Origin: Vulcanimicrobiota bacterium
Lineage (GTDB): Bacteria > Vulcanimicrobiota > Vulcanimicrobiia > Vulcanimicrobiales > Vulcanimicrobiaceae
DNA length: 58,158 nt
Direction of reading: 5' to 3'
Assembly (NCBI GenBank): GCA_027459645.1
Contig: DAIDHQ010000036.1
Location: 1-58,158, forward strand
A program made the position numbers and the translations under genes. The notes beneath the pieces are model-generated. The model did no database searches, had not been told where the DNA came from, and saw only the letters and a list, made by a program, of their open reading frames with translations. Shown here piece after piece: positions 1 through 58,158 of this stretch; positions within the stretch are counted from its first letter, which is position 1, and every line of letters begins with the position of its first letter.

Positions 1-1
1 G

Positions 2-115
2 GCCGCCGGCAAGCGGCCAAAGGTGATCGTCACCGCCATCATGCGGAAGCTCCTGGTCCTGGCGTTCATTGTTGGCAAGACCGGATCGCGCTTTAATCCA
101 GGGCACGCGGCTTGA
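2..115 (+). CDS. IS110-type transposase, C-terminal end (partial)
   Basis: The first 38 codons of the window form an open frame that enters from the left edge and stops at TGA 113-115. The residues include AAGKRPKVIVTAIMRKLLVL, which matches the C-terminal helix of IS110/IS116/IS902 transposases (the 'KVALTAVMRKLLVLLN' type). The catalytic part lies outside the window, so activity cannot be judged. No terminal inverted repeat is visible, which is normal for IS110. It borders a toxin-antitoxin locus and a repeat cluster, consistent with a mobile or plastic region. The family call rests on one short motif. Confidence 0.6.
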   Translation, partial: AAGKRPKVIVTAIMRKLLVLAFIVGKTGSRFNPGHAA

Positions 116-121
116 CTTCTA

Positions 122-297
122 ACACAGTATCTGAGCGGAGCCGTTGCGAGAAGCGCAACGGCGAAGTCGAAGGATCGCATCGAGCGTTTTACGCGTAACG
201 GTCCTTCGTCTGCGCGAGCTTCGCTCGCTTCGCTCAGGATGACACGAAATGCCGCACACCCCTCTTGTCATGCTGAGCTTGTCGAAGCATGACACGG
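122..297. repeat. cluster of dispersed palindromic repeats
   Basis: Three degenerate copies of the window-wide repeat lie here: about 128-176, 200-245 and 265-297. The last, TCATGCTGAGCTTGTCGAAG, is a near-perfect palindromic unit. Together with the transposase end this fills the gap before hicB. No gene is seen. Confidence 0.75.
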
Positions 298-321
298 TCG
301 ACGCGAAAGCCGTTTTCGCGA

Positions 322-543
322 TTATGAAACGTCGATGAATTCGAGAATGCGTTCTCCCGGCGTCGGTACGGGCAGCCCTTCTAAGCGCAGCCCCTCGATG
401 TGAAATGGCACGCCTTCGGCTACGAGCTGGCGCACTTCTTGGATCGACGTTCCGGTGCAAGCGTATCCTGGAAGATCGGGAACCCATGCGCCCCAGCCCC
501 CGTCGCCTGTTCGCTCAATAATATACGCGTATTTAATTGCCAT
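322..543 (-). CDS. hicB: HicB-family antitoxin, second copy
   Basis: A 73-residue protein of the HicB/UPF0150 type. It begins MAIKYAYIIERTGDGGWGAW, has the typical 'WVPDLPGYACTGTSIQEV' core of the partial RNase-H-like HicB fold, and ends in an IEGLRLEGLPVP segment. HicB proteins bind and neutralise HicA and often repress their own operon. This copy follows another hicB by 28 bp on the same strand and is clearly its paralogue (both carry FHIEGLRLEG). The start at 543 begins the conserved strand; longer upstream extensions run into the neighbour. No DNA-binding tail is present, as in the short HicB class. Confidence 0.75.
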   Translation of the reverse strand: MAIKYAYIIERTGDGGWGAWVPDLPGYACTGTSIQEVRQLVAEGVPFHIEGLRLEGLPVPTPGERILEFIDVS

Positions 544-571
544 GCGGCCTTCCGCGCTGACGCCAACGTGC

Positions 572-787
572 TTACGATGCGTCGTAGTATTCGACGATGC
601 CGGTGGGTTCGGGAACATCCTGTCCCTCGAGGCGCAATCCTTCGATGTGAAATGGGATTGCCTCTTTGATGAGCCGGCGCACTTCCTCGAGTGTGCGGCC
701 GGTCACGCCGCAGACTGGTAGATCGGGAACCCAAGCGCTATAGCCCGTCTCCGTCTTGCCAACAATGTATGCGTATTTCATTCCCAT
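572..787 (-). CDS. hicB: HicB-family antitoxin, first copy
   Basis: About 71 residues, beginning MGMKYAYIVGKTETGYSAW, followed by VPDLPVCGVTGRTLEEVRRL and the FHIEGLRLEG motif shared with the next gene. It is the partner most closely coupled to hicA. An ATG at 781 overlaps the hicA stop as ATGA, and an alternative ATG at 787 sits just behind a GGCGGG stretch; either keeps the whole domain. Family knowledge gives the role: inhibition of HicA by direct binding. Why two tandem antitoxins exist is not shown by sequence. Confidence 0.8.
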   Translation of the reverse strand: MGMKYAYIVGKTETGYSAWVPDLPVCGVTGRTLEEVRRLIKEAIPFHIEGLRLEGQDVPEPTGIVEYYDAS

Positions 788-969
788 CCCGCCTTTCGAC
801 GGATTTCCAGCCAAAGCCCGATCTTTGGAACCTCAGCATCGCGTCCGGCTAGAGTGATTATATCAGGCCGCCCATCGTGCTTCCATTGCTCGTGCGACCC
901 TCGCTGGCGTCGAAGGGTCCAACCCTCGCTGCGTAATCGTTGGCGTATCCTGCGAAGTGACGGAGGCAT
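778..969 (-). CDS. hicA: HicA-family mRNA interferase toxin
   Basis: A 63-residue protein with the compact dsRBD-like HicA pattern: N-terminal helix (LRRIRQRLRSEGW), then the strand with the catalytic histidine in RGSHEQWKH (His26) and a C-terminal ITLAGRDAEVP strand. HicA cleaves mRNA independently of the ribosome; the active-site His in GSH is intact, so the toxin looks functional. First gene of a hicA-hicB-hicB operon on the minus strand, with stop/start overlap to hicB. Upstream (970-1113) there is only a promoter-sized gap and a repeat copy. Confidence 0.85.
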   Translation of the reverse strand: MPPSLRRIRQRLRSEGWTLRRQRGSHEQWKHDGRPDIITLAGRDAEVPKIGLWLEIRRKAGWE

Positions 970-1052
970 CCCATAACGCTGGCACTCGCGTGTTACAGCA
1001 GTGTTGCGGGTACATCACGGGCATTTTCGATCAAAATGCGCCGCTGTTCTCG

Positions 1053-1103
1053 AGTGTCATCCTTCGACAAGCTCAGGATGACACGACAAGCTCAGGATGA
1101 CAC
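1053..1103. repeat. dispersed palindromic repeat, tandem copy
   Basis: One full unit (TCCTTCGACAAGCTCAGGAT within 1053-1080) is followed directly by a second truncated one (CGACAAGCTCAGGATGACAC). It occupies the gap between the 3' end of kal and hicA, which diverges from it. Confidence 0.8.
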
Positions 1104-1113
1104 TGGCGAAGCT

Positions 1114-1521
1114 CTAGCGCCGTTTTTTCTCCGACGGCGTAACGCACGTGCCGCTGGCGCGGCACACGACGACCGGTTCGCTCAGAAAATCTGCCGCACT
1201 GTCGTTCACGTCGCTGCGCACGGCGATGACCTTGCGCGCCTCGAAGGTCATGGCGCGCGAGGTGTTGCCGACGCGGGCGATGTGGCCTTCGGCTTCGATG
1301 TAGTCGCCCGCGTAGACCGGTGCGAGAAATTCGACCTTGTCGTAGGCGACGAAGAGCCCCTCGTCACCGTCCAGGCGGATCAGCAGCTCGGTCGCGACGT
1401 CGCCGAAGAGCGCGAGCATTCGCGCGCCGTCGACCAGGTTGCCGCCGTAATGCGCGTCGTGCGCGCTCATGCGTAGGCGGATGAGGCTGCTTATGCTGCT
1501 TGCGTCTTCGCGAGTTGCCAC
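1114..1521 (-). CDS. kal: 3-aminobutyryl-CoA ammonia-lyase-like hotdog protein
   Basis: A small hotdog-fold protein of 118 to 135 residues depending on start. The segments [57 protein letters not shown] and [16 protein letters not shown] closely match 3-aminobutyryl-CoA deaminase (Kal) of the lysine fermentation pathway, which releases ammonia from L-3-aminobutyryl-CoA to give crotonyl-CoA. The first ATG is at 1470, but family members have one more N-terminal strand (here SLIRLRM). A GTG at 1521 behind GAGGAA restores it and would overlap the end of mazG by 31 bp, so I chose it. kamDE of the same pathway lie about 42 kb away. A related hotdog thioesterase is the main alternative. Confidence 0.7.
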
Positions 1522-2684
1522 AATTCCTCGAGTTCGTTCAGTGAGAGATCGGAAAGGCTCTTGCCGTCGGCTGCCGCGCGCTCTTCCATAAACGAGAAGC
1601 GCCGGTAGAATTTTTCGTTCGCTTCGCGCATCGCGGTTTCCGCATCGATGCCGAGCGCGCGGGCGAGATTGACGATCGTGAAGAGTACGTCGCCCAGCTC
1701 TTCGCGCACGTGCGGATCGTCTTGCTTTTCGCGGCGCGCTTCGGCCAGTTCGGTCAGCTCTTCGTGCAGCTTGTCGAGCACACCGCTCACATCGCGCCAG
1801 TCGAACCCGACGCGTGATGCTTTCTCTTGCATGCGCTGGCCGCGTTGCAGGGCGCCGAGATGCTTGGGAATCCCCTCCAAACGGCTCTTGCGTTTCAGCC
1901 CCGTCTTTTCTTTGGACTTCAGCGCTTCCCAGCTGCGCCATTGACTGTCGACATCTTCGATCACGGCATCGCCGAAGACGTGCGGGTGACGGCGCACCAT
2001 TTTGTTGGAGAGCGCGTCGACGACGTCGGCAACGGTGAATTTGCCGACCTCGGAGCCAAGTTGCGAATGGAAGACGATCTGCAGCAGCAAGTCGCCGAGC
2101 TCTTCGCAGAGCGCATCCAGGTCGTCGGCTTCGATCGCTTCGACGACTTCGTAGGTCTCTTCGATCAGGTACGGTACGAGCGTGCGGTGCGTTTGCTCGC
2201 GATCCCACGGGCAGCCCGCGCGCAGCCGAGCCATGATTTCGATCAGATCGTCGAAGCTATAGTGCTGTGATTGCGGTGGCAACGGAACCAGCGGCATCGT
2301 CATGGAGGCGGCGAGCGTTGCGCGCGCCATGCCCGGCGTAATTTCGGTGCGATGACCGTGCGCTTCGAGCGCGCGCAAGAGCGGCGGCAGGCCGGGAAAA
2401 TCGGAGAGCGGATTGCCGAGCACGCCGATCGCGAGGCCGTCGAACGACGCTTCGCCGATGTGCGCGACGAGGTGTTCGATCGCTTCGGTACTGCCGCGCA
2501 CGAGCAGTGCCGCATCGGGCACCACGTCGCGCAGAACCTCGATGCCTGCGTCAGCAAGCGCCTTCTGCAGATCGGGCGGCGCAAGCAACGCGATGGCGCG
2601 CTGCGAACGGCGCAGCACGTCCAGGCTTCCGACGGTCAAATAGGCGGGGTCACCGGGGCCCAACCCCACGATGCGCACGAGCAC
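1491..2684 (-). CDS. mazG: SAM-methylase-like/MazG fusion, nucleoside triphosphate pyrophosphohydrolase
   Basis: A 397-residue two-domain protein of the YabN type. The N-terminal part (about 1-135, starting [20 protein letters not shown]) is a tetrapyrrole-methylase-like fold. The C-terminal half holds two MazG units with the metal-binding E-rich motifs [12 protein letters not shown] (about 172) and [10 protein letters not shown] with [13 protein letters not shown] (about 305-330). MazG hydrolyses NTPs to NMP and PPi and cleans the nucleotide pool. I chose the GTG at 2684, which has AAGGA seven bases upstream and begins just before the methylase strand. It lies immediately after a terminator hairpin and its 3' end overlaps kal. 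Confidence 0.9.
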
Positions 2685-2697
2685 GTCGCGTTCCTTC

Positions 2698-2730
2698 GGA
2701 AAAAAACGAAGGGTCCCCACTTGGGGACCC
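2698..2730 (-). terminator. intrinsic terminator or attenuator before mazG
   Basis: A perfect 8-bp stem, GGGTCCCC/GGGGACCC with a 4-nt loop (2711-2730), is followed on the minus strand by TTCGTTTTTT. It ends the transcript of the PPIase gene (stop at 2788) and lies only about 5-15 bases before the mazG ribosome-binding site, so read-through would be needed unless mazG has its own start site here. Confidence 0.8.
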
Positions 2731-2740
2731 CGCGAGTTGC

Positions 2741-2785
2741 GTCCTTCGACTGCGCGGCCCATGGCCGCGCCGCTCAGGATGACAC
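2741..2785. repeat. dispersed palindromic repeat
   Basis: A degenerate unit reading GTCCTTCGACTGCGC ... GCCGCTCAGGATGACAC, between the PPIase stop and its terminator. Confidence 0.65.
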
Positions 2786-2787
2786 GC

Positions 2788-3756
2788 TTATTTTGGTGAC
2801 GAGCTTGCGGCCGGAGCGGCTGCGGTCGCGGCCGGGGCTGCCGATGCGGTCGGAACCGGCGTCGGGAACGCGCCCTGGAAGCGCGGATCGTTCACCTGGA
2901 TGTTCGCCTTGGTCTGCAGATCTTGGAGGAACGGCTGCATCAGCGGCGCCTCTTGCTGCTGCTTGAGCGTTTCGGCGATTTGGTCGTGCGTGTTGGCGAG
3001 CGTCGCCTTCACGGCCGGCTGCTTCGCTTCGACTTGAATGATGTGGTAACCGAACGGCGACTTCACCGGCGGTCCGATCTTGCCGACCGGCTGCGTGAAC
3101 GCTGCGTGGTCGAACGTCGGCACCATTTGGCCGTGGCGGACCCAGCCGAGTTCGCCGCCTTTTTCTTTGCTGCCCGGATCGATCGAATATTGCTTGGCGA
3201 GCGCCGAGAAGTGTTGTCCGGCCTTTAGATCCGCTTCGATCTTCTGCGCGGTCGGCAGATCGGCGACGAGGATGTGGCGCACGCGCACCTGTTCGGGCTT
3301 GTCGAACGCCGCATGGTTCTTATCGAAGTACGACTTGATCTGCGCGTCGGAAACCTTGATGTCTTTACCGACGGCGTCATCGATGATGATCTGATCGCGA
3401 AGCGCCTTGCGAACGCTCTTTTCGCTCAGCCCGCGGCTCTTGAGCATCATGTCCCACTGATCTTGGCTCGTGATGCCAAGGTTCGACCGGATCTGGTCTT
3501 CTTTTTTCTGGATGTCGGCGTCGGTCACGGTGATGTGGTGACGTTGCGCATACTGATCGAGGAGCGTGCTGCGAACCATCGTTTGCAGCGTGCCGAGCGC
3601 CGCCGGGCTGCTCTCCAATTCTTTATCGAGTTGCGCTTTGGTAATCGCCGTTCCGTTCACGGTGACGACGGCGCCGCCTCCGCCGCTGCATCCTACGAGG
3701 GAAGCGGCAAGCAAGGCAGTGGCTAGGCCCGCAACGAGGCGGTCGGCTTTCGGCAT
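2788..3756 (-). CDS. SurA/PrsA-type peptidyl-prolyl isomerase lipoprotein
   Basis: 322 residues. A lipoprotein signal (LATALLAASLVGC, Cys about 23) leads into a glycine-rich linker, a SurA_N-like helical chaperone region (about 30-140), then a parvulin rotamase domain with VRVRHILVADLP, KGGELGWVRHGQMVPTFDHA and SPFGYHIIQVEAKQP. The tail is Ala/Pro/Thr-rich. It should catalyse prolyl isomerisation and assist folding of exported proteins at the membrane. Start ATG 3756 has GGAG five bases upstream. It lies 86 bp after mfd on the same strand. Length and domain order fit PrsA/SurA family members. Confidence 0.88.
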   Translation of the reverse strand: MPKADRLVAGLATALLAASLVGCSGGGGAVVTVNGTAITKAQLDKELESSPAALGTLQTMVRSTLLDQYAQRHHITVTDADIQKKEDQIRSNLGITSQDQWDMMLKSRGLSEKSVRKALRDQIIIDDAVGKDIKVSDAQIKSYFDKNHAAFDKPEQVRVRHILVADLPTAQKIEADLKAGQHFSALAKQYSIDPGSKEKGGELGWVRHGQMVPTFDHAAFTQPVGKIGPPVKSPFGYHIIQVEAKQPAVKATLANTHDQIAETLKQQQEAPLMQPFLQDLQTKANIQVNDPRFQGAFPTPVPTASAAPAATAAAPAASSSPK

Positions 3757-3842
3757 GGTTTCTCCAGCTTGGGCAGTTCGTAACAAGCGGAGCCCGGGAG
3801 GCTCCGCAGGTCGGGCAGGTTCGTCCGTCCTTTCGGAGACCC

Positions 3843-6800
3843 CTACATGGCCACGAGGAGTTTTCGTAGCAGAGGCATCCAGATTTCCTCGGCGCTCTGG
3901 CCCTTTTGCAGGGGCGGGAGATCGACCACGATCTTGCCCTCGGCGAAGCGGAAGCGGTTCTTCGTGAGCGATTGGAATTGCGGAATGGCCGCCGGATCCA
4001 GCGAGAAGGCCGACCCGACCCCAAGGGTCAGGCGCTTTTCGTCCACCACGACCCGCGTGACGTGCTTGTGCAGGGCGATGGTGCGCAGCTTCGTGAGCTC
4101 GATCAGGCGGTACAGCGGAACCGGGAAGGCGCCGAAACGGTCGCGGACGCCCGCCGCGATCTCCTCGACCTGCGCTTCGGTGCGCGCCTTGGCGAGCTGC
4201 TGGTAGACGGCGATCTTCTGCGAAACCTGCGGGATGTAGTCGTTCGGGATGAAGGCGCTAATCTTGACGTCGATCACCGCTTCGCGCTGGTCTTCCAGCG
4301 ACGACGCGATGCCGCGCCGCTCCGCAATGGCATCGGCGAGCAGTTGGCAGTACGTATCGAAGCCGACCGAACCGATGAAGCCGGACTGCGCCGCGCCCAG
4401 CAGATTGCCGGCGCCGCGAATTTCCAAATCGCGCATGGCGATCTGCAATCCCGATCCAAGATGCGTGAATTCGCGAATCGCCTCCAATCGCGCTTTCGCA
4501 TCTTCGCTCAGCGCTTTGTGCCCCTGGTAGAGCAGATAGCAATACGCTTGATGGTTCGACCGGCCGACGCGTCCGCGCAATTGATAGAGCTGCGCGAGCC
4601 CGAACTTGTCCGCATCGTTCACGACCATCGTGTTGACGTTGGGAATGTCGATGCCGTTTTCGATGATCGTCGTCGCCACGAGCACGTCGGTGTCGCCCTC
4701 GATGAACGACTGCATCACGGGTTCGAGTTCGTTTTCGTGCATCTGGCCGTGGCCCACCGCGATGCGCGCGCGTGGAACTAACTTCTGCAACGCGTTTTTG
4801 ACCGCATATATCGATTCGACGCGGTTGTGTAAATAATAGACCTGGCCGCCGCGGTCGAGTTCGGCCGTGATCGCTCGCTGCACGATCGCATCGCTCGTCG
4901 GCACGACGACGGTCTTGACGGACATGCGGTTCTTCGGCGCGGTTTGAATCAGCGAGAGATCGCGTACGCCCATCAGCGACATGTGCAGCGTGCGCGGAAT
5001 CGGCGTTGCGGAGAGGGTGAGCACGTCGACCGACGCCTTGTATTCCTTCAAACGCTCTTTGTGCATGACGCCGAAGCGCTGCTCTTCGTCGACGATGATC
5101 AAGCCGAGGTCCGAAAACGCGACGTCCTTCTGCAGCAGACGGTGCGTGCCGATGATGATGTCGACCTTGCCTTGCGCGAGGTCGCCCAGAATTGAACGCG
5201 CTTCGCCTTTGGTTTTAAAACGCGAAACCTCTTCGATGCGCATCGGAAAGCCGGCGAAGCGCGAACTGAAGTTGCGGTAGTGTTGATCGGCCAGCAGTGT
5301 CGTCGGCACGAGCACGGCGACTTGCTTCTTGTCCGCGACCGCCTTAAAGGCGGCGCGCATCGCCACTTCGGTTTTGCCGTAACCCACGTCACCGCAGACC
5401 AGCCGGTCCATCGGCCGTTCGCGTTCCATGTCGTCTTTGACGGCATCGATCGCTTTGGCCTGATCGGGCGTCGGTTCGTACGGAAACGCCTCTTCCATTT
5501 CGGTCTGCCAGGTGGTGTCGGCGCCAAAGGCGTGGCCGCGCGCGAGTTCGCGTTCGGCATACAACTGCACGAGGCCGTCGGCGATCTTTGCGAGCGATTC
5601 GGAAACGCGCGTTTTGGTGCGCGCCCAATCGGCGCCGCCCATTTTCGAAAGGCGCGGCACCGCGCCTTCGGCTGCGGAATACTTCGTCACCTGATGCATC
5701 TGTGTCACGGGCACGAGCATCCGGTCGGTGCCGGCGTAGTGCAGATCCAGATAATCTTGCGTCGCGCCCAAAATCGTTTCGGTACGCAGGCCGAGATATT
5801 GCCCGATGCCATGCACCGCGTGCACGACATAGTCGCCGACTTTGAGATCGGCGAGCGTGACGGGCACGCCTTCCTTCACCGCGCGCAGCTTCACGCGTTT
5901 GGGCGGCTGCCCGAAGATTTCGCGGTCGCCCAACACGCGTACGCGCATATCGGGCAGCGCAAAGCCGTTTTCGATCGACCCTTGCGTGACGGTCACGCCG
6001 CCAGTGTCACCCTGAGCCTGTCGAAGGGCGGCGGCGCGCAGCAGATCGTGAATGCGCGACACGCCGCTCGATACGATAAAGATCGATTCGTGCGCGTCGA
6101 TCCATTCGCGCATCGCTTTGTTGAACAGCTCGATTTGGCGGTTGAAATGTTCGACCGGCCGGCATTCGATCACGTACGTGTAATTGACCGAAGGCACGAA
6201 GGCGAGCGATTCGCTGCTTTCGATGGCGCCCGGAAAGACGATCGTGGAGCGGCGCGCGAAGGCGGGCGCCATCTCGCTCAAGCGCGGGTGCGGCAACGCG
6301 ACGTCGGCCAGCAGCGCTTCGTCCACTTCGGAATCGCTGACCGAAAATTCGCCCGATTCGACGCCCGCCATCAGCACGTGCTGCTCGCGCGAGCGCTCCT
6401 CTTCGAGCGCGTGTTCGACGGTCGCGAGCATCGACGGTTCGTCGAGCACGATCAGCGTGTCGTCGCCCAAGTAATCCAAGAGCGTCGCGCGATCGTCGTA
6501 CGCCAGCGGCAGCCACGACGCCGGCACGTCGTTCCCGGTCTCGATGAACGTGCTCATCGCCTGTCGGGCCCGCTGCTCCATGTCACCCTGAGCTTGTCGA
6601 AGGGCGACATTTGCAAGAATCCGTTCGCGGTAGGCGTCTTCGCGGGGAATCTCGCTCCAGGGAACGATGCGCAGTTCCTCGAGCGATCCTTCGCTCAATT
6701 GCGTCGCGAGATCGAACGGCCGCATGCTTTCGACCGTATCGCCGAAAAACTCGATGCGCGTGGGGCGATCTGCGGTGGCGGCAAAGACGTCCAAAATACC

Positions 6801-7346
6801 GCCACGTACCGCGTATTCGCCGACGGCGCTCACGACGTCGGTGCGTACGTAGCCGAGATGATACAACCGTTCGAGCGTTGCATCCCAGCCGGCGTCTTCA
6901 CCGACGGAAAGCGTGAAGCGCAACTCGGCAAAGATGCGCTTGGGCATCAGATATTGGCGCAACGCGACCATCGGGGCGAGAATGATGCGGCGCTTTCCGC
7001 TGGTAACGTCGTCGAGCAGCGCCATGCGCGCGCTGCGTTCGGACGGGCTTTCGATCGCGCCGATCGATTCGTCGCGCGAGCGAAGCAGGGCGACTTCGTT
7101 TGGCTCCTCTTCGCCGAGATAGTACAGCAGATCGGCGAAGGCGCGTTCCGCGACGTCGGTCGTCGGCACGGCAACCAGCATCGACGACCCAAGCGAGCGA
7201 TAGACGGCAGCAAGAAGCGCCGGTCGCGCAGCCGCGATCGTTTCGTGGACGGCGGCCGTGCAGCGGCCGCGGCGCAGAGCATCGATGAGCTCGCGCAACG
7301 GCCGGCTTCGGCCGGTAAGAATCTCGAGAATGGTGTCGTCGTTCAC
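3843..7346 (-). CDS. mfd: transcription-repair coupling factor Mfd
   Basis: 1167 residues, a normal Mfd length. The N-terminal UvrB-like part (AVGEYAVRGGILDVF, about 180) is followed by the RNA-polymerase-interacting domain (KVGDYVVHAVHGIGQYLGL), a RecG-like translocase with Walker A GDVGYGKTEV (about 650), DEEQRFG box (about 755), LSATPIPRTL and QLRGRVGRS motifs, and the C-terminal TRCF domain. Mfd removes stalled RNA polymerase and recruits UvrA to template-strand lesions. The GTG start at 7346 overlaps the stop of the upstream gene (GTGA), giving translational coupling. Two copies of the dispersed repeat lie inside the frame, each read as LRQAQGD (about residues 249 and 442), in non-motif linkers. 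Confidence 0.96.
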   Translation of the reverse strand: MNDDTILEILTGRSRPLRELIDALRRGRCTAAVHETIAAARPALLAAVYRSLGSSMLVAVPTTDVAERAFADLLYYLGEEEPNEVALLRSRDESIGAIESPSERSARMALLDDVTSGKRRIILAPMVALRQYLMPKRIFAELRFTLSVGEDAGWDATLERLYHLGYVRTDVVSAVGEYAVRGGILDVFAATADRPTRIEFFGDTVESMRPFDLATQLSEGSLEELRIVPWSEIPREDAYRERILANVALRQAQGDMEQRARQAMSTFIETGNDVPASWLPLAYDDRATLLDYLGDDTLIVLDEPSMLATVEHALEEERSREQHVLMAGVESGEFSVSDSEVDEALLADVALPHPRLSEMAPAFARRSTIVFPGAIESSESLAFVPSVNYTYVIECRPVEHFNRQIELFNKAMREWIDAHESIFIVSSGVSRIHDLLRAAALRQAQGDTGGVTVTQGSIENGFALPDMRVRVLGDREIFGQPPKRVKLRAVKEGVPVTLADLKVGDYVVHAVHGIGQYLGLRTETILGATQDYLDLHYAGTDRMLVPVTQMHQVTKYSAAEGAVPRLSKMGGADWARTKTRVSESLAKIADGLVQLYAERELARGHAFGADTTWQTEMEEAFPYEPTPDQAKAIDAVKDDMERERPMDRLVCGDVGYGKTEVAMRAAFKAVADKKQVAVLVPTTLLADQHYRNFSSRFAGFPMRIEEVSRFKTKGEARSILGDLAQGKVDIIIGTHRLLQKDVAFSDLGLIIVDEEQRFGVMHKERLKEYKASVDVLTLSATPIPRTLHMSLMGVRDLSLIQTAPKNRMSVKTVVVPTSDAIVQRAITAELDRGGQVYYLHNRVESIYAVKNALQKLVPRARIAVGHGQMHENELEPVMQSFIEGDTDVLVATTIIENGIDIPNVNTMVVNDADKFGLAQLYQLRGRVGRSNHQAYCYLLYQGHKALSEDAKARLEAIREFTHLGSGLQIAMRDLEIRGAGNLLGAAQSGFIGSVGFDTYCQLLADAIAERRGIASSLEDQREAVIDVKISAFIPNDYIPQVSQKIAVYQQLAKARTEAQVEEIAAGVRDRFGAFPVPLYRLIELTKLRTIALHKHVTRVVVDEKRLTLGVGSAFSLDPAAIPQFQSLTKNRFRFAEGKIVVDLPPLQKGQSAEEIWMPLLRKLLVAM
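6004..6029. repeat. dispersed repeat inside mfd (copy 1)
   Basis: GTCACCCTGAGCCTGTCGAA followed by GGGC lies within mfd and is read on the minus strand as ALRQAQGDT, at about residue 442, in the linker before the polymerase-interacting domain. The frame is maintained. Confidence 0.85.
6580..6606. repeat. dispersed repeat inside mfd (copy 2)
   Basis: ATGTCACCCTGAGCTTGTCG followed by AAGGGCG lies in the N-terminal half of mfd and is read as ALRQAQGDM at about residue 249. Same reading frame as the other in-gene copies. Confidence 0.85.
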
Positions 7347-8623
7347 AAAGCGCTGATTATAGCACGCCGCAGCAGCGGCGCATAACCGCACAGGGCGGCG
7401 AGGCCGAGCGCGGCCGTAGCAAGCGCGCCGGGCGTCCCGACTGCGTCGGGGATATAGCGAAGCACCGAGGTCGCCGTAACGCAGAGCGACGCAAGCGCGA
7501 TGCGCCGATCGGTTGCCCAGGCCGCGAGCGGAAGCACCCACAACGTGTACCACGGATACGGATTCGGAATGGCGAGCCACGCGATGAGCGCCAGCAAGCA
7601 GAAACGGTCGATGGGCGTCGCCGCGCGCCGAATGCCGAGCGCGAGCCAAAGGGCAAGCGCCATCGCGACCAGCGGATGCAGCGATTGCACCGATGCAAAG
7701 GCGTGATAGCTGTGCTGCGAGGAACGCGCGGTGAAGGCGTAGACCATCGGGAGCGATGCAAGCGCGACGACGATCGATCCGGCGACCGCGCCGAGGATCG
7801 GCTGCCAGGTGCGCGCGCGCCATTGCAGCGCTGCGAAAACCGCACCGGGGACGAGTCCGGGCAATTTGATTGTGCCCGCAGCGACCGACAGCGCCGTGCC
7901 GATGACGGGCTGCGCGCGCATCAACACGAAACCGCCGAGTACGACCGCGAGCATCAGCGTATCGTTATGTCCCTCGGCCGCCGACCAGAGCGCGACCGGG
8001 TTGAGGGCGAAAAAGAGCGCCGCGCGCCGCCCGCGTTCGCCGTCTTGCGCGTGGCCGGCGTTTGCAAGCAGATACGCGCAGAGCATGAACGCCGCGCACG
8101 AAAGCACACGAAAAGCGTCGAGCGTTGCGGCGACGCCAAGCGCTTTCGTGAGCGACACGAGAGCGCTTGCGATTGCAACGAATGCTTCGCCGTAGACGCA
8201 GAGCGGTAGCGCGTGCGTCCACTGCCATTGCGCCGCGGCGGCGTACGGGTCGCCGGGAAGCACCGCGTGCGCGTACGGGTTCACGCCGTGCAGCGCGAGC
8301 GATCCGTAGGCGGCGTAGGCGTACACGTCGCTCGAAAAGAGCGGTGACCATGCAAGACCGGCCGCGAGCGATGCGGCTGCAATGATGAGCGTTACACGAA
8401 GCGGCGGCGGCTGACGGCGCAGTAGCGAGAGATAGGCGACATACCCGAGCGCCAGCACGATACACAGCAGCGCGAAGAGTTGCGCGCCGTAGCCGCCCCA
8501 CCATGTCGCGACGGGTAACGGTTGCGCGAGATCGAGCGAGAATTGTACCGGCGCATGGGCGAGCAAGATCCGGCTCGCAATCGCACCCGCCAGCAGCAAC
8601 AGCGCTATGGCAACTTTTGTCAC
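7343..8623 (-). CDS. GT-C-type polyprenol-dependent glycosyltransferase, membrane
   Basis: About 426 residues with roughly eleven hydrophobic segments. The segment SSDVYAYAAYGSLALHGVNP matches the 'YAYaaqGrl.a.G.NPY' signature of GT87/MptB-like mannosyltransferases, which use polyprenyl-phosphate sugars on the outer face of the membrane. Other landmarks are FFALNPVALWSAAEGHNDTL and IPNPYPWYTLW. The start was taken at GTG 8623; a longer frame would begin inside a repeat copy. It follows the O-antigen-ligase-like gene by 10 bp and its stop overlaps the mfd start. The donor sugar cannot be read from sequence. Confidence 0.75.
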   Translation of the reverse strand: MTKVAIALLLLAGAIASRILLAHAPVQFSLDLAQPLPVATWWGGYGAQLFALLCIVLALGYVAYLSLLRRQPPPLRVTLIIAAASLAAGLAWSPLFSSDVYAYAAYGSLALHGVNPYAHAVLPGDPYAAAAQWQWTHALPLCVYGEAFVAIASALVSLTKALGVAATLDAFRVLSCAAFMLCAYLLANAGHAQDGERGRRAALFFALNPVALWSAAEGHNDTLMLAVVLGGFVLMRAQPVIGTALSVAAGTIKLPGLVPGAVFAALQWRARTWQPILGAVAGSIVVALASLPMVYAFTARSSQHSYHAFASVQSLHPLVAMALALWLALGIRRAATPIDRFCLLALIAWLAIPNPYPWYTLWVLPLAAWATDRRIALASLCVTATSVLRYIPDAVGTPGALATAALGLAALCGYAPLLRRAIISAL

Positions 8624-8631
8624 GCAAACAT

Positions 8632-8660
8632 TGTCATGCTGAGCTTGTCGAAGCATGACC
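8632..8660. repeat. dispersed repeat at the end of the ligase gene
   Basis: TCATGCTGAGCTTGTCGAAG with flanking GCATGACC. On the minus strand it encodes the last residues (HASTSSA) and the TGA stop of the O-antigen-ligase-like gene. Confidence 0.85.
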
Positions 8661-9908
8661 CGAAGGACCACCACCCGCCGACGCCGTGCCGAGCGCAACG
8701 AGCACCAACCACGGTTCGGCGACCTTCGGATAAAAAACGAGGTAGTCGACGGTTTGATGCACGGCGAGCGCGAGCGTGGCGGCGAACGCGGCGAGCGCCC
8801 ACGGCGATACGCGCAGCGCCGCGCGCAGTTGCGCGAGGATCGTCACAAGCAAACCGATCGTCGCCGCAAAAAGCACGATGCCGCCTTCCGCGAGCGCCTG
8901 CAGATACCAACTGTTCGCGTGCGTGCGCACGCCGTACAGGCCGGCTTCCGGCAGCCGGAATTCATAGTTGCCTGCGCCGATGCCGAAAATCGGATGGCTG
9001 CGGAAGAAGAACCACGCGGCGCGCCAAAGCTCGGCGCGATGTCCCACGCCGCCGGCGTTATCGCGGCCGTACGAAACGTTGTGCAGCGCCGGTAGCGTTT
9101 CAGCCGCACGCATCCATGCAAAATCGCCGACTCCGCCGGCGAGCACGCCGATGTAGAGCGGCATCAGCCGTAAGAGCGCCGCGCGTTCGAAGGCACCGAT
9201 CGTCAGCACCGCGATGACCGTCCCGACCATCGCGCCGCGCGAGAACGTCAGCATCAACGTCGCGCCGGCAAGCGCCAGCAGCATGCTCCAGCCGCGGCCC
9301 GGCATGCGCGTTTGAAACGCCGCCGCAAACGCAATCGCACATTCCAGATAGCCGCCGAGTTGATTCGGACCTTCGATCGCACCGCTGATGCGTGGAGCGA
9401 TGCCCTGCCCGAACGCAATCTGCCACGGTGAACCGAGCACCTCTTGCGCGAGTGCCGAGAGACACACTAACACGATCGACACGGAGATCGCGCGCTTTAT
9501 CAGCACGTCGTTTGAGTCGATACGAAACGTGGCGAATACGACGGCGGCAACCAGCCCGTATTCGATCCATTTCAAGGCTTCGCGCAGGACGTCGGAGCGG
9601 TATTCGGCGCCTAAGCTCGAGAGGGCGATGGCGATCACGATAGCCGCGAAGGCAATCCAGAGCGGCCGGCCGGGACGCAGCGCGGCGAGCAACTCACGCC
9701 GCCGGTCGAAAAGACCGACGATCGTGCCGAGCAGCACCATCTTGGGGAACGAGATGCTGGTGGCGCCGACGCTATTGTAGAGCGTGAAGGGAATGACGAA
9801 GGCGAGGGCTGCCCCGCCGTAGGACGGCCGGCGCGCGGTCAGCAGCGCCGTCGCGACAAAGACCGCCGCATAGAGCATCAGCGTGACGGGGTGCAGCGCG
9901 GGGTACAC
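8634..9908 (-). CDS. O-antigen ligase / Wzy-like membrane protein
   Basis: 424 residues with about eleven membrane segments and a large periplasmic loop near residue 280-330. SHPIFGIGAGNYEFRLPE followed by THANSWYLQALAEGGIV is the hallmark of the Wzy_C/O-antigen ligase family (WaaL, PglL, polymerases). GPNQLGGYLECAIAF and LMLTFSRGAMVGTV are further family landmarks. It would join or polymerise lipid-linked glycans at the periplasmic face. The final residues and stop come from a repeat copy, so the natural C-terminus has been replaced or extended. Start GTG 9908; an internal ATG at 9878 is possible. The divergent deoA-type gene begins 36 bp away. Confidence 0.82.
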   Translation of the reverse strand: MYPALHPVTLMLYAAVFVATALLTARRPSYGGAALAFVIPFTLYNSVGATSISFPKMVLLGTIVGLFDRRRELLAALRPGRPLWIAFAAIVIAIALSSLGAEYRSDVLREALKWIEYGLVAAVVFATFRIDSNDVLIKRAISVSIVLVCLSALAQEVLGSPWQIAFGQGIAPRISGAIEGPNQLGGYLECAIAFAAAFQTRMPGRGWSMLLALAGATLMLTFSRGAMVGTVIAVLTIGAFERAALLRLMPLYIGVLAGGVGDFAWMRAAETLPALHNVSYGRDNAGGVGHRAELWRAAWFFFRSHPIFGIGAGNYEFRLPEAGLYGVRTHANSWYLQALAEGGIVLFAATIGLLVTILAQLRAALRVSPWALAAFAATLALAVHQTVDYLVFYPKVAEPWLVLVALGTASAGGGPSGHASTSSA

Positions 9909-9944
9909 GAGGCGCCCTTCGCCTCAGTGCGAATCAACGCCTCG

Positions 9945-11195
9945 ATGAACGAATCGATGATGCGCCGCGCGATCGAGCGCAAGCGCGAAGGCGAGGCGCT
10001 GCCCGCGGCAACATGGGAATCGATCGTCGGTGCCTATATGCAAGGCGCGATCGACGACGATCAGATGGCGGCGCTTCTGATGGCGTGCGTCTTCCGCGGC
10101 GTGAACATCGACGAGGCGACCGCGCTCACCCGTGCAATGGTGATGAGCGGCGCCACGCTTTCGTATCCGGAAGGCATCTTCGTCGTCGACAAACATTCCA
10201 GCGGCGGCGTCAGCGATGTGGTGTCGCTCGTCTCGGTGCCGCTCGTCGCTGCGTGCGGCGTACGCGTCGCAAAATTCTCGGGGCGCGCGTTAGGACACAC
10301 CGGCGGCACGGTCGACAAACTCGAAACGATTCCCGGATTCGTGGTCGCGCCGGCGCTGGAGGCATTCGTGCGCCAGGTGGAACGCGTGGGCTGCGCGATC
10401 GCGGCGCAGAGCGATTCGTTCGTGCCGGCCGACAAGCGGTTATATCGACTGCGCGATCGGACCGGAACCGTACCGAGCGTCGGTTTGATTGCCGCATCGA
10501 TCGTGTCGAAAAAAGTTGCCGGCGGCGCGAACGCGTTCGTCTTCGACGTCAAGTGCGGGTCGGCGGCGTTCATGCGCGACCCGCGCGCCGCGACGGAATT
10601 GGGGGCCGCGCTCGTCGAAATCTCGCGCGGCTTCGAACGCGAAGCGCACGCGATCGTGACCGACATGAACGAACCGCTCGGGCGTTACATCGGCACCGGT
10701 CTAGAGGTGATCGAAGCGCGCGACGTGCTGCGCGGCGCAATCGACGATCCGCGTACGCGTGAAGGGTGCTTGCGCGTTGCGACGGAGATGTTGGAACTGG
10801 CAGGAGTTGAGGAGCCACACGTGCAGGCGCAGGCCGCGCTTGCAAACGGCAGCGGGTACGAGAAGCTCCTCGAAATGATCGAAGCGCAGCACGGCGATGT
10901 GCAAGCGCTCGAGGCGATGCAGCCTTCGCAGGCGGCGGAGCCCGTGGTCGCGGATCGTGACGGTTACGTGACGGAAATCGACGGCGTCGCGCTGGGCAAC
11001 AACGTGCGGGAATGGAACGCGCACGATAGCTTTGCGGGTATGCGCTTACGGGTGCGCGTCGGCGATCGCGTCGCGAAAGGCGAGCCGCTCGCAGACGTGT
11101 ATGGCTCCGCGCCGCATCGTCAGCGCGTGGAACGCGCCTTCCGCATCAACTCGCACGCCCCCGAACCCCGCCCGTTCGTCTACGCCACGATCTAA
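9945..11195 (+). CDS. deoA: pyrimidine-nucleoside (thymidine) phosphorylase
   Basis: 416 residues, close to the 430 usual for the family. It shows the glycosyltransferase family 3 order: helical N-domain (RAIERKREGEALP, DDDQMAALLMACVFRG), phosphate-binding loop VDKHSSGGVSD (Lys83), GHTGGTVDKLETIPGF, and the C-terminal PYNP domain with a biotinyl-lipoyl-like fold (VGDRVAKGEPLADVYG). It cleaves pyrimidine nucleosides with phosphate to base plus (deoxy)ribose-1-phosphate, the substrate of DeoB encoded 5 kb downstream. Thymidine versus general pyrimidine specificity is open. ATG 9945 aligns with the family start; ATG 9957/9960 are alternatives. Confidence 0.92.
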   Translation: MNESMMRRAIERKREGEALPAATWESIVGAYMQGAIDDDQMAALLMACVFRGVNIDEATALTRAMVMSGATLSYPEGIFVVDKHSSGGVSDVVSLVSVPLVAACGVRVAKFSGRALGHTGGTVDKLETIPGFVVAPALEAFVRQVERVGCAIAAQSDSFVPADKRLYRLRDRTGTVPSVGLIAASIVSKKVAGGANAFVFDVKCGSAAFMRDPRAATELGAALVEISRGFEREAHAIVTDMNEPLGRYIGTGLEVIEARDVLRGAIDDPRTREGCLRVATEMLELAGVEEPHVQAQAALANGSGYEKLLEMIEAQHGDVQALEAMQPSQAAEPVVADRDGYVTEIDGVALGNNVREWNAHDSFAGMRLRVRVGDRVAKGEPLADVYGSAPHRQRVERAFRINSHAPEPRPFVYATI

Positions 11196-11197
11196 CA

Positions 11198-11483
11198 TGT
11201 CATCCTGAGCGGAGCGAACGCAGTGAGCGCACTGTGTCATCCTGAGCGGAGCGAACGCAGTGAGCGCAGACGAAGGATCGCCTAGCGCCGTGCGCCCGTC
11301 GCGGTTCTTCGTCTCCGGCGCTTCGCGCCTTCGCTCAGAATGACACGGGCGGCGGAGCGAACGAAGTGAGCGCACTGTGTCATCCTGAGCGGAGCGAACG
11401 CAGTGAGCGTAGACGAAGGACCGTTACGAACGGTTGCTCGTAGCGATCCTTCGACTACACTGCGTTCCGCTCAGGATGACACG
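11198..11483. repeat. dense cluster of dispersed palindromic repeats
   Basis: About 290 bp filled with at least five units: two nearly identical TCATCCTGAGCGGAGCGAAC copies plus a third about 160 bp later, each followed by GCAGTGAGCG, and inverted partners (TTCGCTCAGAATGACAC, CGCTCAGGATGACAC). It sits between convergent genes. Spacing is irregular and units alternate in orientation, so it is not a CRISPR. No gene is seen. Confidence 0.85.
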
Positions 11484-11489
11484 GTGTCG

Positions 11490-12431
11490 TTACGAACGTT
11501 CGATGTCGCTAATCAAATACAGCGGGCGGCCTTTGACTTCATCGTAGATGCGGCCGATGTATTCGCCTAGGATGCCGAGGCTGATGAGTTGCACGCCGCC
11601 GAAGAAGATGATCGCGACGATCAGCGACGCCCAGCCTTTGGTATAGCCGGGTGCGTTCGCGCCGAAAAGTTTGAAGCCGATGACGAGCAGCGCATAGACG
11701 AAGGCGATCGCGCTTGCGAAGAAGCCGATGTACGATGCGAATCGCAGCGGCACGTCGGAAAACGACGTGATGCCGTCGACCGCAAAGCGGATCATTTTCG
11801 GCAACGGATATTTCGTCGTGCCGGAGCGGCGTTCGTCGCGGTCGTACTCGACGCCGACTTGATTGAAGCCGACCCAACTGACGAGGCCGCGTAAAAATCG
11901 GTGACGTTCGGGCGAGCGTTTGAGCGCTTCGACCACGCGCCGGCTCATCAACCGGAAGTCGCCCGTGTCGACGGGAATAGAAACTTTCGTCAACCGCTTG
12001 ATCGTACGGTAGAAGAGACGGGCGGTGAAGAGCTTGAACGCGCTCTCGCCCTTGCGCGTGCGGCGCACGGCGTACACAACATCGTAGCCTTCACGCCACT
12101 TCGCCATGAAATCGACGATGAGCTCGGGCGGATCTTGCAGATCGCCGTCCATCAGCACGACCGCCTCGCCCGAGGCGATGTCGACGCCGGCCGACGCGGC
12201 AAGCTGGTGACCGAAGTTGCGCGATAAATTCACCAGCACAATGTTCGGGCGCGCGGCGATCTCGGCCCGAATTCGAGCGAGCGTTCGATCGGTGCTGCCG
12301 TCATTGACGAGCACGATCTCGTAGGACGGCTGCTCGGGAAGACGTTCCGCAATGGCGACGATGCGCTCCACGAGGGGTGCAACGTTGTCTTCTTCGTTAT
12401 AGAGCGGAACGACGATGCTGAGCGTCGGCAT
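11490..12431 (-). CDS. GT2 polyprenyl-phosphate glycosyltransferase (GtrB/DPM1-like)
   Basis: 313 residues. The GT-A domain begins MPTLSIVVPLYNEEDNVAPL, carries LVNDGSTDRT and the metal-binding VLMDGDLQDPPEL, and the acceptor region VDTGDFRLMSRRVVEAL. Two C-terminal membrane helices (IGFFASAIAFVYALLVIGFK and ASLIVAIIFFGGVQLISLGI) and the ending LGEYIGRIYDEVKGRPLYL are typical of GtrB/ArnC-type enzymes that load a sugar onto undecaprenyl phosphate at the cytoplasmic face. ATG 12431 starts the first strand; longer reading is a shadow. A paralogue lies at 35.2-36.2 kb. The divergent lipoprotein gene starts 72 bp away. Confidence 0.88.
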   Translation of the reverse strand: MPTLSIVVPLYNEEDNVAPLVERIVAIAERLPEQPSYEIVLVNDGSTDRTLARIRAEIAARPNIVLVNLSRNFGHQLAASAGVDIASGEAVVLMDGDLQDPPELIVDFMAKWREGYDVVYAVRRTRKGESAFKLFTARLFYRTIKRLTKVSIPVDTGDFRLMSRRVVEALKRSPERHRFLRGLVSWVGFNQVGVEYDRDERRSGTTKYPLPKMIRFAVDGITSFSDVPLRFASYIGFFASAIAFVYALLVIGFKLFGANAPGYTKGWASLIVAIIFFGGVQLISLGILGEYIGRIYDEVKGRPLYLISDIERS

Positions 12432-12503
12432 GCGCGCGCGCTTTCGACGCCGCCCTAGCGGCCGCATCCTCGGGACGGAACCGAGGGTAGAAACGAGAAC
12501 GTT

Positions 12504-13112
12504 ATGGCACCGATGCGATTTGCACCGATCTCCACTGCGTGCGCCCTGGCGCTCGCCCTTGCCGCATGTGCACCGACGACGTCGTCGGACAGCGGCAACT
12601 CCGCATCCCAGGCATCGCCCCCGGCCGCCCCTTCGGTGGCCCCGGTGCCCGCAGGCATGGCGCGTACCACCTCGCCGGCCGTCGTATCGCCGAGCGCCAA
12701 GCCCACGCCGGTTCGGACCCCGAAGGAGGCGCCGACGCCATCTCCCGTCCGCCCCACGCCGACGCCAACCCAGGCCGCTGGACCAACCCCGGCCGCGGCA
12801 CCATCCGCGACCGCGTTGCTGCCGCCCAATGCTGCACCCGAGATTCTCGGGATCTCGATCGATAAAAGGGTCGTCCACGCCGGCGACACGGTGTCGGGCA
12901 GCGTCGAGACGTCGTCGAACGTTGCGAGCGTCGAAGCCCGGATTGCCGGCTTTAGCATCAGCGTTCCGAAGGTCGCCGAAGGCAAGTTCGCCCTGGCGTA
13001 CACCGTGCCGAGCCTGCCCTTCTTCCTGCATAAGACCTACACGATGGAGGTCATCGCGCGCAACACGGCCGGCGCAGCGACCTCGCGCACGGTTCCGATT
13101 ACCGTCCGCTAA
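12504..13112 (+). CDS. exported lipoprotein with Pro-rich linker and Ig-like domain
   Basis: 202 residues. A signal peptide ends in LALALAAC (lipid-attachment Cys about 22), followed by about 85 residues rich in Ser, Pro, Thr and Ala that act as a flexible spacer. The C-terminal 95 residues (from PEILGISIDKRVVHAGDTVS) alternate strands as in a small Ig-like or cohesion-type beta sandwich. No enzyme motif is seen; it is probably an envelope-anchored accessory protein. ATG 12504 is followed by a second ATG at 12513. It converges with the next gene with a 4-bp overlap of stops. Confidence 0.65.
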   Translation: MAPMRFAPISTACALALALAACAPTTSSDSGNSASQASPPAAPSVAPVPAGMARTTSPAVVSPSAKPTPVRTPKEAPTPSPVRPTPTPTQAAGPTPAAAPSATALLPPNAAPEILGISIDKRVVHAGDTVSGSVETSSNVASVEARIAGFSISVPKVAEGKFALAYTVPSLPFFLHKTYTMEVIARNTAGAATSRTVPITVR

Positions 13113-13939
13113 CGCGGATGCGGGGTCGGGAATCCGACCGGTAAGTTCGGGAAGGGCGCCGGATTGAACGGCGTCGGCTGCACGTCGGGCTGAATGCGCG
13201 TTCCGTTGACGGTATTGAGATCGGCCCACGCGTACACGTGATCGTTGACGGCACGGACGTCGGCGTTGGTGACCACCAGCGTGCGCGGTGGCATGTCGAG
13301 CCCGCTCGCACTCCGTTCTTCCGACTGCAAGCTGCCCCGCGTATAGAGATAGTGGATGATCGTCCCCGAGCGGAACCGTTGCACGAGCCGGAAATGCAAC
13401 GCGTCGACACGTTCCATCCGGAACGCTTGCGGATTCCAGCCCGAGGTGTCGGTAGCCATATAGACCTGCGTGTTAAACGGGGTGCTGGGCGGTACTTCGA
13501 CTTCGAATACGATTAGCACGGGCTTGCCGCTAAAGGTCATGCCGGCGGTATTGGTAGCGGTCAGTTCGTTCGTGCCACTCGTCTTCGGCGCAAGTTCGGG
13601 GTTCGGATAGCTCGGTGAAGCCGCCACCACGTACTTCTGCACGAGCGGAGAGAGCGGCTGAAGCGGAAGCGCCGTCTTCGAGAGGTCGAGTTCGACGACT
13701 TGGCCGGCTTCGTTAAAGACGGCGCGCGCGAAGAGACGCGGACGCGGCTGCAACGTCGTCGGTGCTTTGGTCGTATCGTCCAGAATGCGCACGTTCGGTG
13801 CCACGTGGAAGCCGTTGCCACTCGTGAAAAATACGTAGCCTTGTTGATAGGCGAGCAACTGACCGCTGATCGAAACTGCGGGCGCCGCGGCGCCCAAAAC
13901 GGCCAGTGTGCAGACGAGAGCCAGCAGACGTCGCATCAT
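13109..13939 (-). CDS. secreted protein with starch-binding-like (E-set/CBM20-like) domain
   Basis: 276 residues with an N-terminal signal (LLALVCTLAVLGAAAPAVS). The middle 90 residues, from LIVFEVEVPPSTPFNTQVYM through DTSGWNPQAFRMERVDALHF to the late MPPRTLVVTNADV strand, follow the pattern of carbohydrate-binding Ig-like modules seen before esterases and amylases (a 'tDtsgWnP' turn and an 'RGS...E...R.l.V' edge). No catalytic domain follows. The tail is Pro-rich. Its ATG overlaps the stop of the LptD-like gene (ATGA), so both are co-translated; a role in handling surface glycan is an inference. Confidence 0.55.
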   Translation of the reverse strand: MMRRLLALVCTLAVLGAAAPAVSISGQLLAYQQGYVFFTSGNGFHVAPNVRILDDTTKAPTTLQPRPRLFARAVFNEAGQVVELDLSKTALPLQPLSPLVQKYVVAASPSYPNPELAPKTSGTNELTATNTAGMTFSGKPVLIVFEVEVPPSTPFNTQVYMATDTSGWNPQAFRMERVDALHFRLVQRFRSGTIIHYLYTRGSLQSEERSASGLDMPPRTLVVTNADVRAVNDHVYAWADLNTVNGTRIQPDVQPTPFNPAPFPNLPVGFPTPHPR

Positions 13940-15714
13940 TGTCCGATCACCTGAATGGTAAACGACGGCGCCCAGCGCTGGGTTCCGAAGTTGAAGAAGT
14001 ACTCGCGCGACACATCGAGCGCGACGTGCGGCATTGCGAGAAAACGAATGTCTCCGGTGATATTATTCGGCGGCTGCCCGAGATAATTCGCATAGAGCGG
14101 ATCGCCCAAGTTGTTCGTTGGGGGTTGCGGGAACAACCCGGGATAGGGGATCGGGAAATCCTGATGATGCTGATACAGTACGGTCGCAACGAAGTTCGGA
14201 TTGGTCGTGTATGTGGCCCCGATCGTCGCGGTTCGTAGCGTCGAAACGCCGCGGAATGCGAGCAGGCTATAGACCGGTACGCCGTTGATCACGGGCGGAT
14301 TGAGCGGCTGTGACCACCCGCCCTGGCGGTAATAGTCGCCCGTGTGGGCGACGTTGTAGCCTATGTACGACGAGAACGCGCGGTTGAACTGACGGCTGAG
14401 CGTCAGATTGGTCGTGTCATAGACGTCCCAGTGCGGCATGGAGTACCACGTATACGACTTCGTGTAGGAGCCGTTGAAGTAATACGTCTTATATGCGTTG
14501 TGACGATTGCCGAATTTTATGTTCGATACGTAGACGTTTGCATTGAACGAATGGTCCCACAGCGTCGTATACGTGTAACCGCCGTAATTCTGCAACCCTA
14601 GGGCATCGTGGTTTGCCCCAAACCCGTAGGAAAGGCTCTCGAAGAGCGGCGTGCGCCCGATGCGATGGGGCACGGTTGAGGCCATTAAATGCAATTGGAA
14701 CGGATGGTTTTCGATCGCCGGCTGCGACGGGCCGATCAGGTTGTAATTGGTGAATACTGCTTGAGCGGTCAGATACGATTGCGTAAACGACTGCGTTGCG
14801 GTTAGGTAGGTCCAAGTGGAGGCAGCCGCCGGCTGCTTGAAAAAACCGTTCGGCGAGTACTGATAGAGTTGCGAGAAGCTGTTGAGCTGGAAGTGCTTGC
14901 CGATGCGTTCGTCGCCGACAAGCGTCCAGAAGCGCTGGGACTTCGTCGCCGGGTTAAGCGACACGACGGCGTATCCGTGCGGGCCGGCGAGATGCTGTTC
15001 GAACGATGCATAGACGCCGTTCTGCTGATCTTTGCGCAGATGCACCGCACTGATCGAATTGTTGTTGCCGGCGAAATTATACGTGAGGTCCATATTCGCG
15101 CCGGCAAGAGAGTTCTGCCCGAGGTCGGGATTGGTGCCGAAGTATATGTACTCCGACGGCAAGGGAACTCGCGCGGCGGCGATACGAAGCGTCACGCCTT
15201 GGAAGCGCACGTACTCCTTGGCGCCGATGGTGGCCGAGTGCGCGGTTAGATTGATCTTCGCATGCGTGAGGTCGGGAAAATAAAAGACGTCACCCGGCAT
15301 CTCGCGCCCCTTGAGCGGATGTTTGAAATCACCGTTGACGTAGGTCCAGCGATCGGGCTCTTGGATGACCGGAACGAAGTAGACGCGATCGAAATCGAGG
15401 AAGTCGGCAATCGCGGCGCCGTCGATGTTGCCGCCGGGGCTGCGCAGATGAACGTTTCCGGCGATTAAAAAACGATTAAGCTTCAAATCCATCGAGAGCG
15501 TATCGCCGGTGATCGTCATGCCTTCGCTCGTCGTAACGCGCACGTTTCCGTCAGCCTCGATCAGATAGCGATCGTTGTAAAAGGCGATGTGATCGGCGTT
15601 CAGCCGCACCGTCGTGCTCGCGTCCGCTCTATTGCCCATTAGCGCGAGCAATAGACAAACGATCACCCCAAAAAGACCCGATTTTAGTCGCAAAAACCTA
15701 CCTGTGACCCTCAA
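13936..15714 (-). CDS. LptD/OstA-like outer-membrane protein
   Basis: Up to 592 residues. After a signal peptide (GLFGVIVCLLLALMGNRADA) comes an OstA/LptA-like jelly-roll strand domain (about 35-120; NADHIAFYNDRYLIEADGNV, GMTITGDTLSMDL). The remaining 450 residues are rich in aromatic alternating strands (QNYGGYTYTTLWDHSF), ending in a hydrophobic strand, as in a beta barrel. LptD inserts lipopolysaccharide into the outer membrane. It is shorter than the 750-800 residues of E. coli LptD and lacks an obvious Cys pattern, so it may be a divergent LptD or a related OstA barrel. TTG 15714 is the longest start; TTG 15693 has AGGTAGG upstream and looks better. Confidence 0.7.
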   Translation of the reverse strand: MRVTGRFLRLKSGLFGVIVCLLLALMGNRADASTTVRLNADHIAFYNDRYLIEADGNVRVTTSEGMTITGDTLSMDLKLNRFLIAGNVHLRSPGGNIDGAAIADFLDFDRVYFVPVIQEPDRWTYVNGDFKHPLKGREMPGDVFYFPDLTHAKINLTAHSATIGAKEYVRFQGVTLRIAAARVPLPSEYIYFGTNPDLGQNSLAGANMDLTYNFAGNNNSISAVHLRKDQQNGVYASFEQHLAGPHGYAVVSLNPATKSQRFWTLVGDERIGKHFQLNSFSQLYQYSPNGFFKQPAAASTWTYLTATQSFTQSYLTAQAVFTNYNLIGPSQPAIENHPFQLHLMASTVPHRIGRTPLFESLSYGFGANHDALGLQNYGGYTYTTLWDHSFNANVYVSNIKFGNRHNAYKTYYFNGSYTKSYTWYSMPHWDVYDTTNLTLSRQFNRAFSSYIGYNVAHTGDYYRQGGWSQPLNPPVINGVPVYSLLAFRGVSTLRTATIGATYTTNPNFVATVLYQHHQDFPIPYPGLFPQPPTNNLGDPLYANYLGQPPNNITGDIRFLAMPHVALDVSREYFFNFGTQRWAPSFTIQVIGQ

Positions 15715-15724
15715 GCTTCGCTCG

Positions 15725-15750
15725 TGTCATCCTGAGCTTGTCGAAGGATG
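15725..15750. repeat. dispersed palindromic repeat
   Basis: A clean unit (TCATCCTGAGCTTGTCGAAG) in the 120-bp divergent gap between the LptD-like gene and deoB. Confidence 0.85.
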
Positions 15751-15834
15751 CCTCGTTTCGCAATGGACAAAAAGTCTCATGCTTGTAGGGCATGACTGCT
15801 GTATCGTGGGGACGAACAGGCAGTCGAAATCGTC

Positions 15835-16950
15835 ATGCGATTTGTAACGATCGTTTTAGACTCTGGCGGCGTGGGTGCGCTGCCCGACTTTTCTCAGTAC
15901 GGCGACGCCGCCGGAGCGAACACCTTAGGAAACGTCGCGCGCAGCGTCGGCGGTTTGACATTGCCCAATTTCGAGCGCCTAGGGCTCGGTAACATTACCG
16001 CGATTCCCGGCGTGGCCGCGGTTGCTGCCCCGCAGGCACGGGTTGGACGCCTGCGCGAGCGCAGCCGAGGCAAAGACACCATCACGGGGCACTGGGAGAT
16101 GGCCGGCATCATCACGGCCGAGCCGTTCCCGACTTATCCCGAGGGGTTCCCGGCCGACGTGGTCGAGGAATTTACCCGAATAACCGGTCTTGCGCCCCTC
16201 GGGAACAAGCCGGCTTCGGGCACGGAAATCATCGACGAGCTGGGCCCCGAACACATTTCAACCGGTCGGCCGATATTGTATACGTCTGCGGACTCGGTCT
16301 TTCAGGTCGCGGTCCACGAGGAGGTTGTTCCTCTCGCGACCCTGTATGATTGGTGCGAGCGGGCACGTGAAATGCTTGTGGCCCCGAATAACGTTAACCG
16401 CGTGATCGCGCGGCCGTTCGTCGGAAGCCCGGGCGCCTTCGTGCGCACGCCGAACCGGCGCGACTATGCCATCGAACCGCCTCCGAGCGTACTCGATCGC
16501 CTGGCCGCTTCGGGCATCGGAGTTCACGCGGTCGGTAAGATTTGCGACATCTATTGCGGCCACGGTATCGCCTCGTCCGTACGAGTCACCGACAACCGCG
16601 ACGCGATGGAAAAAACGTTCGAACTCTTGGATCGGGTCGATCATGGCTTTATATTCACGAATCTTAATGATTTCGATTCGAAATACGGGCACCGGCGGAA
16701 CGTTCGCGGCTATGCGGACGCGTTGCAGCAATTGGATTCGGTTCTTCCGGAACTGGACGCGCGGCTTCGGCCGGGCGATCACGTTATTTTCACGGCGGAT
16801 CACGGCTGCGATCCGACGGCTCCGGGCAGCGATCACACGCGCGAGTACGTTCCTTTTATTCACCGCAACGGCGGTGCCGGCGCGGTGCTTGGTGAGATCG
16901 AGGGTCTCGACACGGTGGGACGCGCGGTGATGGAAGCGTTCGGGGCGTGA
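15835..16950 (+). CDS. deoB: phosphopentomutase DeoB
   Basis: 371 residues (family about 390). Alkaline-phosphatase-superfamily metal motifs are complete: VLDSGGVGALPDF at the N-terminus (Asp9), GKDTITGHWEMAGI with the phosphorylated Thr at about 82, the cap domain, then NLNDFDSKYGHRRN and FTADHGCDPTAPGSDHTREY. It interconverts (deoxy)ribose-1-phosphate and ribose-5-phosphate, working after the nucleoside phosphorylase at 9.9 kb. ATG 15835 is directly at the first strand. Its stop overlaps the next gene (GTGA). Confidence 0.95.
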   Translation: MRFVTIVLDSGGVGALPDFSQYGDAAGANTLGNVARSVGGLTLPNFERLGLGNITAIPGVAAVAAPQARVGRLRERSRGKDTITGHWEMAGIITAEPFPTYPEGFPADVVEEFTRITGLAPLGNKPASGTEIIDELGPEHISTGRPILYTSADSVFQVAVHEEVVPLATLYDWCERAREMLVAPNNVNRVIARPFVGSPGAFVRTPNRRDYAIEPPPSVLDRLAASGIGVHAVGKICDIYCGHGIASSVRVTDNRDAMEKTFELLDRVDHGFIFTNLNDFDSKYGHRRNVRGYADALQQLDSVLPELDARLRPGDHVIFTADHGCDPTAPGSDHTREYVPFIHRNGGAGAVLGEIEGLDTVGRAVMEAFGA

Positions 16951-17597
16951 GCATGCAGGCTGCGATTCGTCTTTCAGCCGAGCGGGACGTGCCGGCGTCG
17001 TGGTGGACCGCCAAACGCGCGATCGATATCGTGCTGGGCGTGGTACTGCTGCTGCTAGCTGCGCCCCTTATCGCCCTGGCGGCGATCGCGATCGTAGCGG
17101 TAACGGGCGGCGCGCCGTTCTATGCGCAGGAGCGCGTGGGGCAGTACGGGCGGCGCTTCAATATGTACAAGCTGCGCACGATGGTTCGCGACGCGCACGA
17201 GATGCGCGATCAGCTGATGCACCTGAATGAAGTCGACGGCCCGGTTTTCAAGATCCGCAACGACCCGCGACTGCATCCGCTCGGCGGCCTGCTCCGCCGC
17301 ACGAGCATCGACGAACTGCCGAACCTGATCAACGTCGTGCTGGGCGACATGTCGCTGGTGGGTCCGCGACCCGCGCTGCCGTGCGAGATCGATCATTACG
17401 ACGCCTTCGCGCGTCGCCGGCTCCTCGTGCCGCAAGGCATCACGTGCTTGTGGCAGATCAACGGCCGAAGCGACGTCTCATTCGAACATTGGATGGAACT
17501 CGACAATCGCTACGTCGACTCGTGGACGCCGACGAGCGACCTGGCCATCCTCGTTCAAACGATTCCCGCCGTAATCCGCAAGGACGGAGCCCATTAA
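16947..17597 (+). CDS. sugar-phosphate transferase initiating surface glycan (WcaJ/WbaP-type)
   Basis: 216 residues. One re-entrant or membrane helix (AIDIVLGVVLLLLAAPLIAL) leads into the bacterial sugar transferase core: FYAQERVGQYGRRFNMYKLR, TM, FKIRNDPRLHPLGGLLRRTS, IDELPNLINVVLGDMSLVGP and RPALP, then GITCLWQINGRS. This is the short, catalytic-only form of polyprenyl-phosphate hexose-1-phosphate transferases that start O-antigen or capsule repeat units. GTG 16947 overlaps the deoB stop; ATG 16953 is an alternative. The flippase follows, so it heads the polysaccharide island. Confidence 0.92.
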   Translation: MSMQAAIRLSAERDVPASWWTAKRAIDIVLGVVLLLLAAPLIALAAIAIVAVTGGAPFYAQERVGQYGRRFNMYKLRTMVRDAHEMRDQLMHLNEVDGPVFKIRNDPRLHPLGGLLRRTSIDELPNLINVVLGDMSLVGPRPALPCEIDHYDAFARRRLLVPQGITCLWQINGRSDVSFEHWMELDNRYVDSWTPTSDLAILVQTIPAVIRKDGAH

Positions 17598-17667
17598 GCC
17601 GCAACTTCGGGTCGTCCGGCCGGTACGGCGCGAACGCCACCACACGATAGCCGCCTCGACCATCTTC

Positions 17668-19215
17668 GTGATGGGCGCGACCTTCGCATCGACGATTCTC
17701 GGTTTTTTCCGAGAGGTGGTAAATGCGCGCTACTACGGTACGCGTTGGGAGATGGATACCTTCCTCGCCGCGGCGACGATTCCGACGATTCTTTTCGGCG
17801 TCTTCAATGGCGCGTTACTGAGTGCGCTCGTTCCTGTATTCTCGGAATACATCACACACGGGCAGGAAGAAGAAGCGTGGCGCCTGGGTAACACGGTGCT
17901 CAATATTCTTGCGATCGTCCTTACGGTCTGTGCGGTGTTAGGATGGTTCTTGGCCCCCGTTTACGTGCCGTTGATCGCGCACGGATTTCCTGCACCGCAG
18001 ATGTCCGTCGCAGTCCATATGACGCGCGACCTCATCCCGAGTATCGTAGCAGTAAGTTTGAGCGGCGTCCTCTCGGCCATGCTGAACGCTTATCATCGCT
18101 TTCGGGCCACGGCGCTCATTGGCATCGCAATCAACGTCGTGACTATCGCCGGCGTGGTGTTGCTGAACCATCACTACGGAATTTTTGCATTGGTGTACGG
18201 TACGCTCTGGGGCCTAATTGCGCAGGTATTCGTGCAGTTACCCTCATTCATCAGGCTGGGACGCTATCGCCCGGTAATCGATCTGCACCATCCAGGCCTC
18301 TCGAAGATTTGGACACTGCTTGGACCGATCATCATCGGTGGTGCCGCAGGACAGCTCGCGCTTTTTTTTGATCGTTTCTTCGCCTCGACACTGCCGCCGG
18401 GGTACATGGCCGGTATCAATTACGCCACAAAGCTCGTAAATTTTCCCCAGCAGATTTTCGCTGCGGCCATAGCCACAGTCATATTCCCGCTACTCGCCGC
18501 ACAGTTCGCGCGAGACAACCGCCGAGGAGTGGCGATTTCCGCAGTAACCGGCCTTCGACTCGTTAATTTTATCACGATCCCAGCGGTATGCGCCTTGATC
18601 GTTTTAGCGCATCCAATGGTGCAGACCCTCTTCGAGCGCGGCTCCTTTGGCCCAAGTGCAACGAATGTCACCGCTGGCCTGTTGCCGTATGCGGCGGTCG
18701 GCCTGGTTGCGCTCGCAGCGAATGTGGTACTGACGCGGTGTTGCTTCGCCTGCAAGGAGACAGCAATTCCGGTCGCCATCAGCGTGATAACGGTCGTAAT
18801 TAACGTCTTGCTTTCGATGTTGTGGCTACCGTCGCTCGGTGCGCGGGGGCTAATGCTTGCGAATAGTTTGAGCCAGACGTTGCAAGCGGTACTCCTCTTG
18901 CTCTTGGTAGCCCGGCTGGTGCATGGTATCGCCTGGGGTGACCTCGCTGGCTCAGTTGCGAAAATCGCTGTCGCGTCGCTCGCAATGTATGCATCGCTTT
19001 GGTGGATCGGAGCGTTAGGCGTGCACGTTGCCCCCGCGTTGGGCGCCCGCGCCTGGTATCTTGCCGGCCAGCTCGCGATCGGCGGTGCGGTTTTTATCGC
19101 TGTCGCAAAACTCCTTGGCGTCGCAGAACTTGACCTTGCTTGGACGACGATCGTCGCGAAATTCGAGCGGCACGTCATTGCACCACCTGAAAATCGCGAC
19201 GCGCCGATCGCTTAA
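17668..19215 (+). CDS. MurJ/MviN-like lipid-linked oligosaccharide flippase
   Basis: 515 or more residues with about 14 membrane helices of the MOP superfamily. The N-terminal ILGFFREVVNARYYGT, DTFLAAATIPTILFGVFNGA and the downstream FPQQIFAAAIATVIFPLLAA are MurJ signatures. MurJ flips lipid II; its position behind a sugar transferase makes export of a lipid-linked glycan equally possible. The first normal start is GTG 17668/ATG 17671, which truncates the usual N-terminal helix. The frame stays open back to an ATT at 17593 that overlaps the preceding stop (ATTAA) behind AAGGACGGAG, adding KPQLRVVRPVRRER and a complete helix. Confidence 0.85.
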   Translation: MMGATFASTILGFFREVVNARYYGTRWEMDTFLAAATIPTILFGVFNGALLSALVPVFSEYITHGQEEEAWRLGNTVLNILAIVLTVCAVLGWFLAPVYVPLIAHGFPAPQMSVAVHMTRDLIPSIVAVSLSGVLSAMLNAYHRFRATALIGIAINVVTIAGVVLLNHHYGIFALVYGTLWGLIAQVFVQLPSFIRLGRYRPVIDLHHPGLSKIWTLLGPIIIGGAAGQLALFFDRFFASTLPPGYMAGINYATKLVNFPQQIFAAAIATVIFPLLAAQFARDNRRGVAISAVTGLRLVNFITIPAVCALIVLAHPMVQTLFERGSFGPSATNVTAGLLPYAAVGLVALAANVVLTRCCFACKETAIPVAISVITVVINVLLSMLWLPSLGARGLMLANSLSQTLQAVLLLLLVARLVHGIAWGDLAGSVAKIAVASLAMYASLWWIGALGVHVAPALGARAWYLAGQLAIGGAVFIAVAKLLGVAELDLAWTTIVAKFERHVIAPPENRDAPIA

Positions 19216-20345
19216 ATCCCGATTCGTCCCCCGTTCCAGGTCGCTGAGTCGAAGCGCGTAGAGCATTCCCCGCTCACAACAAATAATACGTTGCCAATGA
19301 CGATTGGCGGAGAAGGGCTGAAGCGTCCGGAAATGGATGCGTCAAATGACCTGCCCCGTATTTTGTCAATCACGTAAGGCGCGCCGTCCATATCGACTGC
19401 AAAAAGGACTCGCATCGCACAATGGGGCACCTTTGGCCGGAGCTTCCGTCGCCGTCTTCCAGCGAAGCCGTCCCGTGGATGCATCAAAGGCTGCAATGTG
19501 TCGCGATATTGCGATTCGTCGCATGTTTCCCACCAGCGTCCCTACCGTGCGAAAGGTGCCCGAAGGAACGGCCGAACGCCGCCCGGGCGTGTCTTCATAA
19601 CGCAACAACAGCTTTCCCGATGACCGTTTGAGGGCTACTACTTGTGTCGACCATACGGCTTCGTCGAGCAACGGCTCCGAGCCGATTTTGCACAGAACGA
19701 TCTAGTGCGTCTCTCCCATTAGGTGAGACCAGCTCGACACTTTGAAGAAACGCTTTGTTCGCACGGTCACGCCGCCATCGGCTGCGCCGTATGGCTTGTC
19801 GCCAGTTGAAGAAGCGTGCTGTGGTATCGAGGGACCAAGCTTAAGGCGTCTTCTTGCTCGCAACCTCATTGTCGAATAAGCGCTGCCAGCGGTATCCCGC
19901 AATACCATAGACCTGCCTCTCAAAGAGGGCCACGTGCGACATAGCATTGATGGCCATGGTATTTTCGCGCCAGCGAAGCGTCCCGTAGCAACATCCAAGC
20001 CGTAGCGGCGGCAACGGGAACGATCTTATCACCCTCCGGGCGTCCCAATAAGAGAGATCGGACCAGGCATGAAGGGATTGGCGCCTGCTCCTACCACAAC
20101 CAAGCCCGCCGCGATGACCGGCGCGTCCATCATTGCATTAGAGAAATGCACCCCCCAACGAATCCCTCCGGTATTACGATTTATCGCGATCAGATCGCCG
20201 ACGAGCGTGCCTATTTATAGGAACGGGTGGGGACCGAAGAAACGGCGTTGGGATCGGGACCGAACTGGTACATCGACCAGACGTTGTCCGGCGCTGCGCG
20301 CTACTTTTGTTGACTGTTCCCGAGAAGAGCGAACGTTTCAAAAAT
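19212..20345 (-). pseudogene. decayed PQQ-like beta-propeller gene
   Basis: No intact frame exists, but minus-strand fragments in different frames add up to one propeller protein: VWSMYQFGPDPNAVSSVPTR (then a stop), LVGDLIAINRNTGGIRWGVH with MMDAPVIAAGLVVVGAGANP, YGLDVATG which continues after a frameshift as TLRWRENTMAINAMSHVALF, VVALKRSSGKLLLRYED, IAAFDASTGRLRWKTATEAP, and finally MRVLFAVDMDGAPYVI with FSPSPPIVIGNVLFVVSG. These are the 'alD..tG.l.W' and 'P.v.dg.vyv' repeats of PQQ/BamB-type propellers. Several frameshifts and stops, plus a missing N-terminus, show loss of function. It fills the whole gap between the flippase and the next membrane gene. Confidence 0.75.
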
Positions 20346-20371
20346 GCTAGCTAGTCGTAACAGGCCGGAGT

Positions 20372-22597
20372 TCATCGATAGGCGCCCCGGGACAATGCGA
20401 GCAGGAAGATGATGGACGGGAACGCTGCAAGTTCCAAAAGCAACTCAACGAGAGCGGCGACATTCACAATAAAGATGCGCTGCCGACCAACTGCCACTGG
20501 CCAGCCGTTGGTTACGCCGTCGATTCGGACATGAGCGAGCGGGCGTAGTTCCGTACCGGCAAAGGCGTCCCAATTGGGAGAAAATCGAGTGTTGAATCGG
20601 AGCGTGCCCGGGCCCGAAACGGTGGCGCTGAGGATTAGCCAGGTGTAAAAATGCGGTACAACGCTTCGGAAAGTAGCCGACGCGCCAAATGGGCGAACTC
20701 CCGGCGGGTTGCCAACGGCAGCGATAGCACAAAACCCGTCGCAACGAAGGGCTCGAATAGGGTCGGTGAAACGCAGCCACTCGAATGCTCGTGCGTTACG
20801 AACCACTTTCTCGTCGCCCGAGTATAACGCGCCCCGAACGATTGCTAACGCGCTTTTGCAATCACCGCATTTGACGGTGAGGGGCAGCCTAGAAGTGGTT
20901 AAGGCGCCGCCGAGCGGATTACCAAGTTCGGGATGGAGCGGCACGGCGAGGCTCGCATCAACCCACGCTTTGCTTGCATCGAGGGTCGAGAAAGAAGGCC
21001 GTACCGCCACGATACGAACTCCCGGGACATCTCCCACAAAGAGATCGTTTCTCCACAGATCGTCTCCGATATTCGCAATCATGGGCTGCGACGGCCAAAG
21101 GGAAAGCAGCGGAATCGCGTTTGCAATCGTATGGGGCGATACAGCCGGGTGCGGTATGGAAACAGGTGCGAGCGGCATTTGGGGGGCGAGTGCGGCGAGG
21201 TTTGACTGCAGATACGGGCGCGTCGCGATCGTGTCGACGCCGAGCGCCGCAACCTCACTTGGATCATCATACATGAGAAGCATGCCCAAAGCGCGATTGA
21301 CCGGATATGTCGGAAAAACGGAATTAAGAGGAACGTCCCCGGAGAGTGTGGCGTAAGCATCGGGATCCACGCCGCTGCCCTTGCCATCCAGCGAAAATGG
21401 TTGGAATTCGGGTACGTACGCGATCCGGCCGCTTTGAGATTTCACAGAACTCGCGGGGATCGCGCTCGCGGATACGAACCACCGAAAGGCCGGATGGAAC
21501 GCCCATGGCAACGCTAAAAATATCGTTAGCAGCAGCGCTAGAAAGCCCGCCCGTCTATCCTTGAGGTGCGCCAACGACACAATGTATAGCACCGGCGTTA
21601 TGGCAACAAGATCGTAGAGCTCTCGGAAAACGCCTAACGCCTTGATTTGAAGTACGCCCCAAGTGTAGAGAGGGCCAATAGGCCCCGAGGTGCCGCTTGC
21701 AAAAACCAACAAGAGCGCGGAAACGACGATAATCCAGCGCGCTGGCACTTGGCGAAGGGCGGACCGAAGACCGATCGCTGCCATGAGCGCCAGTGGGATG
21801 CCGGCGAAAGCGACCGAAGAAAATGCTGCAGCGTAATTAAAGGCGTATCCAAGACCAAATATCGAGAGGCCCAGCGGGACCGATTCCGTGCGTTGCCACG
21901 GCAGCAGAAACGGAATCTGAGATATTGCGTGGAGGTGCGCGACGAGCCCGAAGCAGATCGGAAATGCCGTGATCGAAAACGCGAGCAGAGGGGTGTAATA
22001 TCGTCGTCGTATCGACCAAATCAAGATTACCGGAAAGAGGATGAGGGCGAATTCTAGTTGCGTGATAGCCAATGCAGCGTACAGGACCAGCCGCGCGCGG
22101 TTCGGCGATGGCGCTAATAGTTCGCCGATAAGACCCAGTGCGAACGCATACGCGGCGACCATGTAGATATGCCCCGCGACGAATTTCGAAAACACCCAGG
22201 GATTGAGTGTGCCAATGAGCACGCAGGCAATGCGCATCGAGGCCGTCGCCCCGAATCGGAACGCGATGCGGAACGCGGATACGGCTGCAATTCCGATCGA
22301 TGCGGCGATAGTAACCGCGATAATTGCGATTGCCGGAAGTCCCAGCCACGCGAGCGCTGCCAGCAACGGGGCAATCAGGTAAAACGTCGGGTAGGGCTGG
22401 CTTTCTCCGAAGCCTTGAGGAAGCCAGGGACTAATATAGCCGACGAAGGTCGCGAGCAGCTTGCTCTGGTCGGCCGGTATGCGCCAGTCGTGACGAAGCG
22501 CGGGAAGGCCGTGTCCAAGGACGCTCCATAGAACCACGCCCGCGACACAAATGATGGTCACGAGTAGAATGAGTTTCTCTCTACGAACTGGCGTCAT
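20372..22597 (-). CDS. large membrane protein with extracytoplasmic domain, GT-C-like
   Basis: 741 residues. Residues 1-375 contain about ten to eleven membrane helices, with a first periplasmic loop carrying HGLPALRHDWRIP and GFGESQPYPTFYLIAPLLAA. That layout (short loop rich in acidic and aromatic residues after helix 1) resembles GT-C glycosyltransferases and YfhO-like proteins. Residues 376-705 form a soluble outer domain and a last helix (NVAALVELLLELAAFPSIIF) closes the chain. No catalytic family can be named. It is the last gene of a minus-strand set starting with the TPP enzyme. Likely role: transfer or modification of lipid-linked glycan. Confidence 0.6.
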   Translation of the reverse strand: MTPVRREKLILLVTIICVAGVVLWSVLGHGLPALRHDWRIPADQSKLLATFVGYISPWLPQGFGESQPYPTFYLIAPLLAALAWLGLPAIAIIAVTIAASIGIAAVSAFRIAFRFGATASMRIACVLIGTLNPWVFSKFVAGHIYMVAAYAFALGLIGELLAPSPNRARLVLYAALAITQLEFALILFPVILIWSIRRRYYTPLLAFSITAFPICFGLVAHLHAISQIPFLLPWQRTESVPLGLSIFGLGYAFNYAAAFSSVAFAGIPLALMAAIGLRSALRQVPARWIIVVSALLLVFASGTSGPIGPLYTWGVLQIKALGVFRELYDLVAITPVLYIVSLAHLKDRRAGFLALLLTIFLALPWAFHPAFRWFVSASAIPASSVKSQSGRIAYVPEFQPFSLDGKGSGVDPDAYATLSGDVPLNSVFPTYPVNRALGMLLMYDDPSEVAALGVDTIATRPYLQSNLAALAPQMPLAPVSIPHPAVSPHTIANAIPLLSLWPSQPMIANIGDDLWRNDLFVGDVPGVRIVAVRPSFSTLDASKAWVDASLAVPLHPELGNPLGGALTTSRLPLTVKCGDCKSALAIVRGALYSGDEKVVRNARAFEWLRFTDPIRALRCDGFCAIAAVGNPPGVRPFGASATFRSVVPHFYTWLILSATVSGPGTLRFNTRFSPNWDAFAGTELRPLAHVRIDGVTNGWPVAVGRQRIFIVNVAALVELLLELAAFPSIIFLLALSRGAYR

Positions 22598-22660
22598 GGT
22601 CTTGAGCGCACTAGGGGAACTCGGCCGATTGCCCGCAGAATACCGGCAAGGCCTACTCGC

Positions 22661-23614
22661 CTACGAAAGCGCTTTCAAGTAGCGCGCGGTATCGATAATT
22701 TGCGATTCCAGGGAGACTAGGCCTACGCCGACGCCTTTCGCAAGCCCTTCGAATGCGGCACCGTCTCCCACGTATCGATCGAAAGCTGATTCGTCTAAAG
22801 GAGGACGGGTGACTGGAAGGTCTGGGCGCCCGAGCAGCGCCGCGCAAAGACGCGCCAGTTCTTCCACCTCGACGATTCGCGTGCTCGAGGCATCGTAAGG
22901 CATCCGAAGGTGTCGCTCGTCAAGCAGTAGAGACGTCGCAACTTCGATAACATCTCGAACGTGGACAAAGGATCGAAATACCGGCTTTGCCGATCTTATT
23001 GATATCGTTCGTCCGGCAATTACGTCATTGAGAATGGAGCTCAGGGCGTACGTGTTGACTTTGTTGATGTGGGGACCCGTCATATTGAAAATGCGGCAAG
23101 CAGTAACGGGGAACGCAGGCCGGTCCAGCCCGAGAAAGCGGATCTCGTCTTCGATTTTCGATTGACCGTATGGCTCGCGGTCTGTATCGACGCCCGACCC
23201 TGTGGCAAAGTATGCCGCGCCTGAGGATGCGAAAAAAAACGCTCCAGATTCGAGGCTAGAGCAATACGAAGCGACCCGCTCGTTTATTTCACGATTGACC
23301 GCCTTGAATCTCTCAGGCCCAAGTTCCGCGACTTTTTCCTTGCCGAGATAGGCGTAGTGGTATACGAAAGCCGGCGCGTTGACGGACTCGCGCAGCGCCG
23401 TCAGCGGCAAGATATGCAGGCGTCTTCCGGACGCTAAGGTCACCTCACGCGCGGCCGAAGCGTACGCCCGAACGCGCGCCTCCATTTCTATCCCGAGTGC
23501 CGCATCTAAAAGCTCAAGCGTTGCACGACCGAGCCACCCTCCGGCACCAGTGACGACAAACCTGAGGCCGCTCAAGCGTAGCCGTTCGGCGACGCTTGAA
23601 GAGAATGAAAGCAT
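22661..23614 (-). CDS. NAD-dependent epimerase/dehydratase (extended SDR)
   Basis: 317 residues. The Rossmann motif is FVVTGAGGWLGRATLELL (TGxxGxxG, about 18-30), the active site is FFASSGAAYF ... YGQSKIEDE (YxxxK near 150), and SFVHVRDVIEVATSLL is the usual sugar-binding stretch. It acts on a nucleotide sugar, probably reducing or epimerising the product of the neighbouring CDP-sugar and TPP enzymes. It starts 7 bp after the stop of the TPP-enzyme gene, so the two are almost certainly co-transcribed. Confidence 0.82.
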   Translation of the reverse strand: MLSFSSSVAERLRLSGLRFVVTGAGGWLGRATLELLDAALGIEMEARVRAYASAAREVTLASGRRLHILPLTALRESVNAPAFVYHYAYLGKEKVAELGPERFKAVNREINERVASYCSSLESGAFFFASSGAAYFATGSGVDTDREPYGQSKIEDEIRFLGLDRPAFPVTACRIFNMTGPHINKVNTYALSSILNDVIAGRTISIRSAKPVFRSFVHVRDVIEVATSLLLDERHLRMPYDASSTRIVEVEELARLCAALLGRPDLPVTRPPLDESAFDRYVGDGAAFEGLAKGVGVGLVSLESQIIDTARYLKALS

Positions 23615-23620
23615 CTGCTT

Positions 23621-25450
23621 TTACGTTTCCATCTGTGGTATCAAGAGGTTGTCTCGCAACTCCTCTGCCGTCAAAAATGGTGCTAGATCTTCAAGTGCGG
23701 GACTGACGATGCGTCCATCGGGAAGCTGGCGGGCGCTTAATTTAGGCTCAAATCCCTGAGCCGCGTCAAGTACAACGTCGCAAATGACTGGGCCTTCGGC
23801 GTCCAGCGCTGCCACGATCGTGGATTCTAACGACGCGCCCTCGGCGCGAAACGTCGTGAAGCCATAAGCTTCTCCTATTTTGCGGATATCGGGAAACGAG
23901 ATTCCGTTCGAAGGTCCTTCACCCGCCAGGCGTTTAAAAAAGTTTCCTTGAGTAAGGCGGCACGATAAGTAGCCAGCGTTGTTGAAAACGAAAATCTTGA
24001 TTGGTAAACGATGGTGTACGACGGTCTGGAGCTCTTGAATATTCATTTGTAGGCTGCCGTCGCCCGCGAGGCAAACAACGCGTCTGCCAGGAACTGCCAC
24101 CGCCGCACCAATCGAGGCAGGCAGTTCATAGCCCATGGAAGCCGATCCCGAATTGGCAAAAATGCATTGCCCATCTTTTGTTTGCGCAGCTTGGAACGTA
24201 ACTACGCAAGCTGATCCATTTGCGCAAGAGACAATCTCGTCAGCATTGAGGTGAGCGAACAAGCGATCCACGAAGTAGTACGGGTTAACCCCATTTGATA
24301 ACTCCCGCTGACGATCTTGCAGGACGGGATATCTCCTTACTCTTTCGCGGCACCAGGACAGCCACGATGCATGCAGGCTGCCGTCGAATCCTTCGGAGTC
24401 GATAATTCGTTCTAATTCCTCAAGAAAATCACGGGCGTCGGCTTGGATGGGTAGATCCGGTAAGATCATTGGTTTTCGGAGTTCTGCCTCGTCTACGTCT
24501 ACCATCATCTTGTACGCATGACGCGCAAAGGACTGCCAATTGTAACTGATTTGCCGTATGTTTAGGCGCGATCCCAGAATCAAGAGGGCATCAGAATTTT
24601 GAACGGTGAAATTTCCTGCGCGGTCACCGATGGTGCCGGGCCGCCCACAATAAAGCGGATCGTCCGAAGCTAATGCGTCGATCGCGGTCCATGCGGTGGT
24701 CACGGGAACGTTCAATTTCTTGATGACGCGACGGAAGACCGGGAGGGCACCTGCGCGTCGCACCCCTGAGCCTACTAGAATAGCGGGGCGCTTCGCCTCG
24801 AGCAGCTTATTGAGGACGGTTAGGCAGGGGACCCGCAAGTGGTCTTGCGTTTTCCGATCGGGAGGAGACGGTTCGTATTCGCGCAGGCCGGCGACAGCGA
24901 TCATGCTCGCCTGAACGTCGATCGGTACGTCGAGCCACACGGGACCCGGTCGACCGCTCGTCGCCAGGTGGAATGCCTTCTCAAGGTGGAATTTGATGCT
25001 TTCCGGTTCGGTCACAAGCGCCGCATATTTTGTGATTCCTTCGACCAAACGTACGACGTCTATTTCTTGATCGCCTAATTGGCGAAGTCCAGGCACTGGA
25101 TTGCATGCCAGCAGCGTCTCACGCTTAACTTGCCCAGAAATTACGATCATTGGTATGGAATCGGTATACGCTCCAAAAACACCATTGAGCGCGTTGATGA
25201 CGCCAGGGCCTGCGGTTACGTTCACAAGGGCGGGGCGGTTGGTGACCCGCGCGAATCCTTCTGCCGCCATCGCCGCCGCCTGCTCATGATGAGCGAAAAT
25301 GCACGATAGACCTTGCTGGAAGCTCAGCGAGTCGTTGAGGTGCATCGCGCCGCCGCCGGTAACGACGAAAGCCGTGTCGATACCCCGCTCGGCGAGATAC
25401 TTCGCGACAAAATCGGAAAGTTTAACGCGTGCTTGATCGGGCTCCATCAA
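23621..25450 (-). CDS. TPP-dependent acetolactate-synthase-like enzyme of sugar biosynthesis
   Basis: 609 residues with the three-domain thiamine-diphosphate layout: Pyr domain (VVTGGGAMHLNDSL, catalytic Glu in FAHHEQAAAMAAEG, about 57), central domain (about 200-335), and PP domain with CLAGDGSLQMNIQELQT (GDG...N, about 475) and NSGSASMGYELPA. It resembles acetohydroxyacid synthase large subunits but sits in a polysaccharide cluster with no small subunit. Related enzymes (YerE) transfer a two-carbon acetyl unit from pyruvate to a CDP-4-keto-sugar to make branched sugars such as yersiniose. That role is inferred from context: rfbF and rfbG are divergently placed 0.2 kb away. Confidence 0.8.
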   Translation of the reverse strand: MMEPDQARVKLSDFVAKYLAERGIDTAFVVTGGGAMHLNDSLSFQQGLSCIFAHHEQAAAMAAEGFARVTNRPALVNVTAGPGVINALNGVFGAYTDSIPMIVISGQVKRETLLACNPVPGLRQLGDQEIDVVRLVEGITKYAALVTEPESIKFHLEKAFHLATSGRPGPVWLDVPIDVQASMIAVAGLREYEPSPPDRKTQDHLRVPCLTVLNKLLEAKRPAILVGSGVRRAGALPVFRRVIKKLNVPVTTAWTAIDALASDDPLYCGRPGTIGDRAGNFTVQNSDALLILGSRLNIRQISYNWQSFARHAYKMMVDVDEAELRKPMILPDLPIQADARDFLEELERIIDSEGFDGSLHASWLSWCRERVRRYPVLQDRQRELSNGVNPYYFVDRLFAHLNADEIVSCANGSACVVTFQAAQTKDGQCIFANSGSASMGYELPASIGAAVAVPGRRVVCLAGDGSLQMNIQELQTVVHHRLPIKIFVFNNAGYLSCRLTQGNFFKRLAGEGPSNGISFPDIRKIGEAYGFTTFRAEGASLESTIVAALDAEGPVICDVVLDAAQGFEPKLSARQLPDGRIVSPALEDLAPFLTAEELRDNLLIPQMET

Positions 25451-25636
25451 ATCACCTATCTTAAAACGCTCGGCGGACTCGTTGACGCATCACCTCGTGT
25501 TGAGGGAGCTTGAGGCCATTCAACGATCGCGGTCAGAATTCTTTCGCCTTACTGCGGGGAAAAGTTGCGTAGGACGGCCGGTTTGCAGGGCGAATCGTGC
25601 CGTAGCGCTCATACCCAGGGCGAGTTTGCCTTAGAA
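25451..25636. promoter_or_regulatory. divergent intergenic region of the CDP-sugar module
   Basis: The TPP-enzyme gene leaves to the left and rfbF to the right from this 186-bp gap, so promoters for both must lie in or near it. I see no convincing -35/-10 pair, palindrome or riboswitch. Confidence 0.35.
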
Positions 25637-26425
25637 TTGGAGCATCGTATAAAAGTCGTAATATTGGCAGGGGGGCTAGGCACCCGGCTTTCTGAAGAAA
25701 CGGTAATAAAGCCGAAGCCCATGGTCGAAATTGGCGGTTACCCGATCATCTGGCACCTGATGAAGATCTACGCGGCTGCCGGTTTTACGGAATTCGTCGT
25801 CGCACTCGGTTATCGGCAAGACCTCGTCAAAGAGTATTTTAGGGCATTATACTCGGCGAGTAACGACGTCACCGTCAATCTGGCAACGGGTACGATTGAT
25901 TACCGCGAGCGCAACCGTCTCAACTGGCGGGTTCACCTCATTGATACGGGACTAAGCACGATGACGGGAGGGCGCATAAAGAGACTCCGGGAGGTCATTG
26001 GCGAGGAGCCGTTTATGTGCACCTACGGCGATGGTCTTGCGTCGATCCGCGTGGATCAATTGCTGGCATTTCATCGCGAGCAGGGCAGGGAGGCCACCAT
26101 TACGGCAGTTAGGCCTCCGGCGCGGTTCGGTGTCCTCGAAATCGACGGCGATCGCGTGACGCGGTTTGCCGAGAAACCGCAAACCAGCGAAGGTTGGATA
26201 AACGGTGGCTTTTTTGTTTTCGAGCCATCGATTTTCAATCGAATCTCGGGTGATGACAGCATTTTGGAACACGAACCTTTAGCCGGGCTTGCAAGAGATC
26301 GGGAGCTATCAGTCTTCAAGCACGGCGGCTTTTGGCAGCCGATGGACACTCTGAGGGATAAGCGTTTGCTGGAGGAATTATGGATGGCGGGAGACGCGCC
26401 GTGGCAGGTGACCGGTGAACGGTAG
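25637..26425 (+). CDS. rfbF: glucose-1-phosphate cytidylyltransferase
   Basis: 262 residues (family 257). The nucleotidyltransferase signature LAGGLGTRLSEETVIKPKPM is followed by VEIGGYPIIWHLMKIYAAAG, then FMCTYGDGLASIRVDQLL, AVRPPARFGVLEIDGD and INGGFFVFEPSIFNRI, all specific for RfbF. It makes CDP-D-glucose from CTP and glucose-1-phosphate. The TTG at 25637 matches the family start; a longer frame from TTG 25565 adds unlike sequence. Its last 11 bases overlap the next gene. Confidence 0.92.
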   Translation: MEHRIKVVILAGGLGTRLSEETVIKPKPMVEIGGYPIIWHLMKIYAAAGFTEFVVALGYRQDLVKEYFRALYSASNDVTVNLATGTIDYRERNRLNWRVHLIDTGLSTMTGGRIKRLREVIGEEPFMCTYGDGLASIRVDQLLAFHREQGREATITAVRPPARFGVLEIDGDRVTRFAEKPQTSEGWINGGFFVFEPSIFNRISGDDSILEHEPLAGLARDRELSVFKHGGFWQPMDTLRDKRLLEELWMAGDAPWQVTGER

Positions 26426-27389
26426 TTGGCAAAACCGTCGGCTGTTAGTAACGGGAGCTACTGGTATTGTGGGCTCCTGGTTGTCGGAATACTTCGTGGC
26501 CAAAGGCGCGGATGTCGTAGCACTCGTTCAGGACGAGGATCGGCACTCGCGGTTTTATACTGACGGTTTAGCGGAGCGATGCACGATTGTGCGGGGCGAC
26601 CTTGCGAACTTCCTCGACGTCATGCGCGCTGTCAACAGCTACGAAATCGAAACCGTTTTCCACCTTGGTGCCCAGACGATCGTCGGGTCAGCATTGCGTG
26701 ACCCCTTAGAATGTTTTGAAAGTAATATTCGTGGTACGTACAACTTGCTAGAGGCAGCCCGGCGTCTGAGTCCTATGGTTCGCGCCTTTGTCGTTGCTTC
26801 CAGTGACAAGGCGTACGGCGACTCCCCCGTCCTGCCGTATACGGAAGACATGCCGCTGCGGGGTCTGCACCCTTACGATGTCTCAAAAAGTTGCACCGAC
26901 CTGCTCGCTCAAACTTACGCGCATACTTACGGACTTAACGTCACGATCGCGCGATGCGGCAACATCTACGGTGGCGGGGACTTAAATTGGAGTCGAATCG
27001 TTCCCGGGACAATTAGAAGCTTGCTTGCCAACGAGAAGGTTGTGTTGCGTAGCGACGGGTCGATGATTCGCGATTACATTTACGTGCGCGATGTCGTTGA
27101 AGCCTATATTACCTTAGCTGAAAAATCATACGATGTGGACCTCGCTGGCCAGGCGTTCAATTTTAGCCCTGAGCGCGGGCTGACGGTCATGGAAGTCGTT
27201 CAAGAGATCGGAAGAGCGATGTGCGTAGAGCCAGAACTGGTCATTCAAAATCGCGCTAAAATGGAAATTCAAAACCAAACGCTCGACTCTACGAGGGCGC
27301 GATCGCTTCTCTCCTGGGCTCCGAAGTGGACCATCGCCGAAGGCTTAGAAGAAACCGTCGCTTGGTATCGGAAGGCGCTGCTTCGATAG
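26415..27389 (+). CDS. rfbG: CDP-glucose 4,6-dehydratase-like SDR
   Basis: 324 residues. NAD-binding LLVTGATGIVGSWLSEYFVA, the catalytic VVASSDKAYGDSP ... HPYDVSKSCTDLLA (YxxxK), and GNIYGGGDLNWSRIVPGTIR, the latter being characteristic of CDP-glucose 4,6-dehydratase. It produces CDP-4-keto-6-deoxy-D-glucose from the RfbF product. GTG 26415 overlaps rfbF by 11 bp, which argues for coupled translation. Typical RfbG proteins are about 355 residues, so this is slightly short; a related NDP-sugar dehydratase is the alternative. Confidence 0.85.
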   Translation: MNGSWQNRRLLVTGATGIVGSWLSEYFVAKGADVVALVQDEDRHSRFYTDGLAERCTIVRGDLANFLDVMRAVNSYEIETVFHLGAQTIVGSALRDPLECFESNIRGTYNLLEAARRLSPMVRAFVVASSDKAYGDSPVLPYTEDMPLRGLHPYDVSKSCTDLLAQTYAHTYGLNVTIARCGNIYGGGDLNWSRIVPGTIRSLLANEKVVLRSDGSMIRDYIYVRDVVEAYITLAEKSYDVDLAGQAFNFSPERGLTVMEVVQEIGRAMCVEPELVIQNRAKMEIQNQTLDSTRARSLLSWAPKWTIAEGLEETVAWYRKALLR

Positions 27390-27523
27390 AGTTGCATGTT
27401 CGCTCCCCACTCAGTGGCGGATTTGCCGCGGTATATCCCAACGCGGTGCTGGGGCCCGCACCGGAGGAAGTAAGGTCCAGAGAACGATGATCTGCTGTTG
27501 ACCAAGATCCGTTCAAAGCGATG

Positions 27524-28330
27524 TTATGCGACGCGGCCTTTGAGCAAATTGTAACGCGTTTCAAGCATCTCGATCCGCTTTTCGTCTTCCCGGTGAATTG
27601 ATCCATAGTAATTGCGTTTGTTGAGCAACCACAGAAGCTCGAAGTGGACGGCATCCGTCAAACCCTGCTCAATGTTCGCAATCTCGAGGGCTTCTGCGGA
27701 AAAAACTACCTTCCGTGTTTCGAAGCGAGTAAGATGGACTTCGCGAATCCTGCGCAACGCGGGAATCGCATCCGCGCCCACGCCTCCGCCTACCACCAGG
27801 TCCAGTTGACGCCGCTTGCAATCTCTAGCAACGTCCATCACGCAGTTCGTGACGAACTCGAGGTTTATCGCGTCACGGGACTGATTCGCTGAACCGACAA
27901 AATCGACGCGACCGAATACGACTCCCCCAATTCCGGGACCGGCCGCCGCGACTTCGAGGATCGCATCGCGGTTCTCATACGCCGTCATTGTTTCCATGTT
28001 AAAGAGAAACTGAGTTTCGAGGAATTCGTCCTCGGTATAAGCCGCGTTCTTTGCCGCGATGTATTTCGAAAGAGCGTAGGGGGTTTCAATCATAGGCGCA
28101 ATGATGTAGTTGACGCCAATCTGCTTGCTCTCGAACAGATCTCGAATCGCCTCGCAGCCGCCGATCTTTACAGCCAGCTCGACGCCAGCCGACCGTGCAA
28201 TGTCCACGAGTCTGAGGAGTTCGTCCGGTCGCGTTCCTTCCGCCTCGAACTCTGCCTTGACTGCAACGCATCCATAGTCTTTGTGTGCACGCTTTAAGAT
28301 TTCTACCATCTGGCGTTCAGTAGAGTTCAT
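27524..28330 (-). CDS. HpcH/HpaI aldolase/citrate-lyase-like protein
   Basis: 268 residues with the TIM-barrel order of HpcH/HpaI proteins: [18 protein letters not shown], the metal-site region [18 protein letters not shown], and [18 protein letters not shown]. These enzymes cleave or form C-C bonds with pyruvate or acetyl-CoA-type units using a divalent metal. It converges with rfbG and follows the membrane gene at 28469 on its strand, inside the polysaccharide island, so a sugar-related substrate is likely; the reaction itself cannot be named. ATG 28330 chosen; a TTG-type start 24 bases earlier is possible. Confidence 0.72.
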
Positions 28331-28468
28331 TTCAAAAAACCTCAGGATAAACAAGAACGTAGGATGGTCAGGAAGCTGACCGCCGGGCGTAAAAGTACGG
28401 CGGGCGCGATTTCAACCCTCCCACCAGTGGTCCGAAAGCACCAGTTCAATTTTATTAAATGGCTACTG

Positions 28469-30712
28469 TTACTCACTGCAAAAGGCGGCGTGATAATGAG
28501 CGGTCGAAACCGGGTCGAGTGTGCGAAGGTGCGGCCACAGCGTAGCGCAATCGGCCGGCTTCAGATAGGTTATTAACCAGCCACGACCCGGGCCGACCTC
28601 GAGCGCTCTTTTGATGTATGTCCCTTGGCGCTTGTAGGAGAGTGTTAGCATCGTGTTGTCCATGCCGGCGGGAATCAAGGGAAGCCATGCGAGCCGCTCG
28701 CGCACCGTCCCATCGAGCGATCGCTCGAGGGGAAGAATTTGACCGGTAGAGAGCTTCACCCAGGCGGGCGAGCTTGGGTAAACGACTAAGTCCGAGGATC
28801 GGATTCCCGCCCGCCGTTCAATGGTCGCCAACTCGCCCGTTATCGGTGGAAGGTACTGCGAATACATATCGGGCCTTACGGGCCACGGGATGTGTGTGGC
28901 TTCGAGCTGCGTGAGCGACCCAAAGTCATACGTTAGAAGCAGGATGAAAATCGGGGCAAATGCAACGCGAATACTTATCCACTCTATTGAAGGTTTCGCG
29001 TCGGCGCTAATCGTCCACAAGATCATAGCCAAAAACGCGATGATCGGGATGATGCTTCCGACGTGTGTTTCATATGACTCCCCGACGAAATAGAGCGTGA
29101 ATCCCCAAAGCCCGAACCACGCCGGTAACGTCCCCGCCAATGTGCGCGTCCCCTGCGACCGCGCGAGCCATACGACGGCGGTTCCAGAGGCTGCGAGCGA
29201 CAGGAGAATGAGCCACATACCCCCCAGAAGGTTTACTGGAACCTCGAACTGTTTGGAGGCACCGTACGCAAGCGTGAATTCGAAAAACGCACGAAAATCA
29301 GGAAGATGATGCAGATGTTGCAGATAGAACTCGCTGATCCCTAACCAACTTGCCCCCAAAAGCGCAGGAAACGGCAGTAGCGTTTTCAGGGCGCATGTAA
29401 TCCCTCTCCAAACGCCTTCTTGCGACCATGTCAAATAGATTTCTACTATTGCCCAAATGCCCCATGGAACGGTCGCCCAAACGCCGACCTCCGCAGACCA
29501 GAGGCAACCGATGAGCCACGACGCATAACCGCAAACGACGGCAAAAGAACGAAGCGCAGGCCGATCTCGCAGCCGATACGTCAGATAGGCGCAAAACATG
29601 CAGAACATGGGCCAAATTAGGCGGAATCCTTCTTGGGGATAAAGCGTCGCTCCGTACGGATAATATTGCGCTTGAGACGAATAAAACACGGCGACCGAAA
29701 GTAACGCGGCAAAAATATAGCCCCACGCCGTTCGCGTGCCCCAGCATGCCATCAGAAAAAAAATGGCGGCTTCCGCGGCAACCATCAGATCGTTGAGGAA
29801 ATAAAACTTATCGAAAGTGGTTGTTCCAACAAACGCCGCAATGGCGAGCACTGCCCCGAATCCGTATTGAGAAGGAACGTCCCACAGAAGCCAATGACCG
29901 GCGCGGACCATAGCCGCAGGCCCTATGAAGTAGCTCTGATGATAGGGAATCCAAACATTGAGGGTGCCGTCAACACGCAAACCCAAGACGAGGAAGACGA
30001 TGACGGCGGAAACTATCACCCACGGCGCAACGATTGGGTTGCGCTTCTTCTTGGAGAGAATGACGCCGTTTGTCAATACGAACGATGCGGCAAATGCTAT
30101 GAGGGCCAGACCGCTAGAAGGCGTCGCGCTCAGTAGAAAGTTCGGTAACGACACATACGGATAGCCGGCCGTCATAGTCCATGCGATAATCGCCGTTACT
30201 GCGACTGCTATTCGGTCACGGGTATCGAGGTCCTTAGAGACCCATGAAACAGCTAAGATTTCCGTGGCTGCGATCGGCAGTGCATACCACCGTCGTGCAA
30301 AAATTAATATCGAGGCCGTCGCTATGACGACGGCTGCGACGGCCAAGATCGTTTCTACGCGATAAGCCGCTTGTGTATGCCCGTATCGTCTTACTGCCAT
30401 GGCCGCAAGCGTCCCGCACGCGGAGAACAATAATACGACCCCAGAGGCCGAGCTTCCAGCCTTTACCGCCAGTATTGTAAGCAAACAAAAGGCGAAGAAA
30501 AGAGACGCATCCAGGAGCCGCCCCGCTATCGGGCCGCTTTCGGTTGTATCGAAGAAAAAAAAGAATAGGCAGAACGACCCAATTGCGAACCAAGCGCCGC
30601 TGAGCGAAACCGTCCAGGTGTCGATGAGATGCGCCACGACGGTAATCGCCGACAGCAATATCAGCGTTCCGAGGAATATGACGAAGTAGAACGCTCTAAA
30701 CCTGAGTATCAT
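28469..30712 (-). CDS. large polytopic membrane protein, unknown
   Basis: 747 residues. About 13-14 hydrophobic helices occupy residues 1-605; a soluble tail of about 140 residues follows (from SLTQLEATHIPWPVRPDMYS). The loop VWIPYHQSYFIGPAAMVRAG and FYLQHLHHLPDFRAFFEFTL are polar insertions between helices. The layout is that of GT-C or polymerase-like glycan enzymes, but no family motif is clear. Codon use is mixed (many A/T-ending codons) compared with genes such as mfd. It starts 3 bp after the stop of the upstream membrane gene, so they form one transcript. Confidence 0.6.
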   Translation of the reverse strand: MILRFRAFYFVIFLGTLILLSAITVVAHLIDTWTVSLSGAWFAIGSFCLFFFFFDTTESGPIAGRLLDASLFFAFCLLTILAVKAGSSASGVVLLFSACGTLAAMAVRRYGHTQAAYRVETILAVAAVVIATASILIFARRWYALPIAATEILAVSWVSKDLDTRDRIAVAVTAIIAWTMTAGYPYVSLPNFLLSATPSSGLALIAFAASFVLTNGVILSKKKRNPIVAPWVIVSAVIVFLVLGLRVDGTLNVWIPYHQSYFIGPAAMVRAGHWLLWDVPSQYGFGAVLAIAAFVGTTTFDKFYFLNDLMVAAEAAIFFLMACWGTRTAWGYIFAALLSVAVFYSSQAQYYPYGATLYPQEGFRLIWPMFCMFCAYLTYRLRDRPALRSFAVVCGYASWLIGCLWSAEVGVWATVPWGIWAIVEIYLTWSQEGVWRGITCALKTLLPFPALLGASWLGISEFYLQHLHHLPDFRAFFEFTLAYGASKQFEVPVNLLGGMWLILLSLAASGTAVVWLARSQGTRTLAGTLPAWFGLWGFTLYFVGESYETHVGSIIPIIAFLAMILWTISADAKPSIEWISIRVAFAPIFILLLTYDFGSLTQLEATHIPWPVRPDMYSQYLPPITGELATIERRAGIRSSDLVVYPSSPAWVKLSTGQILPLERSLDGTVRERLAWLPLIPAGMDNTMLTLSYKRQGTYIKRALEVGPGRGWLITYLKPADCATLWPHLRTLDPVSTAHYHAAFCSE

Positions 30713-30715
30713 CGT

Positions 30716-32629
30716 CTAATATCTTGCAGACAAAACATCGAGTGCAAAAGCGACCGCCGACATCGGTATCGATCCAGTGCGTGGGTTCATTTCATAAGGG
30801 AGAGCAGAAGGGCCATTCAAGGCGATATGGACCGCAAGCGGTTTGCGCGCGTTGCCTTTCAAGTGCAGTAGATACGGCGTCTGGCTTACGGAGACCAACT
30901 GTCTTCGACCCGCGCTTCTTATGATGGCTGTGGCGGGAACATAGGAGACGAGCGCAATGTCAAGTTTTGCAGAGTGCCCCTGGCATCCAGCCGGAATGAT
31001 AAGTGTAGCGTTGCGACTGGCGAAGCGAAGTGGGGCGTCCGCAGAATACACGTTGGGCAACTGCTGAAGACTCGGAAAGTCATAGAAAGGGCGATCGCCA
31101 GCGCCCACCGCATGGTAAAATCCATTAGCCCACGTTACCGCCGGCTGCTGAGACGCGAAAATCTTGTCTATCGGAACGGCCCCGCAAACTCTCCGTCCTT
31201 GAATGAGAGCGTGGGTGGCCGCAATGGGCCTAGCGCTGACAGCCAAACCAACGCGTTGGCTTTCATCTTTTAAGAAGCGCATAAGTGCCGGGTAGTCCCA
31301 GAATTCTACGTACTCAGCACCTCTGTTCGCCAAGCCGGAGGGCGTTACGCGCGCGAGCGAGGCGATATTCGGAAGCGGCCCAATTTCTCGGCTTGTCACC
31401 TGTAAGTGCCACGTTTCCTGGGGCGGAAAGTATCTATTGCAGCAGCGAAATTGACTAGCGAACGCCGTCGCGTTGCCCTCGTGGAAATATGATGATAAAG
31501 GGGCGTCGAGCGAAACCTTTACTCGCGCGCTCGCACCAACTTCCGAAAATAACCCGCTGTCTGCTGCGCGATTCAGAATCTGCAGGTCGCGCCAGGCATG
31601 ATTAAGGCGTGCATCTATATAGGTGTTAGCACGCACGGCGCCATACGTACCTAGAAACGCGACCAGCACAAGGGCTGCTGCGATGGCGGGGAACTGAACC
31701 TCGCGGCGAAATGCTCTCACCAGAAGGACGGCAACAGCCCCGATTGCAAGCCAGCGGACGACAGCAAGGCTCTCACCAGCGAACAGTGTGCACCCGAGTA
31801 GGAGCAGCAACGGTTTGGGGACGCGCCCAACTGGGCCAGCCGTGAATACCCCGACCGTCGCGAAAGAGGCTAGTAGGGCGAGTACCCAACCGAGGGCCCC
31901 GGCAGCCGGAACGTAGACGAACGTTAGGTCGCGCGAGGTCGTCGAAAGGGTATCATGGACGAACGACGCCTGCAATCGACTGACACCGGGGATCAGCCCT
32001 ACTAGTTGCTGTACAAGTTCCGGCGGCGTAGGAAAGTGCGGATATGCGCGGAGCGACGCAAGCAGCACTGCTGCAACCACCGCCGCAATTGCTGTGGCCG
32101 TCGGGAAACGCAGGCGACTAGACGCGGCCGCTTCTAGAGCCGCGGCATACGGCAAGAGGAATACGGCCTCTGGGACGCACATTGCGGCCCCTGTTAATAA
32201 AATACTTGCAGCAACCGAATTAGCGACTCCGACCACGGTAAGCTGCCTCAGAGCGAGCAGATAAAGTAGCGAAGATAACGCTGCTTGAATCGGCGCGTTC
32301 AGAAGCGGGTCGCGTGCGCCAGTCAACTGGAAGTAAGCGGCGCCGATACCCAATGACGCGGCGGCGATCGCCTTCGAACATGTAATACTGGCTAGGAATC
32401 GGTAGAACGTCAGGAAGCAACCGGCGATCAAAAGCGCGGACAGCAAATGCAATGCTGTCGGTGGGATATGCGGCAGAAGCAAACCATCTATTGGAGCACG
32501 GTGTGCAGCCAGCAGAGGGTAGCCAGACGCCGTAAAGGCAGCGTCCGGTCCGAATGCGCCGCCTAACTGGCAGAAGCCTATTGCAAAACCAAAAGCCGCG
32601 ACGCCCAGCTCATCAAAGTACCGTCTCAC
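30716..32629 (-). CDS. membrane protein with large C-terminal outer domain, unknown
   Basis: 637 residues from a GTG start. The N-terminal 345 residues have about nine helices (LLSALLIAGCFLTFYRFLAS, SVAASILLTGAAMCVPEAVF); residues 350-637 form a soluble, probably periplasmic, domain with a paired cysteine segment (FRCCNRYFPPQETWHLQV) and mixed strands. The architecture parallels the 741-residue protein at 20.4 kb though sequences differ. Ten bases separate it from the S74-type lipoprotein gene upstream. Probably part of glycan assembly or export; no reaction can be assigned. Confidence 0.6.
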   Translation of the reverse strand: MRRYFDELGVAAFGFAIGFCQLGGAFGPDAAFTASGYPLLAAHRAPIDGLLLPHIPPTALHLLSALLIAGCFLTFYRFLASITCSKAIAAASLGIGAAYFQLTGARDPLLNAPIQAALSSLLYLLALRQLTVVGVANSVAASILLTGAAMCVPEAVFLLPYAAALEAAASSRLRFPTATAIAAVVAAVLLASLRAYPHFPTPPELVQQLVGLIPGVSRLQASFVHDTLSTTSRDLTFVYVPAAGALGWVLALLASFATVGVFTAGPVGRVPKPLLLLLGCTLFAGESLAVVRWLAIGAVAVLLVRAFRREVQFPAIAAALVLVAFLGTYGAVRANTYIDARLNHAWRDLQILNRAADSGLFSEVGASARVKVSLDAPLSSYFHEGNATAFASQFRCCNRYFPPQETWHLQVTSREIGPLPNIASLARVTPSGLANRGAEYVEFWDYPALMRFLKDESQRVGLAVSARPIAATHALIQGRRVCGAVPIDKIFASQQPAVTWANGFYHAVGAGDRPFYDFPSLQQLPNVYSADAPLRFASRNATLIIPAGCQGHSAKLDIALVSYVPATAIIRSAGRRQLVSVSQTPYLLHLKGNARKPLAVHIALNGPSALPYEMNPRTGSIPMSAVAFALDVLSARY

Positions 32630-32639
32630 GTAAGTTCCG

Positions 32640-33293
32640 CTATCGTCCGCGTGAAGGCTCTTTACGCCTTAGGGCTGCAAGTTCAGCCTTTAAGGCGCGG
32701 ACTTGGGCGCGTAAGTCATTTACCTGAGCAGCCAGCTGCTGGGTCGCGCGAAGCTCTATCGAAACGGTGTTCGTGACGTTCATCGCGTCCTTCTCCGGAT
32801 TCGTAAGCTGCTCAGGGGTATCTTGCGCGATGAAGCCGATGTGCTCTGGTGCCCCAGTCTCGTTTCTATAGCGAAAGCGAACAACGCGCACGCTGTTAAG
32901 TAGCTTCACCGCATCGCCCTCGTATGTGCTGATGTCCCGCTTCTCGTACCGGCTTGAGCGAACATAGAGTGCCCCTTGCAGACCTAGATTCCCATCGTCA
33001 TCCAGTGCGAGAAGCGTTGCCTGGTGTTGGCGATCGTTGAAGAGATCAATGGCGAGCGATCTGGCGCTGACGCCTGCTTGAACCTCGTTTGGGGACGATG
33101 ATATAACGGTTGTCAGCGTCTTATCCGGTGAGCTCGGGAATGAAACGATGTTGGAACCAGGCGGGGCACTCGATGCGACCGACTGCGGCGCACCACATGC
33201 TGTTAGCGCCGTACCGGCCACGCACACCGTTGCGGCTAGGAAGCCTCTTTTAACCTGTTGAACAACTGTCGGCGATGTCCGTTCGAAAAACAC
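32640..33293 (-). CDS. lipoprotein with S74-type chaperone domain and coiled coil
   Basis: 217 residues. The signal ends in AGTALTAC (Cys33). A central strand region (ARSLAIDLFNDRQHQATLLA) leads to a segment like the peptidase S74/intramolecular-chaperone domain of phage tail spikes: DISTYEGDAVKLLNSVRVVR then IGFIAQDTPEQLTNPEK. The last 40 residues (QQLAAQVNDLRAQVRALKAE) are a trimerising coiled coil. In tail spikes this domain self-cleaves after helping assembly; the catalytic Ser/Lys pair is not evident here. Only GTG 33293 precedes the signal, and it overlaps the divergent gene by 19 bp. Confidence 0.62.
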   Translation of the reverse strand: MFFERTSPTVVQQVKRGFLAATVCVAGTALTACGAPQSVASSAPPGSNIVSFPSSPDKTLTTVISSSPNEVQAGVSARSLAIDLFNDRQHQATLLALDDDGNLGLQGALYVRSSRYEKRDISTYEGDAVKLLNSVRVVRFRYRNETGAPEHIGFIAQDTPEQLTNPEKDAMNVTNTVSIELRATQQLAAQVNDLRAQVRALKAELAALRRKEPSRGR

Positions 33294-34114
33294 CGTGGCT
33301 CCTTATGGCGCTCGGCGCCGTCGCGCTTCTCTTGATTTCATTTATCGCCAATTCCTCTGGCACCCGTAACCAGGTGTATGAAATCGTGCCTCAAGGAACT
33401 TATGGCGGTGGCAAAACTTTCATCAAGTCCATCCGCCCCATACGCCAGATGAGGACCAGCCTCGATTTGTCGCTCAGCTTTACTCCTATCGGAAATGGTT
33501 ACCAGAACCTGTTTCAGACGGCCGAAGGTAATGACGGCGTCCGTGCGGAGTATTATCGCGGTGATTTGGCGGTAATCATTGGCAATGGCGACGACCCGGG
33601 AACGTCGAGCTATATGATTGCGCGCGGTCTCATACCGGGGCAAGAACACGCTCTCAGCCTGCACATTTCGTCGACTGGCCGCGTTACGTGGACGGTCGAT
33701 GGTGCGTTCGGCTCTGCTGTAGCGCCGAGCGCAATGCCAACATTTTCCATTATTGAATTTGGTAATGGATTTGACGGCCATCGAGAGTTCAAAGGCCAGT
33801 TGGGCGAAATCTATTTGGCATATGCCGTGCAGACGCCGCAACGCCCGCTGCCTTGGATGCTTTTTCGATTAATCGCGGCGGCATTCGCAATTGCGGCGAC
33901 GGCGGTATTCTTTTCAAAAAGAACACGCCCAGCAACGCTTCCCAATCCGCCAACTAGAGGCGGCGGGAAAGAGTCACAGACGCATCGTCAATTTTGCGTA
34001 GGACGTACACGAAAACGGCAAGGACTGGTAGCGCCGCCAAAAATGCGACGAGAACGTTTCCGGTGTAATCAAAGTAGCCCCAATGCGACAGTTCTACGAA
34101 GGCCCAACTGGTAA
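33275..34114 (+). CDS. membrane-anchored LamG-like protein
   Basis: 279 residues as written. An N-terminal membrane helix (LLMALGAVALLLISFIANSS) is followed by a 160-residue jelly-roll of concanavalin/LamG type (RTSLDLSLSFTPIGNGYQNL, HALSLHISSTGRVTWTVDGA, FDGHREFKGQLGEIYLAYAV) and a second helix (LFRLIAAAFAIAATAVFFSK). Such domains bind carbohydrate. The last 50 residues, after the sequence PNPPTRGGG, are basic and run antisense into the acyltransferase gene for 161 bp, suggesting loss of the original stop. ATG 33275 overlaps the divergent start; ATG 33305 would remove the overlap but also most charge before the helix. Confidence 0.6.
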   Translation: MSVRKTPWLLMALGAVALLLISFIANSSGTRNQVYEIVPQGTYGGGKTFIKSIRPIRQMRTSLDLSLSFTPIGNGYQNLFQTAEGNDGVRAEYYRGDLAVIIGNGDDPGTSSYMIARGLIPGQEHALSLHISSTGRVTWTVDGAFGSAVAPSAMPTFSIIEFGNGFDGHREFKGQLGEIYLAYAVQTPQRPLPWMLFRLIAAAFAIAATAVFFSKRTRPATLPNPPTRGGGKESQTHRQFCVGRTRKRQGLVAPPKMRRERFRCNQSSPNATVLRRPNW

Positions 34115-35141
34115 AACTGCCGATTACGACGGTGTGAGCGACGTACAATGAGAAGCTGTAGTCACCCATTATTTGAAACGGCCGCGTTTGGAATAGGCGT
34201 TGAAGCCATGGCAGTGTCAAGGCTGCTAAAATCATAAAAATCGCACCCATCGCCCACGGGTAAGTAAGCGGGTGCAGATGAAGAAAACCAAAGACGACGC
34301 TGAAGACATGGTAGGGACCGGCGGGAATATTCCCAATGTTTGCTGATCCGAAAATGACTCCCGCAACTAGCCAAAGATAGCTAAGCTTGCCCAATTTCGA
34401 GATATAGTGCGGACGTGAAACAAAGATGTCTGCGATAATCATCCCTACGAAAAAAATTGCGAAGTGAGGCTCGCCGGGTTCAAGAAGAAGAGCAAAAAGG
34501 ACCATTGCGCTACTTGCAGCCATTCGTGCGCGGAATTCCCACTGCATTGTGAACGCTACAGTTAGATAGGAGAAAATCATGTAAGAGCCGAGGATCTCGA
34601 TAAAGAGCGTTCCTAAGTTCGAATTAAAGTGAGCTTGTGGGGAAAGTCCGACAAACCAAATTCCATAAAATGCCGTCCATGCGGCATTCAGAAAGGAAAC
34701 GTTGACGGCGCTCCAATTTAGGTGGAGCCACCAGGAGTTCGCAATTGCCCCGGCCTGATTGTTAAACATCAAATGGTTCGCAAGCAAAAAATATGCTACG
34801 AAAACGGTTGCTGCGGCGGGCGGCATGAGACGAACGTACCTGCGCAAGTAGCTTTTTTTGACTTTGTCTGCGTTTTTGTTTCGGAAAAAGCTGATACTTA
34901 TGACGAAGCCGCTTAGTACGAAAAATATGTAGACGTTGAAGTCGCCGGCGAAAAAGACCGCTAAGGGCGAGCAGTATATCCAGCGCTCGAGCCAGGCGGC
35001 GCGCAAAGGTAGCGAAGGGTCAACGGCCCCAGGAAAGAACGCGAGGAAATTGTGCCATAGAAAGACGCCGACGGAGGCGATGCCGCGAAGGCCGTCTAGG
35101 TAATTGATTCTAGCCGATTCTGGGAGCGGCTTTTCCTCCAT
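33954..35141 (-). CDS. acyltransferase-3 family membrane protein
   Basis: 395 residues, about ten helices. INYLDGLRGIASVGVFLWHN is the family N-terminal motif with the catalytic His in the first helix; FFVLSGFVISISFFRNK and KKSYLRRYVRLMPP (R-x-x-R-x-x-P) and the late GDYSFSLYVAHTVVIGSF are also typical. Members O-acetylate O-antigen or other exopolysaccharides (OafA, WecH). ATG 35141 has GGAGG six bases upstream, a strong site. Its 3' end overlaps the convergent LamG-like gene. Confidence 0.88.
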   Translation of the reverse strand: MEEKPLPESARINYLDGLRGIASVGVFLWHNFLAFFPGAVDPSLPLRAAWLERWIYCSPLAVFFAGDFNVYIFFVLSGFVISISFFRNKNADKVKKSYLRRYVRLMPPAAATVFVAYFLLANHLMFNNQAGAIANSWWLHLNWSAVNVSFLNAAWTAFYGIWFVGLSPQAHFNSNLGTLFIEILGSYMIFSYLTVAFTMQWEFRARMAASSAMVLFALLLEPGEPHFAIFFVGMIIADIFVSRPHYISKLGKLSYLWLVAGVIFGSANIGNIPAGPYHVFSVVFGFLHLHPLTYPWAMGAIFMILAALTLPWLQRLFQTRPFQIMGDYSFSLYVAHTVVIGSFTSWAFVELSHWGYFDYTGNVLVAFLAALPVLAVFVYVLRKIDDASVTLSRRL

Positions 35142-35230
35142 GAATCCTCCGGGACGTGGTGGGCTCGCGACTCCGCGAATGGTGCTCTGTGTAGTCGTTT
35201 GTCCTGTCGAGCGCGCGTTGCCGGCGGTGC

Positions 35231-36238
35231 CTAGTCGCGCACTCGAGCTGGTATTGCTGATCGAGATGCCGGAGCGTCGGCGAGCTCGACATCTAAATGT
35301 GAGCCCGTTCCCCACTCCATATCAGTAATGAACAACGGGCGTCTTCGCACTTCTTCGTAGATGATCCCAATGTATTCGCTTAGAATGCCGAGGAGCAAAA
35401 AGAGCAGGCTGAAGAGCAAGAGCAAAAGGCTGACGATCGTGCCGAAGCCGGAAAATGGCACGCCGGCAACGACCCAACGTACGAATAGTCCGACGAACAG
35501 CATGAATGTCAATAATGACAAAAAAATTCCGAACGTAGGAATAACGCGAAGAGGCGCCGTCGTGCTGCTCGCTATTCCGTGCAGACCGAAGACGATGTTC
35601 CCGATGAGATTATAGGTGGATCGACCAGCAAAGCGCGGTGGGCGCTCGTGCTCGATCCCAATCGAGTTGTAGCCAACCCATCCCCACATTGTACGGAGCA
35701 TTCTATTTCGCTCGTCAAACGTGTTGATTGCGGCATACAGCTTCCTATCAATTAATCGAAAATCGCTTACATTGCGGGGGACGGGATGCTCGTTGATACT
35801 ATTGATCAGCCAATAGAACACCTTCGTCATGAATTGGCGCAGGCGCCCTTCATCGTGGCGCTTCCTTACCACCCCATAGACGTTCTGGTAGCCCTCTTCC
35901 CATTTACTAATAAACGTCGGGATGAGTTCAGGTGGATCTTGGAGGTCCGCCGTCATGACGATGGCAGCGGCGCCTTGGGCTCGCCGCAACCCTGCGGTCA
36001 CCGCACCCTCGATGCCGAAGTTACGAGAAAAACGGATGATTTTGAATCGGTTGTCGTTCGCACGAATGATCATCAATTTCTCGAATGTGGCGTCGCGCGA
36101 GCCGTTTTCTACGATGATGAATTCGAAGGCGTAACGAGGCGCAAGCTGGCTAGCGACCGAGCGTAAGCGGCTAGCTAGCTCGTCGACACAGCCTTCCTCG
36201 TTAAATGCCGGTATAACGACCGATATGAGCGTACTCAT
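35231..36238 (-). CDS. GT2 polyprenyl-phosphate glycosyltransferase, second copy
   Basis: 335 residues with ISVVIPAFNEEGCVDELASR, IIVENGSRDAT, the metal site VMTADLQDPPELIPTFISKW and VSDFRLIDRKLYAAI, then two C-terminal helices (FLSLLTFMLFVGLFVRWVVA; SLLLLLFSLLFLLLGILSEY) and the closing YIGIIYEEVRRRPLFI. This is a GtrB/DPM1-like enzyme, paralogous to the one at 11.5-12.4 kb; conserved VNDGS is VENGS here. ATG 36238 has GGAAGG upstream. It would supply polyprenyl-P-sugar for the GT-C-like membrane proteins of the island. Confidence 0.87.
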   Translation of the reverse strand: MSTLISVVIPAFNEEGCVDELASRLRSVASQLAPRYAFEFIIVENGSRDATFEKLMIIRANDNRFKIIRFSRNFGIEGAVTAGLRRAQGAAAIVMTADLQDPPELIPTFISKWEEGYQNVYGVVRKRHDEGRLRQFMTKVFYWLINSINEHPVPRNVSDFRLIDRKLYAAINTFDERNRMLRTMWGWVGYNSIGIEHERPPRFAGRSTYNLIGNIVFGLHGIASSTTAPLRVIPTFGIFLSLLTFMLFVGLFVRWVVAGVPFSGFGTIVSLLLLLFSLLFLLLGILSEYIGIIYEEVRRRPLFITDMEWGTGSHLDVELADAPASRSAIPARVRD

Positions 36239-36350
36239 GCGACCTTCCAGGATGTGGATACGATCACACCATACTGTCATCTGTCGCGCGTTCGCTCCTG
36301 CTTTAGTTACTCGAAGGGAAGCGTTTTCACATCCAGAAGGGGGCGCGACC

Positions 36351-37082
36351 ATGCGGAAATTGCGCGTAGCTCTGTTCGACCTCGACGACACCCTGCATGA
36401 CGACACCAACTCGTACATGTCGGCTGCGACGGATGTCGCACTCGGGGTTTCGGCCCGTATCGGGGCCGAACCGAACGAGATCGCGTCGCGATTCGGAAGC
36501 GTGCTTCGCGCATTCTGGAAAGGCTTGACCGTTGAGGAGATGCGACGAGGGGTAGAGCAGATGCGTTCGCGCATGTGGCACCAGACGCTCGCGTCTTTCG
36601 GAGTAGAGGACGAGGAACTGGCGCGGTCTCTCGCCGCGCAGTTCGACGAGCGTCGCGTCCGCTATTACAGGCTGTTCCCCGGCGCGCTCGCGTTGTTGGT
36701 GAAATTGCGCCGGCTCGGCGTTAAAACTGGTCTCGTTTCGAATGGGTTCGCTGTGACGCACCGGGAAAAAATCGGGCTGCTCGGCCTCGAACCGTATTTC
36801 GATTCGATATTTCTTTCGGATGAAGTCAGCTTCGTTAAACCCGATCCGCAATTCTTTGAATTCGTATGCGTGCAGATGAACGAAGCGCCGGCGGCTACCG
36901 CAATGGTCGGGGACCGCTACGACAAGGATCTAGTGGGAGCGATTGAAATTGGATTATTTACCGTTCTGGTAAATACGCACCGCAAACCGCTTCCCTCAGG
37001 TTCTCCGCGACCCGATGCTGTAGTGGATACCATTGCGGCTGCAGGCGACATCCTGCTTTCAAAGGTGCAGTCTCTTACGTAA
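36351..37082 (+). CDS. HAD-superfamily hydrolase (YjjG-like)
   Basis: 243 residues. The four HAD motifs are intact: FDLDDTLHDD (nucleophile Asp10, Asp12), LVSNGF, the Lys in FVKPDPQFFEF, and MVGDRYDKDLVGA. The helical cap between about 20 and 95 marks subclass IA. It dephosphorylates a small phosphate ester, possibly a nucleotide or sugar phosphate. ATG 36351 has AAGGGGG upstream; the longer frame lacks family sequence. It overlaps the convergent next gene by 8 bp. Confidence 0.85.
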   Translation: MRKLRVALFDLDDTLHDDTNSYMSAATDVALGVSARIGAEPNEIASRFGSVLRAFWKGLTVEEMRRGVEQMRSRMWHQTLASFGVEDEELARSLAAQFDERRVRYYRLFPGALALLVKLRRLGVKTGLVSNGFAVTHREKIGLLGLEPYFDSIFLSDEVSFVKPDPQFFEFVCVQMNEAPAATAMVGDRYDKDLVGAIEIGLFTVLVNTHRKPLPSGSPRPDAVVDTIAAAGDILLSKVQSLT

Positions 37083-37542
37083 AAGTTTTTACCTTCCGCG
37101 CTCCCGCGGAATGAAATGCTGCCTCTGCGGCTGATGCATCACCGCCACTGCAGTCGTAGGCGATGACGCAACGGTTGTCTTCCAGCGCTTCGCTATAATT
37201 CTCGACTTCGTCATCGGGGATCGGCAAAGAACCGATGTGCTGCGTTACGCGATCGTTGAAAAGGATGTTGACGCTCGATCCGCTGTTCGTTAGCCCGGGG
37301 ACGCCGGTGCCGCCGCTGCCCGTCATGATCGCATCGCCACCGATGCGTCCCATCGTTGCCGATTCAATCTCGGGCGCCCCGGCGTGAATGAAGTTTAGAA
37401 ACGAGTCTGCGTGCTCGCGCGTAGGCTCGGCTGTCGTGATGACGCTGAGCTTGCTACGATCGATGCCGGGCATCGAACCAAGCATCGATTCGAGCTCGCT
37501 GACATTCTCGGTGGGCACGATTCCGGTGACGAAGCAGGCCAC
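37075..37542 (-). CDS. hypothetical protein with glycine/serine-rich middle
   Basis: 155 residues from GTG 37542, which has AGGAG seven bases upstream. Begins VACFVTGIVPTENVSELESM; the middle is Gly/Ser-rich (GSGGTGVPGLTNSGSS) and the end is acidic, then EAAFHSAGARKVKTF. The N-terminal 45 residues alternate helix and strand in a way reminiscent of small ferredoxin-like stress-protein domains, but I do not recognise a family. It has no signal or membrane helix. It follows the aminotransferase gene by about 50 bp containing a repeat copy. Confidence 0.5.
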   Translation of the reverse strand: MACFVTGIVPTENVSELESMLGSMPGIDRSKLSVITTAEPTREHADSFLNFIHAGAPEIESATMGRIGGDAIMTGSGGTGVPGLTNSGSSVNILFNDRVTQHIGSLPIPDDEVENYSEALEDNRCVIAYDCSGGDASAAEAAFHSAGARKVKTFT

Positions 37543-37560
37543 GTAGTTTCTCCTTCGACC

Positions 37561-37587
37561 ACCCTTCGACAAGCTCAGGGTGACACT
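37561..37587. repeat. dispersed palindromic repeat
   Basis: ACCCTTCGACAAGCTCAGGG with TGACACT following, in the short gap between the aminotransferase stop and the hypothetical gene. Confidence 0.85.
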
Positions 37588-37592
37588 GGGTG

Positions 37593-38798
37593 TTATTTGA
37601 ATTCGCGTACTGCGGCGGCTAGTCGCAGGATGCCTTCTTGGATTTTATCCTCGGATGCGTTCGAAAAATTCAGGCGCATGCCGTCGTGGATGTCGCGCCC
37701 CGGATAGAAGCTAACACCTGGGACGAACACCACCTTCTGTTCGGCAGAACGCTTCAGAAGCTCGGTTGTGTCGACGCCCTCCACAGTCGCCCACAGAAAC
37801 ATGCCGCCCTTGGGGCGATTGAAGCTGACGCCGGCCGGCATGGTGCGCTCGAGCGCCTCCACCATGACGTCGCGGCGATGCGCATAGGTCTCCACGATGC
37901 GGTCGACGTGGGCCTCGAAGGCGTGGCGCTTATTGGCGTAGCGGTGGAACACGTATTGCGCGAGCGAGCCCGTCTGCAGGTCGGTGCCCTGTTTTGAAAG
38001 GGCGATCTTTTCACGAATCTCGTGGTCGGGAATCGCGAGCCACGCGATGCGCAGGCCCGGCGCCAAGATCTTGCTGCCGGTGCCGGAGTAAATCACGGTA
38101 TCGGTCTTTGCGAGCGAGACTAACGACGGAAGATCGTCGCCTTCGAAACGCAGTTCGCCGTACGGATCGTCCTCGACGATGGGCAGTCCGAAGCGCTCGC
38201 AAATCTCCACGATCGCTACGCGGCGCTCGGCGCTCAGCGTACGGCCGGTCGGGTTTTGGAAGTTCGGAACCAAATACAAAAATTTCGGAAAGTGATCCGC
38301 ATGCTCCAGCACGCGTTCGAGCGATTCCGGAACGATGCCGTCTTCATCGGTTTCGACGGTAAGATACCGCGCTTGATACGCATCGAACGCTTGAATCGCA
38401 CCCAGGTACGACGGATTTTCCAGCACTACGTGATCGCCCGGATCCAGGAAGACTTTGCCGATCAAGTCCAAGCCCTGCTGCGAGCCGTTGACGATCAGAA
38501 TCTCGGTCGGATCGAAGATCGTGTTCAAGCGGCGCGACAGCCGGTCGGCCACCCACGTCCGCATTTCCGGAATGCCTTCCGTTACGCCGTACTGCAGCGC
38601 CGCCGCGCCGTACTCTTCCATGACCTCCGCCGTGCATTCGGCGATCTCGCGCGTCGGAAAGAGCTCCGGTGCCGGCAGTCCACCACCGAACGAAATGACG
38701 TCCGGTTGCTGCGTCACCTTCAGCATCTCGCGGATGGTGGATGCCCGTAATCGGGCCGTACGTTCGGCGAAACGGGCTGCGCGAGAAACGGTGGTCAT
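37593..38798 (-). CDS. PLP-dependent aminotransferase (2-aminoadipate/LysN-like)
   Basis: 401 residues, fold-type I. ISFGGGLPAPELFPTREIAE, VNGSQQGLDLIGKVFLDPGD, the pocket LVPNFQNPTGRTLSAERR, IVEDDPYGELRF, and the Schiff-base lysine in SGTGSKILAPGLRIAWL. These match the multi-substrate class I/II group that includes LysN 2-aminoadipate transaminase and kynurenine aminotransferase. Substrate is not determined by sequence; a link to lysine catabolism elsewhere in the window is only suggestive. It begins 12 bp after the bactofilin-like gene in the same operon as the ECF sigma factor. Confidence 0.85.
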   Translation of the reverse strand: MTTVSRAARFAERTARLRASTIREMLKVTQQPDVISFGGGLPAPELFPTREIAECTAEVMEEYGAAALQYGVTEGIPEMRTWVADRLSRRLNTIFDPTEILIVNGSQQGLDLIGKVFLDPGDHVVLENPSYLGAIQAFDAYQARYLTVETDEDGIVPESLERVLEHADHFPKFLYLVPNFQNPTGRTLSAERRVAIVEICERFGLPIVEDDPYGELRFEGDDLPSLVSLAKTDTVIYSGTGSKILAPGLRIAWLAIPDHEIREKIALSKQGTDLQTGSLAQYVFHRYANKRHAFEAHVDRIVETYAHRRDVMVEALERTMPAGVSFNRPKGGMFLWATVEGVDTTELLKRSAEQKVVFVPGVSFYPGRDIHDGMRLNFSNASEDKIQEGILRLAAAVREFK

Positions 38799-38810
38799 AT
38801 GCCGCCGGTA

Positions 38811-39671
38811 TTAGCCGACGGGCATCGGGGGTCCGCCTATCGTGGGGCGGGGTGGAATCGTGGCGCCCGGCGTCGGCGCTTCGGGGACGAAGGTCAGCAA
38901 TACCGCCCCCAGGCCGATCAGCAGCGTCAGCAGCGTTACGAAGATGCCGAGCACCGGCACCAGCTGCGCCGCCGTCAGCAGCGTCAGCCCGAGAATTAAT
39001 GCGACGAGCGGACTCGGCGTCGTCCGGGGTGAGAGCAGCTCGTAGAAGCGCCGCCCGATCAAGAGAGCAAGCGCCGCGCTGCCGACGAAGACGCCGGCGA
39101 TCAGCAAGACGCCTTCCACGAAGATCAGCGGAATCAAAACAACAGTGATCGCAAGCAAGATCGCAAGCGGGATGACCGCGACCCATGCGAACAAGCCGGC
39201 AGCGGTCGCCATCGCGGGATGTTGCTCCAAGCGTCCGACGGCCATGCGCGTGCGCAGCGGAAAGATCAAGAAGAAGACGAGGATCAGTACGTCCCACGTG
39301 ATGCGCCACCACACGTGATGGTTGGGCGCCTCACTCGGCGAAGCGAAATTCGACGGCGACCACCACGGAACGACCGCATCAATCACTTCACCGCCGAGCG
39401 CGTGCTGCGCCCCGGTGATCGTACCGCCTTGCATGATGATGTTGCCGCCTAGCACGTTGACGTCGCCGTCCACGGTGCCTTTGATCGTTGCGTCGCCGCC
39501 GACGACGTTGATGTCGCCTTCCACGACTTGCCCCGGTTCGACCACGACCGATCCCATGTAGTCACCGCCATGATAGACGCTGCGCGGCTGCGCCGACGCG
39601 AGGCCGGTCGCAGCGAACGTGCACAGCGCGAACGCGAAGAACGAAAGCATAAGGGAAAGTCGCGTTCTCAT
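38811..39671 (-). CDS. exported bactofilin-like/polytopic protein
   Basis: 286 residues. A signal peptide (LMLSFFAFALCTFAATGLAS) leads to a 60-residue right-handed repeat region, VVVEPGQVVEGDINVVGGDA then GTVDGDVNVLGGNIIMQGGT, like polymer-forming bactofilin rungs, followed by a membrane part of four to five helices (VLILVFFLIFPLRT, VIPLAILLAITVVLIPLIFV, LVPVLGIFVTLLTLLIGLGA) and a Pro-rich end. The rungs would lie outside the cytoplasmic membrane. Its ATG overlaps the stop of the anti-sigma gene (ATGA), so it is probably the envelope effector of that regulon. Confidence 0.7.
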   Translation of the reverse strand: MRTRLSLMLSFFAFALCTFAATGLASAQPRSVYHGGDYMGSVVVEPGQVVEGDINVVGGDATIKGTVDGDVNVLGGNIIMQGGTITGAQHALGGEVIDAVVPWWSPSNFASPSEAPNHHVWWRITWDVLILVFFLIFPLRTRMAVGRLEQHPAMATAAGLFAWVAVIPLAILLAITVVLIPLIFVEGVLLIAGVFVGSAALALLIGRRFYELLSPRTTPSPLVALILGLTLLTAAQLVPVLGIFVTLLTLLIGLGAVLLTFVPEAPTPGATIPPRPTIGGPPMPVG

Positions 39672-40219
39672 CGGACCTCCGATCGGGCAAAGACGGTTGC
39701 CAAACGCGGGCGAACCGAACGGTGGAAGTAGATCAGGCCGCCGATGAGCAGCAGATCGAGGAGCAGGATGGCGCTCACGATGCCGACCGTAATCGGGCCC
39801 GCAGGGCCGAAACCGTGCAGCACCGAGGCGACGGTGACGATCGACGTGCCGAGCGCCGACGTGAATGCGCCGACGGCGCTTGCGATGCGCGGCACGTGCG
39901 ATCCGAAGACCACGTAGGCGCCGGTCAACGCGATCCAGGCGCCGACCAGGTAGAACGCGAGCAGCGCCCACGGCGAGATGCGCCGCGGTTCGTGCATGCG
40001 GATGCCGTTGACTTCCGCCATGACGGCGAAGGTAAAATTCGGCGCGAGTTCCGACGGGGGCGTCGTTGCGAGCAGCGCGTCGACGACGCGCAATTCGGTC
40101 AGGAGCGACGCGCACGCGTCGCAGGTGCGCAGATGGGCGGAAACGGCCGACATCTGGCGCGGCTGCAGCGTCGCTTCGACATAGCGGTCGAGCAGCGGTT
40201 CACACGAGGAGCAGCGCAC
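39668..40219 (-). CDS. zinc-finger anti-sigma factor, membrane-anchored
   Basis: 183 residues. The N-terminal zf-HC2 motif has His29-x3-Cys33-x2-Cys36 in SAHLRTCDACASLL, preceded by CSSCEPLLDRYVEATL. It is followed by a linker and three hydrophobic segments (WALLAFYLVGAWIALTGAYV; SALGTSIVTVASVL; GIVSAILLLDLLLIGGLIYF). It binds and holds the ECF sigma factor encoded immediately upstream at the membrane. GTG 40219 with GAGGAGG five bases upstream was chosen; it overlaps the sigma gene by 20 bp, a standard coupling. Confidence 0.85.
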   Translation of the reverse strand: MRCSSCEPLLDRYVEATLQPRQMSAVSAHLRTCDACASLLTELRVVDALLATTPPSELAPNFTFAVMAEVNGIRMHEPRRISPWALLAFYLVGAWIALTGAYVVFGSHVPRIASAVGAFTSALGTSIVTVASVLHGFGPAGPITVGIVSAILLLDLLLIGGLIYFHRSVRPRLATVFARSEVR

Positions 40220-40832
40220 GCATGCCTCCTCGCTGATGGGCGGACGATTCGGCACGCACTTCGCGTTCGTGCATCTTTTTTGCCAGCGCGATCTTCCCAC
40301 GATGGATCAGCGTCTTCACATTGCCGAGCGAGAGCCCGAGCGTGCTCGCGATCGTGTGGTATTCCATGTTGTCGAAGTAGCGCAGTGCCAAGACGGTCCT
40401 CGTTCGTTCCGGGAGCTCCGCGAGCGCTTCACGCAGTTCGCGCTCCGCCTCGCGGCGCAGGATCCCGCCTTCGGGATCCGAGCTTTCGCTGAGGTCCGGC
40501 AGGGCGTTCTCTAGGGTCTGGTCCTCGGGCAGCTCCTGGGTCGCCGGCCGCCGAAGCGACTTACCCAGATGGGTCCGGACGACGTTTCGGGCGATCTGGT
40601 AGATCCACGTCGAGAACCGGCCGAGCTGCGGGTTGAACGTGCCCAAATGGGCGTAGGCCCGCAAGAATGTCTCCTGCGAAAGGTCGGACACATCGGCGCT
40701 GCTTCGGACGCTGGCTCCGATGAAATTGGCGATTCCCCGCTTGTACCGGTCCACCAGCTCGGCGAAGAGATCGCTCTCACCGTTCCGGATGCGCCGCACC
40801 AGAGCTTCGTCGCTCTCAGCCTCGATGGCCAT
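40200..40832 (-). CDS. rpoE: ECF RNA polymerase sigma factor
   Basis: 210 residues. Sigma-2 (ESDLFAELVDRYKRGIANFI, DLSQETFLRAYAHLGTFNP, FSTWIYQIARNVVRTHL) and sigma-4 (LPERTRTVLALRYFDNMEYH, then IASTLGLSLGNVKTLIHRGK) are complete, joined by an acidic linker. It directs RNA polymerase to envelope-stress-type promoters; target promoters were not identified. It heads the operon sigma, anti-sigma, bactofilin-like and aminotransferase. Start ATG 40832; 52 bp separate it from the rmlC stop. Confidence 0.9.
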   Translation of the reverse strand: MAIEAESDEALVRRIRNGESDLFAELVDRYKRGIANFIGASVRSSADVSDLSQETFLRAYAHLGTFNPQLGRFSTWIYQIARNVVRTHLGKSLRRPATQELPEDQTLENALPDLSESSDPEGGILRREAERELREALAELPERTRTVLALRYFDNMEYHTIASTLGLSLGNVKTLIHRGKIALAKKMHEREVRAESSAHQRGGMRALLLV

Positions 40833-40884
40833 CCCTTTCGTTTCGTGTCCCTCTGGGCGTTGGTACTGCAGCTACCCGGGTTTG

Positions 40885-41439
40885 TTACAGGTAGCCGAGT
40901 TCGCGAAGGATGGGATTTCGGGCGTCTTTCGCGCTCAGAAGCGGCTCGCGGCCCTCGAGCGGCCAGTCGATCGCCAGATTTGGGTCGTCCCACGCCACCC
41001 CGATTTCTTGCGTTGGGTCGTATTCGGCGGTTTGCTTATAAAGCAGTATGGTGTTGTCTTCAAGCGCCAGAAAGCCATGGAGGCAACCGGCAGGGATGTA
41101 GAGCTGCGTGTGCTCGCCGGCACGGAGCGTTGCGCCGTACCACTTGAGATACGACGGGCTGGCCTTTCGGAGATCGACGATGACGTCGAAGGCGGCCCCT
41201 TCCAACACTTGGACGAGCTTTGCCATACGTAAATCGGCGTGAAGTCCCCGGAGCGTCCAGGCACAAGAGCGCGAGACATTGTCTTGCACGAAGTCATTTT
41301 GGGTCAATTGGGCATAGCGAGAGCGCGCGAAGACTTCCTTGAAGTAGCCTCGCGAATCGCGAAATACCGCGGGAACGATTTCAAAAGCGCCGTCTATCGG
41401 AGTTTGCCGAACGTCCACGCTGGTCCATTCGGCACGCAT
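40885..41439 (-). CDS. rfbC: dTDP-4-dehydrorhamnose 3,5-epimerase
   Basis: 184 residues, the usual RmlC size. Cupin signature: RDSRGYFKEVFARSRY, catalytic base in TLRGLHADLRMAKLVQVL (His67; usual GLHYQ is GLHAD here), VIVDLRKASPSYLKWYG and LYIPAGCLHGFLALED. It isomerises dTDP-4-keto-6-deoxyglucose. rmlD lies just across on the other strand, but rmlA and rmlB are not in the window. ATG 41439; the flippase gene starts divergently 51 bp away. Confidence 0.9.
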   Translation of the reverse strand: MRAEWTSVDVRQTPIDGAFEIVPAVFRDSRGYFKEVFARSRYAQLTQNDFVQDNVSRSCAWTLRGLHADLRMAKLVQVLEGAAFDVIVDLRKASPSYLKWYGATLRAGEHTQLYIPAGCLHGFLALEDNTILLYKQTAEYDPTQEIGVAWDDPNLAIDWPLEGREPLLSAKDARNPILRELGYL

Positions 41440-41490
41440 TGCCCCTTCATCCCGGGACTCGTCGAGGGCGCCGTCGTAGCAAGGGCCGCC

Positions 41491-42759
41491 ATGGCCGCGA
41501 ACGGGAAACCCACTTTCACCGCACGCTCAGTATTAAACGCAAGCGCCGTAGTTTTTACCGCTAGTATGCTAATGAACGTTGGCGGATTTGCCTACCACGC
41601 CTTAGCGAGTCGTCGTCTTGGGGTCGACGAGTACGGCGCGCTCTATGCGCTCATCAGCGTTTATCAGATCACGGCCATGCCGATCAGTATCTTGACGCCG
41701 GTCATTGCGAAGGTGTCGGCGGAATTCGCAGCTCTCCACGACGATGGTCACGTGCGGGGTCTCATCGATCTTATTTTAGTTACCTTCGGTGTTCTCGGCC
41801 TTCTCTATGTCATCTTAGGTTCCGTGTTCTCCCTCCCGATTGGATCGTTTCTGCATCTACCGTGGTGGGTGATTCCAATTGTCGGCATCATGGCTGCGCT
41901 CGGGACGATTTCGGGTGCGTTTCGTGCGATCGCCCAGGGCGTCCATCAATATGGATCTTACAGCGCATCTATGATTACGGAAGGCGTGAGCAAGGTTGCG
42001 GCCCTGGCCTTACTTGGGCTGACCGGCTTAACCGTGTTTCGCGGAGGTCTCGCGTTTGCCGCGGGACTTCTGTTGGGCGGCGTGGCGATCGTGTATCCGT
42101 TGTTTCGGCGATACGCCTCCGAGAGGGCTTTCAAGGTCGTACTCGATTGGAAGAGAATCGCTGCGACAACGGGAGCTGCCGCTTCCGTGACGCTGACGGT
42201 TACCGTTATTGGCTTCGCTGACGTGATCGTTGTCAAGCATTTTTTTTCGGCTGCTGACGCTGGGCTGTACTCTGCGACGTCTTTATGTGCGCGCATCCTC
42301 TTTTATTTCGTCGGGTTCGTGCCGGCGATTTTGATTCCTCAAGCGACGCATCGCCATTCTCGCGGTGAACGCACGCGTGTCACCTTATGGTCGGCGATCG
42401 CTTTCGTCGGGATCACTGCGCTGATCGGCGTTATCGCTTACCGCTTCCTTGGAGTCATCGTGCTCCATTTGCTCGTTGGAAGGGCTTTTGATGGAGCACT
42501 TTCGATTCTGCCGACCTATGCCGGCGCGATGGGCCTGCTTGCGCTCACGAGCACCATCGGTTCCTATGCATTAGCGACACACCGGCTGTCGTTCGCCGTA
42601 CCGCTTCTCGCGGGGACCGCAGCGACGATCGTTGCCATCATTCTTGTTCATCCGTCGCTCGCGGTGGTTGCCGACGAACTCTTGTTGGGCAACATGCTCA
42701 TGCTGGCGACCGTTGCAGCGCCACTGTCGATACAGGCAGCGAGAGAGCAACGCCGATGA
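41491..42759 (+). CDS. Wzx-like polysaccharide flippase (MOP family)
   Basis: 422 residues, about 12 helices. The N-terminal VVFTASMLMNVGGFAYHALA with SRRLGVDEYGALYALISVYQ is the standard start of PST/Wzx exporters; the mid-segment FFSAADAGLYSATSLCARIL is also typical. It moves undecaprenyl-linked repeat units to the periplasm. ATG 41491 is at the family start; a longer frame overlaps rmlC antisense. Its stop overlaps the rmlD start (ATGA), tying export to rhamnose synthesis. Confidence 0.85.
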   Translation: MAANGKPTFTARSVLNASAVVFTASMLMNVGGFAYHALASRRLGVDEYGALYALISVYQITAMPISILTPVIAKVSAEFAALHDDGHVRGLIDLILVTFGVLGLLYVILGSVFSLPIGSFLHLPWWVIPIVGIMAALGTISGAFRAIAQGVHQYGSYSASMITEGVSKVAALALLGLTGLTVFRGGLAFAAGLLLGGVAIVYPLFRRYASERAFKVVLDWKRIAATTGAAASVTLTVTVIGFADVIVVKHFFSAADAGLYSATSLCARILFYFVGFVPAILIPQATHRHSRGERTRVTLWSAIAFVGITALIGVIAYRFLGVIVLHLLVGRAFDGALSILPTYAGAMGLLALTSTIGSYALATHRLSFAVPLLAGTAATIVAIILVHPSLAVVADELLLGNMLMLATVAAPLSIQAAREQRR

Positions 42760-43592
42760 AAATTTTGCTCATTGGCGGATCGGGGCAGCTTGGCCGCGCG
42801 ATTCTTGCACGCTGGACCGGCGAGATTCTTGCGCCGTCGCACGAGACATTCGACATCAACGACCCAGCCGCAATTGCAACGATCGATGGGTTCGATATGG
42901 TCGTTAACTGCGCTGCGTTTCACAACGTCGATACCTGTGAGTCGCAGCCGGAGGCCGCGTTCGCAACAAATGCGCTCGCGGTCGATCGTCTTGCGGCCGA
43001 ATGCCATGAGCGGGCCGTTACGTTTATGACGGTCAGTACCGATTACGTTTTTGACGGCCGCAAAGGCGCACCGTACGTCGAGAGCGATTGCCCTCATCCG
43101 CTGTCAGCGTACGGCGTATCGAAACTTGCCGGAGAGTTATTGGTCGAACGGCGTAATATGAAGGCGTTTGTCGTTCGAACGTGCGGCGTTTACGGAACGA
43201 ACGCATCGAGAAGCAAGGGCACGTTTATCGACCGTGTCATCACGCAGGCGAAAAACGGGGAGAAGATTCGCATCGTGAACGACGTCGTCGTCTCCCCGAC
43301 GTACGCGGGGCATTTGGCGGAAGCGATGCGCAAATTGCTCGACACCGAAGCCTATGGTTTGTACCACGTATGCAACGCGGGCGCCGTCACGTGGTACGAG
43401 TTTGCGAAAAAGGCGCTCGAACTCGCCGGTATCGACCACCCGATCGAGCCGATCTCATCGTCCGAGTGGAAAGCCGCTGCCGTGCGGCCGGCGTATTCGG
43501 CGCTCGCCAGCGAAAAGCTCGGCGCGCTCGGCATTACCATGCCTACCTGGGCAGAGGGCATCGCCGCCTACCTGCGCGACAAAGCCTCTTGA
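42756..43592 (+). CDS. rfbD: dTDP-4-dehydrorhamnose reductase
   Basis: 278 residues. LLIGGSGQLGRAILARWTGE (Rossmann), VVNCAAFHNVDTCESQPEAA, MTVSTDYVFDGRKGAPYVES and SAYGVSKLAGELLVERRN (YxxxK) define RmlD, which makes dTDP-L-rhamnose with NADPH. AFHNVD replaces the common AYTAVD. ATG 42756 overlaps the flippase stop. kamD follows after 36 bp on the same strand. Confidence 0.9.
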   Translation: MKILLIGGSGQLGRAILARWTGEILAPSHETFDINDPAAIATIDGFDMVVNCAAFHNVDTCESQPEAAFATNALAVDRLAAECHERAVTFMTVSTDYVFDGRKGAPYVESDCPHPLSAYGVSKLAGELLVERRNMKAFVVRTCGVYGTNASRSKGTFIDRVITQAKNGEKIRIVNDVVVSPTYAGHLAEAMRKLLDTEAYGLYHVCNAGAVTWYEFAKKALELAGIDHPIEPISSSEWKAAAVRPAYSALASEKLGALGITMPTWAEGIAAYLRDKAS

Positions 43593-43628
43593 GGAAAACC
43601 CCACCGTTGCCCTTAAGATAGGGCGGCT

Positions 43629-45236
43629 ATGGAACTTCAGATCGATCCGGGCATCGTGGAGCGGTGCCGGGAGCTCGCCGCGTCCATCGTGGAGCCGGTG
43701 GGCGCGTTTATCGCGGGGCACTCGACGGTCGCCGTCGAGCGTTCGGTGCTGCGGCTGCTTGGCGTCGACGGCGTTGCCGCCGACGAAGTTCCGATCCCCA
43801 ACCTGATCGTCGATGCACTCTCCGCCGACGACCGCGCTCGGGGCGTCGCGATCGCTTTCGGGAAGGGCCTCGCCGAGACGGGGCTAGAGCCGCGTGCGCT
43901 CGGAGAAGCTATTGCTGCGGGTACCTGTCGCCTGGCGGACTTTGCCGACGTGCCCGAAGCGGCCGCGCGCGGCGCGCTGCAGCCTTTCGTGAAGGCCTCG
44001 CTCGAAAAGATTCGCGGACGCCGTGCCGAGCGCGAAGAGAAGATGTCGCGCCTGCCGCAACTGCCCCCGCCGCTGCTCTACGTCATCGTTGCGAGCGGCA
44101 ACATCTACGAAGATCGCACCGCCGCCGTTGCCGCCGTTGAAGCGGGGGCGCAAATTATCGCCGTCATTCGCTCGACGGGCCAATCGTTGCTGGACTTCGT
44201 GCCTTTCGGTCCGACGACCGAAGGTTTCGGCGGCACCTACGCCACGCAAGAAAATTTCCGCATCATGCGTGAAGCGCTCGATGAAATTTCCGAACGCGAA
44301 GGTCGCTACGTGATGCTCACCAACTACGCGAGCGGGTTGTGCATGCCGGAAATCGCGTCGATGGCTGCGCTCGAGCGGCTCGACATGCTGCTCAACGACT
44401 CGATGTACGGCATTCTCTTTCGCGATATCAACATGAAGCGCACGTTCATCGATCAGCACTTCAGCCGCATGTTGAACGCGTATTCCGGCATCATCATCAA
44501 CACGGGCGAAGACAACTATCTCACCACGGCCGACGCTGTCGAACAAGCTCCGGCGGTGCTGGCGTCGCAGTTCATCAACGAAGAATTCGCGCATCGCGCG
44601 GGCATGCCCGACCGGCAAATCGGCCTGGGCGATGCGTACGAAATTAGCCCTGATTTGCAGGATGGGTTCCTCTATCAAGTTGCGCAGGCGCAGTTGACGC
44701 GTCAAATCTTCCCGGAAGCGCCGCTGAAGTACATGCCGCCGACGAAGCACATGACCGGCGACATCTTCAAAGGGCATCTGATCGACGCGATGTTCAATCT
44801 GACGTCGGTGATGACGCGCCAAACGATTCATCTGTGCGGCATGCTGACGGAAGCGATTCACACGCCGTTCCTCGGCGACCGCGCGCTTTCGATCGAAAAC
44901 GCGCAATATATCATGAATACCGCGCGCCATTTCGGCGACGAAATCACCTTCAAACCGGGCGGCACGATCGAGCGCCGCGCGCAGGCGGTGCTCTCGGATG
45001 CCGAAGCGCTCTTGCGTAAAGTCGCCGACATGGGCTTGATGAACGCGATCGAAGCGGCGGTCTTCGCGGATGTCTCGCGCGCGCCAGATGGCGGACGCGG
45101 CTTCGACGGCGTCTTCGAACGCGCCGAGGGGTATTGGAACCCGTTCGAAGAGGCCTTGCGTGGCGGTCCTTCGTCTCCGCTACGCTCCGCTCAGGATGAC
45201 ACAGGGGGGCGCTCCGCTCAGAATGACAAAAAATGA
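43629..45236 (+). CDS. kamD: lysine 5,6-aminomutase alpha subunit KamD
   Basis: 535 residues; known KamD proteins are about 516. TIM-barrel part with LYVIVASGNIYEDRTAAVAA, IRSTGQSLLDFVPFGPTTEG, SGLCMPEIASMAALERLDML, YGILFRDINMKRTFIDQHFS and GEDNYLTTADAVEQAPAVL. With KamE it performs the adenosylcobalamin- and PLP-dependent 1,2-shift of an amino group on D-lysine or beta-lysine (giving 2,5- or 3,5-diaminohexanoate). The extra C-terminal tail (about 20 residues from GGPSSPLRSAQDDTG on) is encoded by two repeat copies. Stop and kamE start overlap (ATGA). Requires B12; no cobalamin riboswitch is visible in the 36 bp upstream. Confidence 0.93.
   Translation: MELQIDPGIVERCRELAASIVEPVGAFIAGHSTVAVERSVLRLLGVDGVAADEVPIPNLIVDALSADDRARGVAIAFGKGLAETGLEPRALGEAIAAGTCRLADFADVPEAAARGALQPFVKASLEKIRGRRAEREEKMSRLPQLPPPLLYVIVASGNIYEDRTAAVAAVEAGAQIIAVIRSTGQSLLDFVPFGPTTEGFGGTYATQENFRIMREALDEISEREGRYVMLTNYASGLCMPEIASMAALERLDMLLNDSMYGILFRDINMKRTFIDQHFSRMLNAYSGIIINTGEDNYLTTADAVEQAPAVLASQFINEEFAHRAGMPDRQIGLGDAYEISPDLQDGFLYQVAQAQLTRQIFPEAPLKYMPPTKHMTGDIFKGHLIDAMFNLTSVMTRQTIHLCGMLTEAIHTPFLGDRALSIENAQYIMNTARHFGDEITFKPGGTIERRAQAVLSDAEALLRKVADMGLMNAIEAAVFADVSRAPDGGRGFDGVFERAEGYWNPFEEALRGGPSSPLRSAQDDTGGRSAQNDKK
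45166..45228. repeat. dispersed repeats forming the kamD C-terminus
   Basis: Two degenerate units (GTCCTTCGTCTCCGC..CGCTCAGGATGACAC and GCTCCGCTCAGAATGACA) fill the last 20 codons of kamD, ending directly before the kamD stop/kamE start overlap. Confidence 0.8.
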
Positions 45237-45979
45237 GTAACGTCATTAAACCGTACGGGGACGCGACCAACGACGGCAAGGTGCAGCTCTCGTTCACGCT
45301 GCCGATCGAATGGAGCGAAGCCGCCGACGAAGCGGCGCGCCAGCTCGTCGCAAAGATGGGCTTCACCGACGTGCAAGTCGTCGAGGGGCGCAAGATCGCG
45401 ACCGGGTTTTCGTTCTTCGTCGTCTATGGCAGCACGTCGCAGAGCATCGACTTTGCCACGATCAAAGCGCCGTCGGCCAAGACGCACGCGATGTCCATGG
45501 AAGAGATCGACGCCTTCGTGCAAGAGAAGCTCGGGCGCAAGATTCGCATCGCCGGCGCGTGCATCGGCACCGACGCGCACACCGTCGGCATCGACGCCAT
45601 CCTGAACATGAAGGGCTACAAGGGTGATTACGGCCTCGAGCGCTACCATTCGTTCGAAACCTTCAACCTGGGCAGCCAGATTGCCGTCGACGATTTCGTG
45701 AAGTTCGCGAAGGATCACGCCATCGACGCGCTCCTGGCCTCGCAGGTGGTCACGCAGAAGGGCAGCGACATCAAGAATTTCACCGCCCTTGCCGAGCTGC
45801 TCGAAGCCGAACGCCTGCGCGACCGCGTGGTGCTCATTTGCGGCGGCCCGCGCGTCACCAACCTGATGGCGAGCGAATTGGGGTACGACGCCGGGTTCGG
45901 CCGGGGGACGGTGCCCAGCGAAGTCGCCGCATTTGTGGCCACGACGCTTGCGGGACGCCTCACGCCCGGTGGCAAATAA
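45233..45979 (+). CDS. kamE: lysine 5,6-aminomutase beta subunit KamE
   Basis: 248 residues. The cobalamin-binding DxHxxG motif is GTDAHTVGIDAIL (Asp114, His116, Gly119), and Lys127 in NMKGYKG lies 11 residues after the axial histidine, exactly where the PLP lysine (Lys144 after His133) occurs in the characterised enzyme. ETFNLGSQIAVDDFVKFAKD, LLASQVVTQKGSDIKN and VLICGGPRVTNLMASELGYD complete the B12 Rossmann domain. Both cofactors' key residues are therefore present. ATG 45233 overlaps kamD; a PilZ gene follows after 10 bp. Confidence 0.95.
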   Translation: MSNVIKPYGDATNDGKVQLSFTLPIEWSEAADEAARQLVAKMGFTDVQVVEGRKIATGFSFFVVYGSTSQSIDFATIKAPSAKTHAMSMEEIDAFVQEKLGRKIRIAGACIGTDAHTVGIDAILNMKGYKGDYGLERYHSFETFNLGSQIAVDDFVKFAKDHAIDALLASQVVTQKGSDIKNFTALAELLEAERLRDRVVLICGGPRVTNLMASELGYDAGFGRGTVPSEVAAFVATTLAGRLTPGGK

Positions 45980-45989
45980 GCCCTAACCC

Positions 45990-46664
45990 GTGTTAAGCGA
46001 TCTTCTAGGCTGGTTTACCGGCAAGGATGCGAACCGGCGCAAATATCCGCGTAAGCGGAAGCCGTACCGCGCGACGGTTTCCGTGGATGGGGGGCTGACC
46101 CAGAAGCCTGCGATCGGGCTCGATATCAGCGGCGGCGGTTTGTGCGTTCTCACCCAAGAGCCGGTCGGACGCGACGAATTCGAAGTACGCGCGACGATTG
46201 AGACGCGCGTGATTCGTATGCGCGCCAAAGCTGTCTGGCAAGACACGGTCTCTCACCAGGGCAAGTCGGTTTGGCGCTATGGCATGCGCTTCACGGGCAT
46301 CTCCGCCGACGATTGGGATGCGATCATCCGCTACACCACCGACAAGCCCGTCGCGGAATCGAACAAAGCGCAGGATGAACTCGTGACCGTTCGCATGACG
46401 CCCGACGATGCCAACCGCCTGCTGCCCGTCGCCCTCCAGCAGCGCCTGTTGCAGGCCCTGGTCGAACGCCGGCGCCTCGCCCCGTTGCAAGACAACGTCA
46501 CGCCGCTCGTGCAGTATTTTTACTCAGGCGTGGTGCGCCACAACAACGCGTTGGTGCACCGCCTGACGATTCAATCGAAGGTCGTCGGTCCCGAAGGGGC
46601 CGAGATCTACGAAACGCGCTTCGTCTTCGACGACAGCGGCCAAACGGTTCAAGTCCTGAATTAG
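45990..46664 (+). CDS. PilZ-domain protein
   Basis: 224 residues from a GTG start. The c-di-GMP-binding RKxxR and D/NxSxxG boxes are present as RRKYPRKRKPYRATVSV (about 17-33) and GLDISGGGLCVL (about 44). The second half (about 125-224: VTVRMTPDDANRLLPVALQQ, TPLVQYFYSGVVRHNNALVH) is a separate domain I do not recognise. Expected role: c-di-GMP-dependent control, plausibly of surface polysaccharide or motility, given gmd/rmd immediately downstream (3 bp). Confidence 0.82.
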   Translation: MLSDLLGWFTGKDANRRKYPRKRKPYRATVSVDGGLTQKPAIGLDISGGGLCVLTQEPVGRDEFEVRATIETRVIRMRAKAVWQDTVSHQGKSVWRYGMRFTGISADDWDAIIRYTTDKPVAESNKAQDELVTVRMTPDDANRLLPVALQQRLLQALVERRRLAPLQDNVTPLVQYFYSGVVRHNNALVHRLTIQSKVVGPEGAEIYETRFVFDDSGQTVQVLN

Positions 46665-47645
<981 letters not shown>

Positions 47646-47650
47646 CCATC

Positions 47651-48586
47651 GTGCGCGCGCTCGTCACCGGTGCGACGGGCTTCGTCGGTAGGCATTTGCT
47701 CGCCGCGCTTGCCGAAGCGGGGCATGAACGCTTCGCGTGCGGTGGACCGCACGATGCCGATGCGATGCCGCTCGATCTCGCGGATCCTTCCGCGTTGCGC
47801 GGCGCGCTGGACCTGGCGCAGCCCGACGTCGTCTTTCACCTCGCCGCGCAAACCTTCGTTCCCGAGGCGCTCGCAAACCCCGGCGCCACCTACGGAACAA
47901 ACGTCACCGGCACGGCGAATCTTGCGCAAGCCCTGCGCGACTACGCGCGCGCCGAGAACGCGACGCCGCGACTGATATTCGCAAGTTCTGCGGAAGTCTA
48001 CGGCCATCAGCCGCCGCAAGCGTTTCCGCTCGTGGAAACGACGTCGCTCTCGCCGAACAATCCCTATGCCGCAAGCAAAGCCGCCGCCGAGATGTTGTTG
48101 CTCGGCGAAGCGCGCACGTTTGCGCTCGACGTCGTGATCGTGCGTTCGTTCAACCTCATCGGTCCCGGCCAGAGCGATCGCTTCGTCGTGCCGAATTTCG
48201 CAAAGCAGCTCGCGCAGATTGCGAGCGGCGGCAAGCCGGTCATGCACGTCGGCAACTTGGAAGCCAAGCGCGACTTTCTCGACGTTCGCGACGCGGCACG
48301 CGCCTACGTCGCGCTGGCGGAACGCGGCGTGCGCGGTGAAGCCTACAACCTCTGCAGCGGCAGCGTGCATGCGATTAAAGACGTGCTGCGCGAATTGATT
48401 CTTGCCGCTCACGTTCCAGTCGAAGTGCGCGAAGACCCGGAACGCATGCGTCCCTCCGATACACCGCTCTTCCTCGGAGACAATACCAAACTGCGCGCGG
48501 CCACAGGCTGGGAGCCGCGGATTGCGCTCCGCTCGTCGATTCGGGAAATCTATGCAGCAGCTTCGAGTCAGCTCGGCGCTTCCTGA
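47651..48586 (+). CDS. rmd: GDP-6-deoxy-4-keto-D-mannose reductase (Rmd-like)
   Basis: 311 residues, GTG start 5 bp after gmd. ALVTGATGFVGRHLLAALAE, VFHLAAQTFVPEALANPGAT, FASSAEVYGHQPPQAFPLVE, NNPYAASKAAAEMLLL (YxxxK), and RSFNLIGPGQSDRFVVPNFA with KRDFLDVRDAARAYVAL match Rmd, which reduces the Gmd product to GDP-D-rhamnose. GDP-fucose synthase is less likely because the fcl motif set is absent. The last 35 bases overlap the next gene. Confidence 0.88.
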   Translation: MRALVTGATGFVGRHLLAALAEAGHERFACGGPHDADAMPLDLADPSALRGALDLAQPDVVFHLAAQTFVPEALANPGATYGTNVTGTANLAQALRDYARAENATPRLIFASSAEVYGHQPPQAFPLVETTSLSPNNPYAASKAAAEMLLLGEARTFALDVVIVRSFNLIGPGQSDRFVVPNFAKQLAQIASGGKPVMHVGNLEAKRDFLDVRDAARAYVALAERGVRGEAYNLCSGSVHAIKDVLRELILAAHVPVEVREDPERMRPSDTPLFLGDNTKLRAATGWEPRIALRSSIREIYAAASSQLGAS

Positions 48587-49262
48587 CCCGCCGTTCGAGT
48601 TTTACGATGGTGCGACGCCGGCCGGCTTCGACGTCGCTTTGACGCAGGCGATCGCCAGAAGGCTCGGCCGTGAATGGTCGCTCGTGCCTTTTTCCGGCGA
48701 GAGTTTCGAAGCGATCTTCGACGGGCTCGGCGCGACGGCGGATCTCATCGCCTCGGGAACCACCGTCACCCCGGAACGGCAAGCGCGCGCGCGATTTTGC
48801 GCGCCCTACCTGCGCTCGGGGCAGAGCCTGGTCGTCAATATCGAAGCGACGCCCGGCGCGACGAGCGTCGACGCGCTGCACGGCTTAGCCGTCGGCATTC
48901 AAAAGGGCAACACGTCGGAAGCCGTCGCGCAACGCTTCCTCGTCGAAGGCAAGATCTCGCGCATCGCCTGGTATGCCTATCACGACATCGCCAAAGCGCT
49001 CGATGATTTGGAAGCGGCGCGTATCGGCGCGATCATCAAGCTCGAACCCGTCATGCGTGCGCTCACCGCATCGCGCCAAAAACTTCGCGTGGTTCAAGCC
49101 GGTCTTACGGTGGAAATGATCGCGTATTGCGTCGCGCTTGGGGACGAGGCGCTCGAGGCCGGCGTCAATGCCGCGCAGCAAGCATTGCTGGCCGACGGGA
49201 CGATCGAGACGCTCGCCAATCGATTCAATCTTCTTTCGCCGCACACGGAGATCGCTCGATGA
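48552..49262 (+). CDS. SBP family 3 (amino-acid-binding-like) protein without signal peptide
   Basis: 236 residues. The sequence begins MQQLRVSSALPDPPFEFYDG and continues TPAGFDVALTQAIARRLGRE, a classical start of periplasmic family-3 solute-binding proteins; VGIQKGNTSEAVAQRFLVEG and the final LADGTIETLANRFNLLSP also match. No signal peptide or lipobox is present, and the upstream frame lies inside rmd and is not hydrophobic, so it should be cytoplasmic unless its export signal was lost. No ABC permease or ATPase is nearby. Stop overlaps the next start (ATGA). Confidence 0.75.
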   Translation: MQQLRVSSALPDPPFEFYDGATPAGFDVALTQAIARRLGREWSLVPFSGESFEAIFDGLGATADLIASGTTVTPERQARARFCAPYLRSGQSLVVNIEATPGATSVDALHGLAVGIQKGNTSEAVAQRFLVEGKISRIAWYAYHDIAKALDDLEAARIGAIIKLEPVMRALTASRQKLRVVQAGLTVEMIAYCVALGDEALEAGVNAAQQALLADGTIETLANRFNLLSPHTEIAR

Positions 49263-49633
49263 TCCACGCGTTTCGCCTCTTCACCGGCCCCGACGATGCG
49301 TCGCACGTCGAAGAAGGCGTGCTGCACGAAGCGCCGGTCGACGTGACCTCGATGCACGTCGAAGAGACGGCCGCACACGGTTCGCTCGATTGGCACAATG
49401 CCCCCGTGCCGCAGTACGTCATCACGCTTTCGGGAACGCTCGAATTTACGACGCGCGACGGCGAGCAGTTCACGCTTCGCCCGGGCGACGTGCTCATCGC
49501 GCAAGACTGCGCCGGTAGCGGTCACACGTGGCGTTTGATCGACGATCAGCCGTGGCGGCGAGCCTACGTCGCGCTCGCGCCAGGAAGCTCGCCCCCGTTC
49601 CAGGCGACGGGAAAAGCCGCGCCTCGGCCCTAA
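49259..49633 (+). CDS. cupin-domain protein
   Basis: 124 residues. A single small cupin: LDWHNAPVPQYVITLSGTLE, then FTLRPGDVLIAQDCAGSGHT (the PGxx..xxxxxxxH second motif). The first motif lacks the usual HxH pair (HNAPVPQY), so metal binding is uncertain. ATG 49259 overlaps the stop of the binding protein gene, implying a functional link, perhaps ligand sensing or a small isomerase/dioxygenase. No specific substrate can be named. Confidence 0.75.
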   Translation: MIHAFRLFTGPDDASHVEEGVLHEAPVDVTSMHVEETAAHGSLDWHNAPVPQYVITLSGTLEFTTRDGEQFTLRPGDVLIAQDCAGSGHTWRLIDDQPWRRAYVALAPGSSPPFQATGKAAPRP

Positions 49634-49646
49634 CTACAAGCGCCCC

Positions 49647-50246
49647 ATGACCGATCCACGCAACGACGAATTTCAAGCGCTCGTCTTTAAGAACCGCGGT
49701 GCGCTGCTGACGATACCGGCCGCCATGCTGGCAGCATTCGGAAAACCGAGTGCGACGAGCGTCGCCGTCGGATTGCCGCTTGCAATCGCCGGCGAGCTGG
49801 TGCGTTGCTGGGCCGTCGGCTATTCCGGCGTCACGACGCGCGGCGACCACGTGGAGGCGCCGAAGCTGATCACCGCGGGACCCTACGCCCACGTGCGCAA
49901 TCCGCTCTACGTCGGCAACTTTATTACGGCGCTCGGCTTTGCGATTTCGTTCACCGGAAAGAACTCGTTCGCGCAGAAGCTCGCGCTCATCGGCGGCTCG
50001 CTAGGCATCATGGCCGGCGTCTATGCCACGATCATCCCGCACGAAGAGCAGTTCTTGCGCTCCCAGTTCGGCGAGGCGTTCGACCGTTATTGCGAGCGGG
50101 TGCCTCCGCTCGTGCCCCAAGCCGAGCCGGCGAGCGACCCTCAAGGCGACTGGGACCCCTCGGTCATCCGCGACGCCGAGAGCCGCACCTTCGCCACCTT
50201 CGGGGCCATGCTCGGCGTCCTGATCCTCAAGACGCTCAAGGCCTAG
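49647..50246 (+). CDS. ICMT/PEMT-like membrane methyltransferase
   Basis: 199 residues with about four hydrophobic segments. The SAM-binding signature is LITAGPYAHVRNPLYVGNFI with IPHEEQFLRSQFGEAFDRYC and RVPPLVP, as in isoprenylcysteine carboxyl methyltransferases and phospholipid methyltransferases. In bacteria such proteins methylate lipids or small metabolites. ATG 49647, 13 bp after the cupin gene. Confidence 0.8.
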   Translation: MTDPRNDEFQALVFKNRGALLTIPAAMLAAFGKPSATSVAVGLPLAIAGELVRCWAVGYSGVTTRGDHVEAPKLITAGPYAHVRNPLYVGNFITALGFAISFTGKNSFAQKLALIGGSLGIMAGVYATIIPHEEQFLRSQFGEAFDRYCERVPPLVPQAEPASDPQGDWDPSVIRDAESRTFATFGAMLGVLILKTLKA

Positions 50247-50318
50247 CGCTCGGGGGCGCTCCGGCCGACATTTGTCCTGGATGGGAAGCATGAAGCTTAA
50301 GAGAAGCCGGGGCAAGTT

Positions 50319-51680
50319 ATGAGTGCCATGAATTCCAACGCCGTCGTCCTTTCCACCGCCCGTACGCCGTTTGGCAAATTGGGCGGTGCGCTCGCGCCCC
50401 TCGATGCCACGACCCTCGGATCGCTCGCGCTGCTCGGTGCGCTGCGCCGCGCCGGCATCGACCCTTCCGAGATCGAGCACCTGATCTTCGGCCAAGTGCT
50501 GCAGGCCGGTGCGGGTCAGAATCCGGCGCGTCAGGTGCTCTTTAAAACGGGCCTCGCGAAAACGTCGACCGCCGAAACCGTTAACAAAGTGTGCGCGTCG
50601 GGGCTGCTCTCGGTGGCCAACGCGATGCGCTTGATCAACGCGGGCGCAAACAGCGTCGTCGGCGCCGGCGGCATGGAATCGATGTCGAACGCACCCTATC
50701 TCCTCAAAGACGCGCGTTTCGGCTACCGCTTCGGTGACGGCAAGCTGATCGACGCGATGATCAACGACGGCTTGTGGGATGCGTACTTCCCGATGACGAT
50801 GTCGACGCAAGGCAGCATCGTCGCAAACGAATTCGGCATGTCGCGCGAAGAGCAGGATCGCTTCGGTTACGAAAGCCATCACCGCGCGACCGTCGCGCAC
50901 GAAGCCGGCAACTTCCGCGACGAGATCGTTCCCGTAAAAGTCGCGACGAAGGCGAAGGGCAAGGCGGTGCTCGACGAGATGCCGCAACTTGCGAAGACGC
51001 GCATTCCGGCAACGGTGGGCGCCCTTCGACAAGCTCAGGGTGACACTCCCGACATGTGGGATCACACGCCGTCGCAACAGTTTACGCTCGACTACGCGAA
51101 GTGGGCGCCGTTCGTCACCGGCGACGTGCCGCATACGGTCGTCGATCGCGACGAACCCGTGCGCACCGACGCCAGCCTCGAAGCGATGGCGAAGCTCAAA
51201 CCGCTCGAACCCAACGGCACGATCACCGCGGCGAACGCGCCCGGCGTCAACGATGGCGCGGCTGCGCTGATTCTCGCCGACGCGCAATACGCGAAGGATC
51301 GCAGATATGAAGCGCTCGCAACCGTGCTCGATCACGCGACGGTCGGCTGGGATTCGCCTTATATCTGCCTGACGCCGGCAATGGCGGCACAGAAGCTGAT
51401 GGATCGCCACGGGCTATCCAAGAGCGACATCGCCGTGTGGGAAATCAACGAAGCGTTCTCAGCGGTCGCGATTACCTCGGCGCGCAATCTCGGCATCGGT
51501 GAAGAAACGATCAATCAATTCGGCGGCGCCGTCGCGATGGGGCATCCGATCGGCGCGTCGGGCGCGCGCATCGTCGGCACGCTGATCAATCAACTTCGCA
51601 AGCGCGGCGGCGGGTACGGCATCGCCTCGATCTGCTCGGGTGGCGGTCAGGGCGACGCGCTTCTCGTTAAAGTAGGCTAA
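50319..51680 (+). CDS. acetyl-CoA C-acyltransferase (thiolase) with in-frame repeat insertion
   Basis: 453 residues; common thiolases have 390-400. Catalytic residues are complete: nucleophile Cys92 in TVNKVCASG, His in GGAVAMGHPIGASG (about 408), and Cys in ICSGGGQGDALL (about 440). The extra length lies between about 215 and 290, in the loop domain; it includes ALRQAQGDT (about 235-243) encoded by a dispersed repeat. Reaction: cleavage of acetoacetyl-CoA or 3-ketoacyl-CoA. In the lysine pathway it would split acetoacetyl-CoA derived from the Kce step. It forms a pair with the acyl-CoA dehydrogenase 3 bp downstream. Confidence 0.93.
   Translation: MSAMNSNAVVLSTARTPFGKLGGALAPLDATTLGSLALLGALRRAGIDPSEIEHLIFGQVLQAGAGQNPARQVLFKTGLAKTSTAETVNKVCASGLLSVANAMRLINAGANSVVGAGGMESMSNAPYLLKDARFGYRFGDGKLIDAMINDGLWDAYFPMTMSTQGSIVANEFGMSREEQDRFGYESHHRATVAHEAGNFRDEIVPVKVATKAKGKAVLDEMPQLAKTRIPATVGALRQAQGDTPDMWDHTPSQQFTLDYAKWAPFVTGDVPHTVVDRDEPVRTDASLEAMAKLKPLEPNGTITAANAPGVNDGAAALILADAQYAKDRRYEALATVLDHATVGWDSPYICLTPAMAAQKLMDRHGLSKSDIAVWEINEAFSAVAITSARNLGIGEETINQFGGAVAMGHPIGASGARIVGTLINQLRKRGGGYGIASICSGGGQGDALLVKVG
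51021..51047. repeat. dispersed repeat inside thiolase
   Basis: GCCCTTCGACAAGCTCAGGG then TGACACT, read as ALRQAQGDT in the thiolase frame, the same frame as in both mfd copies. Confidence 0.88.
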
Positions 51681-51683
51681 CGC

Positions 51684-52847
51684 TTGCACGATACGCAAGC
51701 CCGCGCGCAGTTCGATCTGAGCGACGAGCAGCGGCAAATCGCCGCGCTCGCCGCCGAGATTGCGCAGCGTGAGATCGCTCCGCATATCGCACAGTGGGAC
51801 CGCGACCACGCGTTCCCGCGCGATCTGTATGCGAAGCTCAACGACGCCGGAATCATGGGCATCATCGTGCCCGAAAGCTACGGCGGCGTCGGCGCGGATT
51901 ACGTGTCGTATGCGCTTGCAATCGAAGAACTTGCGCGCGTCGATCCGGGGACGGCCGTGACCGTCTCGGTGCACTCGATGATCTGCAGCGCGATCCTGCG
52001 CCTAGGGACGGAAGAACAGAAGCGTCGCTGGCTTCCGAAACTCGGCGGCGGAAATCAGATCGGCGCCTTTGCGTTGACCGAACCCGATTGCGGTTCCGAT
52101 GCGGCGGCGCTGCGCGCGACGGCGAAGAAACACGGCGACGGCTACCTGCTCAACGGGCGCAAGCAGTGGTGCACGAACGGCACCTACGCCGGCGTGACGA
52201 TGGGCATGTTTCGCACGGGCGGCGGCGGCGCCAGGGGCGTGAGCGCATTTCTGATTCCCGGCGACGCGCCGGGCGTCTCCGTCGAGAAAATCACCGAAAA
52301 GCTCGGCATTCACACCAGCAACACGTGCGATCTCGCCTTCGACGACGTCGGCGTCGGCACCGACGCGCTGCTCGGCAAGGAAGGCGACGGTTTCGGATCC
52401 GCGATGACGGCGCTTGCAAGCGGACGCATCGGCATCGCCGCGCAGGCGACCGGCATACTCGCTGCATGTTTGGAGCAATCGATCGCATTTGCGAAAGACC
52501 GCGTTGCCTTCGGGCGCGCGATCGGTGCGTACGAAGGCGTGTCGTTCAAGATCGCGCAGATGGCGACCGATCTCGACGCCGCGCGGATGCTCGTCTATCG
52601 AGCGGCGGCGCTCGCCGATGCGGGTAGGCCGTTCGTCATCGAGGCGAGCAAAGCAAAGTTCTTTGCATCGACGGCCGCACGCAGACATGCGTCGGAAGCA
52701 CTGCAGATTCACGGTGGTTACGGGTACACCACCGAATTCGCGATCGAACGCTTCTATCGCGATGCGAAGATCACGGAAATCTACGAAGGAACGAGCGAAA
52801 TTCAACAGATCATCATCGCGCGCTCATTGTTAGGCAAGTTGGACTAA
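51684..52847 (+). CDS. short-chain acyl-CoA dehydrogenase
   Basis: 387 residues (family 380). TTG start 3 bp after thiolase. FAD/substrate motifs: YGGVGADYVSYALAIEEL, GAFALTEPDCGSDAAALRAT, NGRKQWCTNGTYAGVTMGMF, VAFGRAIGAYEGVSFKIAQM, ALQIHGGYGYTTEFAIERFY and the catalytic Glu in EIYEGTSEIQQIII (about 368). The Glu position marks the short/medium-chain (butyryl-CoA) class. It may reduce crotonyl-CoA from the Kal reaction or act in beta-oxidation; no etfAB genes are in the window. Confidence 0.93.
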   Translation: MHDTQARAQFDLSDEQRQIAALAAEIAQREIAPHIAQWDRDHAFPRDLYAKLNDAGIMGIIVPESYGGVGADYVSYALAIEELARVDPGTAVTVSVHSMICSAILRLGTEEQKRRWLPKLGGGNQIGAFALTEPDCGSDAAALRATAKKHGDGYLLNGRKQWCTNGTYAGVTMGMFRTGGGGARGVSAFLIPGDAPGVSVEKITEKLGIHTSNTCDLAFDDVGVGTDALLGKEGDGFGSAMTALASGRIGIAAQATGILAACLEQSIAFAKDRVAFGRAIGAYEGVSFKIAQMATDLDAARMLVYRAAALADAGRPFVIEASKAKFFASTAARRHASEALQIHGGYGYTTEFAIERFYRDAKITEIYEGTSEIQQIIIARSLLGKLD

Positions 52848-52855
52848 AAATGTAT

Positions 52856-52881
52856 GACCGCGCCGCTTTCGCGGCGCGGTC
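52856..52881 (-). terminator. strong hairpin with minus-strand T run
   Basis: A perfect 11-bp stem GACCGCGCCGC/GCGGCGCGGTC with a 4-nt loop. On the minus strand it is followed by ATACATTTTTAG, so it reads as an intrinsic terminator for the tRNA-like RNA. On the plus strand it follows the acyl-CoA dehydrogenase stop by 8 bp but lacks a T run, so there it is weaker. Confidence 0.75.
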
Positions 52882-52892
52882 ACTGGTATCGT

Positions 52893-53001
52893 GGCTGGAC
52901 CGTCGCATTCATGTTACCACGCACCGCCCACCGGTCGCAATGCCGATGCGCTGGAGCGTACGGGGATCGAACCCGTTGCGGCATGAATTGACGGTCCAGC
53001 C
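52893..53001. repeat. long inverted repeat flanking the T arm
   Basis: GGCTGGACCGTC (52893-52904) and its exact complement (52990-53001) are 85 bp apart; ATTCATG on the inner side pairs again after a 1-2 nt bulge. One arm lies inside the tRNA-like element and the other downstream of it, so in RNA this helix would compete or form a pseudoknot with the acceptor stem. Confidence 0.8.
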
Positions 53002-53023
53002 GTCGACACCATCGAAACGCCCC
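52952..53023 (-). ncRNA. tRNA-like element resembling a tmRNA without mRNA-like domain
   Basis: 72 nt on the minus strand. Acceptor strand GGGGCGT pairs fully with ACGCTCC, including a G3-U70 wobble and discriminator A, the alanine identity set used by tRNA-Ala and tmRNA. The T arm is perfect: ACGGG, loop TTCGATC, CCCGT. The 5' side reads TTCGATGGTGTCGACGG, like the TTCGACGG block after the tmRNA acceptor, and ATGCCGCA before the T arm resembles the 3' part of tmRNAs. Between them is only a 5-bp hairpin (GACGG/CCGTC, 5-nt loop), too small for an anticodon arm and with no tag sequence. CCA is not encoded (GCG follows). A T-rich terminator hairpin lies about 70 bp downstream. Could be a relic. 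Confidence 0.5.
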
Positions 53024-53070
53024 AGCGCGGGCCAATCACGCGATACCTAGGAGAAAGCAAGAGCAACGCC

Positions 53071-54249
53071 ATGAACCTCATGGAGTACCAGGGCAAGGAA
53101 TTGTTCCGCCGCTGCGGCATTCCGGTGCCGAGATCGCAACACTGCAAGACGCCCGACGAAGTCGCGGCGTTCATCGAAAAGAATCCCGGCAAGTGGGTCG
53201 TCAAAGCGCAAGTGCTGATGGGCGGCCGCGGTAAGGCCGGCAAGATCAAATTTGCGACGACGGCCGAAGAAGGGCGTAAGGTCGCGCAGGAGATCATGGC
53301 GACGCCTATGCCCCCGAATCGCCAGAATCCAAGCGGCGAACCGATTCATTCGGTGCTCGTGGAAGAGACGCTCGAGGTTGCACTCGAAGCGTATACCGCG
53401 ATCAGCGTCGACCGCACGACGAAGAAGCCGGCGATCATCGTCACCAAATTCGGCGGCATGGACGTCGAAGAAGTGCACGAGAAACATCCAGAGTCGTTTG
53501 CAACGTTCTTCGTCGATACGGCGATCGGCTATTCGCCCTTCATCGGGCGCGAACTCGCCTTTAAAACCGATCTCGATGCCGGCTATCGCAAGCAGTTCCC
53601 CGCGATCGTCGCCGGCATGTACGATCTCTTCTTCAAGTACGGCGCGAAGCTCGTCGAGATCAATCCGCTCGTACTCACCAAAGACGGGCGCGTGATCGCG
53701 GCCGACGCGAAAGTTGAAATCGACGACGACGCGCTCTTCCGCCATCCGGAATTCAAGGATTGGCAGCAAGTGTTGCCGCTGGATGAAGACGAGACGCTTG
53801 CAACGCAAGCGGGCCTGGGCATCCGCAACTTCCGCCGCTTCGGTGGAACCGTCGGCACGATGGCCAACGGCGCGGGCCTTGCGATGGGGACGATGGACGC
53901 GGTGAAAAACGCGGGCGGCGAGATCGCGAACTTCCTCGACGTCGGCGGCGGCGCAAACGCCGAGCGCGTGCGCAGCTGTTACGAACTCGTCGTCAATCAC
54001 ACGGGCGCGAAGGTGTTCTTCGTCAATATCTTCGGCGGCATCACTCGCGGCGACGAAGTCGCCAAAGGCATCGTCGAAGCACTCAAAACGACGAAGTCGC
54101 GCAAGATTCCGCTCGTCATTCGTTTGACGGGCACGAACGAAGAAGAAGGCCGCCGGATTCTCGCGGACGCGGGCATGACGCCGGTCGAAACGATGGACGA
54201 AGGCGCGAAGCGCGCCGTCGAATTGGCCGCCTCCGGCGTGTCATCCTGA
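53071..54249 (+). CDS. sucC: succinyl-CoA synthetase beta subunit
   Basis: 392 residues (family about 388). ATP-grasp domain: MNLMEYQGKELFRRCGIPVP, KAQVLMGGRGKAGKIKFA, LVEETLEVALEAYTAISVDR; C-terminal ligase part: LVEINPLVLTKDGRVIAADA, FLDVGGGANAERV, FFVNIFGGITRGDEVAKGIV. With SucD it makes succinyl-CoA from succinate, CoA and ATP/GTP (reversible TCA step). The last residues GVSS and the TGA stop are provided by a repeat copy. SD AGGAG lies about 20 bp before ATG 53071, so initiation spacing is loose. Confidence 0.96.
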   Translation: MNLMEYQGKELFRRCGIPVPRSQHCKTPDEVAAFIEKNPGKWVVKAQVLMGGRGKAGKIKFATTAEEGRKVAQEIMATPMPPNRQNPSGEPIHSVLVEETLEVALEAYTAISVDRTTKKPAIIVTKFGGMDVEEVHEKHPESFATFFVDTAIGYSPFIGRELAFKTDLDAGYRKQFPAIVAGMYDLFFKYGAKLVEINPLVLTKDGRVIAADAKVEIDDDALFRHPEFKDWQQVLPLDEDETLATQAGLGIRNFRRFGGTVGTMANGAGLAMGTMDAVKNAGGEIANFLDVGGGANAERVRSCYELVVNHTGAKVFFVNIFGGITRGDEVAKGIVEALKTTKSRKIPLVIRLTGTNEEEGRRILADAGMTPVETMDEGAKRAVELAASGVSS

Positions 54250-54276
54250 GCGGAACGAAGTGGAGTCGAAGGATTG
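54238..54276. repeat. dispersed repeat bridging sucC and sucD
   Basis: GTGTCATCCTGAGCGGAACG followed by AAGTGGAGTCGAAGGATTG. It contains the sucC stop codon and makes up nearly the whole sucC-sucD gap. Confidence 0.85.
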
Positions 54277-54280
54277 AATC

Positions 54281-55159
54281 ATGAGTATTTTCTTAGATAA
54301 AAACAGCAAGGTGTTCGTTCAGGGCATCACCGGAGCCGAAGGTTCCTACCATACGGGGCGGATGCTCGCGTACGGCACGAACATCGTCGGCGGCGTCACA
54401 CCCGGCAAGGGCGGTCAAAAGACCGAACACGGATTGCCCGTGTTTAACACCGTCAAAGAGTGCGTCGAAGCGACGGGCGCCACGCATCAGTGCATCTTCG
54501 TGCCGCCCGCCGGCGCGGCCGATGCGCTCTTCGAAGCGTACGAGGCCGGCGTGCGATTTGCGGTCTGCATCACCGAAGGCGTACCGGTGCACGATATGTT
54601 GCGCGTCGTCGGTGCGACGCCGGGCATGCGCATCATCGGCCCGAACTGCCCCGGCTTGATCTCCCCCGGCAAATCCTCGATCGGTATCATGCCCGGCCAC
54701 GTCTTTAAAGAAGGCAACGTCGGTTTGATCTCGCGCTCGGGAACGCTCACGTATGAAGTCGTCGACGGATTAACGCGCGCGGGCCTCGGCCAATCGACGT
54801 GCGTCGGCATCGGCGGCGATCCGATCATCGGCACGACGTTCGTGGATTGTCTGCGTGAGTTCAAGAACGATCCGCAAACGCAAGCGGTCGTGATCTGCGG
54901 CGAAATCGGCGGATCCGACGAAGAAGACGCGGCGGCGTTCGTCAAGGAGCACATGGCCGGCACCCCGATCGTCGCCTTCATCGGCGGCCGCAATGCCCCG
55001 CCCGGAAAGTCGCTCGGCCATGCCGGCGCCATTATCTCCGGCGGCTTCGGCACCCCGGAGAGCAAGATCAAGGCCTTCCAGGCCGCTGGAGTCCCCGTGG
55101 CCGACCGGCCGTCCGAGATCCCGGGCCTTTTGGCCCAGCGGATGGCCGTTTCGGTCTAG
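54281..55159 (+). CDS. sucD: succinyl-CoA synthetase alpha subunit
   Basis: 292 residues (family about 290). [20 protein letters not shown] (CoA-binding start), [78 protein letters not shown], and the phosphohistidine in [19 protein letters not shown] (His about 247). All active-site elements are intact. Co-transcribed with sucC and closed by a strong terminator about 35 bp downstream. Confidence 0.97.
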
Positions 55160-55193
55160 GAACCTATATGACGCTTTTTCGCGTCTTCGTGCC

Positions 55194-55234
55194 AAAAATG
55201 AGGGGTCGCCGGTCTCGGCAACCCCTCATTTTTT
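55194..55234 (+). terminator. intrinsic terminator after sucD
   Basis: AAAAA, then stem TGAGGGGT with inner GCCG/CGGC and closing ACCCCTCA, followed by TTTTTT. Because A and T runs flank the stem on both sides it could also stop transcription on the other strand. Confidence 0.92.
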
Positions 55235-55279
55235 AAGCGAGGATAAAGGAGGCGACGTTTGTGGCAAGAAATCGAATCG

Positions 55280-55344
55280 AACGTCACGTGAGAAAGCGCT
55301 GAGAGTCCCCGGTGGGGGACCCTCGGCAGTTTCACGTGTACGTT
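55280..55344 (+). promoter_or_regulatory. structured 5' leader of the TonB receptor gene
   Basis: A two-tier hairpin lies 31 bp before the receptor start. The outer stem pairs AACGTCACGTGA with TCACGTGTACGTT (12 bp, one bulge). The inner stem pairs GCTGAG-a-GTCCCC with GGGGAC-c-CTCGGC around GGTG. No T run follows the inner stem directly (GTTTTG follows the outer one). It may be a regulatory leader or a protein-binding hairpin; I do not recognise a known riboswitch. Confidence 0.5.
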
Positions 55345-55374
55345 TTGTCACTCACATCTACTGAGGGCTATCAA

Positions 55375-58158
55375 TTGAATAGTAAGCGAACCCTCCGTCA
55401 GGTGGCCGTGGCGCTCTCACTCCTCGTCGCCTTCCTGTTCCAGGGAACATGGGCACTGGCAGGTACGACGGGCGGACTGAGCGGCGTAGTCACGGACTCG
55501 TCCGGTGCACCGGTGGCGGGAGCGGCCATTAAGGCCTCCTCGGCATCGCAAACGGCTACCGCAACGACGGATGCGAGTGGGCACTTTACCTTCATTTCGC
55601 TTTCACCGGATACATATACGGTGTCGGCGGAAAAGAAAGGCTATAGTCCCACGTCGCTCGCCGGCGTTACGGTCTTCGCGGACCAAAACCTGACGGTTTC
55701 ACTGACGCTATCGAAGGCACTCAAGACGATCGCCGTAACCACGGCGACCGCCGCGGGTAACCTCGTCAAATCCGGTACGACGTCTGACGTCTACTCGGTC
55801 AACTCTGCGACCGCGACCGCGGTGCAGGGCATCGGCGGTGGTTACAACCTCGACTCGGCCTACTCTGCGGTCTACTCGCAGCCGGGCGTGACGTCGTACA
55901 TTGGTAACTACGGCTTCGGCCAAACGTTCTACATCCGCGGCTCCGCGTACAGCCAAGTCGGCTATGAGTACGACGGCGTCCCGGTCAACCGCGCGTTCGA
56001 CAACTACAATGCGAACTCGCTCTCGAGCCTCGGCACCCAAGAGACGGAAGTCTACGCGGGCGGCTCGAGCGCCGGTGCTGCTTCGGCAACGCTCGGCGGT
56101 TACATCAACCAGGTCATTAAGACCGGTACGTATCCGGGAACGGGTACGCTGGTCGGCGGCCTCGGATCGCCGAACTTCTACCACAAGCTCAGCGTTGAAA
56201 CGGGCGGCGCCACGCCGAACCGTTTGTTCTCGTATTACATCGGGCTCTCTGGTGTGAACCAGCAGTTCCCGTTCATTACGAACAACAACGCCGCCGGTCT
56301 GAACCCCGACGGTAGCAACGCATACGGTTTGTCTGGTAGCAGCATCAACCCGATCGGCTTCTTCACGCTCTTCTACGGCCCTGGGCCGTGGTCGACGTGT
56401 ACTGCCACGGGAGCGCCGCCTGCCGGTGCTTCGACGATCGGTGGAAACCCGGCGTGCTCGGCCTACGCGCCGCTCGCCGCGAACTACAACATCGGCATTC
56501 GCGACCGTGAGAACGTCTTCAACTTCCATTTCGGCATTCCGCACAAGAAGGACGGCGGCCGCGATGACGTGCAGGCGTTGCTCTACAACTTCGGCTATCA
56601 GTCGCTGTACAACGACAGCCTGAACGCCCTCGGCGGCGCTTCGTACTGGAACAACCAGCTCTCGAGCGTCGTCAATCTCTTCGGCATTGCCAACCCCGCA
56701 TCGCCCTACCCGAACCTCTGCGGCTTCCAGGCTGCTCTCGGTTTGTCGTGCGCCACGCAGGGCCCGTCGCCGATTCCGATCGACGACACGATCACGTTCC
56801 CGGGCGGCACGGGCTTCGGCCAGAGTGCAACCGGCGTGACGGCGGTCAACTACTACGCGCCCGGCTATCCCACGAACCGTCCGGTCGGCGTCGGAATCGA
56901 TCCGAACCTACAAGACGGCATCTGGAATGATGGTACGGTCGTGAAACTCCAGTATCAGAAGAACTTCGGTTCGACGGCGTTTGCGCGCTTGTTGGGCTAC
57001 TCGTTCTACTCTGACTGGCTGATGACGGCGCCGAACGATTCGGGCGGCTTCATTACGTCGTACATCCCGGGCATGGGTAACAGCTACCCGTCGCCGGATT
57101 ACGAACTGAACACGCACACGCGTGGTCTGCAACTCGACGTTGAAGATCAGATCAATGAAAAGAACCTCCTGAGCTTCATCGCCAATTACACGACGGCGAC
57201 GGTCGTGCGCTGGAACAACCAGATCCAGTACGGCTTCAACCACGCTGGTATCAACCTCACGGACGGTACGAACTGCTACAACACGACGACGGGTGCGCTC
57301 GCCTCGTGTCTCTCCGGTTCCACTGCCGTCAGCGATGGCAACCTGTTGCCGGGTGGCGCGGGTCTCCCGCCGGTTCCGGTCGGTGCGCCCGCCAACGCGT
57401 CGTACCAGATCACCGTTCCGGGTGATTACGGTCCGCGCAACGACGTGACGCCGCGCTTCACTAACATCTCGCTCTCCGATGTGTGGCAGCCCACCGACAA
57501 GTGGAACATCAACCTCGGCGTGCGTGAGGAAGTCTATCAGTATCTGCTTCATAGCACGGTGAACCCGGAGTTCAACTTCTGGTTCAACCAGGCTGCGAAC
57601 TCGTATTGTTACGATCCGGGCACGGGTAACGTGTTGCTGACGCCGGTTTCGCCGACGACGCCTCCGTATGCGCAAGGTCCGGTTGTTGCCTACAACTCGC
57701 TCCCGGGTGAGAATCCGGGACTGTGCTACACCGGCGCAGGCGCCGCACTGATCGGTCCTTCGGGCCAACAGGCGGTTCACCCCAACGGTGTCGGCGGTAA
57801 CAAGCTCTACACCAACGTCGGCCCGACGTCGCTGAGCCACACGCTGTTCTCACCGCGTCTCTCGGGCACGTATACGATCAATCCGGATACGGTTCTTCGC
57901 TTCTCGGCCGGCCGCTACACGCAGCCGACGGAAACGGCGTTCGAACAGTACTCCAACGCGTCGGGACTCGGCGCCGCGAAGTTCGACTTCCATTACTTCT
58001 GGAATCTGGGCTTCACGAACCCGGTCCACGACAACCCGGTTCAAACGTCGAATAACTACGACTTCTCGTACGAGCGGCACTTCAAGGGCACCGACTGGAC
58101 CATGAAGATCTCGCCGTTCTATCGTTATACGACCAACGAACTCGTGACGGTCTCGCTC
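55375..58158 (+). CDS. TonB-dependent receptor with carboxypeptidase-regulatory-like domain (3' end outside window)
   Basis: 928 codons without stop to the window end. TTG 55375 has GAGGG seven bases upstream and begins a signal peptide (LRQVAVALSLLVAFLFQGTW). Residues 33-115 form a CarboxypepD_reg-like Ig domain (GGLSGVVTDSSGAPVAGAAI, ATTDASGHFTFISLSPDTYT). The plug follows with YSQPGVTSYIGNYGFGQTFY, IRGSAYSQVGYEYDGVPVNR and SATLGGYINQVIKTG. The rest is aromatic-rich barrel strands (VVKLQYQKNFGSTAFARLLG, LSHTLFSPRLSGTYTINPDT). It imports a TonB-driven substrate, possibly a glycan or metal complex. No obvious TonB box is seen. Several paired cysteines occur in loops. Confidence 0.88.
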   Translation, partial: MNSKRTLRQVAVALSLLVAFLFQGTWALAGTTGGLSGVVTDSSGAPVAGAAIKASSASQTATATTDASGHFTFISLSPDTYTVSAEKKGYSPTSLAGVTVFADQNLTVSLTLSKALKTIAVTTATAAGNLVKSGTTSDVYSVNSATATAVQGIGGGYNLDSAYSAVYSQPGVTSYIGNYGFGQTFYIRGSAYSQVGYEYDGVPVNRAFDNYNANSLSSLGTQETEVYAGGSSAGAASATLGGYINQVIKTGTYPGTGTLVGGLGSPNFYHKLSVETGGATPNRLFSYYIGLSGVNQQFPFITNNNAAGLNPDGSNAYGLSGSSINPIGFFTLFYGPGPWSTCTATGAPPAGASTIGGNPACSAYAPLAANYNIGIRDRENVFNFHFGIPHKKDGGRDDVQALLYNFGYQSLYNDSLNALGGASYWNNQLSSVVNLFGIANPASPYPNLCGFQAALGLSCATQGPSPIPIDDTITFPGGTGFGQSATGVTAVNYYAPGYPTNRPVGVGIDPNLQDGIWNDGTVVKLQYQKNFGSTAFARLLGYSFYSDWLMTAPNDSGGFITSYIPGMGNSYPSPDYELNTHTRGLQLDVEDQINEKNLLSFIANYTTATVVRWNNQIQYGFNHAGINLTDGTNCYNTTTGALASCLSGSTAVSDGNLLPGGAGLPPVPVGAPANASYQITVPGDYGPRNDVTPRFTNISLSDVWQPTDKWNINLGVREEVYQYLLHSTVNPEFNFWFNQAANSYCYDPGTGNVLLTPVSPTTPPYAQGPVVAYNSLPGENPGLCYTGAGAALIGPSGQQAVHPNGVGGNKLYTNVGPTSLSHTLFSPRLSGTYTINPDTVLRFSAGRYTQPTETAFEQYSNASGLGAAKFDFHYFWNLGFTNPVHDNPVQTSNNYDFSYERHFKGTDWTMKISPFYRYTTNELVTVSL

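Follow-up and report, generated by a model that had tools for sequence, protein, structure and literature searches.

Between an acyl-CoA dehydrogenase gene (plus strand, ending at 52847) and sucC (plus strand, starting at 53071) of a soil bacterium of the phylum Eremiobacterota (genome 3.14 Mb, 96.6 % complete), the minus strand carries a two-gene RNA module that is the representative of an undescribed family of structured RNAs, a conclusion strongly supported by sequence comparison. The first gene specifies a tRNA-like RNA, RNA1, and the second a predicted short RNA, RNA2, the 5′ end of which (block X′) is complementary to part of RNA1 (block X). The reading that we favour as probable is that of an antisense-controlled tRNA mimic, itself probably alanine-accepting, and the module is perhaps an RNA–RNA addiction module. 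All coordinates refer to the window, i.e. the whole stretch of 58,158 nt that was analysed (Table 1).

Table 1. Predicted elements of the RNA module and their positions in the window
Feature	Coordinates	Strand	Basis
Two-gene RNA module (RNA1 + RNA2)	53061-52846	minus	
Predicted RNA1 promoter, CTTG...GCGTGATTG	53033..53061	minus	Expectation-maximisation motif upstream of 76 copies
RNA1, 72-nt tRNA-like RNA, GGGGCGTTTCGATGG...ACGCTCCA	53023-52952	minus	Covariance model R1, 91.2 bits
Anticodon-like arm of RNA1	52980..53001	minus	All 7 pairs with compensatory changes
Block X, 14 nt: 5′ stem strand and loop CCGTCAA	53001-52988	minus	Pairs with X′
T-arm of RNA1, ACGGG-TTCGATC-CCCGT	52960..52976	minus	4/5 pairs covary, 99 % of cells paired
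Predicted RNA2 promoter, sigma70-like, extended -10	52911..52940	minus	Conserved motif
RNA2, predicted antisense RNA of ~59 nt	52846..52904	minus	Relatives have the promoter, X′ and the terminator-like hairpin together
Block X′, GACGGTCCAGCC, predicted 5′ end of RNA2	52893..52904	minus	Perfect complement of RNA1 53001-52990
Intrinsic terminator: 12-bp hairpin (52882-52855), then TACATTTTT	52846..52882	minus	

The module and its genomic setting

The predicted fold of the minus strand of 53070-52847 is far more stable than that of shuffled sequence (z -6.7) because a stretch of the tRNA-like part recurs inverted downstream, and in this whole-region fold the helix between X and X′ extends, with interruptions, to about 30 bp. 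Neither ARAGORN nor Rfam at its gathering thresholds calls anything in the whole window; the RNA1/RNA2 family has no Rfam match, and no paper describing it was found among the open-access literature. The acyl-CoA dehydrogenase gene converges on the module, and its stop codon overlaps the module terminator. Among the flanking genes sampled in other copies there is no consistent protein partner; different copies have unrelated neighbours, and most of the downstream genes converge on the module, which therefore is neither a leader nor part of a partner-protein system. A T-box or leader riboswitch was likewise rejected, given the module's own terminator and the convergent orientation of most sampled downstream genes.

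A tRNA-like fold kept by covariation

Against covariance model R1, built from 38 sequences of which the window RNA1 is itself one row, the window RNA1 scores far beyond chance (91.2 bits, E about 5e-19). Its cloverleaf comprises a 7-bp acceptor stem with G3-U70 and A73, a D-arm, a 7-bp anticodon-like arm with a 1-nt bulge and a 7-nt loop, and a T-arm; four covarying arms, a D-loop GG and a T-loop TTCRA are features of the tRNA type, and a length of 72 nt is kept in nearly all copies. On the 38 sequences, 95.3 % of cells are paired, with double changes at every pair of the anticodon-like arm. When 74 distinct sequences were compared, the paired share was again 95.3 %, and the acceptor, D-, anticodon- and T-arms were all found to covary, with double compensatory changes at 19 of 23 pairs (all four D-arm pairs included) and 292 double-change cells as against 40-54 in slid controls, counts that overstate the number of independent events, as the copies are related. 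The comparison thus shows the fold to be conserved. Minimum-energy folding of single sequences recovers at least 80 % of the cloverleaf pairs in only 29 of 57 RNA1 sequences.

An earlier note, made from the window alone, had recognized a 72-nt minus-strand element with a 7-bp acceptor stem, G3-U70, a discriminator A and a T arm, as well as a strong hairpin followed by a minus-strand T run, and both were confirmed (at 53023-52952 and 52882-52846, respectively). Compensatory conservation in relatives, the absence of which was to count against the element, proved strongly positive. The note was wrong, however, in seeing only a 5-bp/5-nt hairpin in place of the D- and anticodon arms, since comparison of 38-76 copies reveals a D-arm hairpin, TCGA/TGGTG/TCGA, and a separate 7-bp arm; the hairpin that had been proposed, GACGG-CTGGA-CCGTC, is a coincidental alternative that relatives do not keep. 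What had been taken for tmRNA-like blocks, including GTCGACGG, is the D-arm, which changes with compensation in distant members.

A degenerate tmRNA or an ordinary tRNA gene would account for the alanine identity, for the tmRNA-like GGGGC..TCGAC start and for the fact that ARAGORN calls some copies tRNA-Ile, -Asp or -Val. RNA1 indeed shares with the tRNA-like domain of tmRNA (ssrA, RF00023) the GGGGC... acceptor, G3-U70, A73, the T-arm, the TCGAC block and an expected alanylation, but differs from it in its D-stem and anticodon-like arm, its multiple copies and its antisense partner; an mRNA-like domain with a tag frame, P2 and pseudoknots are absent from RNA1, and the anticodon-like arm stands in their place. 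Moreover, the genome possesses an intact, one-piece ssrA elsewhere (tag ANNEYALAA, 120.8 bits) and 46 tRNA genes, none of which lies at this locus or coincides with any module locus. The view of the region as a deletion relic of ssrA, or a stripped tmRNA, had to be abandoned in the light of that intact gene, the anticodon arm and a multi-copy family with an anatomy of its own. An att-site duplicate of ssrA was rejected on the intact ssrA and the different anatomy, and a permuted tmRNA was rejected because, even at relaxed thresholds, the only match of tmRNA covariance models to the region is a beta_tmRNA fragment covering the T-arm (12.9 bits, with a gathering score of 84).

As for decoding, among 73 copies position 33 holds U in at least 38 and C in 30. 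Because U33 is not kept in about half and the arm is longer than in tRNA, decoding is unlikely, and the reading of codons by the loop triplet was rejected. The window RNA1 is called neither by ARAGORN nor by RF00005, and Rfam gives no match at its gathering score. With the 7-bp bulged stem, an anticodon that varies freely with X′ and a loop tied to the neighbouring antisense gene, an ordinary tRNA is disfavoured, and the whole tmRNA-or-tRNA explanation seems to us extremely improbable. The best explanation is that RNA1 mimics a tRNA, carries the identity signals for alanine and does not decode. Some other copies of the module are given wrong labels by automatic annotation: ARAGORN reports tRNA-Ile(GAT) at 3028-3103 of L161, tRNA-Asp(GTC) at 2445-2514 of L124 and tRNA-Val(GAC) at 2452-2530 of L112.

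Alanine identity signals and the acceptor end

G3-U70 is the major determinant for alanyl-tRNA synthetase (AlaRS), which ignores the anticodon. Both G3-U70 and A73 are kept in 74 of 76 copies; compensatory changes occur at pairs 4-69, 5-68, 6-67 and 7-66, and a G-C pair is never seen in place of G3-U70. Even two distant copies (L122 and L127, of group f3) retain G3-U70 if the acceptor is read one base earlier. RNA1 thus probably accepts alanine. The suggestion of the earlier note that an expressed, alanylatable mini tRNA-like RNA might be specified here gains from these two signals, the covarying arms and a conserved promoter, and we retain it in this predictive sense. CCA is not encoded in RNA1; true tRNA genes without CCA are also present in the genome. 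In the precursor, the acceptor helix is lengthened to 10 bp by pairing of bases -3 to -1 with 73-75, where the pair types are compensatory. This extended helix and the absent CCA might hinder maturation by RNase P/Z and charging, and G3-U70 could instead serve the binding of AlaRS without charging, or of another protein.

Separate promoters for RNA1 and RNA2

The box upstream of RNA1 has the consensus CTTGtC-N~15-CGCGTGATtGA, spans about -39 to -10 from G1 and is found at -38/-39 in 58 of 76 copies. It differs from the promoter of RNA2, for which 65 copies give TTGnnn-N17-TGTGnTAnnnT, with 1.1-1.8 bits in each of the columns of the -35 TTG and the -10 TA...T. Of the 76 copies, a script detected the latter pattern in 75, with a spacer of 17 or 18 nt in 73; in the last copy it was recognized by eye. 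The window copy reads TTGCGA (52940-52935), an 18-nt spacer and GTGg-TAACAT (-10 at 52916-52911), and the position of this promoter would place the start of RNA2 near 52904, about 7 nt past it. A terminator-like hairpin follows RNA2 in the copies that were read by eye, and a simple T-run pattern is matched in only 41 of 72. This arrangement makes it most likely that RNA2 is a short RNA in its own right and that RNA1 is under separate control, though its transcription may continue into RNA2. The two conserved promoters are shown by the same comparison as the fold.

These promoters bear on the possibility that the region specifies one cis-acting transcript of ~190 nt that switches between the cloverleaf and the long hairpin, as a means, for instance, of controlling how it is processed. 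The whole region does fold with a long X:X′ helix, and both parts lie on one strand ahead of a common terminator. Nevertheless, a single transcript has no need of the conserved promoter between the two parts (-35, extended -10, 17-nt spacer), with a start at X′, and the convergence of most sampled downstream genes speaks against a gene leader. We therefore regard a lone cis-acting RNA as quite unlikely and prefer two genes. The RNA of about 180 nt put forward in the earlier note has a second gene inside it, with its own promoter and a 5′ end antisense to the anticodon arm.

A motif resembling the RNA1 box, CTTG-N-CGTGATnG, precedes each of the genome's three Uma2 (PF05685) nuclease genes (L202, L208 and L216), and most of 17 Uma2 genes in relatives (L233-L249) have CGTGAT(A/G)nnnT. 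Co-regulation of RNA1 with Uma2 is only a lead and was set aside, as the Uma2 promoters have a proper extended -10 (CGTGATAnnnT), which RNA1 lacks.

Co-evolution of X and X′

In nearly every copy, a complement of X, perfect or nearly so, lies about 40-57 nt downstream of RNA1, so placed that the first ~14-18 nt of RNA2 complement the anticodon loop and 5′ stem strand of RNA1. At least 12 of the 14 positions of X:X′ are paired in 73 of 76 copies, and one further copy has a shifted 15-nt match; the same threshold is reached in 8.5 % of comparisons with the partners of other copies and in 2.4 % with shuffled DNA. All 14 positions covary, with three to four different Watson-Crick pairs at each. 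The anticodon stem and the X:X′ duplex are mutually exclusive, yet covariation keeps both, as expected of an RNA that must fold and must also meet an antisense RNA. The cognate partner gives the strongest duplex in 48 of 50 within-genome comparisons (mean -48.2 versus -34.6 kcal/mol for non-cognate partners); for the three pairs of the present genome, the predicted energies are -41 to -56 kcal/mol with cognate and -31 to -37 kcal/mol with non-cognate partners. Relative to the two RNAs folded separately, cognate pairs are predicted to gain a net -19.4 kcal/mol and non-cognate pairs -5.2 kcal/mol. At the orthologous sucC/acyl-CoA dehydrogenase locus of three genera, X and X′ differ and stay complementary (GGCTGGACCGTC/GACGGTCCAGCC, GGTCGAACTGTC/GACAGTTCGGCC and GGTCGAACCGAC/GTCGGTTCGGCC). 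Taken together, the alignments and predicted energies show that X and X′ co-evolve and that cognate pairs are insulated from one another.

Such pairing might also arise if RNA2 were the active regulator, acting on mRNAs through its X′ 5′ end, and RNA1 its sponge or decoy. RNA2, with a 5′ seed and a terminator, does resemble ordinary small regulatory RNAs, and RNA1 offers it a perfectly complementary site. A fixed mRNA target should, however, prevent the free variation of X/X′ that is seen within one genome and even at one orthologous locus, and neither the covariation of four tRNA arms nor the invariance of G3-U70 would be required of a sponge. We consider a sponge unlikely and retain RNA1 as the probable effector.

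Distribution, copy number and decay of the family

We identified 76 copies of the module in Eremiobacterota, with one to five per genome, and no confirmed copy outside this phylum. Of 149 genomes searched in the phylum, 53 contain exact matches to a 14-mer, about 80 in total, and the reversed-pattern control was 0 throughout; coding coincidences without a T-arm among these matches were left out of the family. When 84,980 species genomes were scanned with a 20-base pattern, all true members came from records of Candidatus Eremiobacterota or from MAGs labelled 'bacterium'. Model R1 gave matches over 60 bits only in the family to which the window belongs and diverged ones in a sister family of the class; in 794 genomes of two other phyla it gave two matches above 42 bits, both tRNAs according to ARAGORN. 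Exact-motif matches in Nocardioides, Hyphomicrobiales, Desulfocapsaceae, Desulfarculaceae, Desulfofustis, Cytophagales, Raskinella and two viral contigs were rejected, being coding-like and without a T-arm.

In its own genome, a DNA search revealed two further tRNA-like copies (C6:225028 and C22:90). The three have the acceptor, D-arm and T-arm in common and differ in a block of ~20 nt, each with its own complement after a gap. The third copy (L160, within the first 160 bases of C22) lacks 5 nt of the RNA1 anticodon arm and has G-G in place of G3-U70, with X′ and the RNA2 promoter apparently intact. A deleted or broken RNA1 beside an intact RNA2 promoter and X′ was likewise found in L163, L165 and L123, and an intact RNA1 without RNA2 at no locus, an asymmetry that rests on few copies and is the opposite of what a search targeted at RNA1 would have favoured. 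It fits an RNA1 that is harmful without RNA2, and is less natural for a sponge. Along with the frequent decay and the presence of several insulated pairs, it recalls toxin–antitoxin loci. Two or three modules may also lie in tandem, at distances of about 225 to about 700 bp, and the X/X′ pair then differs from unit to unit (L166, G066:C109; L030, G064:C178; L035, G071:C53; L146, G057:C87; L027, G056:C178); in G066, three copies are spaced about 225 bp apart.

An imperfect inverted repeat with arms of ~30-40 bp, present in several copies, sometimes in tandem and sometimes decayed, could be a feature of the DNA and have no RNA function, whether as an inverted-repeat mobile element or as a quasi-palindrome corrected by template switching. 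Against this, the covariation of all four cloverleaf helices is internal to a single arm of the repeat, G3-U70 is invariant, two promoters of different consensus are kept, and sites are common to several genera, with no transposase or consistent partner in the flanks examined. We judge a purely DNA-level origin to be very improbable, and the two-RNA module is preferred here too.

Proposed mode of action

From the comparative evidence we infer transcription of both genes, antisense inhibition and alanylation, as follows. Because its promoter differs and its end lacks CCA, RNA1 would need trimming and CCA addition, after which it would be charged with alanine, as is expected because AlaRS reads G3-U70/A73 and ignores the anticodon; the anticodon arm would therefore be free to serve as an address for RNA2. 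RNA2 would be a dedicated antisense RNA with a housekeeping-type promoter of its own, its codirectional transcription beginning about 45 nt beyond RNA1. Its 5′ end would first meet the 7-nt anticodon-like loop and then displace the 5′ strand of the anticodon-like arm and partly the D-arm, such that RNA1 unfolds and is probably exposed to RNase III. When RNA2 runs short, free RNA1 would accumulate, most plausibly disturbing translation or the supply of alanyl-tRNA, and the module would then act as an RNA–RNA (type VIII-like) toxin–antitoxin pair or as a regulatory switch. Toxicity or growth control by RNA1 is a speculative element of this scheme. As a tentative extension, which may well not hold, the family could form a class of RNA-only addiction modules or switches with an alanyl-tRNA mimic as effector, a mutable address in the anticodon arm and several insulated pairs per genome.

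Relation to known systems

SdsR/RyeA is an example of a type VIII (RNA–RNA) toxin–antitoxin pair. As in this type, the module has two RNA genes side by side, one of which complements the other as far as their sequences go; one RNA apparently restrains the other, and copies decay with the presumed antidote last. In CreTA, also of type VIII, the CreT toxins act on tRNA supply and the antidote is a CRISPR guide (PMC8501985). The present module differs from CreTA in that the effector is itself a tRNA mimic and the antidote a direct antisense of its anticodon arm, with co-evolution of X and X′. It would work most like CreTA-type RNA–RNA pairs or plasmid antisense pairs, an analogy that stops short of a claim to type VIII membership. 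Plasmid and type I antisense pairs, such as ColE1 RNAI/RNAII and hok/sok, are known for loop-first recognition, insulated cognates and compensatory drift of specificity. The module, as proposed, is comparable in all three respects, but its two genes follow one another on one strand, with transcripts that do not overlap, and the RNA under control is a tRNA-like, non-coding one.

Bacterial Y RNAs (YrlA) mimic tRNA with a closed acceptor helix; unlike these, the module has a different anatomy, in which no long Ro-binding stem is seen. The nearest non-translational tRNA-like RNA is the pseudo-tRNA tRNA-Other of Bacillus cereus, which stands outside translation and probably regulates, and which differs in being a single locus and part of a longer RNA with no dedicated, co-evolving antisense gene (PMC3399842). 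The module joins an alanine-identity tRNA mimic to a co-evolving antisense gene, two things not known together. If RNA1 is charged and restrained by RNA2, this would be a new RNA-only control of translation or aminoacyl-tRNA supply; if the proposal is true, the module would also allow the evolution of orthogonal antisense pairs to be tested in a natural setting and would provide an entry point into Eremiobacterota, a phylum in which hardly any genetics exists.

Two further observations were made. On a plasmid of Sulfuricystis multivorans, an extra 'tRNA-Asp' (NZ_AP018720.1 66298-66369; L253/L254) has G3-U70 and A73 and no CCA, with a 10-nt perfect complement of its anticodon loop about 75 nt downstream, followed by a terminator-like hairpin; a normal tRNA-Asp is present on the chromosome. 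This locus may be a module of this kind in a different phylum, or may be due to chance. In the window itself, an ORF of at least 949 aa at 55312-58158, cut by the window end, is TonB-dependent-receptor-like, with an N-terminal carboxypeptidase-regulatory-like domain.
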